In this document: positions 1 through 64,000 of the stretch, piece by piece | How positions within the stretch are numbered: the stretch's first letter is position 1 | Layout: every line of letters begins with the position of its first letter | NCBI GenBank assembly: GCA_015501585.1 | Contig: JADNRY010000081.1 | Location: 1-64,000 of the forward strand | Reading direction: 5' to 3' | DNA from: Rhodocollybia butyracea | Lineage: Eukaryota; Basidiomycota; Agaricomycetes; Agaricales; Omphalotaceae | DNA: 64,000 nucleotides | Translations under genes and position numbers: made by a program | The notes under the pieces: generated by a model | Told to the model about the DNA's origin: nothing | Seen by the model: only the letters and a program-made list of their open reading frames with translations | The model's database searches: none

Positions 1-669
1 ACAATGATTGCCAAGAAAATGTACTTCATGGTAGCATGGTGGGTTTCAGTGTGAAGCTTTGAAGCCTTGTGAAGTTGTTGGTACCAGAAAGACAGAGGCA
101 AGTTGATGCTCGACATGAAGGCGGATTCCAAGGGTAGGGAGACTTTCTGAAGGCCTCTGCAAACAACAGATACATCCAGGACTTGCAATGCACAATTCTT
201 CACTTTTCAGTGCACATGAATTCATTGCAGTCCGGCGTGCTTCATCGCGTACCGTGCGGTCCTGCTATTACTGTCATAGGTACTTTATCATGTCCTTAAC
301 AAATCGCAAAAAGAATCGAAGCGCTACCTATCTTTGTTCTTCCGCGATTTCATTTTCAAAATCCAGCACTCTAACTTGGACTTTGCATTTCGAGTTTTTC
401 AGCACATGACCACTCTGGTCAGCTGCCACTTTGGACAGATGATCAGTCAGTGTCCCTGTCGAGTTTCTAGTTCTTACAGGTGCTGGAGTTCTGAGCAGAG
501 GCCTGTGAGAACATGATTAGAAATCAGACAAGGTCCTGTGCTTCTTTCCTTCCTTCCCCCACCATCAACTTTGCTTCTGGTGACTGGTAAGGACATCTGT
601 CTACTCTATACAGCTCTGATAGCTCAAACATTGCCTCACAGCACCTCCTTTTTGACTGCACAGACTCTA
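1..669. other. No recognisable gene
   Basis: AT-rich sequence with only short open frames that show no coherent protein-like composition. It lies just upstream of a solo LTR. I see no tRNA, transposase motif or long repeat here. Confidence 0.5.
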
Positions 670-674
670 GCTTT

Positions 675-956
675 TGTTGGGATTAATAATCAATCCTGAC
701 ACCCTACAATGGTGAGATGTATGTGTTATGTGTAAATGCCCTTGTCTATATAATCAACCTAGGGGGTTGGATCAAAAGATATCATGTAATGCTTATAATG
801 GTTGAGGACACTAGGGCACTCTGTCACTACATTGATGAGATACCAAGTAGTTGTAACATGGCCAGATAGCTCAGTTGGTTAGAGCATCTTGGGATTTCAC
901 CAGAAGGTTCCTGGGTTCAATCCAGTCTGGACACTTTGTAAAATCATACTTTAACA
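675..956 (+). mobile_element. Solo LTR, family 1, carrying a tRNA-like gene
   Basis: The segment begins TGTTGGGATTAATAATC and ends CTTTAACA, so it has the TG...CA ends of an LTR. It is flanked by the perfect 5-bp direct repeat GCTTT (670-674 and 957-961), the target duplication expected from an LTR-retrotransposon integrase. The 3' third holds a tRNA-like sequence on the same strand. Relatives are at 11331-11619 (within a full TRIM), 11793-11848 (fragment) and 24221-24514. No internal region remains here, so this is a solo LTR left by LTR-LTR recombination, or a single-unit insertion. Confidence 0.85.
860..933 (+). tRNA. tRNA-like sequence inside family-1 LTR
   Basis: The acceptor stem GGCCAGA pairs with TCTGGAC except at one position. 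The D-arm is GCTC/GAGC, with a perfect Pol III A box (TAGCTCAGTTGG) and a B-box-like GGTTCAATCC. The anticodon arm is degenerate: the best stem leaves loop GATTTCA with no U33, so I assign no amino acid. This copy also has small indels in the T-arm relative to those at 11.4 and 24.4 kb. It is probably a tRNA-derived Pol III module rather than a functional tRNA. Confidence 0.5.
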
Positions 957-1159
957 GCTTTTCTCACAGAGTTCAGATCAAAGGAATTGGTGCGCTTTTT
1001 CACTGATCTAACTGATCTTTCACTGAACAGAGCCACAACACATCATAACAGATCTATACACATCTACAGCCTCTGAAGGTCGACCTAGTTGTCAGATCTT
1101 GGATATCAGGGGCTCTCAGTGTGCTTAGATCGATGTTTTTTTGCCTGTGTATAGGAGGA
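957..1159. other. No recognisable gene
   Basis: Short unique-looking spacer between the solo LTR and the large inverted repeat. No feature is supported. Confidence 0.4.
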
Positions 1160-2632
1160 GGAGGGGAGGGTATGGGAGAGATATAGTCTAAGAGGTGTAG
1201 GGTGAGAGTGGAGGATGGTGAGATAGAGAATATAAACAAGAATGAAATATCATAGAATAATGACTTGAAATTTTTATAAACATATTGGGATTTTTTACAT
1301 ATCTGTAGATTATGACAAGATTAAGCTAAGTCACAGTGCCCTGTTCTGGGTGGTCAGGGAAGCATGGGACTTACTCTGACCTAGCTGATTCAGGTCAGAC
1401 CTACTTTTAGGTCATGACCTGGGTGAACTAGGTCATGACCTACTAACCTAGGTCATGACCTGGTGAAGCTAGTTGATCCTAACCTAGGTCATGACCTGCC
1501 TAGTAGTCATGACCTCTAAGCCTAGGTCATGACCTACCTAACCTAGGTCATGACTGCACCTAGGTATGCCCACTAGGTCATGACCTACTAGGTCATACCT
1601 ACGGTACCTAGTAGACCTACCTGGCCTAGTCATGACCTAGGCCAATTTAAAAATTATCAAATTAGGAAATTTTTTCAATTTTTGCAGTGGATGAGGTCAA
1701 AGCTGTTTTTATTACAAATAAGGCAATTTTCAAACACCTTAACCGGTTTTATGTTTTTTTTAATAGAGTTAGATACATTTGGAAATTTTTATAAATTACT
1801 ATATTAGGCAATTTTATTTCAATAGACTTTTATTTCTTAATTAGGCAATTTCAAAACTTTTGCAGTGGATGAGGCCAAAGCTGTTTTCCATTGCCTAATT
1901 GAGAAGTGACAAATTTGCAGTGGATGAGGTCAAAGCTCATTTCATTACTTATTTGAAAAATGACAAATCTTTTGCAGTGGATGAGGTCAAAGCTGTTTTC
2001 ACTACCTAATTAAGAAATGACAAAACTGAACACACAAACTATGTACACTCTTTTCCTGAGGACAATAGCTTGTGGTAAACATCCAGACCTTTTGTTTATA
2101 CACAGAATAGGTTGCTCACCTAAAATGAAGCCAATCCTGTGGTGGGAAGGGGCTGGATTGCAAAATATTTTTTGGATAACCTTTTGATTGTAGTGGATGA
2201 GGCCAAAGCTGTATGCCCATAAAAGGAAATCAATGAAAAGTGTTGAGTCTAAAGATTGCTTGATATAACATGCAGATTGGCATGGATAAGGGTGATCCTT
2301 TTCATCCCCTGATACCTGATATGTTGTCTACCCTTTCTGAGTCTCAGTATATTTAGATGGCCACTGGGAGATCAGTCTTTATTGATCTTTGAACTTTCTC
2401 ATCAAAAACCCTCATTTTTTCGAAAACAGAGGATAAGTATCAGAGCATCCAGGGCAGGGTGGGCCACTGGCTTCTAGGACATTGTACCCAGGTATAATAG
2501 GTACATTTAGATGACTCAGGAGTAGCTTATACTATGCTGGGGGAGTGGGTAATAAGTGATATGTGTCTAATTAGGCATAAATTTCGCTTTTTTTGCCTGT
2601 TAAATCATTAATAGTGGGAGCTGTAGCAAGAA
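1160..2632 (-). repeat. Left arm of large inverted repeat (DIRS-associated)
   Basis: This is the reverse complement, with divergence and indels, of 2867-4258. Matching landmarks are the CT-rich tract at the outer edge, the AGGTCATGACCT palindrome cluster (1395-1640 here), the repeats of GCTTTGACCTCATCCACTGC, and the inner segment with AAAAAAGCGAAATTTATGC. Together the arms could form a hairpin of about 1.4 kb. Since the right arm runs directly into the DIRS-like gag gene, I infer that this is a terminal or leader repeat of that element family in inverted orientation. Confidence 0.8.
1395..1640. repeat. Cluster of AGGTCATGACCT palindromes, left arm
   Basis: The 12-bp perfect palindrome AGGTCATGACCT and one- or two-base variants recur roughly every 20-30 bp, separated by short CTA/GGT-rich linkers. 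The same array is in the right arm at about 3850-4035, with extra copies near 4425-4470. Confidence 0.85.
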
Positions 2633-2866
2633 AAGACTGTCTAGCTTGGCATATAGCATGCTAGGAGTACATAGATTGATATCAACACCTTTTCCTGACA
2701 ACCCCTTCCCTTATCTTGATGTACCAGTAGTCCTGGGTTCTTAAGTGTTTGATACTTGTGTCAAACTTATCATCACATCTTGAACCTCAGATAGTTGGAA
2801 TATTTGCTATAGAAATGCTATATCAAGTCCTGGTACACTATTCCTCGAGTCTCTCTGCAATCCCTT
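2633..2866. other. Spacer of the large inverted repeat
   Basis: About 230 bp between the two arms. Pairing between the arms is lost here. No open frame or RNA gene is supported. Confidence 0.5.
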
Positions 2867-4258
2867 GCTACAGCTGCCTCTATTAATGATTTGATGGTCA
2901 AAAAAGCGAATTTATGCATACATATACAGAGATCAATTATTACCCACTCCCCAGCATAGTATAGGCTACTCCTGAGTCGTCTAAATGTACCTATTATACC
3001 AGGGTACAATGTCCTACAACCCTGTGGCCCACCCTGCCCTGGATGCTCTGATACTTATCCTCTGTTTTCGAAAAAATGAGAGTTTTTGATGAGAAAGTTC
3101 AAAGATCAATAAAGACTGATCTCCCAGTGGCCATCTAAATATACCTGAGACTCAGAAAGGGTAGACAACATATCAGGGTATCAGGGGATGAAAAGGATCA
3201 CCCTTATCCATGCCAATCTGCATGTTATATCAAGCAATCTTTAGACTCAACACTTTTCATTGATTTCCTTTTATGGGCATACAGCTTTGGCCTCATCCAC
3301 TACAATCAAAGGTTATCCAAAAAATATTTTGCAATCCAGCCCCTTCCCACCACAGGATTGGCTTCATTTTAGGTGAGCAACCTATTCTGTGTATAAACAA
3401 AAGGTCTGGATGTTTACCACAAGCTATTGTCCTCAGGAAAAGAGTGTACATAGTTTGTGTGTTCAGTTTTGTCATTTCTTAATTAGGTAGTGAAAACAGC
3501 TTTGACCTCATCCACTGCAAAAGATTTGTCATTTTTCAAATAAGTAATGAAATGAGCTTTGACCTCATCCACTGCAAATTTGTCACTTCTCAATTAGGCA
3601 ATGGAAACAGCTTTGGCCTCATCCACTGCAAAAGTTTTGAAATTGCCTAATTAAGAAATAAAAGTCTATTGAAATAAAATTGCCTAATATAGTAATTTAT
3701 AAAAATTTCCAAATGTATCTAACTCTATTAAAAAAAACATAAAAACCGGTTAAGGTGTTTGAAAATTGCCTTATTTGGTAATAAAAACAGCTTTGACCTC
3801 ATCCACTGCAAAAATTGAAAAATTTCCTAATTTAGTAATTTTTAAATTGGCCTAGGTCATGACCTAGGCCAGGTAGGTCATGACCTAGTTCACCCAGGTC
3901 ATGACCTAGGCTAGGTAGGTCATGACCTAGGTTAGGTAGGTCATGACCTGGGTAAACTAGGTCATGACCTACCTAACGGTCATAACCTAGGTTAGGTAGG
4001 TCATGACCTAGTTCACCCAGGTCATGACCTGAATCAGCTAGGTCAGGTAAGTCCCATGCTTCCCTGACCACCCAGAACAGGGCACTGTGGCTTAGCTTAA
4101 TCTTGTCATAATCTACAGATATGTAAAAAATCCCAATATGTTTCTAAAAATTTCAAGTCATTATTCTATGATATTTCATTCTTGTTTATATTCTCTATCT
4201 CACCATCCTCCACTCTCACCCTACACCTCTTAGACTATATCTCTCCCATACCCTCCTC
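2867..4258 (+). repeat. Right arm of large inverted repeat (DIRS-like 5' region)
   Basis: The reverse complement of the left arm. Reading rightwards it contains the AAAAAAGCGAATTTATGC segment, several GCTTTGACCTCATCCACTGC units (near 3285, 3500, 3560, 3612 and 3790), the AGGTCATGACCT cluster and a CT-rich stretch, then leads into a gag-like gene at 4574. A third copy in the same orientation is at 12645-14370. Both plus-orientation copies end in a similar segment with CAATGTAACA and GACTGAACTG, supporting one repeat unit of about 1.6 kb. Confidence 0.75.
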
Positions 4259-4573
4259 CTCCCAGACTATACCCTCTCCTCCTCCTCCTACACCATACCC
4301 TCCCTCACCTAGACTATGCCCTCCCCACCTAGACCATGCCCTGCCCCACCTAGGCCATATCCTATCTCACCCCAGGCCATGACCTACCAACCCCAGGAAA
4401 AGACCAACCTGACCTAGGTCATGACCAATTTTTTAGGTCATGACCTAAATCCCAGGTCATGACCTAGCTGCCCGGGTTTTGCCTAGGTTTTTGGGTCTTT
4501 TTAGTAAGGTCAATGTAACAAAAGTGTAGACTAATAAGACCAAATATGTGGGTGACTGAACTGTTCAGCTCAG
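4259..4573 (+). other. Pyrimidine-rich leader of the DIRS-like element
   Basis: Degenerate tandem units of the form CACCTAGACCATGCCCT, then a few more AGGTCATGACCT-type palindromes (4425-4470), then the conserved CAATGTAACA/GACTGAACTG segment shared with about 14305-14360. It probably corresponds to the element's 5' untranslated region. Confidence 0.5.
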
Positions 4574-5251
4574 ATGTTTGCTGAGCCACTCCCTCAGTCC
4601 CTACTTCGCCTTATCATCAAGGACAAGTATGTGGACTTTGAGAAGGTCCATGCTGCTGTCACTGGATTCAGTTTCCTCTATGATGATAGCAAGGACTTTG
4701 GTACAGAGTTTAAGCTGGTTAGGAAAGAGCAGTCTATTAAGAGCCTCCCAGTCACTACTGAGTCACAGTGGCTTCGAGTTTTTGAGGCTTGGCTTGTTCC
4801 TCTGCTCAAGATCTATCCTAACAGGCAGAGTAAGCTTATTGCCTATAAAGCTCAGATTCAAGAGCTGTTCAGAGTTACTCCCAATGATCCATCTATGGCC
4901 ATCAGGGTGGATAGAGAGGCTCGCCAAAAGGCCTCCAATACACCCTTTGATCTTGGGAACTTTGAGAGCCTTAGGCTCATTGTCCTCAAGGAGATGCTTT
5001 CTACCACTTCTAAAAAGAGATCTGCTCCTTCTTCATCTTCTACCACTTCCAAATTGCCTTCTAAGCGCCATGATACACCTTGTATCTTGTGGAATGAAGA
5101 TAGGTGCTCAGATCCTTGTAGCAATAACAGGAAACATGGCTATTGCAGTGAGTGTGGTGAAGCCCACAGAGCCATTAACAGTCAGTCATGCTACTCAAAG
5201 CTCACTGAAAGACGTCGAAATCAGAGTAGAAACCGCCCTCAAAGGTCCTAG
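4574..5251 (+). CDS. Gag-like ORF1 of a DIRS-like retroelement
   Basis: An open frame of 225 codons. The first 150 residues are an alpha-helix-rich region without a motif I can name. A serine/lysine-rich linker follows, then a Cys/His cluster (C-x7-C-x3-C and CSECGEAHRAINSQSC), fitting a nucleic-acid-binding zinc knuckle. The position directly upstream of reverse transcriptase and tyrosine-recombinase remnants on the same strand fits the gag-like ORF of fungal DIRS elements. The start is the first ATG of the frame. The frame is uninterrupted, unlike the downstream pol. Function is inferred from context and the zinc cluster. Confidence 0.6.
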   Translation: MFAEPLPQSLLRLIIKDKYVDFEKVHAAVTGFSFLYDDSKDFGTEFKLVRKEQSIKSLPVTTESQWLRVFEAWLVPLLKIYPNRQSKLIAYKAQIQELFRVTPNDPSMAIRVDREARQKASNTPFDLGNFESLRLIVLKEMLSTTSKKRSAPSSSSTTSKLPSKRHDTPCILWNEDRCSDPCSNNRKHGYCSECGEAHRAINSQSCYSKLTERRRNQSRNRPQRS

Positions 5252-5543
5252 ATCACTAGCAGGTACTAAGAGGACTGAGTGATCTAACACCTGCACCTCG
5301 CTTCAGAAGGGGTTATTTTATGGTCTTCTTCATCTCATTCATCTCATATCACTCCTCCCAGTATCTCTTCTACTTATTCTGCACCTCCTTTGCCTTCACC
5401 TCCTCTACATCTCTTGAACAATCCTCAGACCCAATCAACTCTTAAAGCTATGGCTCCTTACATTAAAGTAGAAACTCCTTTCAATGTGGACCGCTTAGAG
5501 CTCCTGCTCTCATCCTATCCCAATCAGCCATTTGTAGCCTCTG

Positions 5544-5680
5544 TTATGTGCTCCCTTAGAGAGGGATTCTGGCCTTTCTATGATGCTGAATGGGCAGAAG
5601 AGTCGAAACAAAGGATTGAGAACTATGTCACTGAGCCAGATGATTTTACTGCACTCAGAGCTCACAGAGATCAGGAAGTT
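5544..5680 (+). repeat. 137-bp direct duplication, copy 1
   Basis: Near-identical to 5761-5897 (a few substitutions). Both encode the same DIRS pol segment (LREGFWPFYDAEWAEESKQR). The two copies flank an 81-bp inverted LTR shard. Confidence 0.9.
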
Positions 5681-5682
5681 AC

Positions 5683-5763
5683 TGTTGGAGGAAACTGCAC
5701 TTGTTGAAGTTAAACACACTGGAGCGCCCTTCAGCTAACCCAAGCAGTGTGATACCTGTCTTA
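5683..5763 (-). mobile_element. Inverted 81-bp shard of the Copia-1 LTR 3' end
   Basis: The sequence beginning TGTTGGAGGAAACTGCAC is the reverse complement of the last 81 bp of the LTR at 10641-11137. It sits between two copies of the same 137-bp DIRS segment, so it arrived with a local duplication rather than by normal integration. Confidence 0.85.
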
Positions 5764-5897
5764 TGCGCTCCCTTAGAGAGGGATTCTGGCCTTTCTATGA
5801 TGCTGAATGGGCAGAAGAGTCTAAACAAAGGATTGAAAACTATGTCAATGAGCCAGATGATTTTACTGCACTCAGAGCTCACAGAGATCAGGAAGTT
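5761..5897 (+). repeat. 137-bp direct duplication, copy 2
   Basis: The second copy of 5544-5680. The reading frame resumes here and continues into the RT remnant through a TGA codon at 5910-5912. Confidence 0.9.
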
Positions 5898-7468
5898 GCA
5901 GCTGGGAGATGATCTGAAGCATTACCAGAGGACTTTGTCCTTCTATCTGGTATGAAGGTTTCCCCAATGTTTGTAGTCTGGCAGAAGGGAAAACCTCGAG
6001 TTGTTATGGACCAGACTAGCTCTGGTCTGAATGATAACATTCCAAAAGCTGAGGGGAAGGTCAAGTATGATGATATGCACACTTTTGGTCAGGTTCTCAA
6101 TGATGTGCTGAAGGAGCATCCAACTGAAGAACTGATCCTGTTTAAGAGTGATGTTGCTAAGGCATACATCAGGGATAATCCTGCTGTTCGTGCTGAGCTG
6201 CAGCTAGCAGCTATTAGACTTCGTCAAACACACCTTTTAGAGGCCCTGGGTGAGCAGAGTCGCCGGAATGGCCACTCTGTTCGCCCTCCAATGGACATGA
6301 ACATATTGGATGCTCTTGTTCTGTTTCTCCAATCTCATGCCATTGAACAATCAACTAAGAACAACTATTCTACAGGTGCTAAGGACTATATTCGCTTCTG
6401 CACCTCTCATAACCTCTCTCTGGACCCTACACCAACCACACTATCTCGTTACATTGCCTACACTTCCAAACACATTGCCTCTGGGCCTAAATATCTCACT
6501 GGAGCAAGACATTACTTGAAACAGCTCTATCCTCACTTTGATGAATCCAGATCTGACCCTTTAGTTCAAGCTACTATTAGAGGGTCTAAGAAGGTCAGAG
6601 CTGACCCAGTGAAGCAAAAACCTCCTCTTAGAACCTCTCATATCATGCAATTCTATGAAAGGAGACATCTTTCTTACAACCATCTTCTGTTTGCAACTCT
6701 GATGAGTTGTGCCTTCTATGGGTGTCACAGAATTGGAGAACTCACTATTCCTAATCAGAAATCACTGTTTGACTGGAGGAAGATTATCAAGAGAGCTTCA
6801 CTCAAGCTTGAGTCCATGCAAGCTGGTTATCATCTTCCATATCACAAGGGTGATCCTTTCTATCAAGGAACTGAGATTCTCTTTTGTACACAGACACAGG
6901 TGCCACTTCTCATATGACACCTCATAAACACTGGATTCGAAATTACACTCCTCACAGAGTCCCTATTCGTCTTGCAGATCATACTGTAGTGTATTCAGAA
7001 GGCATTGGCGAAGTTTTATTTACCCCTGTTGTTAATGGCAAAGAAGTTAGAGATGTTTTGTTTCTAGAGTATTACATGTCCCTGCACTTAATAATAATCT
7101 CCTCTCAGTTCTTTACTTGACTAAACACAAAGGCTTTACTGTACAAATTCTTAGAGATACTATGGAGTTCTCACTTAATGGTTCTGTCCTGTTCACTGCT
7201 TCAGTTAATAATAAATCTGTTGGTTATCTTAATGGACATACTGTTAGTACAGAAGCTGAATGTGCACATGTTGGGTCGACTCTACCTCTTGATCTTGAGC
7301 TGTGGCATAGACGCTTCTTTCACTACAATCTGAGTGATGTTAGCAAGCTGTCTAAAAATCGGTTGGTTGAGGGCTTTAAACTCGATTCTAGTGCAAAGCC
7401 AGACCCAGTATGTGAACCATGTCTTGGTGGAAAGATGCATGCCAATCCTTTTCCTAGCAGTGAAACTC

Positions 7469-7764
7469 TGTTAGAGAAATCAGGTGACCAGGATCAAGGA
7501 GTACCTTGTCCCAAATCAAGTGACCTTGAAACAGGAGGGAAATAAATGTTGACACTAGCTGGGATTGAACCAGCGACCACACAGTACTCTAGACTGGTGC
7601 TCTAACCAACTGAGCTATAGTGCCGATGGTTAGAGTATGGATGTTAAGCCATATATCACTATGAGGATTGTTAGTCACTCAACTGGCCCACATTCATGTT
7701 GTACTGAAGCGGTTAGTCTTAGTACTAGAATGATGTAACCAGGGTCCAATTGCTAATGCCAACA
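7469..7764 (-). mobile_element. LTR-like insertion, family 2, carrying a tRNA-like gene
   Basis: A 296-bp unit with ends TGTTAG...CCAACA. It is flanked by the perfect 5-bp direct repeat AACTC (7464-7468, 7765-7769). Removing unit and one repeat rejoins the Copia reading frame (SSETL to TRAFEILELVH), so this is a clean insertion into Copia-1 pol. A near-identical copy with a different target duplication is at 23392-23687. It reads in the LTR sense on the minus strand (TGTTGGCATTAGCAATTG), by analogy with family 1. No other part of a retroelement is present. Confidence 0.9.
7550..7624 (-). tRNA. tRNA-like gene in family-2 LTR (anticodon position AGA)
   Basis: A cloverleaf is readable. Acceptor GGCACTA pairs with TAGTGTC (one G-T pair). 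D-arm is GCTC/GAGC, anticodon stem CAGT/ACTG with loop CTAGAGT (U33 present, anticodon AGA), T-stem GCTGG/CCAGC with loop TTCAATC, discriminator A. A box TAGCTCAGTTGG and B box GGTTCAATCCC are good. AGA would decode serine, but serine tRNAs need a long variable arm and this has a 6-base one, so charging identity is doubtful. Confidence 0.65.
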
Positions 7765-10481
7765 AACTCGTGCTTTTGAAATTTTAGAACTTGTTCATAT
7801 GGATGTACATGATACTGGTGTAATCTCGCCTTCTGGCTACCGCTACTGGATCCCCTTTATCTGCGACAAATCACGCTTCAGAGCAGTTGTACTACTTAAA
7901 AAGAAGAGTGAAGCTTTTGGTGCATTCAAGCGGTTTAAGGCCTGGGCGGAAAACTCTACTGGTAAAAAGATCAAGAAGATCAGACATGACAAAGGTGGCG
8001 AGTTTATATCCAAGGAATTTGAACAGTTCTTACAGCACGAGGGTATTGAAGTACAACGGACAACCAGGAATCGACCTCAGCAGAATGGAGTTGCTGAACG
8101 GCTTAACCGGACATTGGCTGAATTACTGACTGCTATGCTACTGGAATCGGGTTTACCAAAGACATTTTGGGCTGAATGCCTGGCTGCGCTTGTTTATGTG
8201 TTAAATCGATGCCCAACGTCTGCTGTTCCAGATGTCACTCCTTTTGAAGCCTGGTATAAAATTAAGCCTAAAGTTGACAATCTGCGTGTCTGGGGATGCA
8301 TTGCTTATGTGCATATTCAAAAGGACAAGAGGCCTCACTTTGGTTCACATATGGAGAAGTGTGTGTTTATTGGGTACCCTGAGGGAGTTAAAGGCTGGAA
8401 GTTCTGGAATCCTGTCACTAAAAAGGTCATTATCAGTGAACGTGCAGAATTTGACGAAAGATTCATGTATGGATCCAAGTCACCTAATCAGCCTGCCCTT
8501 CGTCGAGACCATACTCCTGTGACTAGTTCTGAACCATCTGCTACTCCCAAACCACCAGCCAGTACCACTAATGACTTGTTCACACCTCCTTCTCAATATG
8601 ATGACTCTGAATCTGAAACTGACTCTGTGGATGAAGAGGATATGCCTCCCCTTAACCACCCACCCGCCCCTGCTCTTGATCCTGAACCAGAACCAGAAAT
8701 ACCAGTAACTGAGGATGACGAATCTGATGGGCAACCCTTAGCTTTGAGACGACCTGCTCGTGCTCGCAAACCTCCTGGTAGATGGTGGGAAGTTAAACCT
8801 TCTTCTCAGGGCAATGCCCACAACAACAACCCTCATGATCACTCTGACAACTACGATGGTGATGTAGAGGAACAAGGACATGCTGCAGCAGCTTGTGTAG
8901 AACCTCGTAATTATCGAGATGCTATGCGCAGTCCTGAAGCCTTTAAATGGGAAGAAGCAATGAACGATGAGATCTCTGCTCATCTTGCTAATGGCACTTG
9001 GGATATCATTGACTTACCACCAGGAGAAAAAAGCTATTGGGTCGACTTGGGTATTTCACATTAAACACAATGCTGATGGCTCTATTGAGCGGTTTAAAGC
9101 ACGCTTGTGTGCTCAAGGCTTCAGCCAAAGACCTGGATTCGACTATCTCGAAACCTATGCTTCAACTCTCCGCTGGTCCTCATTACGCATTGTACTTGCT
9201 CTTGCCGCCATTGATGATATGGAGCTTCGCTCTGTTGATATCTCACATGCGTTTATCAATTCTGATATTGACACTACTATCTACATGAGACAGCCCGAGG
9301 GTTTCAAGCAAGGTGGACCAGAGAAAGTTTGCAGGCTAAACAAGTCCCTATATGGGTTAAAGCAGTCGCCCCGTCTTTGGAGTGAGAAACTCTGTGGTGT
9401 GTTTGCCAAGCTTGGCTTTAAACGCCTAGAGTCTGATCCATGCGTTTACATGTTTCAACGCGGTAACCTTAAAGTGATTGTTCCAGTTTGGGTAGATGAT
9501 ATCACTCTTGCTTGTAAAGACTCTGGTGTAATAGATCAATTTGTCCATGATCTACAGAAAGAACTTAAACTCCGTGACTTGGGCAGTACCGACTTCTTAC
9601 TTGGATTGGGAATCAGACGTGACCGCCAAAATCATAAACTCTATCTTAATGCCCGGCAATACATCCTGCGTAAACTTGACGAATTTGGCATGCAGGACTC
9701 TAAACCTGTTCACACTCCCATGAATCCCAATGTTACACTATCCAAAGATGACTGCCCACAAACACCAGAGGAGAAAGAAGAGATGATCAACATCCCCTAC
9801 ATGTCGGCAGTTGGCTCCCTATTGTTCTTGGCTATGATCCTTCGAGTTGACACTGCTTATCATAAGCATGTGGTGTCTTGACCCGTTTCAACTCTAATCC
9901 GGGCATGCTCACTGGATTGCTGTAAAGCACTTGTGGCGCTATTTGAAGGGATCTATTGATTACGAGTTGGAATTAGGGCCAGATCCTGATGCCCCCGACC
10001 TGATCACTGCTATTAGTGACTCAGACTTGGGTGGTAACAAAGACAATGGGAAGTCAACTACTGGATACATCATAAAGGTTGGATCAGGTGCTGTTAGCTG
10101 GAGTAGTAAACTACAACCTGTGGTTACTCTATCCTCTACTGAAGCCGAGTTTGTGGCATCAAATGCAGTGGGCAAAGAAGTGTTGGCAATTCGTTCTCTC
10201 CTTACTGAGCTTGGGTATAAAGTCGGCTGTCCTACCATTATCCATGTCGACAATCAATCCTCCATCCAAGTTGCCAAGAATCCAGAACATCATGGCAGAA
10301 TGAAGCACCTTGACAGGACTTTCTACTGGCTCAGAGAACAAGTTGTACATGGAAAATTGTTACCTTCTTATCTGCCCACTGAGGATAATCCAGCTGACCT
10401 GCTCACAAAGGCCCTTGCCAAACCAAAGGTGGAAAAGTTCCGATCTTTGATTGGACTTGTGAAACCATCCCTTCCTTAATT

Positions 10482-10663
10482 TGAAGGAAACACTATGTTG
10501 GGGGGTTGTGTGTGTGATGGACTTGCAGAAGTGTTCCATCAGGGGGTTGTGTTGAGTGTACATAGTGCTGTCTGAAGGAAACACTATGTTGGGGGGTTGT
10601 GTGTGTGATGGACTTGCAGAAGTGTTCCATCAGGGGGTTGTGTTGAGTGTACATAGTGCTGTC
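10482..10663 (+). repeat. 91-bp tandem duplication across polypurine tract and LTR start
   Basis: Units 10482-10572 and 10573-10663 are essentially identical. Each has a G-rich tract ending GGGGGTTG followed by the first 23 bp of the LTR (TGTTGAGTGTACATAGTGCT). The 3' end of the element therefore has two polypurine-tract/LTR-start junctions in tandem. Confidence 0.9.
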
Positions 10664-11137
10664 ACACATCTGCTTACCTAATCACCTTCCCACGACCATA
10701 TTCCATCTCTAAACTATGTACTTTTATAGTAATCTTTTGTTACCATGTTGATATCTGCTCTAGTTTACTTTTTGGCTTTCATTTGTTCAGTTTGCAAGAT
10801 ATTTTCTCAGTTTGAGTGGTGACTGTTGAAAATATCTATGCGCGCACAATTGTGGACACCCATTTTCACGCCTCATGCGTTTCAGTACAAATAGAACCAA
10901 ACAAATACCTATTCCTTACATAGTTAGAAAGAGTCCAAATCAATATTCACATATCTTTGATTCAGTTCATTGTTTGCTGTCTATTGGAGTACTGAGGAAC
11001 TATAAGGCTATTAGTACAACACTATAGTTGTTATACTGAGCATAACAACGCTGTACTAAGACGGGTATCACACTGCTTGGGTTAGCTGAAGGGCGCTCCA
11101 GTGTGTTTAACTTCAACAAGTGCAGTTTCCTCCAACA
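10641..11137 (+). mobile_element. Copia-1 3' LTR
   Basis: A 497-bp sequence TGTTGAGTGT...TCCTCCAACA preceded by the purine tract CAGGGGGTTG. A solo copy with a clean 5-bp target duplication at 22036-22531 fixes the boundaries. The 5' LTR is missing, because the upstream part of this element was lost at the fusion with the DIRS remnant. The LTR abuts a truncated family-1 LTR at 11138, suggesting Copia-1 inserted into that LTR. Confidence 0.9.
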
Positions 11138-11318
11138 TATAAGGCATTACATGGATATCATTTGATCCAACCCCCTAGGTTGATTATATAGACAAGGGCA
11201 TTTACACATAACACATACATCTCACCATTGTAGGGTGTCAGGATTGATTATTAATCCCAACACACTCCCGCAATCTGACACACTTATGTAACCTATTCTC
11301 CCGCACCATAGCGCTTCG

Positions 11319-11330
11319 GGGCCCATAACC
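11319..11330 (-). promoter_or_regulatory. Primer-binding site of the TRIM (half initiator-tRNA type)
   Basis: GGTTATGGGCCC directly after the 5' LTR. It is complementary to GGGCCCATAACC, the anticodon loop region of a eukaryotic initiator methionine tRNA. Drosophila copia is known to prime from such an internally cut initiator tRNA. The same 12 bases follow the 5' LTR of the Copia element at 37437-37858. Confidence 0.75.
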
Positions 11331-11355
11331 TGTTAAAGTCATGATTTATACAAAG

Positions 11356-11430
11356 TGTCCAGACTGGGAATTGAACCCAGGACCTTCTGGTGAAATCCCA
11401 AGATGCTCTAACCAACTGAGCTATCTGGCC
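11356..11430 (-). tRNA. tRNA-like sequence inside the TRIM 5' LTR
   Basis: The best-preserved family-1 copy. Acceptor GGCCAGA/TCTGGAC has one mismatch, D-arm GCTC/GAGC is intact, and the T-arm CTGGG-TTCAATT-CCCAG pairs perfectly. A and B boxes are present. The anticodon stem-loop is still irregular, so decoding function is unlikely. It may serve as an internal Pol III promoter. Confidence 0.5.
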
Positions 11431-11619
11431 ATGGTTACAACTACTTGGTATCTCATCAATGTAGTGACAGAGGTGCCCTAGTGTCCTCAACCATTATAAG
11501 GCATTACATGGATATCATTTGATCCAACCCCCTAGGTTGATTATATAGACAAGGGCATTTACACATAACACATACATCTCACCATTGTAGGGTGTCAGGA
11601 TTGATTATTAATCCCAACA

Positions 11620-11792
11620 AGCAGTAAGTGTTCTATCACTATATACACTCAACACAACCCCCTGATTGAACACTTTTGCAATCTAGCACAAGTCAATCAC
11701 TAACACAACCCCCCAACATAGTATTTCCTTCAACTAGGAAGGTTTGGTTTCACAAGTCCAATCAAAGATCAGAACTTTTCCACCTTTGGTTT
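11620..11792 (-). mobile_element. Fragment of a Copia-1-like 3' end, inverted
   Basis: The reverse complement matches the end of the Copia-1 RNase H region (ACCAAAGGTGGAAAAG), its stop, the G-rich tract and the beginning of the LTR (TGTTGAGTGTATATAGTG), with divergence. The TRIM sits directly on its LTR side, so the TRIM probably inserted into this older Copia LTR. Confidence 0.8.
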
Positions 11793-11848
11793 TGTTGGGA
11801 TTAATAATCAATCCTGACACCCTACAATGGTGAGATGTATGTGTTATG
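11793..11848 (+). repeat. 5' fragment of a family-1 LTR
   Basis: The first 56 bp of the family-1 LTR (TGTTGGGATTAATAATC... to GTGTTATG), then sequence unrelated to the LTR. A truncated remnant. Confidence 0.85.
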
Positions 11849-12644
11849 CCGTAAACAAGTGTACATAGCTTCAGCTAGCAAAAATCCTTAGTTCTCCAAG
11901 TAATGGAAAAAGACTAAAATTGAGTTATACCTAATAGAAACAATGAATAACAAAAACTAATATAAGTCAGTAAGGGATATACATTGTGAATAGGAAAGAA
12001 ACTCACTCCTTAGCTCTCCAAGTAATTAAGGAGTGTGAGACACAAGTAAGTGAACTATAAGTACTGAAACACATGAGGGGAACAATCACCAGAGAAGGAA
12101 TAGTAATTCTACAGAGGGGTGTCCAGTTTTCACGAGGAAGTTTGGTGGTAGAGCCTGCATTCCCAAAGAGGTATATGCATGGATAGACATTAATGTTAGC
12201 TAGCTTTGTGCTTCACTAGAATTGGACCTTCTTTTGTACCACAGGAGGAGTTGTGCTGGTTGTGAAGGATGAGGGAACCATTGTTTGGAAGGGCCTTCAT
12301 TTATGATGTGGTCCTGGAAGACAATATTCCAGCCTTCTTCATGAATGGGTGAATAAAAAAGTGGGAACACATGAGAGGAAAGAGCAAAAGTTTTACTGAT
12401 TGGCACTTATTGTTGTCAAGTCAGTTTGAATGGCCCAAATGATAAGGCTCAAATTGAGTTCAATTTCTTGTAGAATCAAGCTTCTTATCAGATTCAAAAT
12501 TTAATTAAAGCATTGTTGAGCAATCAACCCTTTGCGTATACTAGTATAAGTTGGGTTCAAGTTAGATTTGTACAATTACCACTAGTTACAAGTGCTTATA
12601 AGTAACGCTAAATGTTAAACATGATCAACTTTGTAGTCTTCTCT
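11849..12644. other. No recognisable gene
   Basis: AT-rich sequence with only short frames. Nothing matches a known element here. It ends where similarity to the DIRS-associated repeat begins. Confidence 0.45.
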
Positions 12645-14370
12645 GTCCTACAACTCCCTCTATTAATGATTTAATAGGCAAAAAAGCGAAATTTATGCAT
12701 AAATCTACAGATATCAATTATTACCCACTCCCCTAGGGCATTATAAAGTACTATAGAGTGCTCCAAATGTACCTACCATATCAGGGTATAGTATGCTAGA
12801 AGCCTGGGGCCAACCCCTGCCCTGGATACTTTGATACTTATCCTCTAATTTCGAAAAAATGTGTTTTTGATGGGAAGTTCTAAAGATCAGTAAAGACTGA
12901 TCTCCCAGGGGACATCAAGATGGGTCTGGGACCCAGAAAAGGTAGAGAACATATCAGGGTATCAGGGGATGAAAAGGATCACCCTTATCCATTCCAATCT
13001 GCATATTATATCAAGTAATCTTTAGACTCAACACTTTCCATTGATTTCCTTTTATGGACATACAGCTTTGGCCTCATCCACTAAAAAAGTCAAAGGTCAT
13101 CCAAAAAATATTTTGCAATCCAACCCCAGGCCCTTCCCACCACAGGATTGGCTTCATTTGTGGTGAGCAGCCTATTTTATATATAGAGAAGAGATCTGGA
13201 TGGCTACTAACTACCTCATGGAAAGAGTCCAGCCAGTTTTTGTGTTCAGTTTGGCCATTTCCCAATTAGGTAGGGAAAACAGCTTTGACCTCATCTACTG
13301 CAACAGATTTGTGATTTCTTAATTAAGTAATAAAAAGAGCTTTGGCCTCATCCACTTCAAAAGATTTGTCACTTCTCAATTAGGCAATAAAAACAGCTTT
13401 GACCTCATTTACTGCAAAATTTGTCATTTCCCGATTAAATGATGAAAACAGCTTTGACATCATCCACTGCAAAAGATTTGTTACTTCTTAATTAGGCAAT
13501 GAAAACAGCTTTGACCTCATACACTGCAAAAAGTTTTGGGGTTGCCTAATTAAGAAATAAAAACAGCTTTGACCTCATTAAAATAAAATTGCCTAATATA
13601 GTAATTTATCCAAAATGCCAAATGTGTCTGTGTTAGGGCATGTTCTGAAATATTAGGGCATGACCTAGGATGTTACAGAATGCCCTCCAATGTTAGTTCA
13701 TGACCCCCTTGGGCCTCACTTGTGAAGGTCAAGCCAGAGAGATGGCAAGAACTTTGTCTTAGGAGAAGAAGAATGGGGCTTAAAGATAAGAGAAGATAAC
13801 AGTTGATTTAACTAAGGAATCTAGATATCTCCAAGCACTTAAATACTTGAAATACTCATGAAACTCTAGTTGAAACATGTAATAGAAAGCTATGTATGTA
13901 CAAGTAAAACATGTAAGAACACAAGTGAAACTTGTAAGAAGAAATAACAAATATGTGATACATGTGAGAGGGTGCTGTGCTTATACCTACAAGGGTATAT
14001 CATGACATCACTCTGGCCATGCCCTGGAATATCATCAATATAGCTCCAATAACCAAAAAAAAAATTCCACCTAGGGGATGCCCTAAATGCCCTACCCCCT
14101 AGTGTTGGATTAGGGATTTGTCATTCCAAGCTTGTAATCTTATGTAGGTACAAAACTGTAGTCAGCGGATGCTTCTGCATCTGTTTGTCTCTCTCTTTTG
14201 ACTATCATGGAGAGGACAACCAGAATATACTTGTTGCTGCCTTTTTACCCTCAGGAGCCTATCACAACACCTAGGACATGTCCTGGGATTTGCTTCTAAT
14301 TAGTCAGGGCAATGTAACACTTTTGCAAGTCTAGTAGAAGGAAAAAGTGGTTGACTGAACTGATGTCACA
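12645..14370 (+). repeat. Third copy of the DIRS-associated leader repeat
   Basis: It matches the 2867-4560 arm in order: the CTATTAATGATTTAATAGGC segment, the TATCAGGGGATGAAAAGGATC block (near 12954), the GCTTTGACCTCATC tandem array, and the final CAATGTAACA/GACTGAACTG segment (near 14305-14360). The AGGTCATGACCT cluster is largely replaced by degenerate GGCATGACCTAGG-like sequence. No gag follows, because the DUF6589/RecQ transposon region begins shortly after. Confidence 0.7.
13063..13595 (+). repeat. Tandem array of about 57-bp units with core GCTTTGACCTCATCCACTGC
   Basis: From 13280 on, units repeat about every 57 bp. Each has AGCTTTGACCTCATCCACTGCAA variants followed by a segment like TTTGTCACTTCTTAATTAGG and an A-rich tail. 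Units lie near 13280, 13340, 13395, 13450, 13505 and 13566, with an isolated first unit near 13063. The core is much more conserved than the spacers. Confidence 0.8.
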
Positions 14371-14385
14371 GTACAACCTTTTTGA

Positions 14386-14410
14386 AAATAATAATAATAA
14401 TAATAATAAG
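14386..14410 (+). repeat. (AAT)n microsatellite
   Basis: About eight AAT units between the DIRS-associated repeat and the left flank of the TIR transposon. Confidence 0.95.
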
Positions 14411-14436
14411 CAGTCTAGATAGGGCAGATTGACATG

Positions 14437-14464
14437 GTTACCACCTTATCAATGTCAAGCTTGG
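14437..14464 (+). repeat. Left flanking direct repeat of the TIR transposon
   Basis: Twenty-eight bases containing CTTATCAATGTCAAGCTTGG, repeated with one mismatch at 20378-20405 on the other side of the transposon. Copies lie 35 bp and 16 bp from the element ends, so this is not a simple target duplication. Confidence 0.85.
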
Positions 14465-14499
14465 GATTGACATGGTTACAACCTAGGCCTAAAGCAGTC

Positions 14500-14692
14500 C
14501 CCTCTATGAGGTTGACGTTAAATAAGAAACCTCGATAGAGGGGCCTGGAAACCGGCTCCGGACCGTGGCACAGACTTCTTACGGCCGTTTTAGGAAATAA
14601 CTTTTACCTTCCGTTTTGGGATTTAGAGGTGGGAAATTTGAGCGCCTATTTATCTAGTGATAATTCTCGTTCCGTACTTTCACCACAACGCG
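14500..14692 (+). repeat. Left terminal inverted repeat
   Basis: It matches the reverse complement of 20170-20361 along its length with substitutions. It ends near TTCCGTACTT, just upstream of the DUF6589-like gene start at 14748. Confidence 0.9.
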
Positions 14693-14747
14693 TCTGAACG
14701 CGTCTTCTTACTTCGGAATACAAATAAATCATTCGCATACCACAGTA

Positions 14748-17700
14748 ATGGCCTCAAATGACTTGAAAACATTCTTCTCTCTGCCAAATTATCGGCACAA
14801 TGCTTCAGAACCTGGCACTGATCCTGCCACATTACAACAGGCCATTTTGCAGCCTACTCTGTCATTTCGTCCACCTCCAAAACGGGCTCAAAAAAACAGT
14901 CAACCCGTCAGCTCCAAAACCAGTCTTGTATTTGTTCAAAATTCCTGACTATCCTCGCAAAGATGAGAATTCAACAAGCTCTCAACCTTTCTTTAGGACA
15001 CCCACTACTCCAGGTCCATCAACATCGTTACTGCCATCGTTAGATCTTGATATAGACCAACCTTTCAATCCGCCATCTGTACCTGACAGTCCTCTTGCCG
15101 AGTCTCTCACACAACTCTTTGAAGATAATTTGCAGCCATCTTGTAGTCCGTTCTCGTGCAGTCCTGTGACTCCAAGGCTTGACTTTGAAACTGTGTCAGA
15201 GCCTAGTTCATCGCCTGAATCCATCCTTGTCACACCATCCTCCTCTGTATTCAATTGGAGCACACTTGAATCAGAATCACTATCTTCTGTCCCGCCGCTT
15301 TCACGTAAATCGCGCGCTCCTCGTGTATCAACTCTCTCAAAAGCCCAAGCTGCTCTTGAAGCTCTTGACAAGTTGGGCATATCTGTGTTTGAGCTGATAG
15401 CTACTGTCCTCGATCCCATTCACCCATGCTTTGCAAGCTCCCGAAATGCCTTTTCCCGTCGTGATACAAAGTTGATTCCACGAATCCTTTCACTCATTTT
15501 CGATAACCCTACTGGTAATGAAGCATTTTGTCACTGGCTTCCACCAAACTTTGCACGAGATCAATTTTGCGGCAAAATTTCCGAACAGATGGAAGCTGCT
15601 AAACCGATGTTTTATATGAAAACACGCGACTTCACATTGGAGTTCCTGGAAACTTTTGATCTTCGTGCTGTTTCTGACCTTGCTGCGATTCATCTCCCGG
15701 ACTGGGTGTATGTATTGCAAGCAGCAACGGGATGCTTTGGCTCAGAGTCTGGGAAGAAAATAGCTGCTACCGAAACGGTGAACAAGCCGATACTCTGACC
15801 TGCATTGTCTGATGCTCTTGCGATTTAGGGACGCGCTGTTCTTACTTGCCAGGTAATGAATATGCGATCAGTTCAATGCGCAAAATTGCAGTACATTCTA
15901 GGACTCTCGGCTTGGGCAACGGGAACTTCAAAACAAACCATGGAGATAATGGGCTCCGCTTCGCTTTCTGTGTCGAGTCCAACTGTACTAAAGATCATCA
16001 AGACTGTTGCTGATCAAGCTGTCACTCTTGCTTCCAAGGTCTCGTATGGCCCTCACATGTTCACTTATGACAACATTGATCTATCGAACCCTGAGCACGT
16101 TGAACAGACAAAGGAGGCAATCAGCAAAGTCAGGTCGGGAACTTTTCCTCTTCTGTACAAGCTCTCTTGCGTTTTAAAACGTGAACACATGCTTCTGGAA
16201 CCAATTGTGGAAAATATGCGTAAGGCCATACCATTACAGATTTATGATGTTTGGCCCACTCGAGCTCAACTGGCAGCGTATAAACATCAGAGCATCACAA
16301 ATGTTATCCATGCTCTTGGGCGTCGACTTCCACAGTTTGAATATGTCCTTTCTGATCCAGAACTGCAGCACAAACCTCGTCGCCCTCTTCCTTCAGATCT
16401 CCGCACTGAATTCTTTCCACTTCGTACAACCACATTCGAAGAAAAATCTATCATAGGAAACTTACAGAACCAGGATGATGCATACATTCGACAAATGTGA
16501 CGTGACCCAAACGACCCAGAGCTCTCAAAATGGATTATCCCATCTATCAATGATCAACTCACCAACTCTCGTATTCGCAGCTGTATTATTTCCCGTCAAG
16601 GAGACATGAACAGCTGGCTCCGGCGGTTGGTCTTTGCACTGGGCATTGCTATCTTCCATATGCTCATGAATCTTATCTGGGGACTTCGAACAAAGCACTA
16701 TGGCTCTACCACTGCTCCAGGTAGTCTGGTTTATTTTTTCATTCTCTTGGAAAAGAAACGGCTCGCAAACGACAAACCTGATTTCCATGCGCTGTCATCA
16801 GCACTGCTGCAGATTCTTGATGGTATACTTCTTAGTGGTTGGATCAGGGAGTGCGGATACACATCCTTTACCGAGTTTGCCGAGTCAACGCCCAATGCAG
16901 CGAAGCTCCGGGATATAGCATCTCGTGTCTTGATTAAATACTGCACCTCAATGCCTGACAAGCCAAATGAAGACTCTACCCATCCCGAGCCACCCCAGCC
17001 ACGCAGAAAAAAGGCCGCAAATGCAGAGTCGTTGGAAGAAATCGACAGTCCAGAAAAGCCAGAGGTGACGTCTGATGACAATTGTCATCGTAACATTCGA
17101 CTTCTTGCACGAGATCTACTGGTTGTGGCTGAGATCACTGCTGCAGTCCCTCAGGGTGATTTTGGGCGGATCGAGGACTTGCTCCCTGATTTAGCAGCAA
17201 TGTTTCGAAGTGCAGGTTCAAACAAGTACGCCACTGAAATTATCACACTCCTACACAATCTGAAGTATGTCTGGACACCGGAGTTTGCGTGAGTTCATCT
17301 TGTTCTTATATCATCGTGAAGCTAATTCGTTTCCAGTAATATCATGCGTGACAATCACCTTATCAAGGTATCAAATACCTTCATGGCCGTAGACCTTAAT
17401 ATTGAGCACCATATCGGATACATCAAAGTGAGTGGTTTCAAATTTTCATATGATCTTTAAGGCAAGCCTCACGGACACAGGAGCTATATGCTGAGAAAGG
17501 TATCTATGCCGTATGGGACCACTTGGCGAATATTTCTGCCGCGGTCGTACACACTAATGCATGCAAAAAGAAAGCCAGAAAAATGATGAAGACATCGTAC
17601 CAAAAGAAGAATCATACGGCAGTTGATACGAACAAACTTGTTTGGGAAGTGGTTGAGGCTATCCAGCGAGAAAAGCTCTTGGAGTATAATATTGAGCGGA

Positions 17701-17933
17701 AGACAGATTTTCCAGTCAAGCCAGTTGTGGATTTACAAGTGGATGGGTATACGAAGTTGAAGGCAACCATTACAGGTTTCAACAAACGTACACAAGCTTT
17801 TTGGTCTGGTGAGCAGATACCACCAGAGGAAGACGATGAACTTGCCACGATGCAATGGGCTAGTGAAGCAGATTCAGATGCTATCATTACAGTAGAACAG
17901 TTTTTAGACATACACAATGACGGCGATTTGTAG
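14748..17933 (+). pseudogene. DUF6589-like protein of the TIR transposon
   Basis: The N-terminal 200 residues are Ser/Pro-rich and low-complexity. The middle and C-terminal parts show the fungal DUF6589 pattern as I recall it: a YDNID motif (near 16066), an HMLMNLIWGLRTKHYGST block (16657), a DFHALSSALLQILDG helix and a C-terminal VDLNIEHHIGYIK block. Introns at 17289-17335 and about 17430-17480 are canonical. Damage: a frame change near 14890-14940 (an A7 run), a broken join around 15780-15870, and an in-frame TGA at 16498-16500 after which the same frame continues. The YDN aspartate could be a catalytic acid if this is a transposase, but that is inference. Confidence 0.75.
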
Positions 17934-17942
17934 TACACTAGT

Positions 17943-20156
17943 CTACCTTCTACACTTTTTGGTCACCTGTTCAACTACAGGATATTCGATATCAAATGCG
18001 GTAAGAATTCCAAAAATCTTTCCTGCCCATTCCGTCGCAAAATCCCCATTTGCTTCCTCCCCAACTATTGCAACAATATCTGCTGGAGAACGTAGGTATT
18101 TTGGATGAACCTGACCCAGTTTCTTGATATTAGCATCTGTAATAATAAGAAATTCAGGGAAAAAAGCCGAAACTGGGTCAAGGTCATGCTCTTTCCGTCG
18201 CCATTGAAAGAGTCGAGCCTGAATAGCTTTGTGGTGCCGCTGGATACGTTTTTTCCGACCATCGTTGTCTAACAATTCCTCAGAAGCTTTCGTGACAGCT
18301 GCACGCTTCGCACCGATTGTGTTCTTGCTGTGGGTTGGCTCCACCATAAGGTTACCAGGAAGAAAGTCTTCGAGAAGAAATGGAGGCATGCCTGCAGGAG
18401 CCGGACACCCATCGCAACAGTAATGCGCGAAATCTAAGCCTAGTATATCTGTTAGTACATATACACGTGAAAAAAAAAAAGAACTCATACATGAGGACGA
18501 CGTGTCACCATTATACATGGCGAGAAATTTTCGGACACAGGTGCACTGTATATACTCAATCCCAGAACGTGGAGCACGCTCACGCTTGTTTGAGCCTTTC
18601 TTCAGGAATGTACGTGGTCGGTCAGGGTCAGAAGCAAAAGGAAGGTCTTTGTTTTCGAACTCGTCAAGTTTCACATTTTGAGCCCATTCTTCATATAAGG
18701 TGATATGCACACCTCCAAGCTGTAGTCGGTCGTTACGGCCTCCACGCTGCTGGCCATCGCTTGGATCAACAACCCCGATGTTAGCTGTTAAACGAACGTC
18801 GTGATGGTCAATGCCCTATAGATTTAGATTTAGACTATGAGCCACGGAGAAGTAATATAATGCCTACTACAGATTCACCAGCAGTTGCGCAAAGTATGCG
18901 ACACGATCCGTTTGGGTCATTGAAGCTTTCGTGTGTGATGTCAAGATATTCTGGTGACATTGTACTGTAGTAATGTCGTGAAAAGCCTTTGTTATGAAGA
19001 TGCGGAGGTGCGTGTGCGTTCAAGAATTTGGCGACTCGAAGAGCCAAGGAGTTGCTATCGAAGAAAAGAAGGACTCGAGGCTGATCTTGGGCAGTACCGT
19101 TTTGTGGAAATGGTGATCGAATGAAGCACAGATAATTTTCAAGAACATCAAAGTTTCCTATAACACAATGTCGAGCATAAATGACAGTTGGCCGGTTGAT
19201 TGAGCCGCGGATAAGCCCATATTCAGAACCAAGAAACGAAGCTTCAAGAGTCGCCTTGACATGAGGTGGGCAAGTGGCCGTGAACCCGTGCCAAAGAACC
19301 TCCTTTGGAAGCATGATCTTCAACTCAGAGAATCGACCCCAGGCCACGCGAAAGGGTGTAAGTCCGAATCGTTCCATGCCAGCGTAGTGCACAAAGTGTA
19401 CCTCGTCAACGTTGATGTGAGCTATCCGTTTGCGGAACTGAGGCTCGCGAAGAGTAAGTGAAAAACACGTCCAGTGCCCTTCCGGTGATTTGAATAGTTG
19501 TTCTGCGGTTACAATGAGATGTCAAGATGTAGATAGCTGGGTGGCATTCTTGCGAGTGTCATGAACATACTTCTATCAAGTTAAACAGTTTAGTGATGAC
19601 TAGAACATCAACAGTGATTAAATAAACAGACCCTCCAGTACTGAATATCCCAAGGCGTGTCCTGGTTGATTGAAATAGTTGAAATTCCATACTTCTCAAG
19701 GAATGTTACAACCTATCGTGTTTTTGTAAGTATAAGCTTGTTCAAAATATTATTAGTACGCACCTGAGTGACCTGAAGTCGTTTCAACGGAGACAGAGTG
19801 ATGAAAATGCGGGTAGACGTCGATTTCTCCAACAGCATCAACAAAGCCATGATATGAGTCTTCCCAAAACCTGTGCTTGCAGTGACTAATGTATTCCGTG
19901 ATATCGACTCCAGCGCGGCGTGTAATTGAAGGATTTTCGGTACTTCAGCACCCTTGGTAGTATAGTATACAAGTAAGCACATTCTCAGTGCAGTAATTTG
20001 ACGGTCCATATTCGGAAGAGAGATGATAAACATGAAAGGAATTTGGCCGCGGTTCCCATTCTTAATAACCTTGAGTCGTACGAGTAGTTCTTCAAAATTT
20101 TCATCCCTAATGATGTCGAGAAACTGAAGAAGCGTCTGAGGATATACGAGAGCCAT
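17943..20156 (-). pseudogene. RecQ-like SF2 helicase of the TIR transposon
   Basis: Reading leftwards from ATG at 20156: Walker A TASTGFGKT (about residue 93), an intron near 19712-19760, the segment YGISTISINQDTPWD, then DExH-type NVDEVHFVH (near 19400), GFTATCPP (motif III-like) and a second RecA-like domain with RVLLFFDSNSLA. Motif VI-like QQRGGRND follows near 18740, then a Cys-rich C-terminal region (CTCVRKF, HYCCDGCP). The order and motifs are those of RecQ-family helicases. An in-frame TGA lies at 19522-19524 (between QLSTS and HLIVTAE), so this copy is probably inactive. The role in transposition is unknown. Replicative or end-unwinding functions are possible. Confidence 0.8.
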
Positions 20157-20169
20157 TACAGGCGAAAAA

Positions 20170-20361
20170 GCATTTATAAACGGCGTTGGTGGAAGTACGG
20201 AACGGAAGTAAAGCTTAAGCGCTCAAATTTCCCACCTCTAAATCCCAAAACGGAAGGTCGAAGCCACTGCCTAAAACGATTGTAAGAAGTCTCTGTCACG
20301 GTCCGGAGCCGGTTTCCAGGTCCCTCTATCGAGGATCGCCAATTACCAACCTCATAGAGGG
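20170..20361 (-). repeat. Right terminal inverted repeat
   Basis: The inverted counterpart of 14500-14692. The helicase start codon at 20156 is just inside it. Confidence 0.9.
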
Positions 20362-20377
20362 AACTGTCACAGGTCTA

Positions 20378-20405
20378 GTTACAACCTTATCAATGTCAAG
20401 CTTGG
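20378..20405 (+). repeat. Right flanking direct repeat of the TIR transposon
   Basis: A copy of 14437-14464 with one mismatch. Confidence 0.85.
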
Positions 20406-20980
20406 AGCCCAAGATCTACTGATATAGTCAGATCTACAAACTTTCCATCATTTTCATATTTAACAAATGTTCAGTGGTAACAGCAGCTGCACTAGCAGTA
20501 AGAGCAATGGATGTCTGGAACAACATATAGAGATTAAGAACAAGGACTATGAAAAGGGTGAGTGGAAGAAAACAGCCTGCATGAGCATGAGCAATTTTAA
20601 AAACCAAAGTTTTGAATATTCAAATAGCCGGCTCACCTGAACAAAAACCACAAAATCAGTATAACTATCTGAGGTTGAAAACAAATCAAAATTGAGTCTA
20701 GGGACTCTGTTACGATCATGCCAACTCACTGAGGCTCGGATCACCTTTGGATCATTATGGCCATCATTCCAGCATCATTCCAATTCCTTTCCAATATTTA
20801 TCTCATCTATTCCTTTATCTCTTCATCTTATCTCTTACTTCTGATCTTTGTCTGATATCAGAAGATATTGGCCTCATTTGGACTATTATATCATTGGTCC
20901 TTATTATTTTATGACTCTATTACCATTCAGTTCTATTGTCTTATATTGATATTACTTACTCTGGTCTCCCGCACTCATCT
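20406..20980. other. No recognisable gene
   Basis: AT-rich spacer without coherent coding frames. It ends at the target site of the foldback element. Confidence 0.45.
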
Positions 20981-20989
20981 CCAACTATT

Positions 20990-21815
20990 AAAGATGTCCA
21001 CAAGTCCAAGTTATCCGCAGGTACTCGCAGGTATGACCGTGAGAATACTTGCAGGGTTGTCTACCTGCGGATCCAGGTATCTGTTTCCCATGGATCTGTA
21101 CAGGTCACAGGTATCGATCCAAGCAAATTTGCACTGCATGCAAATTGCCATAAGTTTTTATGGAAATGGTAAAATTATGTTAAACTTGTCTGAAGATAGC
21201 AAGATTATGTTAAAATTGCATGAAGTTTCATACATCTTTAACATAATTTTACTATTTCCACAAAAAATTACAGTGATTTGCATGCAGTGTTGTGCTACCT
21301 GCAGGTACCTGCAAGTATTTGTGGGGAGGGCAAGAATAAATTTTTTTCGCTCAAATAACAACTGGAATATGCTCTCCACTATGCACTAGACCTTGTCTGA
21401 GCAGCTCATCTGTCCACCTAGCATGTAGCAAGTTACAAGTGGCTATATGCACTGTTGTACACTATACAATCATGATGAATATAGTCCCTCTTCAACTTCA
21501 GTGACTTGTATCACTCAAGGACCACTGTTCTCTACCCACATTGTACTCTATTCTACATACTAAGCACCTACTAAGTGTCTCACACTCATACCTTGCATGT
21601 AGTAGCCATTTCACTATTATTGTAAGTACTAAATACTTGCAGGTACTCACAAGTAACTTGTGAGTACCTGTGTTCACTGGGATCCACAAGTACCTGCAAG
21701 TACCTGCGTTAAAATACCTGTGGATCCATGTGGGTCACAGGTGGCCCCTTGGGGCCCACAGGTACCTGCGCAATGGACCCGGGTTTACCTGGATCCGGAC
21801 TCATGGACATCTTTA
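20990..21815. mobile_element. Non-autonomous foldback/MITE-like element
   Basis: The ends are inverted: AAAGATGTCCACAAGTCC at left and GGACTCATGGACATCTTTA at right. The element is flanked by direct repeats CCAACTATT (20981-20989 and 21816-21824). Because one T is shared with the TIR, the duplication is 8 or 9 bp, compatible with hAT or MULE superfamilies. Inside are many CAGGTACCTGCAAGTACCTG-type short repeats and a nested inverted repeat (about 21128-21185 against 21235-21295, with TGCATGCAAAT and AAAATTATGTTAA). No coding capacity. Confidence 0.8.
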
Positions 21816-21824
21816 CCAACTATT

Positions 21825-22030
21825 GTCTTTTCCATAAGTATATAAGTAGTAGTACTTTGTATGATAGACCTCAGTTTAAATATCAACTTGGATAACCAAG
21901 ACATTCTGTCCGACTAAGTTCCATCTTGGTACTCTTCTTGTCTCTATACTCTTTGGCCCTTCATAGGCCAAATCTATCTTGTGGGACTACTTGGCATGAT
22001 AAGGGTCCAGTTAATAGCTATACTGCATGT
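21825..22030. other. No recognisable gene
   Basis: Short spacer between the MITE and a solo Copia LTR. Nothing supported. Confidence 0.4.
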
Positions 22031-22035
22031 CCCAC

Positions 22036-22531
22036 TGTTGAGTGTACATAGTGCTGTCATACATCTGCTTACCTAATCACCTTCCCACGACCATATTCTA
22101 TCTCTAAAGTATATACTTTTATAGTAAAGTTTGATTACATTCTTCATATTCCTTCTAGTTCACTATTTTGCCTAGTTTACTTAGTTTTAGAGTTATTTCT
22201 TCAGTTTGAGTGGTGACTGTTGAAAATATCTATGCGCGCACAATTGTGGACACTCATTTTCACGCCTCATGTGTTTCACTACAAATAGAACCAAATAACT
22301 ACCTATTCCTTACTCAGTTAGAAAGAGTCCAAATCAATATTCACATTTCTTTGATTCATTTCATTGTTTGGTGTCTATTGGAGTACTGAGCAACTATAAG
22401 GCTATTAGTACAACACTATAGTTGCTATACTGAGCATAACAACACTGTACTAAGACAGGTAGCACACTGCTTGGGTTAGCTGAAGGGCGCTCCAGTGTGT
22501 TTAACTTCAACAAGTGCTGTTCTCTTCAACA
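22036..22531 (+). mobile_element. Solo LTR of the Copia-1 family
   Basis: 496 bp, TGTTGAGTGT...CTCTTCAACA, closely similar to the LTR at 10641-11137. It is flanked by perfect CCCAC duplications (22031-22035, 22532-22536). A clean solo LTR. Confidence 0.95.
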
Positions 22532-22536
22532 CCCAC

Positions 22537-23386
22537 TCCATACTCCATCTCTGATATCAGTCCAAGACTAACTTTGTTGATATATCCCTCTTGGGCCTCC
22601 CAGTCTTGCACAATCTTAACAGACTCCAGTAAGTACTTTGCAAAGAAAAATGCTTTGTCTGACTTGGACTTGACATAGCCTAAGAGTGCTTTGCACTTGC
22701 AGCTAGATGGCCAAAGTTTGAAATGAAGGTCAGACACTAACCAAACATTAGCATAATTAATGCAAAGATAAACTGTCAACTACACTAATCCATGAAAGCA
22801 ACAAGAACTTTACTCATTCAAAGTCAAGTGTGTCATTCAAAGTCAAGTGTGTCATTCAAAGTCAAGTGCATTGTTCAAAGTTGAGTACATCATGGATGAC
22901 TTCAAGTGGTAGGGTTCCACCCACTTGATGAGTGCAACACCTGGAGTGGAGAAATGTTCAACAAGCACATATTCAGTTAAATCTACACACTTGGCAGCCA
23001 GAATGACTAATGACCAATATTGGCTGAAGAACTGAAGCAGAACCAACTGGCCAGTCTAAGAGCATCATAGGGGGCCCTAGTAGGAGTATGATATTATTCA
23101 AGTGTCCAGAAGAGTTACATCTTTGGTTTGGTATGCCACCTAGGTGAGGACAATGATCTTGATTCTGTTTAAGAGTCAAACAGGGAATTGACAGATAGTA
23201 TCTTCAATGCCTGAGTGGATAAATTGCACTAGCATAGTGCAATTCTTCAACTGAGCATTGTGGTGCAACCTCCATTTTACTGTGGCTGACCTTCATCTAG
23301 TCCCAATTTGGTAAAAAAAACTGGACTTACCAAATAGGAATAGCAATTCTGTATGCATACTCTGTATTAAGGCTTGCAGCTATGCA
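22537..23386. other. Unassigned repeat-rich spacer
   Basis: It contains a short minus-strand frame (22507-22779) with a protein-like stretch including SKSDKAFFFAKYLLESVK. This may be a decayed exon, but I cannot name it, and part of it lies in the LTR. Three tandem 20-bp units (TCATTCAAAGTCAAGTGTG) lie at 22813-22884. No intact gene. Confidence 0.4.
22813..22884 (+). repeat. Short tandem repeat, about 20-bp unit
   Basis: Three consecutive copies of TCATTCAAAGTCAAGTGTG followed by a diverged fourth. Confidence 0.85.
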
Positions 23387-23391
23387 TGCAG

Positions 23392-23687
23392 TGTTAGAGA
23401 AATCAGGTGACCAGGATCAAGGAGTACCTTGTCCCAAATCAAGTGACCTTGAAACAGGAGGGAAATAAATGTTGACACTAGCTGGGATTGAACCAGCGAC
23501 CACACAGTACTCTAGACTGGTGCTCTAACCAACTGAGCTATAGTGCCGATGGTTAGAGTATGGATGTTAAGCCATATATCACTATGAGGATTGTTAGTCA
23601 CTCAACTGGCCCACATTCATGTTGTACTGAAGCGGTTAGTCTTAGTACTAGAATGATGTAACCAGGGTCCAATTGTTAATGCCAACA
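23392..23687 (-). mobile_element. LTR-like insertion, family 2, second copy
   Basis: 296 bp, nearly identical to 7469-7764 (I noticed one difference near the right end). The perfect target duplication is TGCAG (23387-23391, 23688-23692). The high identity of the two copies implies recent mobility. Confidence 0.92.
23473..23547 (-). tRNA. tRNA-like gene in family-2 LTR, second copy
   Basis: The same sequence and cloverleaf as at 7550-7624, with anticodon position AGA, A box and B box intact. Confidence 0.65.
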
Positions 23688-23692
23688 TGCAG

Positions 23693-24215
23693 AGCATAGT
23701 AGCTGATTTGAAGTTGGTTTGGCTTTTCAGGTGAGCAACTGAATTTTTACATTGCAGGAGCTAAGAGTTGAAATCACTGTTCTACAGGCAACAAGTCATG
23801 CAGGCACAGGTCCATTCAGCAACTTTTTCAGAAATCTCTATTTCAGGGGTTCTAGGCTATAGCAACATTTTCAGGAGCAAAGCCAGAATAACTAATGACC
23901 AACATCAGCTGAAGAACTGAAAAGCAGAACTGACTGGCCAGTCTAAACATTGTAGAGGGCTAGGGAGGATGATATTATTCAAATGTACAGAAGAGCTACT
24001 TTGGTTCAGTAGGAACTGTAAGTTTCAGAAGGTCAGAGCAATTCAGAGGTCAAATCACAATCAACATACACATGAGACACAAAAGTAGTCCTTCATGCCT
24101 GTCTTATCCAACAAATATCCTTTGTGCCTGTCTTATCAACCCTTGCTCTCATGGGTCTAATTGGACTAGTACTGCTGATATTGTAAAAGACAAGAAAAGA
24201 CAAGAGAGAAGACAA
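23693..24215. other. No recognisable gene
   Basis: Spacer between two tRNA-bearing LTRs. Only short frames. Part of it (near 23886-24000) resembles 22998-23110, both containing GACTAATGACCAATAT-like sequence, so it is repeat-derived. Confidence 0.4.
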
Positions 24216-24220
24216 GAAAT

Positions 24221-24514
24221 TGTTGGGATTAATAATCAATCCTGACACCCTGATGGAATGTTGTATGTCATGTGCAAATATCCCATCCCAAATCTATAAG
24301 GCAATATGTAAGTCCAAAGAGGCAATATGTAGGTCCAAAGATATAGATGTTGGGACAATATGGGTGTTGCACCTCTGACAGTACTTCAGGGATCTTCCAT
24401 TAGCTGTAACCATGGCCAGATAGCTCAGTTGGTTAGAGCATCTTGGGATTTCACCAGAAGGTCCTGGGTTCAATCCCCAGTCTGGACACTTTGTCAGTCA
24501 TTATAACTTTAACA
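24221..24514 (+). mobile_element. Solo LTR, family 1 (variant), carrying a tRNA-like gene
   Basis: 294 bp, TGTTGGGATTAATAATC...CTTTAACA, flanked by perfect GAAAT duplications (24216-24220, 24515-24519). The first 38 bp and the 3' third with the tRNA-like module match the other family-1 copies, but the middle differs (for example CATGTGCAAATATCCC). This is therefore a distinct subfamily in which ends and tRNA module are conserved while the rest has diverged. Confidence 0.88.
24414..24488 (+). tRNA. tRNA-like sequence inside family-1 variant LTR
   Basis: Same module as at 11356-11430: acceptor GGCCAGA/TCTGGAC, D-arm GCTC/GAGC, T-arm CTGGG/CCCAG, A box TAGCTCAGTTGG. The anticodon loop is again non-canonical. 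Confidence 0.5.
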
Positions 24515-24837
24515 GAAATAGCAAGCAGAACTTGAGAGCATGGCAATTCTAGGTGACCCTGATTTCTTTTCTTTATTGTTTATTGACTGTCAGTTCTAGC
24601 ATAATTTGGCCACTATACAAAGATGATAGGATTTAGAGAGTCTACCTAGATTTTTCACATACAATCTATCTATCTATTGTTCAACTGGATATTTCCAGGC
24701 TTCTACTTTTCTGAGCCTTCACTTAATCTTATCTTCTGCCTCCTGGTGGCTGTCTTATCACCACATCTTTTGGCTTGACACTATGCTTATATAGGCCATC
24801 TGAGCTCAAGCCTAAGAGATTGAACCAGGATTGTCCT

Positions 24838-25096
24838 TGTTGTAAATATCCGGCGCAGGGACTGAATAAGCTGTGAGGCTCGAGAGATAGAAGAGACTAG
24901 ATTGGAGAACTATTGATACTGGCTTCAGAGAAGGCCTTATATACTGTGTACAGTAGTAGATATTACTAAGGGATTCCGGTACATACGAGGTATCACTAAC
25001 CAGATGAATAATGATTAGTAAGTACAACCGGAGTTGTATCATATCCGATCGGCGAAATACAACAGTCCTCTTACCCACTGGATGCTGGTGCTGACA
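24838..25096 (-). repeat. Possible solo LTR of another retroelement
   Basis: On the minus strand this runs from TGTCAGCACC to TTTACAACA, with TG...CA ends and an internal TATATAAGG TATA-like box about 150 bp in. No target duplication is visible. It could be an old LTR or a chance resemblance. Confidence 0.3.
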
Positions 25097-25586
25097 AGAC
25101 AATGTACACTATGCAGCTGAGCATACATGGCTGGGAAAGACAGACTTTCAGGCAACACTTGAAAGGGAAATGGAAACAATAACTTTCACTGGCAGAGTGA
25201 AGGAGAAGCTTTCAAAACTTGAATGAAATAATTGTTTTTGGTTACTGTCTGAAATAGGATATTTCAGCTTCATACTTGGCCAAACTGAAGGAATATTATT
25301 CACAATCGCAGAAAGATTTGCTTTCTTGGGTAGTCTGAAATATTCTCTTTCAAGACACAACCAGAAGTAATTGTTTCAAAAAGACAATGAATTATTATGT
25401 TTCATGGTCTACTTCAGTCTGGCTGAAGTACAAATAAAAGTGCGGTGAATTCGAGTAGGATATTGATGCCATGCCACTGGATACAGATTCTATTATGTAT
25501 TCTCACTTTGCTGCTGGCCAACAGTCAAGCACCATGGTATAGCTGGTTCAGCTCAATTTTGTATAAACCACCAATGTAACTACTCA
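25097..25586. other. No recognisable gene
   Basis: AT-rich spacer ending at the target site of the composite hAT element. Confidence 0.4.
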
Positions 25587-25599
25587 TGTAGACTTAGGG

Positions 25600-28018
25600 C
25601 TCTTCACTGTACATACTGTATACAGTACAGAATATTTTCACTGTAATACGGCATGGTGCAGGTACAGTACAGTGATTTATGGTTCATTTTTTTGCTCGAT
25701 GGCATAGTACAGTGAAAATATGGCCGTATTACAGATTACAGATGGTACGGATAACACTTGGCACAAATGGAAACCACAAGTACTTGAAAGTATCTGAGTG
25801 CTTATAAATGGTATATAGACATGTAAGTATGTATTAAATATGGAATAAGATGTACTTGGGCCAAGCATCAAAGTTACGAGCCATTATTGAAGTGGGCCGC
25901 ACAGGTCATGTGACCCGCAGAACAGTGCCATTCCCTTGCAGCTCACTTATGAAGGTGTGCAACTTTGTGGGTACTTAACTACTAATGTATATAGTTAAAC
26001 TTCAAGTTCTTCCTGTAAATTAGAACAATTTAGATTGTATTCATCTACAATGCACAGCCACCTGGCAGTATGACTGTATATGCTGTAATACAGACATACA
26101 ATATGGAACTTCCTGTACCGGATATGGTATGGTCAAAACAACTTGCCCTTGCCCTCCCATACACCAGACACATCACATGACACACATCAGCAAAAGCCCA
26201 AAGTCATGGCCCAGCATGGAAATGAGCCCCAGGCCATGACATACAAACAAACATGCAATGCCCTGTATATGAGATCCCAATCATTTCTAGGCCAACAACA
26301 ATAAAACATACTGCATAGTCTGTGCATACTGATTGATATTTATAGGCATTACATGCTGTTGAATATTTACATACAATTACAGAATGTTTTGAGTTTACAG
26401 AAGTTACAGATTGTTGTGCGTTTACAGGAAGTCCAGTTTGTTGTACATTTAAGGAAGTACAGGTGGCATTGTATTTCAAAGAGCAGTTCAGGCTATAGAT
26501 GCATGTATTTGAGCAGACATCAAAGAATATCCATTTGGTACAAAAATACTTGTATCAGTATATCATAGGCTAGATACTATGAAAAACAAGTGTAACAGTG
26601 ATGGTGGAGCAGTGAGGACAGGGATTGGGTGCAGGAGCAAAGCAATAGAAAGCAGCTAATAATCTAGTATTTGAATGTGTAACTTGATAGAAACCAGAAG
26701 TGATAGGTGAAGTGAAAATGGCACACCTTTCCAATTCTCATGAGCACTTGGCCTAAGTATTCAGCTTTCTTGATGATTTGAAGATTTTCTGATATGATTG
26801 TTGGTGTCAAGAAGGCACTTGGGAATTATGGCAAACACACCTTAGGTGAAGGTCCAGCAGTCTCTATAGTGACCAATACTGGTTTCAGCTAGTAGCAAAG
26901 CTTGTTGGTAGGCAGCATATGGAATGAATTTTTGAAGATCTTGAGATACACCAGTGTCACAAGATGGGAAAACCTTGGCTGATGAGCTCATTCAGAGCAT
27001 CCACTTTCAGGACAGTTGTGAGCATATATCCAGATAGTAAAGTCATGCACCATTCTGTTTCTTTCAGTTTAAGATCGCCCATACGGCTTTCAACAATGAC
27101 TTCTTTGGTTTCTAAACTGAAGTAAAAGACACAGTGCTAAGGTAGTAGTTGCAATCCATGGAGCGCTGTTTTGACAGTTGGATGTGGTGAAAGAGGGCTT
27201 GGCATTAGCGAGAGAGATCTTATTAATCCATAGCAAATCACATTGAAGAAATTGAAAAAATAATGATAAAGAAAAAAGATTGAAGAATGTGGTGGTGGTA
27301 TGAAACGAAGAAATGAATTGAAAGAAAAATGTCCAAAATGTAATCATATGATTAAGTGATGTCACATGTTTATTCATGAACGAGTTTCTTTGTGAACTAT
27401 AAGATGGCTAGCCAGGCTAGTTCTAGGCACCAATTTTTTTTCTGCTCCACTTGACTCTTCAAGAGGCTCTATGTAACAACTTGAGCAACTAATGCAACCA
27501 TAGCACAGTAAGTTCATTTTTTTTTTGCATTTTGTCCCATGCCACTTGTCATATCCAATAGTAACTATTTTCAGATTTGATCTCCTCATCAATCATTGAT
27601 CATGCTTTGACCATTTACCACAGCAGAAAACACAAAGAATACATTGAAGTACAGCTGTTGAAGAGGCAGCTTCTCAGTGAGATGTGTGCCTTGTAGTATC
27701 CTCCTTTGGGGCCTTTCCCATTTCTCCTTCTGCATTGTTGTTCCATCCTTGACTTTCTCAACCTGCTGACTGCATACTTGCTTTGTTCCAGATCACACAC
27801 ACTTTTGCTGTACATGATACTGGACTGTAGAGGTAAGTTTCAGTTCCAGTCAAGATATATCATTTGCTTAAGTTTACAGCAATCATGGAAACTCATCACC
27901 ATGCAAATTTGGTAGCATATATCTTTTATCAGCCAACATGGAACCCTCAAGTTCATCATTATTTCCTCCATTCCTGGCCCCTTTGAAACCATGATGGTGG
28001 CCTAGTTGAGTCCGTCTC
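25600..28018. other. hAT left interior without a gene
   Basis: About 2.4 kb with subterminal palindromic motifs (CACTGTAATACGGC, ATGGCCGTATTAC) in the first 150 bp, then AT-rich sequence with only short non-coherent frames. An irregular run of TTTACAG/GTTGTAC-like repeats lies at 26340-26480. I see no intact gene. Confidence 0.45.
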
Positions 28019-28210
28019 TAGGGATCTCCACTGTAACCGTAAGATACGGTTTACGGTTATGGTTTTACGGGTAGCCATAATTGTACTGTATGCCACTTTG
28101 GGATGGATATACGGTTACGGCTCAAGCCGTAAAACCACCTGTACATACCCATAAAAATACGGCCGTATACAGGTCTTATACAGCCCGTAAATCGGCTCCT
28201 AATCAAATCC
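28019..28210 (+). repeat. Second hAT left end (TIR and subterminal TACGG repeats)
   Basis: TAGGGATCTCCACTGTAACCGTA begins a region dense in TACGG/CCGTA motifs in both orientations. A related inverted subterminal block occurs at about 31905-31960 (ACAGGTCTTAT and GGCCGTAT on the opposite strand). The matching right TIR is not present, so this nested hAT is truncated on the right. Confidence 0.65.
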
Positions 28211-28499
28211 GCGACTGGCTGCATGTCGGTGGCCAAAATTGCCATGACTGGACATTAGCAATGGGTGAAATTCCTTTGTGATTTGCAATCCACTGATGAC
28301 TGAGACTCCGGAACTGTGAGGCTACCGATGGCTGAACGTCCACACTTTGCACACCTCTGTCCAAGTACACTGAGTGCATATAAAAGGTCTCTGCATCTGC
28401 ATACTTTTTTGTCCTTATCAGAATGACACCGTCTTTGCAAGATCACATCAACAAAAGTATGGCACTCATTTCTAAGTTGCTTCTCAATCTTTGATATTT

Positions 28500-31400
28500 T
28501 TATTGCAGCACTTGCTGAAACAAATGGCTGGGATCAGTGCGCAAAGAACGCAGATGGGAACCTGAAGGATGCAAAGGACATCGACTTTGGCCCTGATCCT
28601 GGTACTATGGCAGATGAGACAATTGATAATCCGCCTGGTACGTGTAATCACAGCTGTTTCATTAATTACTGTGTACAAGCTAAAATCCATTGCCAGGACT
28701 TTCTTCACGTCCTCCCCGTGGCAAGAATCAACGCATGAAGGATGCAATTATCTCTGAACAGCAACCAATTGATGATGAGGGCAGTACCACATGCAAACAA
28801 AAGTTTGGACGAGGTAACACTAAAACGAAGGGTAAAGCAAAGAGTGGCGCTATCTCTGATCCTGAGGATCACACGTACTTGGGATCTGAGACCAAAACTG
28901 AGTTAGATAGTGATGCAGAGGTTGCCATCTCTAACAAGGAGGTAAGTTGTAGAATTCTATTATGCCATCAAACTGCACATCATGTCCATTCAGCTCGCAG
29001 ATAGTCTTCCTACTAAAACAGTTCCAGAGGGCACAACTCGGAAGGGAAAAAAAGGTCAAGAAAAGCGGAAACAGAAAAAGCAAAAGACCCAGGCCAATGC
29101 ATCAAGTCTTCTGGAGGAGTGGATCCTCATGAAACAGAAAAGGAGAACAAGGTTTGTCATCTCTAAATTCCCTTCCTAAATTCCCTTCACATGCCTTTAA
29201 CTTAGTTACACCAGTCGGGATCTTTGCGTATCCAAAATCCCATTTGAAATTTTTTTATTGAAGTCTCAAAGCCAGACAACCTCACTACTCATGAACAAGG
29301 TGATAGATATTACCGCTGCCATCACGGAGATTCAACAAAGGTTTTACAGGTCTCAAAGCAAATGCGTTACGCAACTAATGGTAAGATATCTACAAGATAT
29401 ATACCACCTAACATTTATCTACAGGTCTCAGTGGCCACTTGAAGACGCATGCACTGGACATGCACCATTTTTTTTCAATACTTCACAGCAGGAAGAAATC
29501 CAACCCATCTGAAGATGAGGTTAACATTGCACAGGGGAAGAAAGTTTTTGAGACTCGAGCAGAGTTCTTGAAGTATCTTGACACCTTAGGATCATCTGTT
29601 GAGCGACAACAAACACTTCAGGAAGTATTGACGCACTCTGCAGAGTGCAAACTGGTAAGTCATTTCTTTCAGACTCTACACAGTAGCTCAAAACCATTTA
29701 GAGTGAATGGGATCAGTCTGTGTTTGAAACCCTGTTGACAGAATGGATTGTGGTCTGTGATCAACCCTTCCAGGAGGTTGAATGTGCCGAGTTCCGTGCA
29801 CTTTTGGAGTATGTTCATCATCAAGCAACCGCCCTCAAAATTCCCTCAGCAAATACTGTTCATCGTTGTGTAATGAAAATTGGGATAGAGATGGAGACAC
29901 AATTGTGGGATTTCTTCCAGGTGGGTCTAATTGCCTATAAGTTGGTGGCCAACTTCAATAATTAAATTCACTCAGACATTGGAGAGTAAGGTATCTATTT
30001 CCCTTAATGCTTGGACATCATCAAATGGGTATGCCTTCATTGCAATTATTGCTCACTATATCACAAATGATGGCAAACTCGGTAAATAGTGATTTGACAT
30101 TAGATAGCACTGCTCTAACTATTTGATAGAGGAGCTCCTCATTGACTTCCAAGAGCTTCTTGGAGAACACTCAGGTGATAACATGGCCGATGCTGTGTGG
30201 GATACACTGGAAAAATATGGTCTTGTTGGCCAGGTAATTTAGCAGTTATTTGGTTTCAAAATTGCTTAGATTCTGGACTAGGTACTTGCATTCATGATGG
30301 ACAATGCATCAAACAATGACACCCTTCTGGAGACTATTGAGTGCAAGTGTCATGCACAGAATATCCCATTCAATGCACAGCACTCACAGCTCCGGTGTAT
30401 GCCCCATACTGTGCACCTTGCAGTCTTGAAGGTACATTTCTTCATGAATAAAATTTACTGATAATGAATGGATGCTCAGCTTCTCGAGGCTATTGGTGCA
30501 GTGGAAAAGGACAGTAAAAAGCTGGGCCCATACCAAGATGCTGTAGTTGGGGCCCCAGAAGATGAGGAACTGGATGCATATGCAGCTAGTGAAGGGGATG
30601 GAGATTTAGAAGAGCCAGAGCTGTCTGGTATTAAAAACTCTGTCCGGAAAGTAGTCTAGAATTTTGGTCCATATTAATGTCACTGATATATTTTAGCTGC
30701 GAAAAATTGTACGCTCCATGCGCTCAAGCCCTCAGCGGCGGCAACACTGGTATAAGCTTCTGGCACCAGGTCAGATCACTGTTGGAACTCATATGCTTAT
30801 CCTTGATGTCAAAACCCAGTGGTCCTCAACACATCAGATGCTCAGTGAGTGTTTATTTTCTATACTCAACTCATCTAATTTCTCCCTTAGGCTGAGCACT
30901 CAAGTATCGAGCATTCATCAATGAATTTGCAGATGCTCATAGTGATCTCCATGGGGCAGAACTCAAAAGACGGGATTGGGATGCAATTGCAACAGTTGCA
31001 GATTGGCTTTTAAACTTCTGTTCTGCAACAAGTCAGATGTCCAGGACTTCTAAGCCAATGCTGTCTTCAACACATTCAATATTCTGTGGTCTCCAGCACA
31101 CACTCAAAGACAAGCTCAAACAGCTCCCAGAGGATACACCACCTGAGCTCATAGAAGGTTTGACCCAAGCGCACCAAAAACTCAGTGATTATTACTATAA
31201 GTATGACAACTCACCATTTTATATCTGGGCTGCTCGTAAGTGTTGTTACTCTATGTACTCTCTTTCCACTCACCTACAATGCAGTTCTGGACCCTTGTTT
31301 TAACTATAAAAAGCTGAAGAAGGATTATGCAAGTGAACCAGATCTCCTTGTATACCTTGAGGAGCAGAAGGTCGCTCTTGGTGTGTACTTTGATAAGTTC

Positions 31401-31876
31401 TATCCTGAAAACTTGTCTGGCACTACTACCACAGCACCTTCTACATCTGTCGACATGACACTGCAACCCAGTGTTATTGACTTTTTGGCATTTGATCAGG
31501 GGTCGGATAATGAACTTGAGGGAAGTGAACTCGAACGATACTTTGATGCACCCCATGCGGCATCACACACTGATCCAGTTTAATGGTGGTATGCCAGAAA
31601 ATCCGAGTCACCATGTTTGTATCAAATGGCGCGTGACTTTATGGCAATTCCAGGTGCGGATTCATTACTTCAAGTCATATGGTTTAAAACCTTATTCTCT
31701 TACAAGGTTCTGCTGTTGCTGTAGAGCGCATTTTCTCTGGGGGAAGGGATACTATCTCATTGCATTGCGCTCGTTTGAAGCCTGAGACAATTTGTGTATT
31801 GATGTTATACAAGCATCGACTTAGATTGAAGTGGAAAGTGCTTGAAGAGACCTCAAAGGCATCTGTAGAGATGTAG
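28500..31876 (+). pseudogene. hAT-family transposase
   Basis: Multi-exon gene with canonical short introns. It starts with an acidic/basic N-terminal region. A BED-type zinc finger follows, split by an intron near 29371-29425 (RCHHG ... GLSGHLKTHALDMHH). The RNase H-like core has SLNAWTSSNGYAFIAIIAHY (30000-30050), MDNASNND (near 30300) and CMPHTVHLAV. The C-terminal dimerisation block is SAVAVERIFSGGRDT with RLKPETICVLMLYKHRL; the stop is at 31874-31876. The first catalytic aspartate, normally in a D-x-W motif, is Asn (codon AAT at 30006-30008), so this copy is probably catalytically dead. The exact start is uncertain; an ATG lies at 28524. Confidence 0.75.
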
Positions 31877-32150
31877 AATACAATTTACCAACTGTAGTAG
31901 ATTTTATACGGCCATAAGACCTGTAAAACACCATATAAATACCTGTAACCGACGTCACACTTTGTGTTGTTGACACTGAGTTCTCCGTCATGTATGATAC
32001 TCCCCTTGCTGCCCACCTCGTCAACCTCAGGAGCGTTGATGTTCCTGAGTGGGATGTCCAACACCGTCTCTGTAGCTTGTAGATGGGCTGTCTGTTACAG
32101 ACTCCAGAGCTGAGCTTGGATTCCTTGATCACGTCCAATGTTTGTGTATA
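31877..32150. other. hAT right subterminal region
   Basis: It contains GGCCATAAGACCTGTAAAA-type sequence related in inverted form to 28150-28190, then non-repetitive sequence up to the Copia target site TACAT (32151-32155). Confidence 0.5.
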
Positions 32151-32155
32151 TACAT

Positions 32156-32577
32156 TATTAGAGGTTGATCGATAAGGCAGACAGTGTACTCTACACTGTT
32201 AGTTGGCTCTGGTCACACAGACACAGAGGAGACGAAGGTCCAGACACAGACACAAACAGAGAAAACACAACTTGATATTTCACAAGTACATACAGGCTTA
32301 AATACGAGTCCAGCGAGTTAATAATAAGTACAACGCGTGAAGCGTTCACAGACAGAGTGAGAGTAATAAGACGAGAGTGGAATGGAGCACAAGGTAAGTA
32401 AGTAAGAATAGACGAGAGCACGATAATAAAGCAATGGCGAGTGGGCAGGATAAAGATAGTACAACTAGTTCACATACCAGTAGTTACAGCGAGAGAGAAC
32501 GTTCCATAGATAGTAACGAAGTGAGAAGACTGTTCCATAGTAAGTATAATGAAGATGATAGATGACGAAGTCCAACA
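32156..32577 (-). repeat. Copia-2 3' LTR
   Basis: TGTTGGACTTCGTC...ACCTCTAATA on the minus strand. Offset to the other copy is exactly 5281 bp. Confidence 0.95.
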
Positions 32578-32584
32578 CTCCTCC

Positions 32585-35500
32585 TCAAACCTTTGCAAGT
32601 CCCATAGACGATGCGAAGTGTTTGGCTTTTGCTGAAGTCAAAGCCTTGGTGAAAATGTCTGCCGTCATGTCCTCGGTTGGACAGTAAGTAAGTCGAATGT
32701 TACCTTCTTCAATAGCATACCGAATGAAATGATACCGTATGTCGATGTGTTTGGTCCGTGCATGAAACCTGTCATCTTTCGCTAACGCAATGGCTGATTG
32801 GTTGTCCGAGTGAAGTCTGGCGATTGGAGTGAACAACTCGGAGATGAGGTTTCGAAGCCAAATTGCTTCCTTGGCTGCATGCGTGAGAGCGATGTACTCT
32901 GCTTCTGTAGTGGATAGAGAGATGGTGTCCTGTCGCTTTGATGACCATGATACTGCTCTGCCGTTAAGCATAAAAACATATCCTGATATGGCATGTCTGT
33001 CCTCTTGGGACATTCCATTGGCGTCCGTAAATCCCTCGACAGGATGTTTCTGCACTCCTCCTGAAGTTAGCCAATAATCCCGGGTATATTTCAGATAAGC
33101 GTATACACGCCTAAGTCCGTTCCAATGAGCGATGCCTGGATTCTGCGAGAATCAGGCAAGAATGGCAACCGTATAGGTGATGTCAGGTCGTGTGGCAATG
33201 AAAAGATATTGGAGAGCACCAAGTGCTTCTCGGTAAGGCTTATCCCGCATGGCGGCGATATCCTCCACAGTCTGTGGCATCTGGTCTTTGGTGAGATGAA
33301 TATGGGGGTCGAAAGGAATGGAGAGTGGCTTTATGTCAGAGAATCCGTAGCGGCTAAGAATAGCATCAATGTATGATCGCTGTGATAAACGGATAGATCT
33401 GCTGTGAAGTGATCTCTGAATCTCGATTCCAAGTAGCCAATGAATTTTGCCCTGATCTGTGACCTCGATAATCGTGCTGTTAGATTTCTTCAGCTGTGCC
33501 ATAATTTCCAGAGTTTTGGTAACCAATGTCATATCATCCACATGGATGAAAATGATTGTGAACGGGTTGGTGCAATAGAATACGGCATGATCAAAATCTG
33601 ACCGTTTGAAGCCTAGCTTCGTCATGATTTCCCTGAATCGCAAATACCATCTTCAACCTGCTTGTTTAAGTCCATACAATGCAAGTTTGAGTCGAAGTAC
33701 TTGTCCGGGTTTTACACCTAGATTAATGCCGGTTGGTGCCTTCATGTAGATCTTTTCCACTGTCATCAAGTTTGCCATAGAGATATGCCGATTTGACATC
33801 CATCTGATGAATGATCCAGCTGTGTTCAGCTGCAATGCTGAGAATAGTTCTGGCTGATGCGAGTTTGGCAACTGATGCGAAAGTTTCATCTGGAAAATAA
33901 TCAATGTCTGGGATTTGATTAAATCCTCGCACCACAAGTCTGGCTCTGTGACTAGTAAGCCGTCCTTGTTCATCTTTCTTGGTCCGATAAACCCATTTGG
34001 ATGTGAGAATGTTTGCATCTGATGGTGCCGTGACTATATCGTAAGTTCCACGCTGGTTGAGTCTGGATATCTCCTCGTTCATGGCTTCTTGCCATTTCGG
34101 CCAATCAGGTCGGCGCATAGCTTCTGCAACTGATAAAGGATCTGATTCGATTTCAGATGTGACTTGTGCAAGCGATGCTGTAAGGTATCGGAGTTCCGTG
34201 TTACCCTCTGCTGATCCTTCAATGATATCCCTGATTTTCTGAGTGGGTCGCCTGACACGTTTTCCGGTAAGTTGTTCCGGCGGGATGGGCTCTGCAATTT
34301 CGTCAGGTACAGGAATAATAGGCTGTTCCAACTCAGTGACTGATGTTTCCAAATTTTCCAAATTTCCATCCTCCTCCTCAATGAGTCAGATCTGCCTGTT
34401 GGAAATTGCTACATTCCGTTCCGTGGTAACTGTTTGTCGCTGTGGCCAATAGATAAAATATCTGTTAGATTCTGTGTCTATACCTATCCATCTTCCTTCT
34501 TGTGCCTGTGGTTCAAATTTTCCTGGCTCTTTCTCCTTCTTTACATACACTATGCTCCCGAATATTTGAAAGTTAGAAATGTCGGGTTTTTGATTGAACC
34601 ATTTTTCGTATGGTGTCGCCATATTTATTCCCTTCTTTGGTGTCCTGTTCCAAATATAAACCACGTACTTCATCATAAATCCCCATAGCCATTTAGGGAG
34701 TCCTGATGAAATGATTAGACTTTGTACTGCATTCAGTAGAGTCCGATGAGTGCGTTCCGCTATGCCGTTATGTTCCGGAGTGTCATGCACCGTTAATCTC
34801 CGCTGGGTGCCAAGTCGTTCCAGGTACTGATTAAATTCTCGGCTAAGAAACTCTCCCCCTCGATCAGAGTGAAGAATTTTAACAGTGATGCCATATTGAG
34901 TCTGGAGATTGGTTTGAATAATGACGTACTGGGTGAATGCTTCATCCTTGCTTTTCAGCAATGGTTCCTCTAACCATAAGGTCGCCTCGTCGACTATGGT
35001 GAGGGCGTAAGTGCAACGGTTGATAGTTTGAACTGATGCAGGTCCCCAAATGTCCATGTGAAAAACATCTCTGTAATTCTCCGCTCGTGGAGAAGACCGT
35101 AATTTGGCAATCAGAAATCTTGCTGCCTTAGCTAGCAAGCATGTACGGCATTCCGGCTCGTCCATGTGAGATTTATCCAATCTCATCCCATTGATCTGGT
35201 TGTGTGCGAATAAATGCTTAATATAAGCATAGTTCTGATGGCCTAAGATGCAGTGGGCATCATAGAGTGATACCAGTCAATCTTTGGCAACATAAGCATA
35301 TTCCTCCATGGGAATCTGGTAGAGTCCATGGATCTTCGGAATACGTGCAACGATCCTGTTGTTGGGGTCAGTCATGGTGAGTAAACCATTCCCAATGTGG
35401 ATATTGTATCCATCATCATCGAGTTTTCCCAAGGAAATAAGAGTGTTGGGAATGTTGGGGCATAGGAGGGCGTTATGAAGCGGGACGGTTCGAGTATTGC

Positions 35501-37382
35501 CATGGTTATCAATTGGAAAATCCAAATGAAGCGTACCTGCCATGCTAGAATTAAAAGTTCCGGCATTGGCTGCTTGAATGACTTTAGTCGGAATAGACTT
35601 TAGATCTTGGAGGCTGTCCTCCATAGGAGTCATGTGGCTCGAACATCCGGAATCAAATAGTATAGCCCCTTGGCTATGTACTCCCATCATTGCTGTTTCG
35701 TGTTCATCAGCAATATCATTGAAATCAAATGTGAGATATGTTTCTGCTGTATTTGGGGACATCTGGAAAGATGCCGTCGAGTTTCCAAGCTCGGTGTAGG
35801 ATTTGGCGGGAGGAAAGACGAAGCTGGTGTCCGATGACAACTCAATGGCTGCCCAAGATGATTCTGGAACTTCTTCAATCTGTGATGAAGATGCGGTTTC
35901 CTTCCCCTTTGGCCTAGATCTCCAATTTCCATCTGATTTCTTCCCCTCTTTTGGCTCGTGAGTTTCCCTACTTTCTTTGGCTTGATTAGCCTGTGGCCGT
36001 TTTGGCGATGGACATGTGCTTGCAAAATGTCCTTTCCCTCCACAATTAAAACATGCGGAAGTAGACCTGTTAGGTCCATTTGGTTTTGAGTTTCCTCGGC
36101 CCCTAGAAAATCCCCTCTGAGAAAATCCTCGACCTCGGAATCCACCTCGACCTCGGGAATTTCCCGCATAGTTAGCTGATTCCTTCTTCCCCTTGTTGTG
36201 ATGACTAGCACTACGTATGTGTCCCTGTGCTTCTGCACAAATGGTGGCAATCAATTCCTGTGTTGCCAGTTTCTTGTTGGTTCGAGATGTGACTACAACA
36301 AGTGCGTTTATGGTGGGTCTGAATTGGTTGGGGATAGAGGATATGATGGTGTTGTTGAACATTTCATCGCTAAATTCGATGCCGCAGGTTTCAAGACTGT
36401 CTCGGATTTCCAACATAGTGTCTAGGTGTTCATTAACCCTAGATGGTTCATAGCAACGCATGGTGTGAAGCTGTCTCTGCAGATGTGATTCCGTGAGCGC
36501 ATTTTTGGAGTCAAAATCAGCGATTAAATTTGTCCACACATCACGAGTGTTGGTATAATTTCTATACCTTCAAAAAATGCCATCCGATAATCTGCCAATT
36601 AAAGCATTTAGCAAATCTGTATCAGATGATTTATCTCCTGTATTTCCGGCTTCTCGTGTGTCTGTTGCTTCATGGGGGTTCCATGTGAGGTACTGGCCAT
36701 AATTTATGGACTTTGCAGCTAATTCTACTCGACTTTTCCATGTGTCCCAGTTCGATCCATCCGGTTTAAGGGTGGTGACCTTGTCAAATGCTTTCAGTGC
36801 TTTGGACATCTCGTCGTCAGATGAGTCGCTATCTGATTCTTCTTCGTCTGATGATCCTGGATCGTCTCCGTCAGATGGTGGTGAGCTGTGAGGTAAATCT
36901 GATTTTGGGATCAAAGGAGTATCGTGATCTGATGGTACAGGTGATGGTGTTGGTGATGGAGCTGGTGGGGGAGGCGGTGGTGGCTGCGGCTTTGGCTGTG
37001 TTGGTTGTGATTGAGAGGCCTGTGATGCTTGTGATGATGCCCTTGATATTTTCTGGGCTGGCTGCTGTGGAGGTGATGTTGGTGCCGCTGGTTTGGGTAC
37101 TGCTGCTTTCTCCTGGGATTTTTCAATTCTGTGTGCTATTCCAGATGTTATTTCTGGTATGTCTTCTGTAGGACTGGGTATGTTGTATCTGTTTGGACAG
37201 ATTTTCCGGTTACAAAATTCGTATTTTCCTGTCTGTAAGCTGTTGTAACAATCTTGGTATTTTGTTGGAATCCAAAGATGTGGTCTTAGGGCACAAGGAA
37301 GTTCTGGGTTGTTGGCGGCAACTGGCTTAGTTGTGGCTGAAGCTCGTGTGGATGGTTTCGATGAGCTGGGTTGTTGTGACAT
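32585..37382 (-). pseudogene. Copia-2 gag-pol polyprotein
   Basis: Start at 37382 (MSQQPSSSKP). Gag has a Pro/Gln-rich linker and acidic Ser-rich stretch, then a CCHC knuckle CFNCGGKGHFASTC (near 36040). Protease ILFDSGCSSHMTP, zinc-binding pre-integrase (CRTCLLAKA), integrase core (HSDRGGEFLSREF, PEHNGIAERTHRT), RT with DVKSAYLYGKL and IHVDDMTLVT, and RNase H (LSTTEAEYIALTHA, HSDNQSAIALA) follow in Copia order. In-frame TGA codons lie at 36570-36572, 35277-35279, 34386-34388, 33653-33655 and 33152-33154. A one-base frameshift lies near 33755. Otherwise one frame spans the whole gene. Confidence 0.92.
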
Positions 37383-37424
37383 CAACAATGGTGTCTGGGA
37401 TGGTGGCGTCAATGGTTAGGCTCG

Positions 37425-37436
37425 GGGCCCATAACC
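37425..37436 (-). promoter_or_regulatory. Copia-2 primer-binding site (half initiator-tRNA type)
   Basis: GGTTATGGGCCC lies directly after the 5' LTR and is complementary to the anticodon loop of initiator Met tRNA. It is identical to the TRIM primer site at 11319-11330. Confidence 0.8.
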
Positions 37437-37858
37437 TATTAGAGGTTGATCGATAAGGCAGACAGTGTACTCTACACTGTTAGTTGGCTCTGGTCACACA
37501 GACACAGAGGAGACGAAGGTCCAGACACAGACACAAACAGAGAAAACACAACTTGATATTTCACAAGTACATACAGGCTTAAATACGAGTCCAGCGAGTT
37601 AATAATAAGTACAACGCGTGAAGCGTTCACAGACAGAGTGAGAGTAATAAGACGAGAGTGGAATGGAGCACAAGGTAAGTAAGTAAGAATAGACGAGAGC
37701 ACGATAATAAAGCAATGGCGAGTGGGCAGGATAAAGATAGTACAACTAGTTCACATACCAGTAGTTACAGCGAGAGAGAACGTTCCATAGATAGTAACGA
37801 AGTGAGAAGACTGTTCCATAGTAAGTATAATGAAGATGATAGATGACGAAGTCCAACA
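37437..37858 (-). repeat. Copia-2 5' LTR
   Basis: 422 bp, apparently identical to 32156-32577. Confidence 0.95.
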
Positions 37859-37863
37859 TACAT

Positions 37864-38759
37864 CACTGTATTTGACAATTCAGGCTGTTTGAGTATATGT
37901 TGCTGTATTTGACAATTCATAATGTTTAAGCATATAATGCCTGGAAAGGTGCTCCAGGCTATTAATTCAACACATTATGTAGGCAATGTACAGCTACTCC
38001 AGTATGTGTGCAGTTTGCAGACTGAGAGTAGAATGCTCATATTGTTTGAGCCTTTACATGTTCAATCATTATGTTTAAATTTATCAGTATGTAGAGTCCT
38101 GTAACAGGCCCTAACATGCTGGGGCTCTATGATACATGCACTGACATTCTGGTGCCTCTTGTAAAGGTGCTACAGGACTTTTGGGTTTTGCTGATGGCCA
38201 CGTGATTCAAGCGCCACAGCAAATAGTGTCAAGACAGCGTAAAGTACTTACTATTAACTTAATTAAGCAAGTATTTGAGTGGTAAAATAGATTATATTTC
38301 TTACTTTAGAGGCGCATAAACTTCGGGCCCGTGCTCCGCTTCCCTCCCCTCCCTCGCAAGCTCGGGGGGTCCCCCAAGCCAGGAAGTTGTCAGCAGGCAC
38401 GCTAAAGCCTCATTTACGCTGGAAAATATTCGCGCACCCTAACCGCTAACCCAAACTGCTAACTCAACTAACCGCTAACTTAGCTACTCCACATGTTTGG
38501 CATTGCATAGAAAGAGGAAAAATAAAAGAAAATAACAAAAAGCTACACTAACGGCTCGAACGCTGAACCTCACGCTAGGGCGAGCGCTAACACTAATCGA
38601 AGTTGCCACTCTATCATCTGACTATAAGTGGTATTTGCAATTGAATACATGCCAAATATGTATCACGTGACGTGTCCGCTGAGGCAAATGTCAAAACTCA
38701 GAAGATCTGGTACGGTACGGAATATTTCCCGTAGCCTACGGTTACGGTGAAGAGCCCTA
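37864..38759. other. hAT right interior without a gene
   Basis: AT-rich start, a GC-rich block near 38325-38400, and CTAACCGCTAAC-type short repeats near 38440-38480. It ends with the TACGG-rich right end of the hAT element. A segment near 38555-38640 has a weak B-box-like GGTTCAGCGTTCGAGCC on the minus strand, not enough to call a tRNA. Confidence 0.45.
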
Positions 38760-38767
38760 TGTAGACT

Positions 38768-39421
38768 ATGTAGTGCTATATTCTTGCTCATCCCACCTGG
38801 CAGCAGCTCTGCACCCTTTCGGTCAGGGGTTGCCAGGCTGGATGTTAGTTTCTCCGTAGGGAGATTTACAGGTCAAGAAGCATGAGGCTGGGGTAGTGGG
38901 CATTGCCGCTTGTCGGTGCTACTGGTTATCCTACATTGGGTAGTGGATATGGATATGGATATGGGTAGAGATAGATATGTGCCTAATTGGTCGTAGCTTG
39001 AGGTTTTGGGTTCGATACTGGCACATGTTTTTTTGAAAAAGCTCTGATAGCCCCATTGCGCAACGACAGAATTCACTGATTAGAATTCCACCTGCCAGTG
39101 AAAATCCACTGACTTGTTGAACCTCTGGAAATCCGATGAATGGTTTGCGAGGATCCAGTTACCGCAGCATTCTCTGGATTTCCAGTGGCCAACAGGTTTC
39201 CAGTGTACCTCTATGTAAGTAGCGGGAGGGGGGATGTCCCACTGTTTCAGTAGTAGGATCATTCTCCAAATTGGGATGCTAATGAATATATGTCGAAACT
39301 TTAGTAAGCATGTACAGTACAGTAAGTATGAGGATAATGAGATGGTGTTTAAGTCTGAGTCTGTGTACTTGATATTACTCCACGTAACCTGAGTCCCTTG
39401 AATCTACATACAAAGCATTAA
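38768..39421. other. Intergenic, transition from repeats to host genes
   Basis: No gene recognised. Directly downstream (3') of the leucine-rich-repeat gene on the minus strand. Confidence 0.5.
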
Positions 39422-42400
39422 CTATATCGACTCACCCACCACACTCTCACTCCGAGACATATGTGGCCTTAATGCGTCTTGGTCATCAAGAACATTCTGC
39501 GGTCCTGATACTGATCCATTTGTCTGAGGGGAAACAGCAGACGAAGAGCGTGTGCGTGGCGTATATGGCCTTGACGAGTGCGCTGAAGTTACCGATGTGA
39601 GCTCTTGTGTCGGTGTTGTTCCTCCCGAACCAGCAAAGCCAGGCCCATCAAGTGTCAAGCTGAATGGATATCCATTTCCATTGCTTAGACCGCCAGCATG
39701 TTCAGGCAACGGCGCAAGCGGTGTCGAGGGTCCAGATGATGCTGTGGGCGTTGAAGGGGATAGTAGGGGAGTTGATGATGATATCGGAACGCCGTAATCA
39801 TCAACGTCATCTAAATGAAGGGAGCGCGGAGCCGGCCGTTCAACCATAGCTTCAAGAAGCTATCAGGAACATAGTCAAGCTTATGAGCTGCAATCATAGT
39901 GAAATGCGAGCCGTCAACGTACCTCTCTGCGCAAGTCTTCGCCGGCATACTCACCCTCCATCTCCTCCGGTCCGAGCAGAGCATTTCCTTTTCTAAAAAC
40001 CTCTCCCTCTTCAGCAACCCAGCTCCGAGACCTATGAAGCAAAACGATTCAAAAATATATTGCGAACCAAGTAATAAAAACACCAACCTTACCCCGGCTC
40101 CAAACTCTCCTTTCATCTCCTCTCCATCCTCTCCTTCACCTTCACCTTCCTCCTCATCCTCATAATCATCACCATTATCACCCTCGCCCATGCCATCCTC
40201 ATCTTCACTCGGTAAACCAAGTCCGCCTACGCCCAAACCTAAACTGGAAGTCCCTCTCACCCCATTCCTAAGGAGAACCGCTGTGGGACTAAGCACTGGC
40301 TCGTGTCGTACAGGCTCTGGAGGTGCCCGAGCCTTACCCTTGTCTGATCGAGAGGGAGTGGGCGAATCGCCACTCAGAGGGGACAAAGGTGAATCAATGA
40401 GTACGACGGGTGCAGAAGGGACGGTGTTGGGAGTAGTTGAATTCAAATTCGGAACTTGAACCCGCAAATTGGGCTTTTCTCTCGATCCTACCTCGTCATC
40501 AGTCTCTCCAACTGTAATCGAAGAAGGTGCAGGTTTCCCGTTGCCCTGTTCAACCTCCCGCACCAACGCCCCAAGCTCATCACTCAACTGCAATACCTCC
40601 TGCATTTGTTCCTCTGAACCCGAATCGAAACCAGAATCAGGGTTGTTATTCGAGTCGAGCATCCCCGAAATCACACGTGCGAGGTCATTCAAAGCCGTCT
40701 TGGATTGTTGCAAAAGCGTATCGACGCCGGCATCAGAAAACTCAGGGTCGACATTATTGAAAGCGATGGCATCCAGAGCCTTGCGGAGTGCAACAACACA
40801 ATCTCGGGCTCGATGAACGTCCGCTTGCTCCGACTTTTCTTTCGCACTAGCTTCAACGTTGCGGATACACGTATTGAGGATCTCCCGGGATAGTCTACCG
40901 GGGTGCATTAGTACCAATAGGTGCGAACGAAGCAATACATACCTCGCATATCCCTCGACTCCTGGAGGAACCTCCACGTCCAAGCATCTCAAGATTCTAT
41001 TCACTTTGACTCCCTGAGCGAGGGCCATAACACCTGCCTCTCCTAGCCCTGTATTGAAACTCAACGCAACACCTGCACTCCCCAAAGACGGGGGAGCATT
41101 GGCATTGACGCTAGCATTCCTTGTCAAATCCAGCCACTTCAACCCCTTATACTCACCCATCCACTCTGCCAACGCGATTGCACCGGAGTCACCGAGATGC
41201 GTGGCAGAGAGCGAGAGACGGGTGAGGGTGGTATTAAGAGCGAGAGCAAGACGGAGGGCGTAGATACCTTCTAAGGCGAGATTTGTAAGATTGGAGGGAA
41301 GGGAGTTGGGAGTTGAGGTGGATGCAGAGGCAGATGAAGGATATGGAGCATTAGTTTTGAACGTCGATGATGTAGGAGTAGGAGCGGGGGTATACAACGA
41401 ATTTCGTGACACCGTTAGCGTCGAGGAAGATACCGTCGATCCAAGACCTGTACTTGCTACGCCCTGTGGACCAAGTGCACCACAACAGGGATTTCTACCC
41501 AAATCTAACTCGTCCAAACACGCATTATACTTAAGTGCTTCAGCGATAACCACCAATCCCTTTGGATCAATCTTATTATCTTGGAGGTTGAGCGATTTGA
41601 GTGTCCGATTGCGTTTGAGCACTTGCGCGAGGGGTGATATGTTAGACTAGAAAAGGTAAAATGAGAAGAATTCAGGCCTAGGTTAAAAAGCACTCACCCT
41701 CAACTCATTCCCCCTCAGATCCAACACCCTCAAACTCCCGATCCTCGGCAGCGCATCCAAAGCTCTTACCTGGCTCAGCAACGCCGCCGAAGCTGAGTTC
41801 AAGGCTGCAACGGAAGGTGGGATAGGTGAAGCACCGACTTGAACTGCCGGTCCAGGACCATGTACGACTTTATTCACGAGATCTGCGCTAGCTGCAGTGA
41901 CCCCACCTCGACTGATTGTCGTCAAGGTCGGAGTCAAAGGCATATTACCACTTAGGGGGGTAGCCGTGCGTGGTGTTGTGGCACCTGCGACCCCGCGTTT
42001 CGACCGTGGAACATATGGCGTATACGTAGTACCTACTTTTGCACTGGACGGATGGGCTGGATGAGTTGGCGGAGGCTGATGAGTCGGTGGATGTGTTGGT
42101 GGAGGAAGGAGTGGTTTGGATGTCGGTAACAATGGTGAAGCTGGTGGCGAGTCAACGTCCAAATCCAACGCAGCTGGGCGATTTCTATTCAGCGTGGAAG
42201 ATACTGTAGGAAAAGACAATGTAGCGCCAATCGTCGAGTGACTCTGATTCACACTACTACCAACGCTATCTGGCCAATCCCTTACCATCAAGCTAACAGC
42301 AATCCCACCTCTACTACCCAGCCCTCCTATGCGACAATTTCGTAAAGAAAGTGTACGGAGGGAGGGTGAAGTGCGTACGGCGCGAGCGAGGACGTCTAGA

Positions 42401-43554
42401 GCGGTGGATTTGAGTGTTGATTGGTCGAGGGTCAGAGAGATTAGCGATGAAGATGAGGATGAGCCTTCAGACGCCCCAACCGCCCCTCTAACAACGCCTT
42501 CCATAGCCCGTTTATCCAACACATTTCTCGACAGGTCCAGCACCTTTAGATTGCTCCTTGCAAGATATGCTTCGAGAACAAGCCACCCATTACCCTTGAA
42601 ACCACCTGCACCTGCAAGACTCAAGCCATAACCTGCACCTGCTCTCCCTATGGTGCTTTTGGCCGCCAAACCCGCATTTGAGGCAACCGAAAGAAAAATA
42701 AGCGTATTGTTAAGGAGCAGAGCATGTAGTATTGGTTTCAGAACGGTCGCATCGAGGTTTGATTCGCAGAGAACGAGGGTGCGAAGACCCCATTCGATGG
42801 ATAGGACGTCTGCTAGGATTTCTGCTTGAGCGGGTGATAATGAGATGCCAGTGAGGTCGAGGGTCCGTGGGGCAGGGGTAGAAGAAGCAGAATTAACTGT
42901 TGAAGTAGTAATTGGCGACGTGGTCGTCGTCGTGGAATTCGTGGACAACGTGGTCAGCGCCGCAGATGACGATCGCAGCAACGCGTTCGAGATTGCAGCA
43001 TCTGGAGGTTCATCACATGCAGCGCAGCATTCCTGATAAAATGCTTCAACTTTGTCCATACTCCACCAGACATTTGGATTTAGTGGCGGACGAGGTTCAG
43101 ATGGTAAACCATAGTGATATTCCGCTGCTGTCGTCGGTGTCCCAACTGATTCGCCCCAAACAACTCTCCTTCTCCTTTCCCTCTCCCTTTCCTCAATTGC
43201 TCGTTTTTCCACTTGTGTAGTCGGTGTACGTGGAGGAGCAGCACTGGATATAGGGTATACAACGGCTATATGTGGTAGAATGAAATGTGCTCGTTTTAAT
43301 GCTGGGTCGGAATTGTTTCGATCTAAACCCGGCGATGGATCCAGAGGCGAGGGATTTGGCCCAGGTGCACCAAAAAATTTACCGAAGCTTCCACCTGTTA
43401 AACGCGAAAGCAGACCAGTTGGAGCGGGTGGTGGTTTTTTTAGGATACTTTTGCCAGGTATAGGAATCGTTACAGAGGATGTCGATGCACGGCGAACGGG
43501 TTTCGGTGCTGTGAATGACGGTGGGGGCGAAGGCGGAATCACTGGGGAATTCAT
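39422..43554 (-). CDS. Leucine-rich-repeat (RNI-like) protein, PPP1R37-like
   Basis: Exons read as 43554-41698, 41646-40943, 40894-40088, 40031-39923 and 39859-39422. N-terminus is Pro/Ser-rich with KSILKK (about residues 35-40) and a basic RRRRVVWGE (about 130). These fit SILK and RVxF-type PP1-docking motifs. Then come ribonuclease-inhibitor-type LRRs (LTLDQSTLKSTALDVLARAV, LRVLDLRGNELR, LKSLNLQDNKIDPKGL, LTRLSLSATHLGDSGAIALA). The C-terminal third is acidic and low-complexity. Architecture matches PPP1R37-like PP1 regulators, though the PP1 role is inference. The donor at 40087 (GTTGGT) was chosen because it alone keeps the frame open. Confidence 0.75.
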
Positions 43555-43953
43555 GTTGTCGATTATCGGTAAAAGTTTAGAATTCAAGATTGGAGATGAA
43601 CTAAACAGCAACGGGTATAGCTTTTCGTTTCGAATGAAGTGAACAAGTAGAAATGTTAGCAGATAATGATGGGCATACCAACAGAAATATAAATACTTGA
43701 AAGCTTTGTGACTTGCGTATAAAGAGCCCTGCCGGATTGGTGCTACTTTCGACGAGAAAACCAAAAAGTTGCGCCAAGTCGAGGTATCGCACGGTAACAA
43801 GATTATAGTTACAGTACTGAGTTAAGGTACTTCGCTTTGACAAAACCAAAATATCCAACACGTGGCTAACCGTGGCTGTGTCACTGAATTAACGGACCGA
43901 CGTTCCGAGTAATATTAGTTAGATAAGTAGGTTAAGAACAAACCATCTAGATT

Positions 43954-45892
43954 CTATGACTCTTCCACTTTGCCATCGCTTCGCCGCCTCCAGATTCTCT
44001 CTTGGTCACTCTCCTCCGGGCCCTTGTCGCTTTCCGCCCCCACCAATATCCGCTCGTACCTCCGCAACAACAACCTCTCTACCCAACCATCTTTAGGATA
44101 ACTCTTCTCCCACTGGTTATGTAAATGGATACCAAACACCTGCGAGAGTGCGCGCGCCAGGGCAGGTGGGTCACCCGTATATTCAACGGAGCTAACATCG
44201 TCCGCGGGCGGTGTTGCGATGTTTTTTACTTTAGTGTTGGACGTCCGCCAAAAAGTCCACCACTGATTCGATGGATCCGATGCTATGAGTGGCTGATCCT
44301 CCCACCACTTGATTCCAGCCTTGTGGTCCTCTTTGAACGGATCTGGTAGGCGATTATCCAGCCGGCATGAACGGCCGTCGGTAAAGCACCACGGAAGTAC
44401 CTAATGACAGTGAATAAAAGTAATGCACAACTTGGAACCGCGTACCTTGAACGGCTTTACACCAGCTCGCATCAGCCTCCTGTACAATTTCAGATACAGC
44501 GTGCTACCCCAATCCGTTGAATGTGGACGCGGTGGCGAGTCAGTAGCCATGATATGAAATGCTTCACAAAGGTACGGTGAATGAACATGAAAACGCATTA
44601 GTGCGCCATTCAGAGGGGTGTACTTTTTGTCTGCACAGAGTCAGCAGCGTAGAGCTATATATGAAGTGAGTGTCCTTACCGTAACAATCCCACTGGGTAA
44701 CAAACTCGTGCTCCAGCAGCGGCTCTAAATCTCTGGTAAGCAAAAAATCCATATCCACCCAGACACCACCGTAGTTCCACAGTAATAGGAGACGAATGAG
44801 GTCGCCGTCGAGCCAGGCTTTCGAGTCGGAAAGAGAATAAGCTGGCGCAAAAAGCTTTTGTTGGGCACTGTTGTCTGGATCGAGCTCAGTGCCTATGGCC
44901 AGCAACGTGACATTAACTTCCCTGACGGCAAATGCGTCTCCGTACTTGTGTAGATACTCCTTCAGTATCGTGTTACCACTTAAATCTCCGTTGCTCCACA
45001 AAACAAGCTGAGACGTCGCGAGATTTTGTGTCGCAAAAAAGGACTTGAGCATGTACTCTTGCCGTGGACCGAACGGTACAAGATCAAAGCGCCAATACGT
45101 GTGGAATTGGGTTCGTGGCAAGTGCGGAGATTTAGGGCGAGCTGGACTTCGAACTGTGCCAGCAAACTCGTAGCAGTCGAGTCCGAAGCGCATTTCAAGA
45201 CCGGCGTGTACATCTGTTAGCCGTGGACTGTAAAGACTTTCCGTAACATTATATCTGCGACTAGGACGATTAAAGCAGCCTGCTAAAGGCTTCACAGGGA
45301 CAATCTCCTCGCGTGCAAATTTGCGCGAGTAGAATGCAAGTTCGATATGAGGTTCGTAGATTCGCAAAAGGAGATAAAGTAGAGCGCAAAAGGCAAGAAG
45401 AAGCAAGGCGACGATGATTTTTGGGAGAGATGAGGTGGGGTCTTTTATTCTGCGGAGATTTATTCGTCTCGAATTGGGATTTGTTTTACGGAGGGCGGCC
45501 TGGAGAGTCCGCAAAAGTAAAGACCCTATTCGGCGCATAAAGCGCGGAATAATTGGTGGGTTTGTGCGTACCGGAGAGACTCGTCTGCGAGGAGCTGAGT
45601 TCGAATACGAAGAATATCCGTATCCTCCGTATCCATAAGCAGTGGCCGAAGACTTTTTTCGGTGTCTGTGCTGTGTTATGGGATTTGGAGAGGGCGCCGA
45701 GGCTGAAGCGGAGGTCGAGGCAAAGTTTTCATTGGTTTCGTGGTGAAAGCTGTCATTGTACATTGGAATCGTCGTAGGGAACCGCTCATAGCTCATGTGT
45801 AGTTGGGCAGACGAGGTGTTTTGGCGACTTTTTATGCCGGCAGGCAATTGACAAGGGCGTCTAATTAATAGGGCGCTAAGTAGCCGTTCCAT
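43954..45892 (-). CDS. Golgi-type glycosyltransferase, GT32-like
   Basis: Exons 45892-44680, 44630-44446 and 44400-43954, all with canonical sites. Residues 1-150 are a Ser/Arg-rich cytosolic tail, followed by one membrane anchor (IIVALLLLAFCALLYLLL), giving a type II topology. The lumenal part holds LWSNGDLSGNTILKEYL and the DXD-bearing block YGGVWVDMDFLLTRDLEPLL, the nucleotide-sugar/metal site of GT32 (Och1-like) enzymes. The C-terminal part is conserved-looking (VLPWCFTDGRSC, HLHNQWEKSYPKDGWVERLL). Likely adds a hexose to a glycan or glycolipid; the substrate cannot be told from sequence. Confidence 0.82.
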
Positions 45893-46048
45893 GTTGTCTC
45901 CCGTAGGTCGGCAAGATTGCTTAATTTAGACCGTTATATGTACTACGGTAATACTAGGAAATATTTAACACTCCTCACAAGCTCTCCAAGTTCACTAAAG
46001 TATCACCATCAATAAACTGAACACAACAACAATTCCATACTGACCTCG

Positions 46049-46510
46049 CTACCTCGCCCGGCAAACAACTTCTCCGCCCATTTTCATACTAACAGCTTCT
46101 CTCGCTTCTATCCACATAAATTCCTTATTTGCCGTCCTGACCACTGCAATTTCTCCCATGCCCAAAGGACTAACAGGGCCTGCACGTCTACCACTGCATA
46201 GTCGACGCAATTCCGATGGAGTCATAAAGACTTTTTTCGAAGGTTTACTGACCAGCTCCATACTGTGTAAAACTGGTAAATCATCACGGTATTTCAGCGT
46301 AGCCCATATCCGTTGGTTTTTTTCCTCGTCTGAAAGGAAAGAGGCTGGATTCGGTCCTGTGGTTGTTCCGCGTGTGATGGAGGTGATGAACCCAGAACGC
46401 AACAAGATTGAAAGAATTCCAAGATTTTGGGTATTATGTTCAACACTAATCAGCGCATGTCGAGCGCGAAATGCATTTTGTATGTGTGAACAGAGGGCGT
46501 GAGGAAGCAT
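46049..46510 (-). CDS. Mitochondrial small-subunit ribosomal protein uS8m
   Basis: Single-exon frame of 153 codons. The N-terminal half MLPHALCSHIQNAFRA...ILSILLRSGFI and C-terminal half VSPLGMGEIAVVRT...EVVCRA follow bacterial S8: an iqNa helix, a GyI turn, and the conserved C-terminal beta sheet. As a nuclear gene it should work in the mitochondrial ribosome. Its start is 73 bp from the divergent CDC50 start, suggesting a shared promoter. Confidence 0.8.
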   Translation of the reverse strand: MLPHALCSHIQNAFRARHALISVEHNTQNLGILSILLRSGFITSITRGTTTGPNPASFLSDEEKNQRIWATLKYRDDLPVLHSMELVSKPSKKVFMTPSELRRLCSGRRAGPVSPLGMGEIAVVRTANKEFMWIEAREAVSMKMGGEVVCRAR

Positions 46511-46583
46511 TATGGTCCGAATGAAAAAAGCATAACCCTAATAATCTGTGTTGTAACCCTAAATCACCATCACAGTTACCACC

Positions 46584-48029
46584 ATGGTACTCTTCCAGCG
46601 CAAAGGCTCAAAACCTTCCTCAGACACCAACGATGAATCTACAGAAGACAAGAAGGAAAAGGGCGGATGGAGAAGGCCAGCAAGTAAGTATAGTTCTCTA
46701 TATCTCTCCTTTTTTTAGCTCATTTCTGTAGATACTGCGTTCAAACAGCAACGTTTAAAGGCCTGGCAGCCCATTCTCACACCAAAGACTGTTCTTCCAG
46801 CTTTCTTCATCCTCGCTATAATATTTGGACCCATCGGTGGCCTTTTAATATGGGGCTCTTCCCTTGTTTCTGAGATGACTTTTGACTACACCGAATGCCA
46901 AAATCTCACTCCATCCACAGCCAATGGAACTTATAAATTTTTTGACATTCCTTCCTCCAAATACTCTTATCATCTGTCCTCCTCTGCTACAAAGAACGCC
47001 ATCCAAATCAACCCTCCTGTATACGCCTTTTTGAACAACACTGGCAACACCACGGATCTCGATGTATTTAACGAGCTCCAATGTGTCATCCAGTTTGACG
47101 TTCCAGCAAACCTCTCCGCCAGCGTTTTCATGTACTACAAACTCACCAACTTTTTCCAAAACCACCGAAGATATGTTAAAAGTATGGACTCAAACCAACT
47201 CAGCGGAAAAGGCGGTTCTGGGTCCTCTTTGGCAACAGGAACCTGTAAGCCATTAGGGGAATCATCTAACGGCACGGCGGCCATTTATCCTTGCGGCCTC
47301 ATTGCAAACTCTCTTTTCAATGGTATGTTGGCCTTGATCTCGATACTGGTAACTAATCCCGTATATATAAGACACATACACCAACCCGGTATTGTTGAAT
47401 CCGGCCAACACAGACGATGTGACTAATGTGACCTACGAATTTTCTTCTACCAATATCGCCTGGCCTGGTGAAGCCAAGAAATACGTGGACACTCCGATTG
47501 GTAAAGGTTACAGTTCCTTTGACGAAATCACACCGCCTCCAAACTGGATGAAACGGTTCCCGAACGGTTATAATAGCGAGAACGTACCGAATCTGGCAGC
47601 GGACGAACACTTTCAGAACTGGATGAGGACTGCCGGCCTACCGACATTCTCAAAGCTGTACGGCAGGAATGATATTGATGTCATGCAGCAGGGAAGGTAT
47701 CAGATCGTTGTTGGACTGAGTAGGTTTGCCCTTTTGGTTACTCGAGATGTCACTAAAATAAATTTCAGACTTTCCTGTTGCTCCTTACAAGGGCACGAAA
47801 TCCATCGTAATATCCACTGTTTCCTGGATTGGTGGTAAAAACCCTTTCCTTGGATGGGCATACGTCGCTACTGCCGCCCTTTTCGTCTTGGTAGCAGTAG
47901 CAGGAACTGCCAGACACTTGATTAAGCCGAGGTGCGGTGATTTTTTTCTTCTTTATTTGGTCTCGCCGTTCACGTTTTCCATCTAGACGTTTGGGAGACA
48001 TGTCGCTCCTTTCCTGGAACCGGTCTTAA
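46584..48029 (+). CDS. CDC50: CDC50/LEM3-family flippase beta subunit
   Basis: Exons 46584-46683, 46732-47322, 47372-47719, 47769-47931 and 47987-48029. A basic cytosolic N-terminus with FKQQRLKAWQPILTPKTVLP precedes TM1 (FFILAIIFGPIGGLLIWGSS). A large glycosylatable exoplasmic loop holds FDIPSSKYSYHLSS, YYKLTNFFQNHRRYVKSMD, CKPLG...IYPCGLIANSLFND and MRTAGLPTFSKLYGR. TM2 (AYVATAALFVLVAVAGTA) precedes the C-terminus. These are signature blocks of CDC50 proteins, which chaperone P4-ATPase lipid flippases from ER to Golgi and plasma membrane. Confidence 0.95.
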
Positions 48030-48120
48030 TCCATTCATAACTTTATGATGTAAACTTTGTACCACTTTTAATGCACTAGATAATCAGGACTTTTGTTTTT
48101 TCATGGAAATATATTGAACA

Positions 48121-48913
48121 CTATGAACCACGGAAACCTCGACCTCCTCCACGAAATCCGCCACGGCCTCTTGGGGCACCCCGACCTCCACGGTCGCCGA
48201 AACCGCGCCTCCTCCACGATCGCCAAACCCACGGCTGGCACCTCGTCCGCCTCGAGGCGCTCCTCTTGGCGCACCTCGCCCTCTTCCTCCCGGAGCTCCT
48301 CGGGAGCCTCCGCGTCCTCGTTCTAATAGGTAAGACTAAGTAAAAAAAAAAAGAATTGTGGAAAATTTATAGAAATTCATACTTGCAACACCTGTAGATG
48401 CATTAGATAAAACTTAATTTTTTGAAAACACGCTCACCTCCAGGAACTTTTGGCTTTGGTAAAAACCTCTCAATCGGTAAAAGCTTGTCGCCTCCAATGA
48501 AAACCTTGTCGCCCTTTTGAAAACTGCTGGCTACCACTCCATCGCTCATTTTTATTGAAAAATAGACCTCGTTAATCGGCCCCAGAATCTCGTCAACCTT
48601 ACCGATGACGGACTTGTTTTGAAGATAAATGGGTGCATTGAAGTAGGGAACCTTGTCGGGCATTAGAGAGCTGCAAAGCATTTCGTCTTCGACAGCATGG
48701 ATAAAGGTGCCCATTTCTGAAAAGGAATAAGTTTTGGAAAACGATTCCTCAGATCAATGTACCTAGCACAGTATCTGGAGGCCCAAAATCGCGCTGCTGG
48801 AAGCCTCCCCTTCCTCCGCCACGACCTATTGGCCAATAAGTCCTTGCACCAGGGTGAATATAGTATTACATACCTCCTCCTCTGCTAGAACCTCTAAATC
48901 CACCGCGGCTCAT
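48121..48913 (-). CDS. GAR1: H/ACA ribonucleoprotein subunit GAR1
   Basis: Exons 48913-48874, 48825-48763, 48716-48438, a likely 9-nt micro-exon 48391-48383, and 48322-48121. The central core ([62 protein letters not shown]) is the Gar1 beta-barrel. RGG-rich tails flank it on both sides. Gar1 acts in nucleolar H/ACA snoRNPs for pseudouridylation. In the last exon the RGG frame shifts by one base near 48185. This is either a sequence error or a true change giving an alternative tail. The start is 21 bp from the PEX6 start. Confidence 0.88.
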
Positions 48914-48934
48914 GAGTGTTGATTTAAAAGAAAA

Positions 48935-51900
48935 ATGCTGGGCGTTTATTCAAAAGCATTGGCGCTTATGAGTTTACTTTTCGACCATGTTCACGTCCTC
49001 ACCGCGTTCACTTCTTACAAGCCCAACACTGGCAATTCCGACGCTGTTATATTAGATTCTACCCTCTGGAACCGTCTGTCACTAACCGAAAATCAGTTCA
49101 TTTCAATTTCTACTACACAATCATCGCCGTCCGTAACCTGTTTAGCGCGTCGTGGCGAAGTGGTCGGACTTTCCATTCCGGAAATATTATTTTCCAACTA
49201 CAAACATATTTTTGGTTCGGCAGAGCATGTCCTCGTCTGCACAACTATCCCAATACTTCTCACCGAAGTCTATGTTACTGCCCTCTCTCCGGCTTCTTAT
49301 GATGCAGCCATAGCACATGAAACGCTTCTAGAGAAGCTCCTCTGTGATCAGAACCGTATTCTGCGCCAGGGTTCCATTCATAGTACAGGTCCGGATGCAC
49401 TTCTCCCCAATGGTTCCGAATCACACTCAACACATCGTCTCGGGTTTAGAATCGACATGTTGGAGCCTGTACTCCAAGGTTATGCAGAAATAGGTCGTAC
49501 GACTTTTTTTGTAACCTCGGCAGGTGATCTGGACGAAAACGAGGATGACACATCGGTCTTGAGCAGTGACGATGAAAGTGTCGAGATTGATGAAGAATTC
49601 CTAGCTAACGCGGTTGTCTATCCCTCTCACGATCCGATTTCTCCTTTCACCCACGGCCCAAAACACGTCGAGAATGGGACAACCGATCTTTTCTTCAAAG
49701 CATTGCCGTCATCCATCCCAGTGTCTGCCCACCAAGACGACTGCACACTATACCTTCGTACAGTGAATTTAGGGCATCTCGGTGTACTTAGTGGTGACTG
49801 GGTAGGCACCATGTTTGTCTCTACTTCGTTCGCTCAATTCATATCATAGGCCGTGGCTCGTTGCTCTGAAAACTCACAATGTCGGCTTGTAAAAGTCGTT
49901 GCAGATGATATTGCCGTTCCAAAATTGTACGTTGTGGCCTATCTCAATTGTACTGGAATTAATGACCATTATGGTCCCAGAAATCACATCCGCGGGTCCC
50001 CCGTCCTCCTACACAACTTGACTCGGGAAAATCAACCCGCGTCCTTGATTTCCTTGCATCCAAGCCCATTCAGTTCCCGCGAGCCTCCACTCCCAATTGC
50101 ACGCTCAGTTACTGTCGCTAGAATCGCATCTCCTCCATCCATCAATAAAATTAATCAAAAATCATTCTTGGAAGCTCTGAGGGTACATTTCAGTCTTCGC
50201 AGGCATTTAGTAAAACAGAGTGATCTTGTCGCTGTTGGGATTGACACTGATATGGTCATGCGGAAAGAGGATGACTTGGGGAACGCACAGCAAGTACTCT
50301 TTAGCACAATTGAAATCAACCTCATATGATTTGTATAGGTATCCTGCAACTCCTGCTAGGACAAATGAAGTGGTATTCTTCATGATCACGAATATTGAAT
50401 ATGATATGCCCCCTAACGCTAGCAACAACCCTGCGGTAGATACATATTTTGGAACCACCGCTGGAGAGTTAGGATGTTGGTTTGATCCTGAATCGACACG
50501 AATGATCCAAGCTGGGGTGGACCATTCATTCGTTCCTAACGTCAGTGAATATCTTGGTTCAGGCAAGTAAATCAAGTAGTCGCATTCGGGCCAAGCTTAT
50601 CTGAGTAGGCCAGCCGATGAGATCGTTTCAAGACATTGAGGATGCCTCCAAAGCAGTTCAGAAACTACATCATGTGTCGTCTGTCATCCTTGAGCGTCGA
50701 GGTGTAGATTACAACCTGCAGCTCTCTATCCTCCTCAAAGGGGCCAGAGGAATAGGGAAATTTACTGCGGCTTCCGTTGTATCTCGTCATCTTGGAATAC
50801 ACATCCTTGAGGTTAGATTTCATCATCACTCGTTGCTGACGTTAACTTACCCTTTATCAGGTAAACTGTTATGATATCATAGACGAAAACGACATCAAAA
50901 CCGAGGCACTATTAAGAGCGAGATTCGAGAACGCTATAACTTGTTCGCCGTGTATGTTGGTACTCCGACATTTGGAAGCTTTCGCTCAAAGTACACAAAC
51001 ATCCGAGAATGGGAAAGGTGAGAAATATCTGTGCCGTCTAATGCCTATTGTCACTGAACGTGCATTAGAGCCAGTCATTGTCAATGTTGTTCGAGATTGT
51101 ATACAAGACGCACACCATGCATGGAAAATCAACGGGTATCCAGTAATTACTTGTGGAACAACAAGTATGGTAGAAAGGGTACCGACAGGGCTATTAGCTT
51201 GCTTAAAGCACGAAGTTTCTTTCGAGGTGCGCCAATCGTATACAGAAGGTTCTGGCGTTCTAAAGTTCTTCCAGGCCCCAGACGAACAAGAGAGACTCAA
51301 AGTCTTCAGTGCACTTCTTCGAAACGTTGTAATATCACCGGATGTGTCCATATCGCATCTAGCTCAACAAACGGCGGCTTTTTTGCCCGGAGACCTGCGC
51401 GATCTCGTTACCCGTGCAGAAGCTGCCGCTGTGAGTAGAGCTGGTACCTCACTGTAAGTAAACTTGATTCTAGCCCAAGCTGGAACGCTTATGCATATTA
51501 ATTCTAGCAACGTCAACGAAACTGATATATTTTCTGCCGGAGTGTCTCTAACTAACACCGATTTCACTCAAGCACTCGGCTATGCTCGTGCTTCGTATTC
51601 AGAGAGTATCGGCGCACCAAAAATTCCAAGTGTTTCATGGGACGATGTCGGTGGCCTTTCACAGGTCAAGACCGATATTCTTGATACCATTCAACTTCCT
51701 TTGGACCACCCTGACCTCTTTGCCGATGGCCTCAAAAAACGGTCTGGTATCCTTCTTTATGGTCCTCCTGGAACAGGCAAAACTCTCGTCGCGAAAGCCG
51801 TCGCAACTTCGTTTTCTCTTAACTTTTTCTCCATCAAGGGTCCTGAATTGTTGAACATGTATATTGGAGAATCTGAAGCAAATGTCCGCAGAGTGTTTCA

Positions 51901-52669
51901 GCGCGCAAGGGATGCAAAACCATGTGTTATCTTCTTCGACGAACTGGATTCGATTGCGCCCAAGAGAGGTAATCAAGGTGATTCCGGGGGTGTGATGGAT
52001 AGAATTGTCAGCCAGCTTCTTGCTGAGCTAGATGGTTCAGGTTCTACAGCAGATGTTTTTGTGATTGGAGCTACGAATAGACCAGACTTGTTGGATGCTG
52101 CACTTTTGAGGCCTGGGAGGCACGTATCCTTTTTCTTTTTTTTACGATCATAGTTAACGAACAAATAGATTTGACCGCATGCTATACTTGGGCGTCAGTG
52201 ACACCCACGAAGCTCAACTTAACATCCTTGAAGCGTTGACAAGAAAATTCCGGTTGCATCCCGACCTTGATCTCAAACAGGTCGCAGAACAATGCTCGTT
52301 CAACTACACTGGAGCAGACTTTTACGCGCTTTGTTCAGATGCTTTACTCAATGCGATGGCACGTAAAGCCGAACAACTGGAGGACAAGCTTGGTGGGTGC
52401 GCTGGGTACTGTGGTCAATTTATTTACTCAGTAGTCCTCTAGTTTCCCTCAATATCCAGCCTCATCTCCATCCAAATCACCCACATCCGCTTACTCCTCA
52501 GTACTACCTTGCGGAAATGGCGTCCGAAGAAGATATATGTGTGGAGGTGACCCGAAAAGATTTTGATATCGCGCTAAAGGGACTCGTTCCAAGTGTCAGT
52601 CAAGCTGAGATGGACCATTACCGGAGTATTCAGGGAAGATTTTCGAGGGAAAAAATGGGCGTAGACTAG
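48935..52669 (+). CDS. PEX6: Peroxisomal AAA ATPase PEX6
   Basis: Eight exons: 48935-49801, 49850-50289, 50339-50562, 50609-50811, 50861-51453, 51508-52119, 52169-52392, 52443-52669. The N-terminal half is diverged. D1 has a degenerate Walker A (GARGIGK). D2 is canonical: WDDVGGL, Walker A GPPGTGKT, Walker [20 protein letters not shown] and [12 protein letters not shown]. The tail has [11 protein letters not shown]. This D1-weak, D2-strong layout is typical of Pex6, which with Pex1 extracts ubiquitinated Pex5 from peroxisomes. Three introns (50290, 50563 and 52120) have GC donors; only these keep the frame. Confidence 0.92.
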
Positions 52670-52779
52670 AATGTGATAACTCGTAAAGAATATAAAGAAT
52701 CTCAAGTACATAGTATTCACACAAAAGCGCTTTATTTCGGGCGCTAAATTAAATTTGTTACTTTTCCCTGTCACCCGAG

Positions 52780-54602
52780 ATGATTTCTGTGAGTACTATC
52801 ACCGAGGTGACCTTCCAATTATTGACTGTGAACAGGCGTTCTTCATATTCAACCAGAAAGGCGAAGTTCTGATATCAAGATTATACAGGACGGATTTCAA
52901 GTGAGTCTTGCGCTTCGTGTCAACTTTCAAGCAATCAAAATCCTTATTTCCTCATTACAGACGATCCATTGCAGACGTATTCCGAATTCAGGTGGTATCA
53001 AATCCAGACGTACGCTCACCAATAATTACCCTTGGCTCAACGAGTTTCTTCCACGTGAGAGTGAACAATTTGTACGTCGTAGCCGTTACAAAGACAAACG
53101 CCAATGCTGCCCTCGTATTCGAGTTTTGCTATCGATTCATTAATATTTGCAAATCATATTTCGGAAAGGTGGACGAGGAATCTATTAAAAACAACTTTGT
53201 TGTCGTTTACGAGCTGGTTGATGGTCTGTGAAGCATGGTTACAATCGTTGCCTGTCCTGACGATCTTTCAGAAATAAATGATTTTGGATATCCTCAAAAT
53301 TCGGAGATTGACACTCTCAAGACATACATTACGACTGAAAGTGTTGTCAGCGCTACACAAGCTCCTGAAACCTCATCCAGGATAACAGCACAAGCCACCG
53401 GCGCTACTTCTTGGCGTCGGAGTGGAGACGATGTCAAGTATAAGAAAAATGAAGCATTCGTGGATGTTGTAGAGGTTGTCAATTGGATGGGAAGCGCGAA
53501 AGGAACCACCCTCCGTGCTGACGTCGACGGGCATATTCAGATGCGTGCTTACCTTTCTGGTACGCCCGAATGCAAGTTTGGATTGAACGACAAATTGGTC
53601 ATAGATCGGGGTGCTGCTGCCGGTGGTATGTCTCAAATACCCTTTATTGTACTATTCAGCTCACTTCTCTGAGCTAGGGGATCGAGGTAGGTTTCTACAA
53701 TCAACTAACCACAAACCAGCAACTCACTGTTCCGCTTATTCAGGTGGAAGTGACGCTGTAGAGCTTGATGATTGCCAGTTCCATCAGTGCGTTCGTTTGA
53801 ACGATTTCGATGCAGATCGAAGTATTAGCTTCATCCCGCCCGACGGTGAATTCGAGTTGATGAAGTGAGTCGCTGTCCTTTTACTTTAGGACTCGCATTA
53901 CTGACCTTGTTCCTCAAAGATACCGTGCCACTTCAAACATTAAACTACCAATAAAAGTGATACCGACCGTGACGGAGATTGGAACGTCGAAGGTGGGCAC
54001 AAAGGTTATTTGTATATACTATTCTCCTTATCCTCCTCTAGGTCTCCTACGACATAACAATCAAGACAACATTCAGCCCGAAACTTTCTGCTACAAACAT
54101 CGTAGTACGGATACCAACGCCTTTAAATACGACCGATGTAGATGTAGGGAGCGTTGGTACAGGAAAAGCAAAGTATGTTCCTGGGGAAAATGTCGTGGTA
54201 TGGAAGTGAGTTGTCAAAGGGTTGGAGCATGGATAGAGACTGAAGATCTATCTATTGATAGAATTCCACGACTACAAGGCGGACAAGAGTGTTCCATCAG
54301 CGCAATGGCTCAGTTGACTAGTACAACGACGAGACAAGTGTGGGCCCGACCGCCGATCGACATTGATTTCCAAGTGAGTCTAAACCATATATTCTTGATT
54401 TTTCTTTGCTAATCTCTCACAGGTCTTAATGTTTACTGCGTCTGGACTCATTGTACGCTTCCTCAAAGTGTTTGAGAAGAGCAATTATCATAGTATCAAG
54501 TGGGTCAGGTACTTGACAAAAGCAAATGGTGGGTATCAAGTAAGGGTGAGTCAAACCTTCCTTCCCCATCCGGCTATGAAATGACATTGCATCTAGTTTT
54601 AG
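52780..54602 (+). CDS. AP2M1: AP-2 complex subunit mu
   Basis: Eleven exons read as 52780-52788, 52836-52900, 52961-53223, 53272-53625, 53678-53686 (9 nt), 53744-53864, 53920-53992, 54042-54205, 54262-54373, 54423-54545 and 54597-54602. Starts [20 protein letters not shown], has the longin-type sigma-like domain ([31 protein letters not shown]), then the mu homology domain ([66 protein letters not shown]). These match AP-2 mu. It binds Yxx-phi sorting signals and lipids during clathrin endocytosis. The last exon carries only Phe and stop. Confidence 0.95.
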
Positions 54603-54738
54603 AACTACAAGAATGAACTGACATTGTATGAATGATTGTGATATCATTATCTATGTACCGGCCAGGATTACGCTCGGAATCGTTGGACTTGCGTCATCTC
54701 CTCAGTTCATCGCATTCGCCATCATTTCAACGCTTAAT

Positions 54739-55564
54739 TTAGCTCCATCCCGCGCGCAATTTCTTCACCGCGTCTTCTTCCATTACTACGTCTGCGTACT
54801 TTGCGTTTAGATCAAAGAGGTTCGCATCTTGGATTTCGGGGCTGCGGTCACCGCAGGCTGAACCGACAACCTATTGCAATGTTGAGGATGGGTGACTTTC
54901 TGCAAAATGTACCAAGGCTCACCATAGGTCTAAATCCATGTTGCATTGCATCAAGTGTTGTCGCTCTCACCTTTGCAAAATCCAGTCTCAAAGTTAATAG
55001 ACTTGTGAAAGAGGTGCTGAAGAACTCACACAGCTTTTTTGCAGTATATCAGTTTTATTGACCGTAGAGATAACGTCGACGTACATACCCGCTTGTTGAA
55101 ACCCCGCATAATACCAAAGTGTCGACTCCCAGTGTATGAAGGGAGGAAGCAAGGGAGGTACCGAAGAAAGCACTGGCGTACTGCTTTACGACAACAATGT
55201 CCTGGGAGTCCGGCACAAGCCCCTCTAAAGGTTCATGTAAACCACGGGCATCTCCTTTCTGCCAGACCGTTAATGCTTTGGCTTTTTTATAAAACAATCC
55301 TGCGTCTAGCATCTCTGGATGGATGTATTGAACCTTGGACCACAAAACTGGAACCTCTCCCTCACGAGCAGCAGCAAGAAGTCTGCGCATCGAATCCGGG
55401 GCAGCTGCTCCTGCCGGATTATGACTAATATCGAGAGGTGAGCCTTCCGCCCAATACGCTTTACAGACGTCAATGACTAGTAGAGCAGGCTTGCTTCCCC
55501 ATCCCATGATATTGGCGAAACCTGCGCGGTTGTAGTCCTCTGTAGACGAGTGGAAAATGGACAT
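54739..55564 (-). CDS. Isochorismatase-like cysteine hydrolase
   Basis: Exons 55564-55085, 54970-54923 and 54870-54739. The fold's catalytic triad is visible: Asp in LLVIDVCKAYW, Lys in VVVKQYASAFFG, Cys in LVLCGVSTSGYVR. C-terminal ACGDRSPEIQDANLFDLNAKYADV-type sequence completes the family pattern. Members include N-carbamoylsarcosine amidase-like and nicotinamidase-like hydrolases; the substrate is unknown. A further upstream in-frame ATG exists, but MSIFHSSTEDYN is preferred because the truncated copy at 60.9-61.06 kb begins there too. A decayed CUZ1 3' fragment lies just upstream. Confidence 0.85.
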
Positions 55565-55639
55565 CGTGGTGGTGAGAGAATAAGTACAACAGGTACTTAT
55601 CAAGATGAATGCAACTGAAAAAAACGGCAGGCAGGCTCA

Positions 55640-55858
55640 AACTTTTGATTGTAAATTAGATCTCCGGATCCCAACTGGCTAATCATGTAGAGGGACTTGT
55701 TATTTCTTCGTTGTCAGATAATCCGAACAATTGATATTTCTGTACAGATATTGAACTAGGTGAGCGCGAGTCGAATAGTACGAACATCCACCTCAGCATC
55801 AGGAATCTAAACTGACTAGCCAGTAAGTCGAAGGCCTTGTCGGTAGTGGTAGTCTATG
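55640..55858 (-). pseudogene. Fragment of the CUZ1-like 3' end
   Basis: It matches 61130-61372 (for example TCTTCGTTGTCAGATAATCC and CTCAGCATCAGGAATC), i.e. the last exons of the AN1 zinc-finger gene, but with deletions and substitutions and no upstream exons. A relic of a duplicated gene pair. Confidence 0.85.
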
Positions 55859-57221
55859 GGTGTGAAAAAGGCTGTTTTGCCAAACCCTGTATGTCTTTGA
55901 GATTGGCAGTCGAATTTCGAGGTGAATACGCGTGACTTCTCGATGCGAGTCTAGTTTGGTGGTTGGAAGAGGGAGTTCCGGAATGTCCCTGGCAGATAGA
56001 AGACGGGGCCGTCATATAGAGATGGGGAAGGATGGTGGCAGCGCGAGGAATGTCGCCGAGTCGAGCATGGAACTGACGGCTTCTCAACCCAAGTAGGTGA
56101 AGGCTCTACACAGCCAATAGTGACACGGTGAACTGTTGCTTTGTGTTGGGCAATCATCGAGCGTGACGCGTGACGAGCCACATAACATGTCACGTAGCAG
56201 TATCCGAGACGGGATTCTTAACGTAGAGAAGTACTCGAGATAATGAATACATCCTTGGCTAGCGAATTGGAGGGGACCGAGGATGTGGCCAAGAAAAAAG
56301 GTACAGCTGCCCAAAGAGGTCGTCGTGTGGAAGTAGGGAGGGATAGCGACGAGAGCTGAGTTCATGTTATCCATAGCAGGGAGCCCTTCAAGCACCGTTT
56401 ACGCAAAACAGGACTGGTGAATTATCGTCTGATGTTATATTATATAATACCGGAACGCTGTAACATCACGAAGACCATCCAAAGTAGAAGACTTCGTTCC
56501 TCTCCTGCTCTCTTCTCCATCTTTCTCCATCCTGTCCTAATCCATCCCTTCCTAATATCCAGACCGAGTCTTGGCTCTTGTGTACACAAGAAACTAGCAT
56601 CCGGGTATGCTAATCAGCTGGAAGAACCACCCAGCCATGAATGCATGAAGGTGGGTGGATGTTGAGGCCGAGTCCGGGAAGCGATAGATAAGATTCTAAG
56701 CGCTCGGTGGGCCGCGCTGTAGAGATAATAGTAGTTTGTTTGGATGTACATAGTACCATACCGGGATAGCGAGAAGACACCGTATACAGCATACCCGACG
56801 AAAGGAATCTTCAAATCATACCGTGACACCCGTGAACGAGCGCACAGATGGCTGAAGCGTGAGGTAACCAGAGATAGGCGGAAGCGAGGAAGTAGTTGTT
56901 ATTCAAGATGATGTTCCAACTTCTAACATTTGATTGTATGGTAATAATATAGTCTGAGCGCAAGGGCAGTATATAGGTAAGGTAATGCATCCCTGTCACA
57001 TAAGTATTCCGCAGGACAACCACAGCCCATAACCAGGGAGAAAGGCGTAGGGGATACACATATACAAGCAGCAATTGAAAAAAATCAGAACAATAAGACA
57101 AAGAGGGAATTCAAAAGCAATAAAGAAAGGTGAAAGATTGTATGTAGAGAAGAAACGGAAAAAAAATAACAAAAGAATGAGTCGTTACTTTCATTAGATT
57201 GGTTGACAACCCCTATGACCC
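55859..57221. other. Intergenic, no supported gene
   Basis: Several short frames on both strands, none with coherent composition or splice structure. It lies between the isochorismatase region and the 3' end of the SUN gene. Confidence 0.5.
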
Positions 57222-60121
57222 CTATAACACAACCGCCATCTCCTCCGCCAACGGCTCCGGCACCTCCCCCAGCCTCCTCCCATGCACCCGCATCCTATAC
57301 ACACACGTATAATCATCCATCCCCCAATTACTCCTCACCCTCAACACCACAATCCCAAAATCAACCCCCAGCTCCCGAATCTCCGGAAAGACAGGAAACG
57401 TCTGCACATGCTTCGCGTCGTAAATGTTATACGCAAACGACGCGATGCGAATGTACATCGGGTTCTTCGGCAACGTCGACGGATATGGAGCCTCCTCATC
57501 CTCGTCCTCTAAAACCACCTCCCCCCTCTCCCGTCGCTCCTTAACCTCCTGCCTCCTCGCCTCCTTCGCCTTCAACCACTCCCTCACCTTGACAACATTC
57601 TCCTTCCCTTCCACCATCCCCCACACTTCCATCTGCCTCGGCGCGGTCCGTATATCATACGCCACCTCCCTTGGGACGTGATCAATCGTTATATCCTCCA
57701 CGTACGTTGGGACAGCAAGCGCTACACCGACTTGACCCTCTTGGCCTTTGAACGGCCAGCATAGCCCATTCGAGTTGTCGGGATGCAACACCGAGACTGG
57801 AGAGCGACCTACGGCGTACCCGACGCCTGTGATCATCCCAAAGACCTGGCCGCCGAAGCTGGTGGGACGAAGTTCGTAGGTGTCAGACGTTAGGTGCGGG
57901 ATAATATGTGCGCCCCCAGAGTGCAGTGCGTAATCCGGACGTGCGAGCATATCTTTGGAGTATAATGAGACGCTGTCATCGACAAGGTGGGTAATGAGAG
58001 ACGTGATATCGGTGCCGTCAGAAGATTTGATAGTTAAGCCTTTTTTGGAAGTGGAGACTTTGTTCCACCAGTTCGAGGAGGTGGTGCTCTCGCTGGCTTT
58101 GGTGAGTGCATTCTTGCCGACGTCGAGAGCTTCCTTGACACCTCCTTCGACTGACCCGAGGCGTTCCTCAAGTGCAGCCAACTTGGCACGGGCTTCTTCA
58201 TCGCTGCCGCTGCGCTCGACACCGACCTCGACAGTGGGAGCCGGACGCGACTGGAGGACACCAACGACGCTCTTCAGCGACTCCATCTCTTTCTGCACCT
58301 CACCCAACAACCTATCTGTCTTCTGGTTGATCACCGACTCCACTTTACTCACCCTCCCACTTTCCTGCTTCACCATCCCCTCCAGATGTCCCATTCGTCC
58401 CACCAACTCGACCCTGCCCTGCTCCCCATTCGCAGTCTTCGCCCTCGTCTGCTCATTCTCCAAAACCAGCGCCGATAAAGCAGACTCTATGACTTTCAAC
58501 CTCGCATTAAGCTGTTCGATATTCTCCGCCGGTATACTTGGCGGGGTATACTGTGGTGATGAAGACCACGAAGGGAGGGAAAACTGCGGTGTCAATCCAA
58601 CAAGCGGCTCCCGGAACATCCATGCTGCCCCAACAATAGTCCCCGCGACGATGAAATACGAGAGCAACCCTAGAGGAGCGTTCGATAGCAGGTGTATCGG
58701 GGAAAGTATGAACACGCTGACTGCTTTGCCTAATGCCTGGCCACCAAGGTGGAATACGGAAGAGACGCCTGAAACGAAGAGCCGGAATAGTGTGAAGACG
58801 AGGGAACCTAGTTTTCCGCCTAGACCGTCGTGGGGGCGCATGGATGATAGTGAGGCGTCGTCGTACGAGTACGAGTCGTCATTGTGGCCGATTTCTGGAT
58901 CTTCGGGGATGGCATCGAGGTTTAGGGAGTGTGAGTTGTCGAGAGAGTTGTCTGCTGGAACTTGGGACCCTTGTCGTGATTGTGGGCGTCGGAGAGGAGC
59001 GGGGACGGAGTTGCGTGGTACGGAGGCTCGATGGGATGCGGAAGCGTGCTATAAAAAAACTATTAGTAGGTGAAACCAAAAAGATTAATGTGACTTGCCT
59101 CTTCTCTATCACTTTCCTCTTCGTCTTCTTCTTCATCTCCTCCTGCCCCACCCTTTTTCCTTGTCGTCTTCTTTCTACGCTTCTCTGGCCCGACTGTAGG
59201 CAACGATGTCAAAGGGCCTCCAGAAGGTCCAGCCTTCTTCTTCCGCCGTCTCCTGCCATCGTCGGAAACATCATCTTCCGACGATGCCTCGAGTTCTTCT
59301 TTCGTTGGTTTATACGCTTTATTATCGGTAGATATGCGATTCTTTCGATGTGTAGCGTTGATTCGTTTGGACGATGGGGACATGTTATTCCTCTCGTATT
59401 CCTGAAACTCCCTGTCTTCTGCAGAATAGTCATAACTGCCGTTTACATTCCCGTTTGGTTCGTGCTCCCGTTCACGAACAAAGTAGGAAGTTTTCTGGAT
59501 GGCGGCCTGAGCAAGATTGGTGAGTTGGTCGAGAGAGAAAGGACTCTTCTCTCGTGAATCCTCTGCTTCCGAATCAGGAACAATACTCTTGGACGAACTG
59601 TTTTTCGAAAGAGGTTTTGCTCTGGCGCCGAGACGACTTGGAGGGGCACCCAGTCGTCTCGTGTTTGATGAATGAGTCTGGGATTCATATTCTACAGACG
59701 TGCTGCGAGGCACATTTGCTGCCGTGCGTGAGCCGGAAGCCCAAGAGGAATCGGGATTGTTGTTGTTCATTTCGGCGGCTTGGAAGATTGCACTTGCGAC
59801 GTTGACGGTGGTATCGCGTACGGCCCACTTTTCGGGATTTAGATTCGAGTTATTGTTGTTACTGCGATCGGTTTCGAGGCGTTCACGTGAGGATGTAGCT
59901 TTTGGCGGTGATCGAGGACCTAATGCTGGAGCACTGTAGAAAAAGATTGAGAGAAAAGAAAAAGTTGTTAGATTGATTAGAACTAGAACTAACCCGTAAG
60001 CGTAAGAAATTGGAGGAATTCGCTGTGGATTTGGTTTTGCTCCGTTCGACGGTGCTTTACCTAGAAATGTGTTGTGATCGAGTCGTCTGCCTTGGCCAAG
60101 TGGGGTAGCTCCGAAGCTCAT
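57222..60121 (-). CDS. SUN-domain inner nuclear membrane protein
   Basis: Exons 60121-59994, 59933-59099 and 59048-57222. The N-terminal 350 residues are Ser/charged and disordered, with a Lys-rich stretch (RRRKKKAGPS), as in nucleoplasmic SUN tails. A membrane segment (LLSYFIVAGTIVGAAWMF) precedes a coiled-coil region rich in Glu/Lys. The C-terminal SUN domain contains DYALHSGGAHIIPHLTSDTYE, DNSNGLCWPFKG, GVALAVPTYVEDITIDHVP and FGIVVLRVRSNWGMDDYTCVYRMRVHG. It should pair with KASH proteins in the perinuclear space. The second intron (59098-59049) uses a GCAAGT donor, the choice that joins both frames. Confidence 0.92.
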
Positions 60122-60910
60122 ACAGGTCTGTGAAACCCAAATTTCGTTTAGAGAGCGGAGAAGCTGAGATTGTAGCGGTAAATGGTGAACAAGGGTTTCT
60201 TCTCGAGTTAAACACGCGTTGACAAAACATGAACAAAGTCTATGTATATATTTGGAAGGTCAAAGCTGTTTCTATTGTACCAAATGAAAACAAAGACTTT
60301 TTCATTGTTCTGAAAATAGTTTTTTTCATTGTCCAACTTGTGCAGGTCCCAACAAGCAAAACCAACAAGCAAAACCACACCAAATAGATACTACGTAGTA
60401 AATGTGTCAAACACCTTGCCTCTTATATACTTTGGAACTTGTTTGGCAAACAAGGACGTTGTCGTCTAACTATATGTAGGCGCAGATTTGTTAATCGCTC
60501 GGAACAGAGTTTGAGAGATCCGAGTGTCCCTGACTGTATGTAGGAGTCTTTCGTGACGAGTGACCGCGTCCATCACATTACTGTAATTACTTATGCGCGG
60601 TAGTCAGACTGCGATATGTGAGATCTTGGGTGCTTGGCCGAGCGGGGTAAGCTAAAGTGTTAAGATCTGAGCGTTGCGGTGACACAAACAGGCACCTTGA
60701 ATTCTCTCATCAGTCTCTGTGCGGCCTCTTTATGGCATCGGGGGTATGGTTTGCTCTCGCTTATATTGTCGATGATATTATAACTCCGTACAACCAGTTC
60801 TATATATCCCACTAAGTTTTTGCGCCTCTGGGATGAACTGGGCATTCCTCACGACAAGCCCAAACAGTTGTGGGGTTATTCCCTTACTATTGTTGGATTC
60901 AACGTCAGTC
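60122..60910. other. Intergenic with weak tRNA-Leu-like relic
   Basis: No coding gene. At about 60630-60695 a sequence GGTGCTTGGCCGAGCGGGGTAAG ends with AGGCACC, which pairs with its 5' end, and has AAG at a plausible anticodon place. A T-arm with TTC loop is missing. It reads as a degraded leucine-tRNA-like relic at best. Confidence 0.4.
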
Positions 60911-61061
60911 TGCGCATCGAATCCGGGGCTGCTCCTGCCGGATTATGACTAATATCGAGAGGTGAACCTTCCGTCAATGACAGAGCAGGCTTGCTTCCCC
61001 ATCCCATGATATTGGCGAAACCCGCGCGGTTGTAGTCTGTAGACGAGTGGAAAATGGACAT
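60911..61061 (-). pseudogene. Truncated isochorismatase 5' fragment
   Basis: It begins at the same start as the intact gene at 55564 (MSIFHSSTDYNRAGFANIMG) but lacks the segment with the catalytic Asp and Trp (VIDVCKAYWAEG becomes SLTEG), and ends after about 50 codons. Lies just downstream of the intact CUZ1-like gene, mirroring the arrangement at 55.4-55.86 kb. Confidence 0.9.
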
Positions 61062-61128
61062 TGTGGTAGTGAGAGAATAGGTATCAATATAACCGCAACT
61101 TCAAAATTGACAAAAACGGCAGGTAGGC

Positions 61129-62125
61129 TCAGGCTTTCGATTGAAATATGACCTCTTCCCCATCTCCCACCTGATCCGCAAATGGCTTGTCATACTGTAG
61201 AGGGACTTGTTTTTCTTCGTTGTCAGATAATCCGAACAATTGATATTTCTGTACAGATATTTAACAAGGTGAACGCGAAACACACGTCGAATAGTACGAA
61301 CATCCGCCTCAGCATCAGGAATCCCAAACTGACTAGCCAATAAGTCGAAGGCCTTGCCAGCTGTGACAGTCTGAAGTAAAAAAATGGGTAACAACACGTT
61401 TATGAACCCTGAAAATGGATACGCACCCTCTCTATCCACAAATCCTTTGTTACTTTACCATTCAACGACGCCTTGAAAAACCGACGCTTATCTGTAGGCA
61501 ACGCCGACCTTTGGAGCCTAGGATCAACAGGAGAAGCGCGTTGTCGCAATTTCATGAGCTCCAGTTTGTGGTATTGGGCCAACTTGATAGGATCTGTAGG
61601 TTTAGCGGTTCGACGCGTCACTGGAGTTTTCGAGCTTGCAATCAAGGGGAAGTTCTTTGCCAAAAGTGTACGCGCAGTCTCGTTCTTCACAGGAATAGAG
61701 GGCTCTTCTTTCGGAGAGCAGCTGTGAGAAGTTGCCTCACGATGTCTACAGACTCAATTTTGGCACAAAATCTCCCATATATGAACAGATTTACTCAGCG
61801 CAAAACCAGTCTTGACAAACCGTGCAAGTAGGTGTACTAGAAAGCAAGCCATAGGCATTTAAACTGGGATTTTTACATCCACCTAAGGAACATCTCAGGA
61901 TTTTGTTTGTGAACGATCTTGTAGGTTCCGTGCGATCAACAGCTGAACATGAATGAGCTGCAATCTGAATGTGGTGTTGACAGAAAATGTTGTGACAAGA
62001 AGGACATGATATAGGCAGGAAATCGACCTGGAATTTCTTTAGCGAAGACAATGGTCCCAGGTCCGTTACCCAAGTACCTGAGAACACACGTAACAACTTT
62101 TTCCGACGTTGAGTAGTCCAGCCAT
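61129..62125 (-). CDS. CUZ1/ZFAND1-like AN1-type zinc-finger protein
   Basis: Exons 62125-62078, 62027-61796, 61746-61427, 61370-61285 and 61248-61129. The first AN1 finger is SCYVCSQ...ISCPSCHNIFCQHH...HSC; a second Cys/His set (CSLGGC, CTVCQDWFCAEHR, HSCSP) spans the exon 2/3 join. A Lys/Arg-rich linker follows (PTDPIKLAQYHKLELMKLRQ) and a C-terminal ubiquitin-like-looking stretch (YQLFGLSDNEEKQVPLQYDK). This is the Cuz1/ZFAND1 layout, linked to Cdc48 and proteasome in arsenite stress. The last intron (35 bp) is short and less certain. Start is 57 bp from the divergent VPS2 start. Confidence 0.75.
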
Positions 62126-62182
62126 GGTGGTTCCGGAAAGCAACTGAGATGAGCGCTTATTATTATTATTTGTCCTCCAACC

Positions 62183-63103
62183 ATGAACATCATTGTAAGA
62201 TCTCGACGAGTTTCTCTCCTTTTTTTCTAATACTTCGTTAGGAAACCCTATTTGGACGCTCTGTCACCCCTGCTGAGCGTCTGCGCCAACATCAGCGTTC
62301 GCTTGCCAAGGCACAGCGCGAACTTGACCGTGAACGGACTAAACTTGAGCAGAGCGAAAAGAAACTCATCATGGACATCAAGAAGAGTGCAAAGGCTGGC
62401 CAGATGGTGCGCTACGTTCTATCTACTGACAGCAGCCGATAATTTTATTCATTAGAACGCATGTAAAGTGATGGCTAAGGATCTAGTCAGGACCAGACGT
62501 TATGTTCAAAAGTTCTACCAAATGCGAACGCAACTGCAAGCTGTTGGACTGCGGATTCAAACACTTAGAAGTAATCAACAGATGGCTGATGCCATGCGAG
62601 GTGCTACTCGAGTGTGTCTTTCCCCACTCGAATGGTGATTGTATGCTAACGAACTTTGTAGGCAATGGGTGCTATGAATCGCGGCTTGAATCTACCAGGT
62701 ATACAACGGATTATGATGGAGTTTGAGAAGGAAAGTTCAATGATGGATATGAAGGAAGAGATGATGTCGGACGCAGTGGATGATGTAATGGATGATGAGG
62801 AGGACGAGGAAGAGGAAGGTGATAAGATTCTGAAGGAGGTACTCGATGAAATCGGAGTCTCTTTGTCCCAACAGGTAAGATCTTTTGCTCTTTCCTTTCT
62901 TTCACTGACCTTCTCAGCTCACCGATGCCCCAACTGGGCTGACGTCTGCCGCAGCTCAAGCAGTCCGACAGCCCGTTGCATTGGGAGAAATAGCTGGTCC
63001 TTCTAATACTAGTGGAGATGATGGTTCAGGAGGAAGTGGCGGAGCGGCTTTATCAGACGAGGATGCATTACAGGCCCGGTTAGATGCACTACGACGCGGA
63101 TGA
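62183..63103 (+). CDS. VPS2: ESCRT-III subunit VPS2 (CHMP2A-like)
   Basis: Exons 62183-62194, 62242-62406, 62456-62611, 62663-62874 and 62918-63103. The N-terminus MNIIETLFGRSVTPAERLRQHQ and the basic helix QRELDRERTKLEQSEKKL are typical of Vps2. Helices NACKVMAKDLVRTRRYVQKF and LPGIQRIMMEFEKESSMMDM follow, then an acidic linker (DDEEDEEEE) and a C-terminal MIM1 (DEDALQARLDALRR) that binds the Vps4 MIT domain. It acts in endosomal sorting and membrane scission. Confidence 0.95.
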
Positions 63104-63145
63104 CCATGTTTATTATAGGGAAATCGGCGAGATATGATATATATA

Positions 63146-64000
63146 TCAAATTTTAAGAGCAGCTATAGCCCGTGCCTCCTGCGAGCTCAGCTTCCATGTA
63201 ATACCTGAACCGTTGTAAAACTCGTCTACGTCTTCCTCCTAAGTTCATAATCAGCAATACGAGGGATTGTATCATCATGTGCACTTACACTGTCGAGATT
63301 GAGTAGAGTAGACATCTGCTGCAAGCGTACAAACTTTTCTCTCCCGTCTCCAAAAGCGGTTTGAGATGAAAGATAAGTGTTAACAGAGCGTAAGTCCCGG
63401 TCAAAACGTATGGCCCCTAGCTCTGTAAATTTGAAGCCCATCATGAACCTTTCCCAAGGGCGCAGTAGGGTATCCAGCACCAGCCCGAAAAGTAACCGAA
63501 AATTGGTATCAGTGAACAAATCCTGATATATTCGTTGGGAACAAATTCAAAACGTTGTTCTTCAGAATCGTACCTTGTAATCATCTATGAGGGCGCCCCA
63601 TAGCTTGATGAAGCGTTTACGGACAACGTCTTGGTATTCGGCATTCGAGTAAGAGTCGTCGTCCAAGACATATGAAACATCTTTGTAGACTTCTGTAATA
63701 AACGTTCGCATCTTCGGTCGCATAAGCTGATTGAAGAGCTGTTCAATACCAACCTACACCACCCCAAAAGTTGAATGAAGTTCAGATAACAGAGACACAG
63801 GACCAACCCGAGAAGTCGAGCGGAACTTAGTAACCAAGCTCGAAAGAGACATGAGATGATCTTTGACAGTCTGCTGCTGAGTTGCCAGAAAGTATTGATT
63901 AATGGCCCCAGAATTCGACAGATCACGAATTAAACGTTCAAGGTGCGATGAAGAAAGGTCAAGATCGTTGAGGATAACCTGAGCGAAAATCAGTCGAGGA
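63146..64000 (-). CDS. COG4: Conserved oligomeric Golgi complex subunit 4 (3' part)
   Basis: Partial: the gene continues beyond the window. Exons visible are 63808 to past 64000, 63753-63574, 63522-63289 and 63238-63146. The segments VGIEQLFNQLMRPKMRTFI, DTNFRLLFGLVLDTLLRPWE, GFKFTELGAIRFDRDLRSVN, KFVRLQQMSTLLNLDS and GITWKLSSQEARAI are the conserved C-terminal COG4 blocks. COG tethers vesicles within the Golgi and keeps glycosyltransferases in place. It converges on VPS2, with about 40 bp between stops. Confidence 0.92.

Follow-up and report, generated by a model that had tools for sequence, protein, structure and literature searches.

A TRIM retroelement whose LTR contains a tRNA-like module with A and B boxes was found in a 64,000-nt stretch of Rhodocollybia butyracea DNA (the window), directly against the 3' LTR, designated E, of a Copia element; E LTRs have the primer site of the TRIM in common with it. 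Elsewhere in the genome, E LTRs were joined to TRIM interiors exactly at this site. The model that best accounts for these findings, to which a probability of about 0.82 is given, is that TRIMs of the Helenus/TRIMp3 kind are transcribed by RNA polymerase III (Pol III), mobilised by E-type Copia elements and at times fused to them by plus-strand transfer. By its structural features the element is a member of the published Helenus/TRIMp3 class, representing new families in a host whose genus name does not occur in the main text of that report (Kojima 2024, PMC10886601).

As shown in Table 1, the window copy consisted of a full 5' LTR, a 68-bp interior running from a primer binding site (PBS) to a purine tract (PPT), and a second LTR. 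This layout, and a tRNA-like, Pol III-type module inside the LTR, had been described in an earlier note on this DNA and were both recovered, the module in the LTR at 11331-11619 having a perfect A box and a perfect B box; the second LTR, however, proved to be only 125 bp long and devoid of the module, so that the window copy has one module instead of two. It was cut at 11138, where the Copia LTR stops (11137); the other end was not found, and the abutting Copia insertion is a candidate cause of the cut only. Intact 646-bp copies with 5-bp target site duplications (TSDs) were present elsewhere in the genome, for example at C625:30231-30876 (GAATT) and on C901 (CAGGC). Two-LTR units measured 646-656 bp, with a longest ATG ORF of 46-82 aa in four units, in agreement with the size (under 1000 bp) and non-coding nature of Helenus, and when the paired LTRs of a single copy each of A, S and D were compared, no differences were observed.

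Table 1. Retroelement features of the window
Feature	Position	Strand	Details
Solo A LTR	675-956	plus	TSD GCTTT; damaged B box in module (about 860-933)
Solo S LTR, 296 bp	7469-7764	minus	5-bp TSD; module at 7550-7624 Ser(AGA)-like (Rfam 57.2 bits)
Copia pol ORFs upstream of E LTR	7799-9064; 8967-9881	plus	Pfam: integrase core (32.9 bits, cut-off 32.6) and SH3-like domain; RVT_2
E LTR, 497 bp, 3' LTR of Copia element	10641-11137	plus	purine tract GGGGGTTG just before; abuts TRIM
TRIM A, truncated 3' LTR	11138-11262	minus	U3 only, first 125 bp, without module
TRIM A interior, 68 bp	11263-11330	minus	starts with PBS GGTTATGGGCCCCG (11330-11317), ends with purine tract GCGGGAGTG
TRIM A, full 5' LTR, 289 bp	11331-11619	minus	ends TGTTGGG...TTTAACA; A reference
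tRNA-like module of TRIM A	11356-11430	minus	A box TAGCTCAGTTGG, B box GGTTCAATTCC; ARAGORN, Rfam RF00005 48.8 bits, box scan
Piece of another A LTR, first 56 bp	11793-11848	plus	
Second E LTR	22036-22531	plus	89.7% to first; CCCAC on both sides
Solo S LTR	23392-23687	minus	5-bp TSD; module 23473-23547
Solo B LTR, 294 bp	24221-24514	plus	TSD GAAAT; module 24414-24488, Rfam 46.5 bits
Second Copia element	32156-37736		two identical 300-nt direct repeats; gag and RVT_2; integrase match just below Pfam cut-off

The Copia neighbour, which abuts the TRIM and has its primer site in common with it, was not mentioned in the earlier note. Two identical 91-nt tandem units (10482-10663), directly upstream of the E LTR, included the Copia purine tract together with the initial 23 nt of that LTR, and the solo S LTR at 7469-7764 was located directly upstream of the Copia pol ORFs. 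An ORF at 5952-6917 appeared by eye retroelement-like in its N-terminal part and tyrosine recombinase-like in its C-terminal part, with no Pfam match; tandem direct repeats with 57- and 112-nt spacing were observed at 13250-13587. The window also encodes a SUN-domain protein with 100% identity to R. butyracea BDP27DRAFT_1365321.

LTRs of four kinds were found in the genome, namely A (289 bp), B (294 bp), D (294 bp) and S (296 bp), of which S is a separate family whose module differs in being Ser(AGA)-like. A search of the assembly (95.6 Mb, 1381 contigs) gave at least 35 A, 26 B, 26 S and 10 D near-full copies in the loci compared; these counts are lower bounds, the best 40 candidates per query having been scored, of 92 and 104, and they omit an A copy (L008, ends read by eye) and two S/S units (L092, L093), with the TSDs GGATT, CAACC and GGAAA. 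In the genome stretches fetched, a 5-bp TSD was present in 66 of 78 units, 65 of them exactly at the expected ends and one with shifted ends. The 78 units are the 86 rows minus 8 single LTRs belonging to two-LTR units, the two-LTR units on C1081 and C979 having been double-counted among the rows; 77 are distinct by their flanks. The same insertion occurred on two contigs in two pairs, an S copy on C694/C598 and the B LTR of a D..B unit on C339/C929, and such pairs with the same flanks are probably haplotypes. Units of the order LTR-PBS-interior-PPT-LTR with TSDs were found for types A, D and S, while four B LTRs and three interiors formed a tandem with the single TSD CTCTT (L017:823-2201, corresponding to C695:40823-42201). 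The LTRs, PBS, PPT and 5-bp TSDs ruled out a SINE.

In the window, the solo LTRs at 675-956 and 24221-24514 had the 5-bp duplications reported for them in the earlier note, and the module was inside the TSD-bounded unit, as that note had it; the two S LTRs, both of which also have a tRNA-like module and a TSD, were absent from it. An A, B, D, S or E LTR was spanned by 11 of 65 distinct TSD sites (12 rows, one site twice), nine of the 11 in E; no insertion preference for Pol III modules was seen among the 65 sites, with counts that are not normalised to E copy number. Nesting was also observed, with an E LTR inside the 3' LTR of an A element (L020:7967-8463) and further cases that involved E, A, D and S.

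Both ARAGORN and Rfam called a tRNA inside the LTR for the A module at 11356-11430 and the B module at 24414-24488. The Rfam scan of the whole window at gathering cut-offs gave only four tRNA matches (46.5-57.2 bits) and no 5S match, by which Cassandra proper was rejected. Pairs of A and B boxes 20-60 bases apart, based on TRGYNNARNNGG and GGTTCRANYCC, which we take to be the consensus, numbered four in the window, all within these LTRs, versus none in 20 first-order simulated windows; no such pair was found by the box scan in the E LTR. All of A, B, D and S carried both sequences at equal spacing, and both boxes were intact in 94 of 97 LTR copies of these types. TTTT, with six occurrences in E, was absent from all four TRIM LTR references, as was AAAA, an absence that is weak, the chance of none per LTR being 0.18-0.48 and A, B and D not being independent.

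Between families, the module was clearly retained while U3 diverged: matches in U3, module and U5 were 136/208, 74/75 and 20/26 for A-B, 121/213, 74/75 and 23/25 for A-D, and 124/218, 75/75 and 20/26 for B-D. The U3 identities (57-65%) exceeded those of shuffled U3 (mean 0.48, maxima 0.51-0.53; 100 shuffles per pair). Since A and D also share U5, exchange of whole R-U5 ends explains part of this retention, and the B pairs are the only ones that separate the two. A set of U5 changes was shared by 10 of 24 B copies, and eight B copies (two of them one insertion) were 100% identical to D over its last 107 bases, indicating that U3 and R-U5 ends have been exchanged. The match between A and D starts at position 177 of A, and the A box follows 20 bp further downstream (197). 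Pol III is expected to start a short distance upstream of an A box; the proximity of the two points is suggestive only.

The earlier note had observed that the module persists in the 24.2-kb variant, where the LTR middle differs, which was correct, and had read this as selection on the module. That reading was only partly supported, by the comparison between families (74-75/75 versus 57-65% in U3). Within families, the ratio of shared to private changes was 1/12 for the module, 7/26 for U3 and 11/5 for U5 after removal of five outlier copies (two A, two B, one S); excess conservation of the module was not significant against U3 (p = 0.41) and borderline against U3 plus U5 (p = 0.05). With all copies kept, the module showed 1/23 versus 23/40 in U3 plus U5 (p = 0.0025), 13 of the 23 shared changes outside the module being in U5, where exchange occurs. 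A 3' LTR without the module was found in one TSD-bounded copy (C772), besides the truncated LTR of the window.

By these within-family values, and by the non-tRNA U5 that A and D have in common, the module might be a passive relic, a captured tRNA-like piece in a Pol II-transcribed LTR that is carried along because R-U5 blocks are copied and exchanged. Minimum-energy folding is in keeping with this, the A and B modules having formed neither anticodon arm nor cloverleaf (z -1.05 and -0.83), while the S module came near a cloverleaf (z -1.96). However, the A-B module match of 74/75 adjoins a U5 of only 20/26, both boxes have stayed intact in nearly all copies, and S, although its module is only 52/80 like that of A, retains both boxes at the same spacing; a passive relic is therefore considered unlikely.

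The interiors of A/B and D start with GGTTATGGGCCCCG, whose 14 nt are exactly the reverse complement of the region around the anticodon of the host initiator tRNA-Met (iMet), located at C1:367507 and C1:367862, and the sequence after E LTRs starts in the same way; in several fetched loci, an E LTR was followed by this 14-nt PBS and then by a different interior. The S interior starts with TGGTAGCAGCAA, 12 nt complementary to the 3' end of iMet, added CCA included. With the purine tracts GCGGGAGTG and TTGGGGGGTTG, the TRIMs have both the PBS and the PPT of Helenus; a similar purine tract was the only link seen between S and E. Exact AACA-plus-PBS sites numbered 186 in the genome. Besides E, two or more element families (F and G) have this PBS for the initiator-tRNA anticodon (L075-L090, L116-L124), and the second Copia element of the window has the PBS-like GGTTATGGGCCCCGAGCC beside its LTR; thus, E need not be the sole helper.

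An exact genome-wide pattern of LTR end, PBS and TRIM-type interior gave 17 5' junctions, 11 with a TRIM LTR (two in one tandem, and two from one insertion on two contigs) and six with an E LTR. At the other side, all 19 junctions between a TRIM interior and a 3' LTR were TRIM-type and none E, one of the 19 being a patch on C695 (see below). In the E-TRIM units the 5' LTR is of type E, the interior and the 3' LTR are those of a TRIM, and six of six switch at the PBS. Matching 5-bp TSDs were found in three of the four testable fusions, on C1081 (TTAGC), C979 (CAAAC) and C694 (AAACA), while the flanks of that at C494:678312 did not match; excluded from this count were the fusion on C816, which runs on upstream into a Copia purine tract, and that on C939, whose E LTR is interrupted by another E LTR. 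In a FastTree phylogeny of 31 E LTRs, in which four of the six fusions were placed, C816 and C694 fell in one subclade and C1081 and C979 in another (the L074 row being the interrupting LTR, not the fused one). The reverse fusion, a TRIM LTR with an E interior, was not found by exact pattern, and nine junctions starting CGG that were considered as such belong to another family. Junctions of the form CCAACA/TCAACA..CGA numbered 45 (44 and 1, with 11 for TTAACA); six are the E-TRIM units, 14 of 14 others fetched were family F, and the remaining 25 have no TRIM-type interior start.

Mixed units with TSDs were also formed between TRIMs, namely B..D (GCTAG, C1238), D..B (CCAGG, C929) and A..deleted-B (GATTT, C772). 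Unlike LTRs were thus present in 9 of 17 two-LTR A/B/D units (six E-TRIM, three TRIM-TRIM), a share that overstates their frequency, since copies with like LTRs are reduced to solo LTRs; relative to all distinct units it was 9 of 85 (the 77 distinct units, five mixed units, L008, L092 and L093). The eight like-LTR units are C625, C901, C694:450, C694:17507, the window copy, the C695 tandem and two D/D units. In addition, the gag-like and pol sequences of an E-type Copia on C695 were separated by a 119-bp TRIM B piece, which spans from just inside the PBS to U3 base 63 and has a few letters in common at its left joint. This patch fits template switching, but it stands alone and might also have arisen by DNA repair.

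The two LTRs that reverse transcription normally produces are copies of a single U3-R-U5. A unit whose LTRs are unrelated, joined at the PBS and enclosed by one TSD is expected if E plus-strand strong-stop DNA pairs with a TRIM minus strand through the shared PBS, for which the two cDNAs must be present in the same particle. The simplest mechanism for the fusions is such a plus-strand transfer involving the cDNAs of TRIM and Copia. Recombination at the DNA level between integrated elements, without a part for reverse transcription, might be suspected from the nesting and clustering of the elements, the C494 fusion without a TSD and the continuation of that on C816 into Copia-type sequence upstream. 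Yet three fusions have identical 5-bp flanks, unexpected from the joining of two separate insertions; no significant similarity was detected between the E LTR and the A or B LTRs, the common sequence at the joint being the 14-nt PBS; and all six fusions switch there. DNA recombination as their source is accordingly judged very unlikely.

All 55 Lys and Ser calls by ARAGORN in twenty loci (L009-L028) fell in LTR copies or pieces of these families. No source for the modules was found among 21 host tRNA sequences (drawn from 59 listed of 4704 first-look candidates, plus iMet), the best local score to the A module being 17.5 for 75 nt, and among the host genes sampled, those for Lys(TTT) and Lys(CTT) contain introns. 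That the modules are dispersed functional tRNA-Lys and tRNA-Ser genes is hardly credible, despite the ARAGORN and Rfam calls and the near-cloverleaf of S, given the unformed A/B anticodon arm and the introns of the sampled Lys genes (by which the Lys(TTT) call was rejected as a gene), the distance of the sampled tRNAs from the A module and the confinement of the calls to LTRs. In genomes with such TRIMs, LTR copies inflate tRNA counts.

Under the model of Copia-mobilised TRIMs, the A and B boxes in the 5' LTR would recruit Pol III, which would start a few bases upstream of the module and continue across R-U5, the interior (58-68 bp) and the 3' LTR. The TRIM RNA would enter particles made by an E-type Copia element, where initiator tRNA-Met may prime the first strand, by its anticodon loop at the A/B/D sites and by its 3' end at the S site. 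Copia enzymes would then finish the cDNA and integrate it, presumably making the 5-bp duplications observed. Copia plus-strand strong-stop DNA may sometimes transfer to a TRIM minus strand via the common 14-nt primer site, which would give the E 5' LTR, TRIM interior and TRIM 3' LTR found within TSDs; minus-strand transfer between TRIM RNAs could give the swaps of U3 versus R-U5 and the A/B/D mosaic. The chances seem even that Pol III-transcribed TRIMs and Pol II-transcribed Copia elements routinely share particles with the iMet primer site as a regular recombination joint, that unlike-LTR units are the lasting record of this, and that the U3/R-U5 swap points may mark the Pol III start. Unlike-LTR units cannot collapse to solo LTRs as others do and, on this reading, would preserve in the genome a fossil record of trans-mobilisation. 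TSD-flanked units with one Copia LTR and one TRIM LTR are physical evidence of joint reverse transcription, and LTR mismatch at the PBS with matching TSDs offers a genomic test for helpers elsewhere.

The earlier note had proposed a fungal parallel to plant Cassandra with a tRNA in place of 5S rRNA. Such an element is present; it is not new in kind, as tRNA-like TRIMs were described as Helenus/TRIMp3 in rust fungi and a few Agaricomycetes (Kojima 2024, PMC10886601). Similar to Helenus as described there, the R. butyracea TRIMs have A and B boxes in the LTR, 5-bp TSDs (as for Helenus in fungi), many solo LTRs and inflated tRNA predictions. The Helenus PBS matches mostly the iMet anticodon loop and in some cases the 3' end, both modes occurring also in R. 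butyracea; the modules resemble Lys(TTT) and Ser(AGA) here by their tRNA calls, Ser-AGA being known also from rust Helenus; and fungal Helenus is Copia-linked, a Copia helper being indirectly supported in R. butyracea by the shared PBS, the TSD-flanked E-TRIM units and the Copia pol next to an E LTR. Help by Copia was argued in that paper from PBS similarity and one shared interior, and how dependence on a helper is maintained is stated there as not known. E-TRIM unlike-LTR units, U3/R-U5 mosaics and a TRIM patch in Copia were observed in R. butyracea and not seen for Helenus in its main text, where "chimer", "template switch" and "strand transfer" do not occur. In a limited literature search, mostly of titles and the beginnings of abstracts, no prior report of Copia-TRIM unlike-LTR units was found.

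With Cassandra of plants, as described in PMC7215508, the R. butyracea TRIMs share a Pol III-type promoter, of the small-RNA kind, in the LTR, and the tandem LTR-interior arrays of Cassandra resemble that at C695:40823-42201. However, Cassandra carries 5S rRNA sequence where the R. butyracea TRIMs are tRNA-like, and its LTRs have conserved Pol III terminators, whereas the TRIM references have no TTTT. Co-packaging with template switching was suggested for centromeric retrotransposons (PMC4079200), and complex insertions of plant Copia elements, also flanked by TSDs, were read in the same way (Sabot and Schulman 2007, PMC1950507). Those units have three LTRs with similar outer LTRs and were attributed to a switch between R regions, whereas the R. 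butyracea units have unrelated outer LTRs and a joint at the PBS. Thus, the R. butyracea TRIMs belong to a known class and provide unusually direct evidence of their partner.
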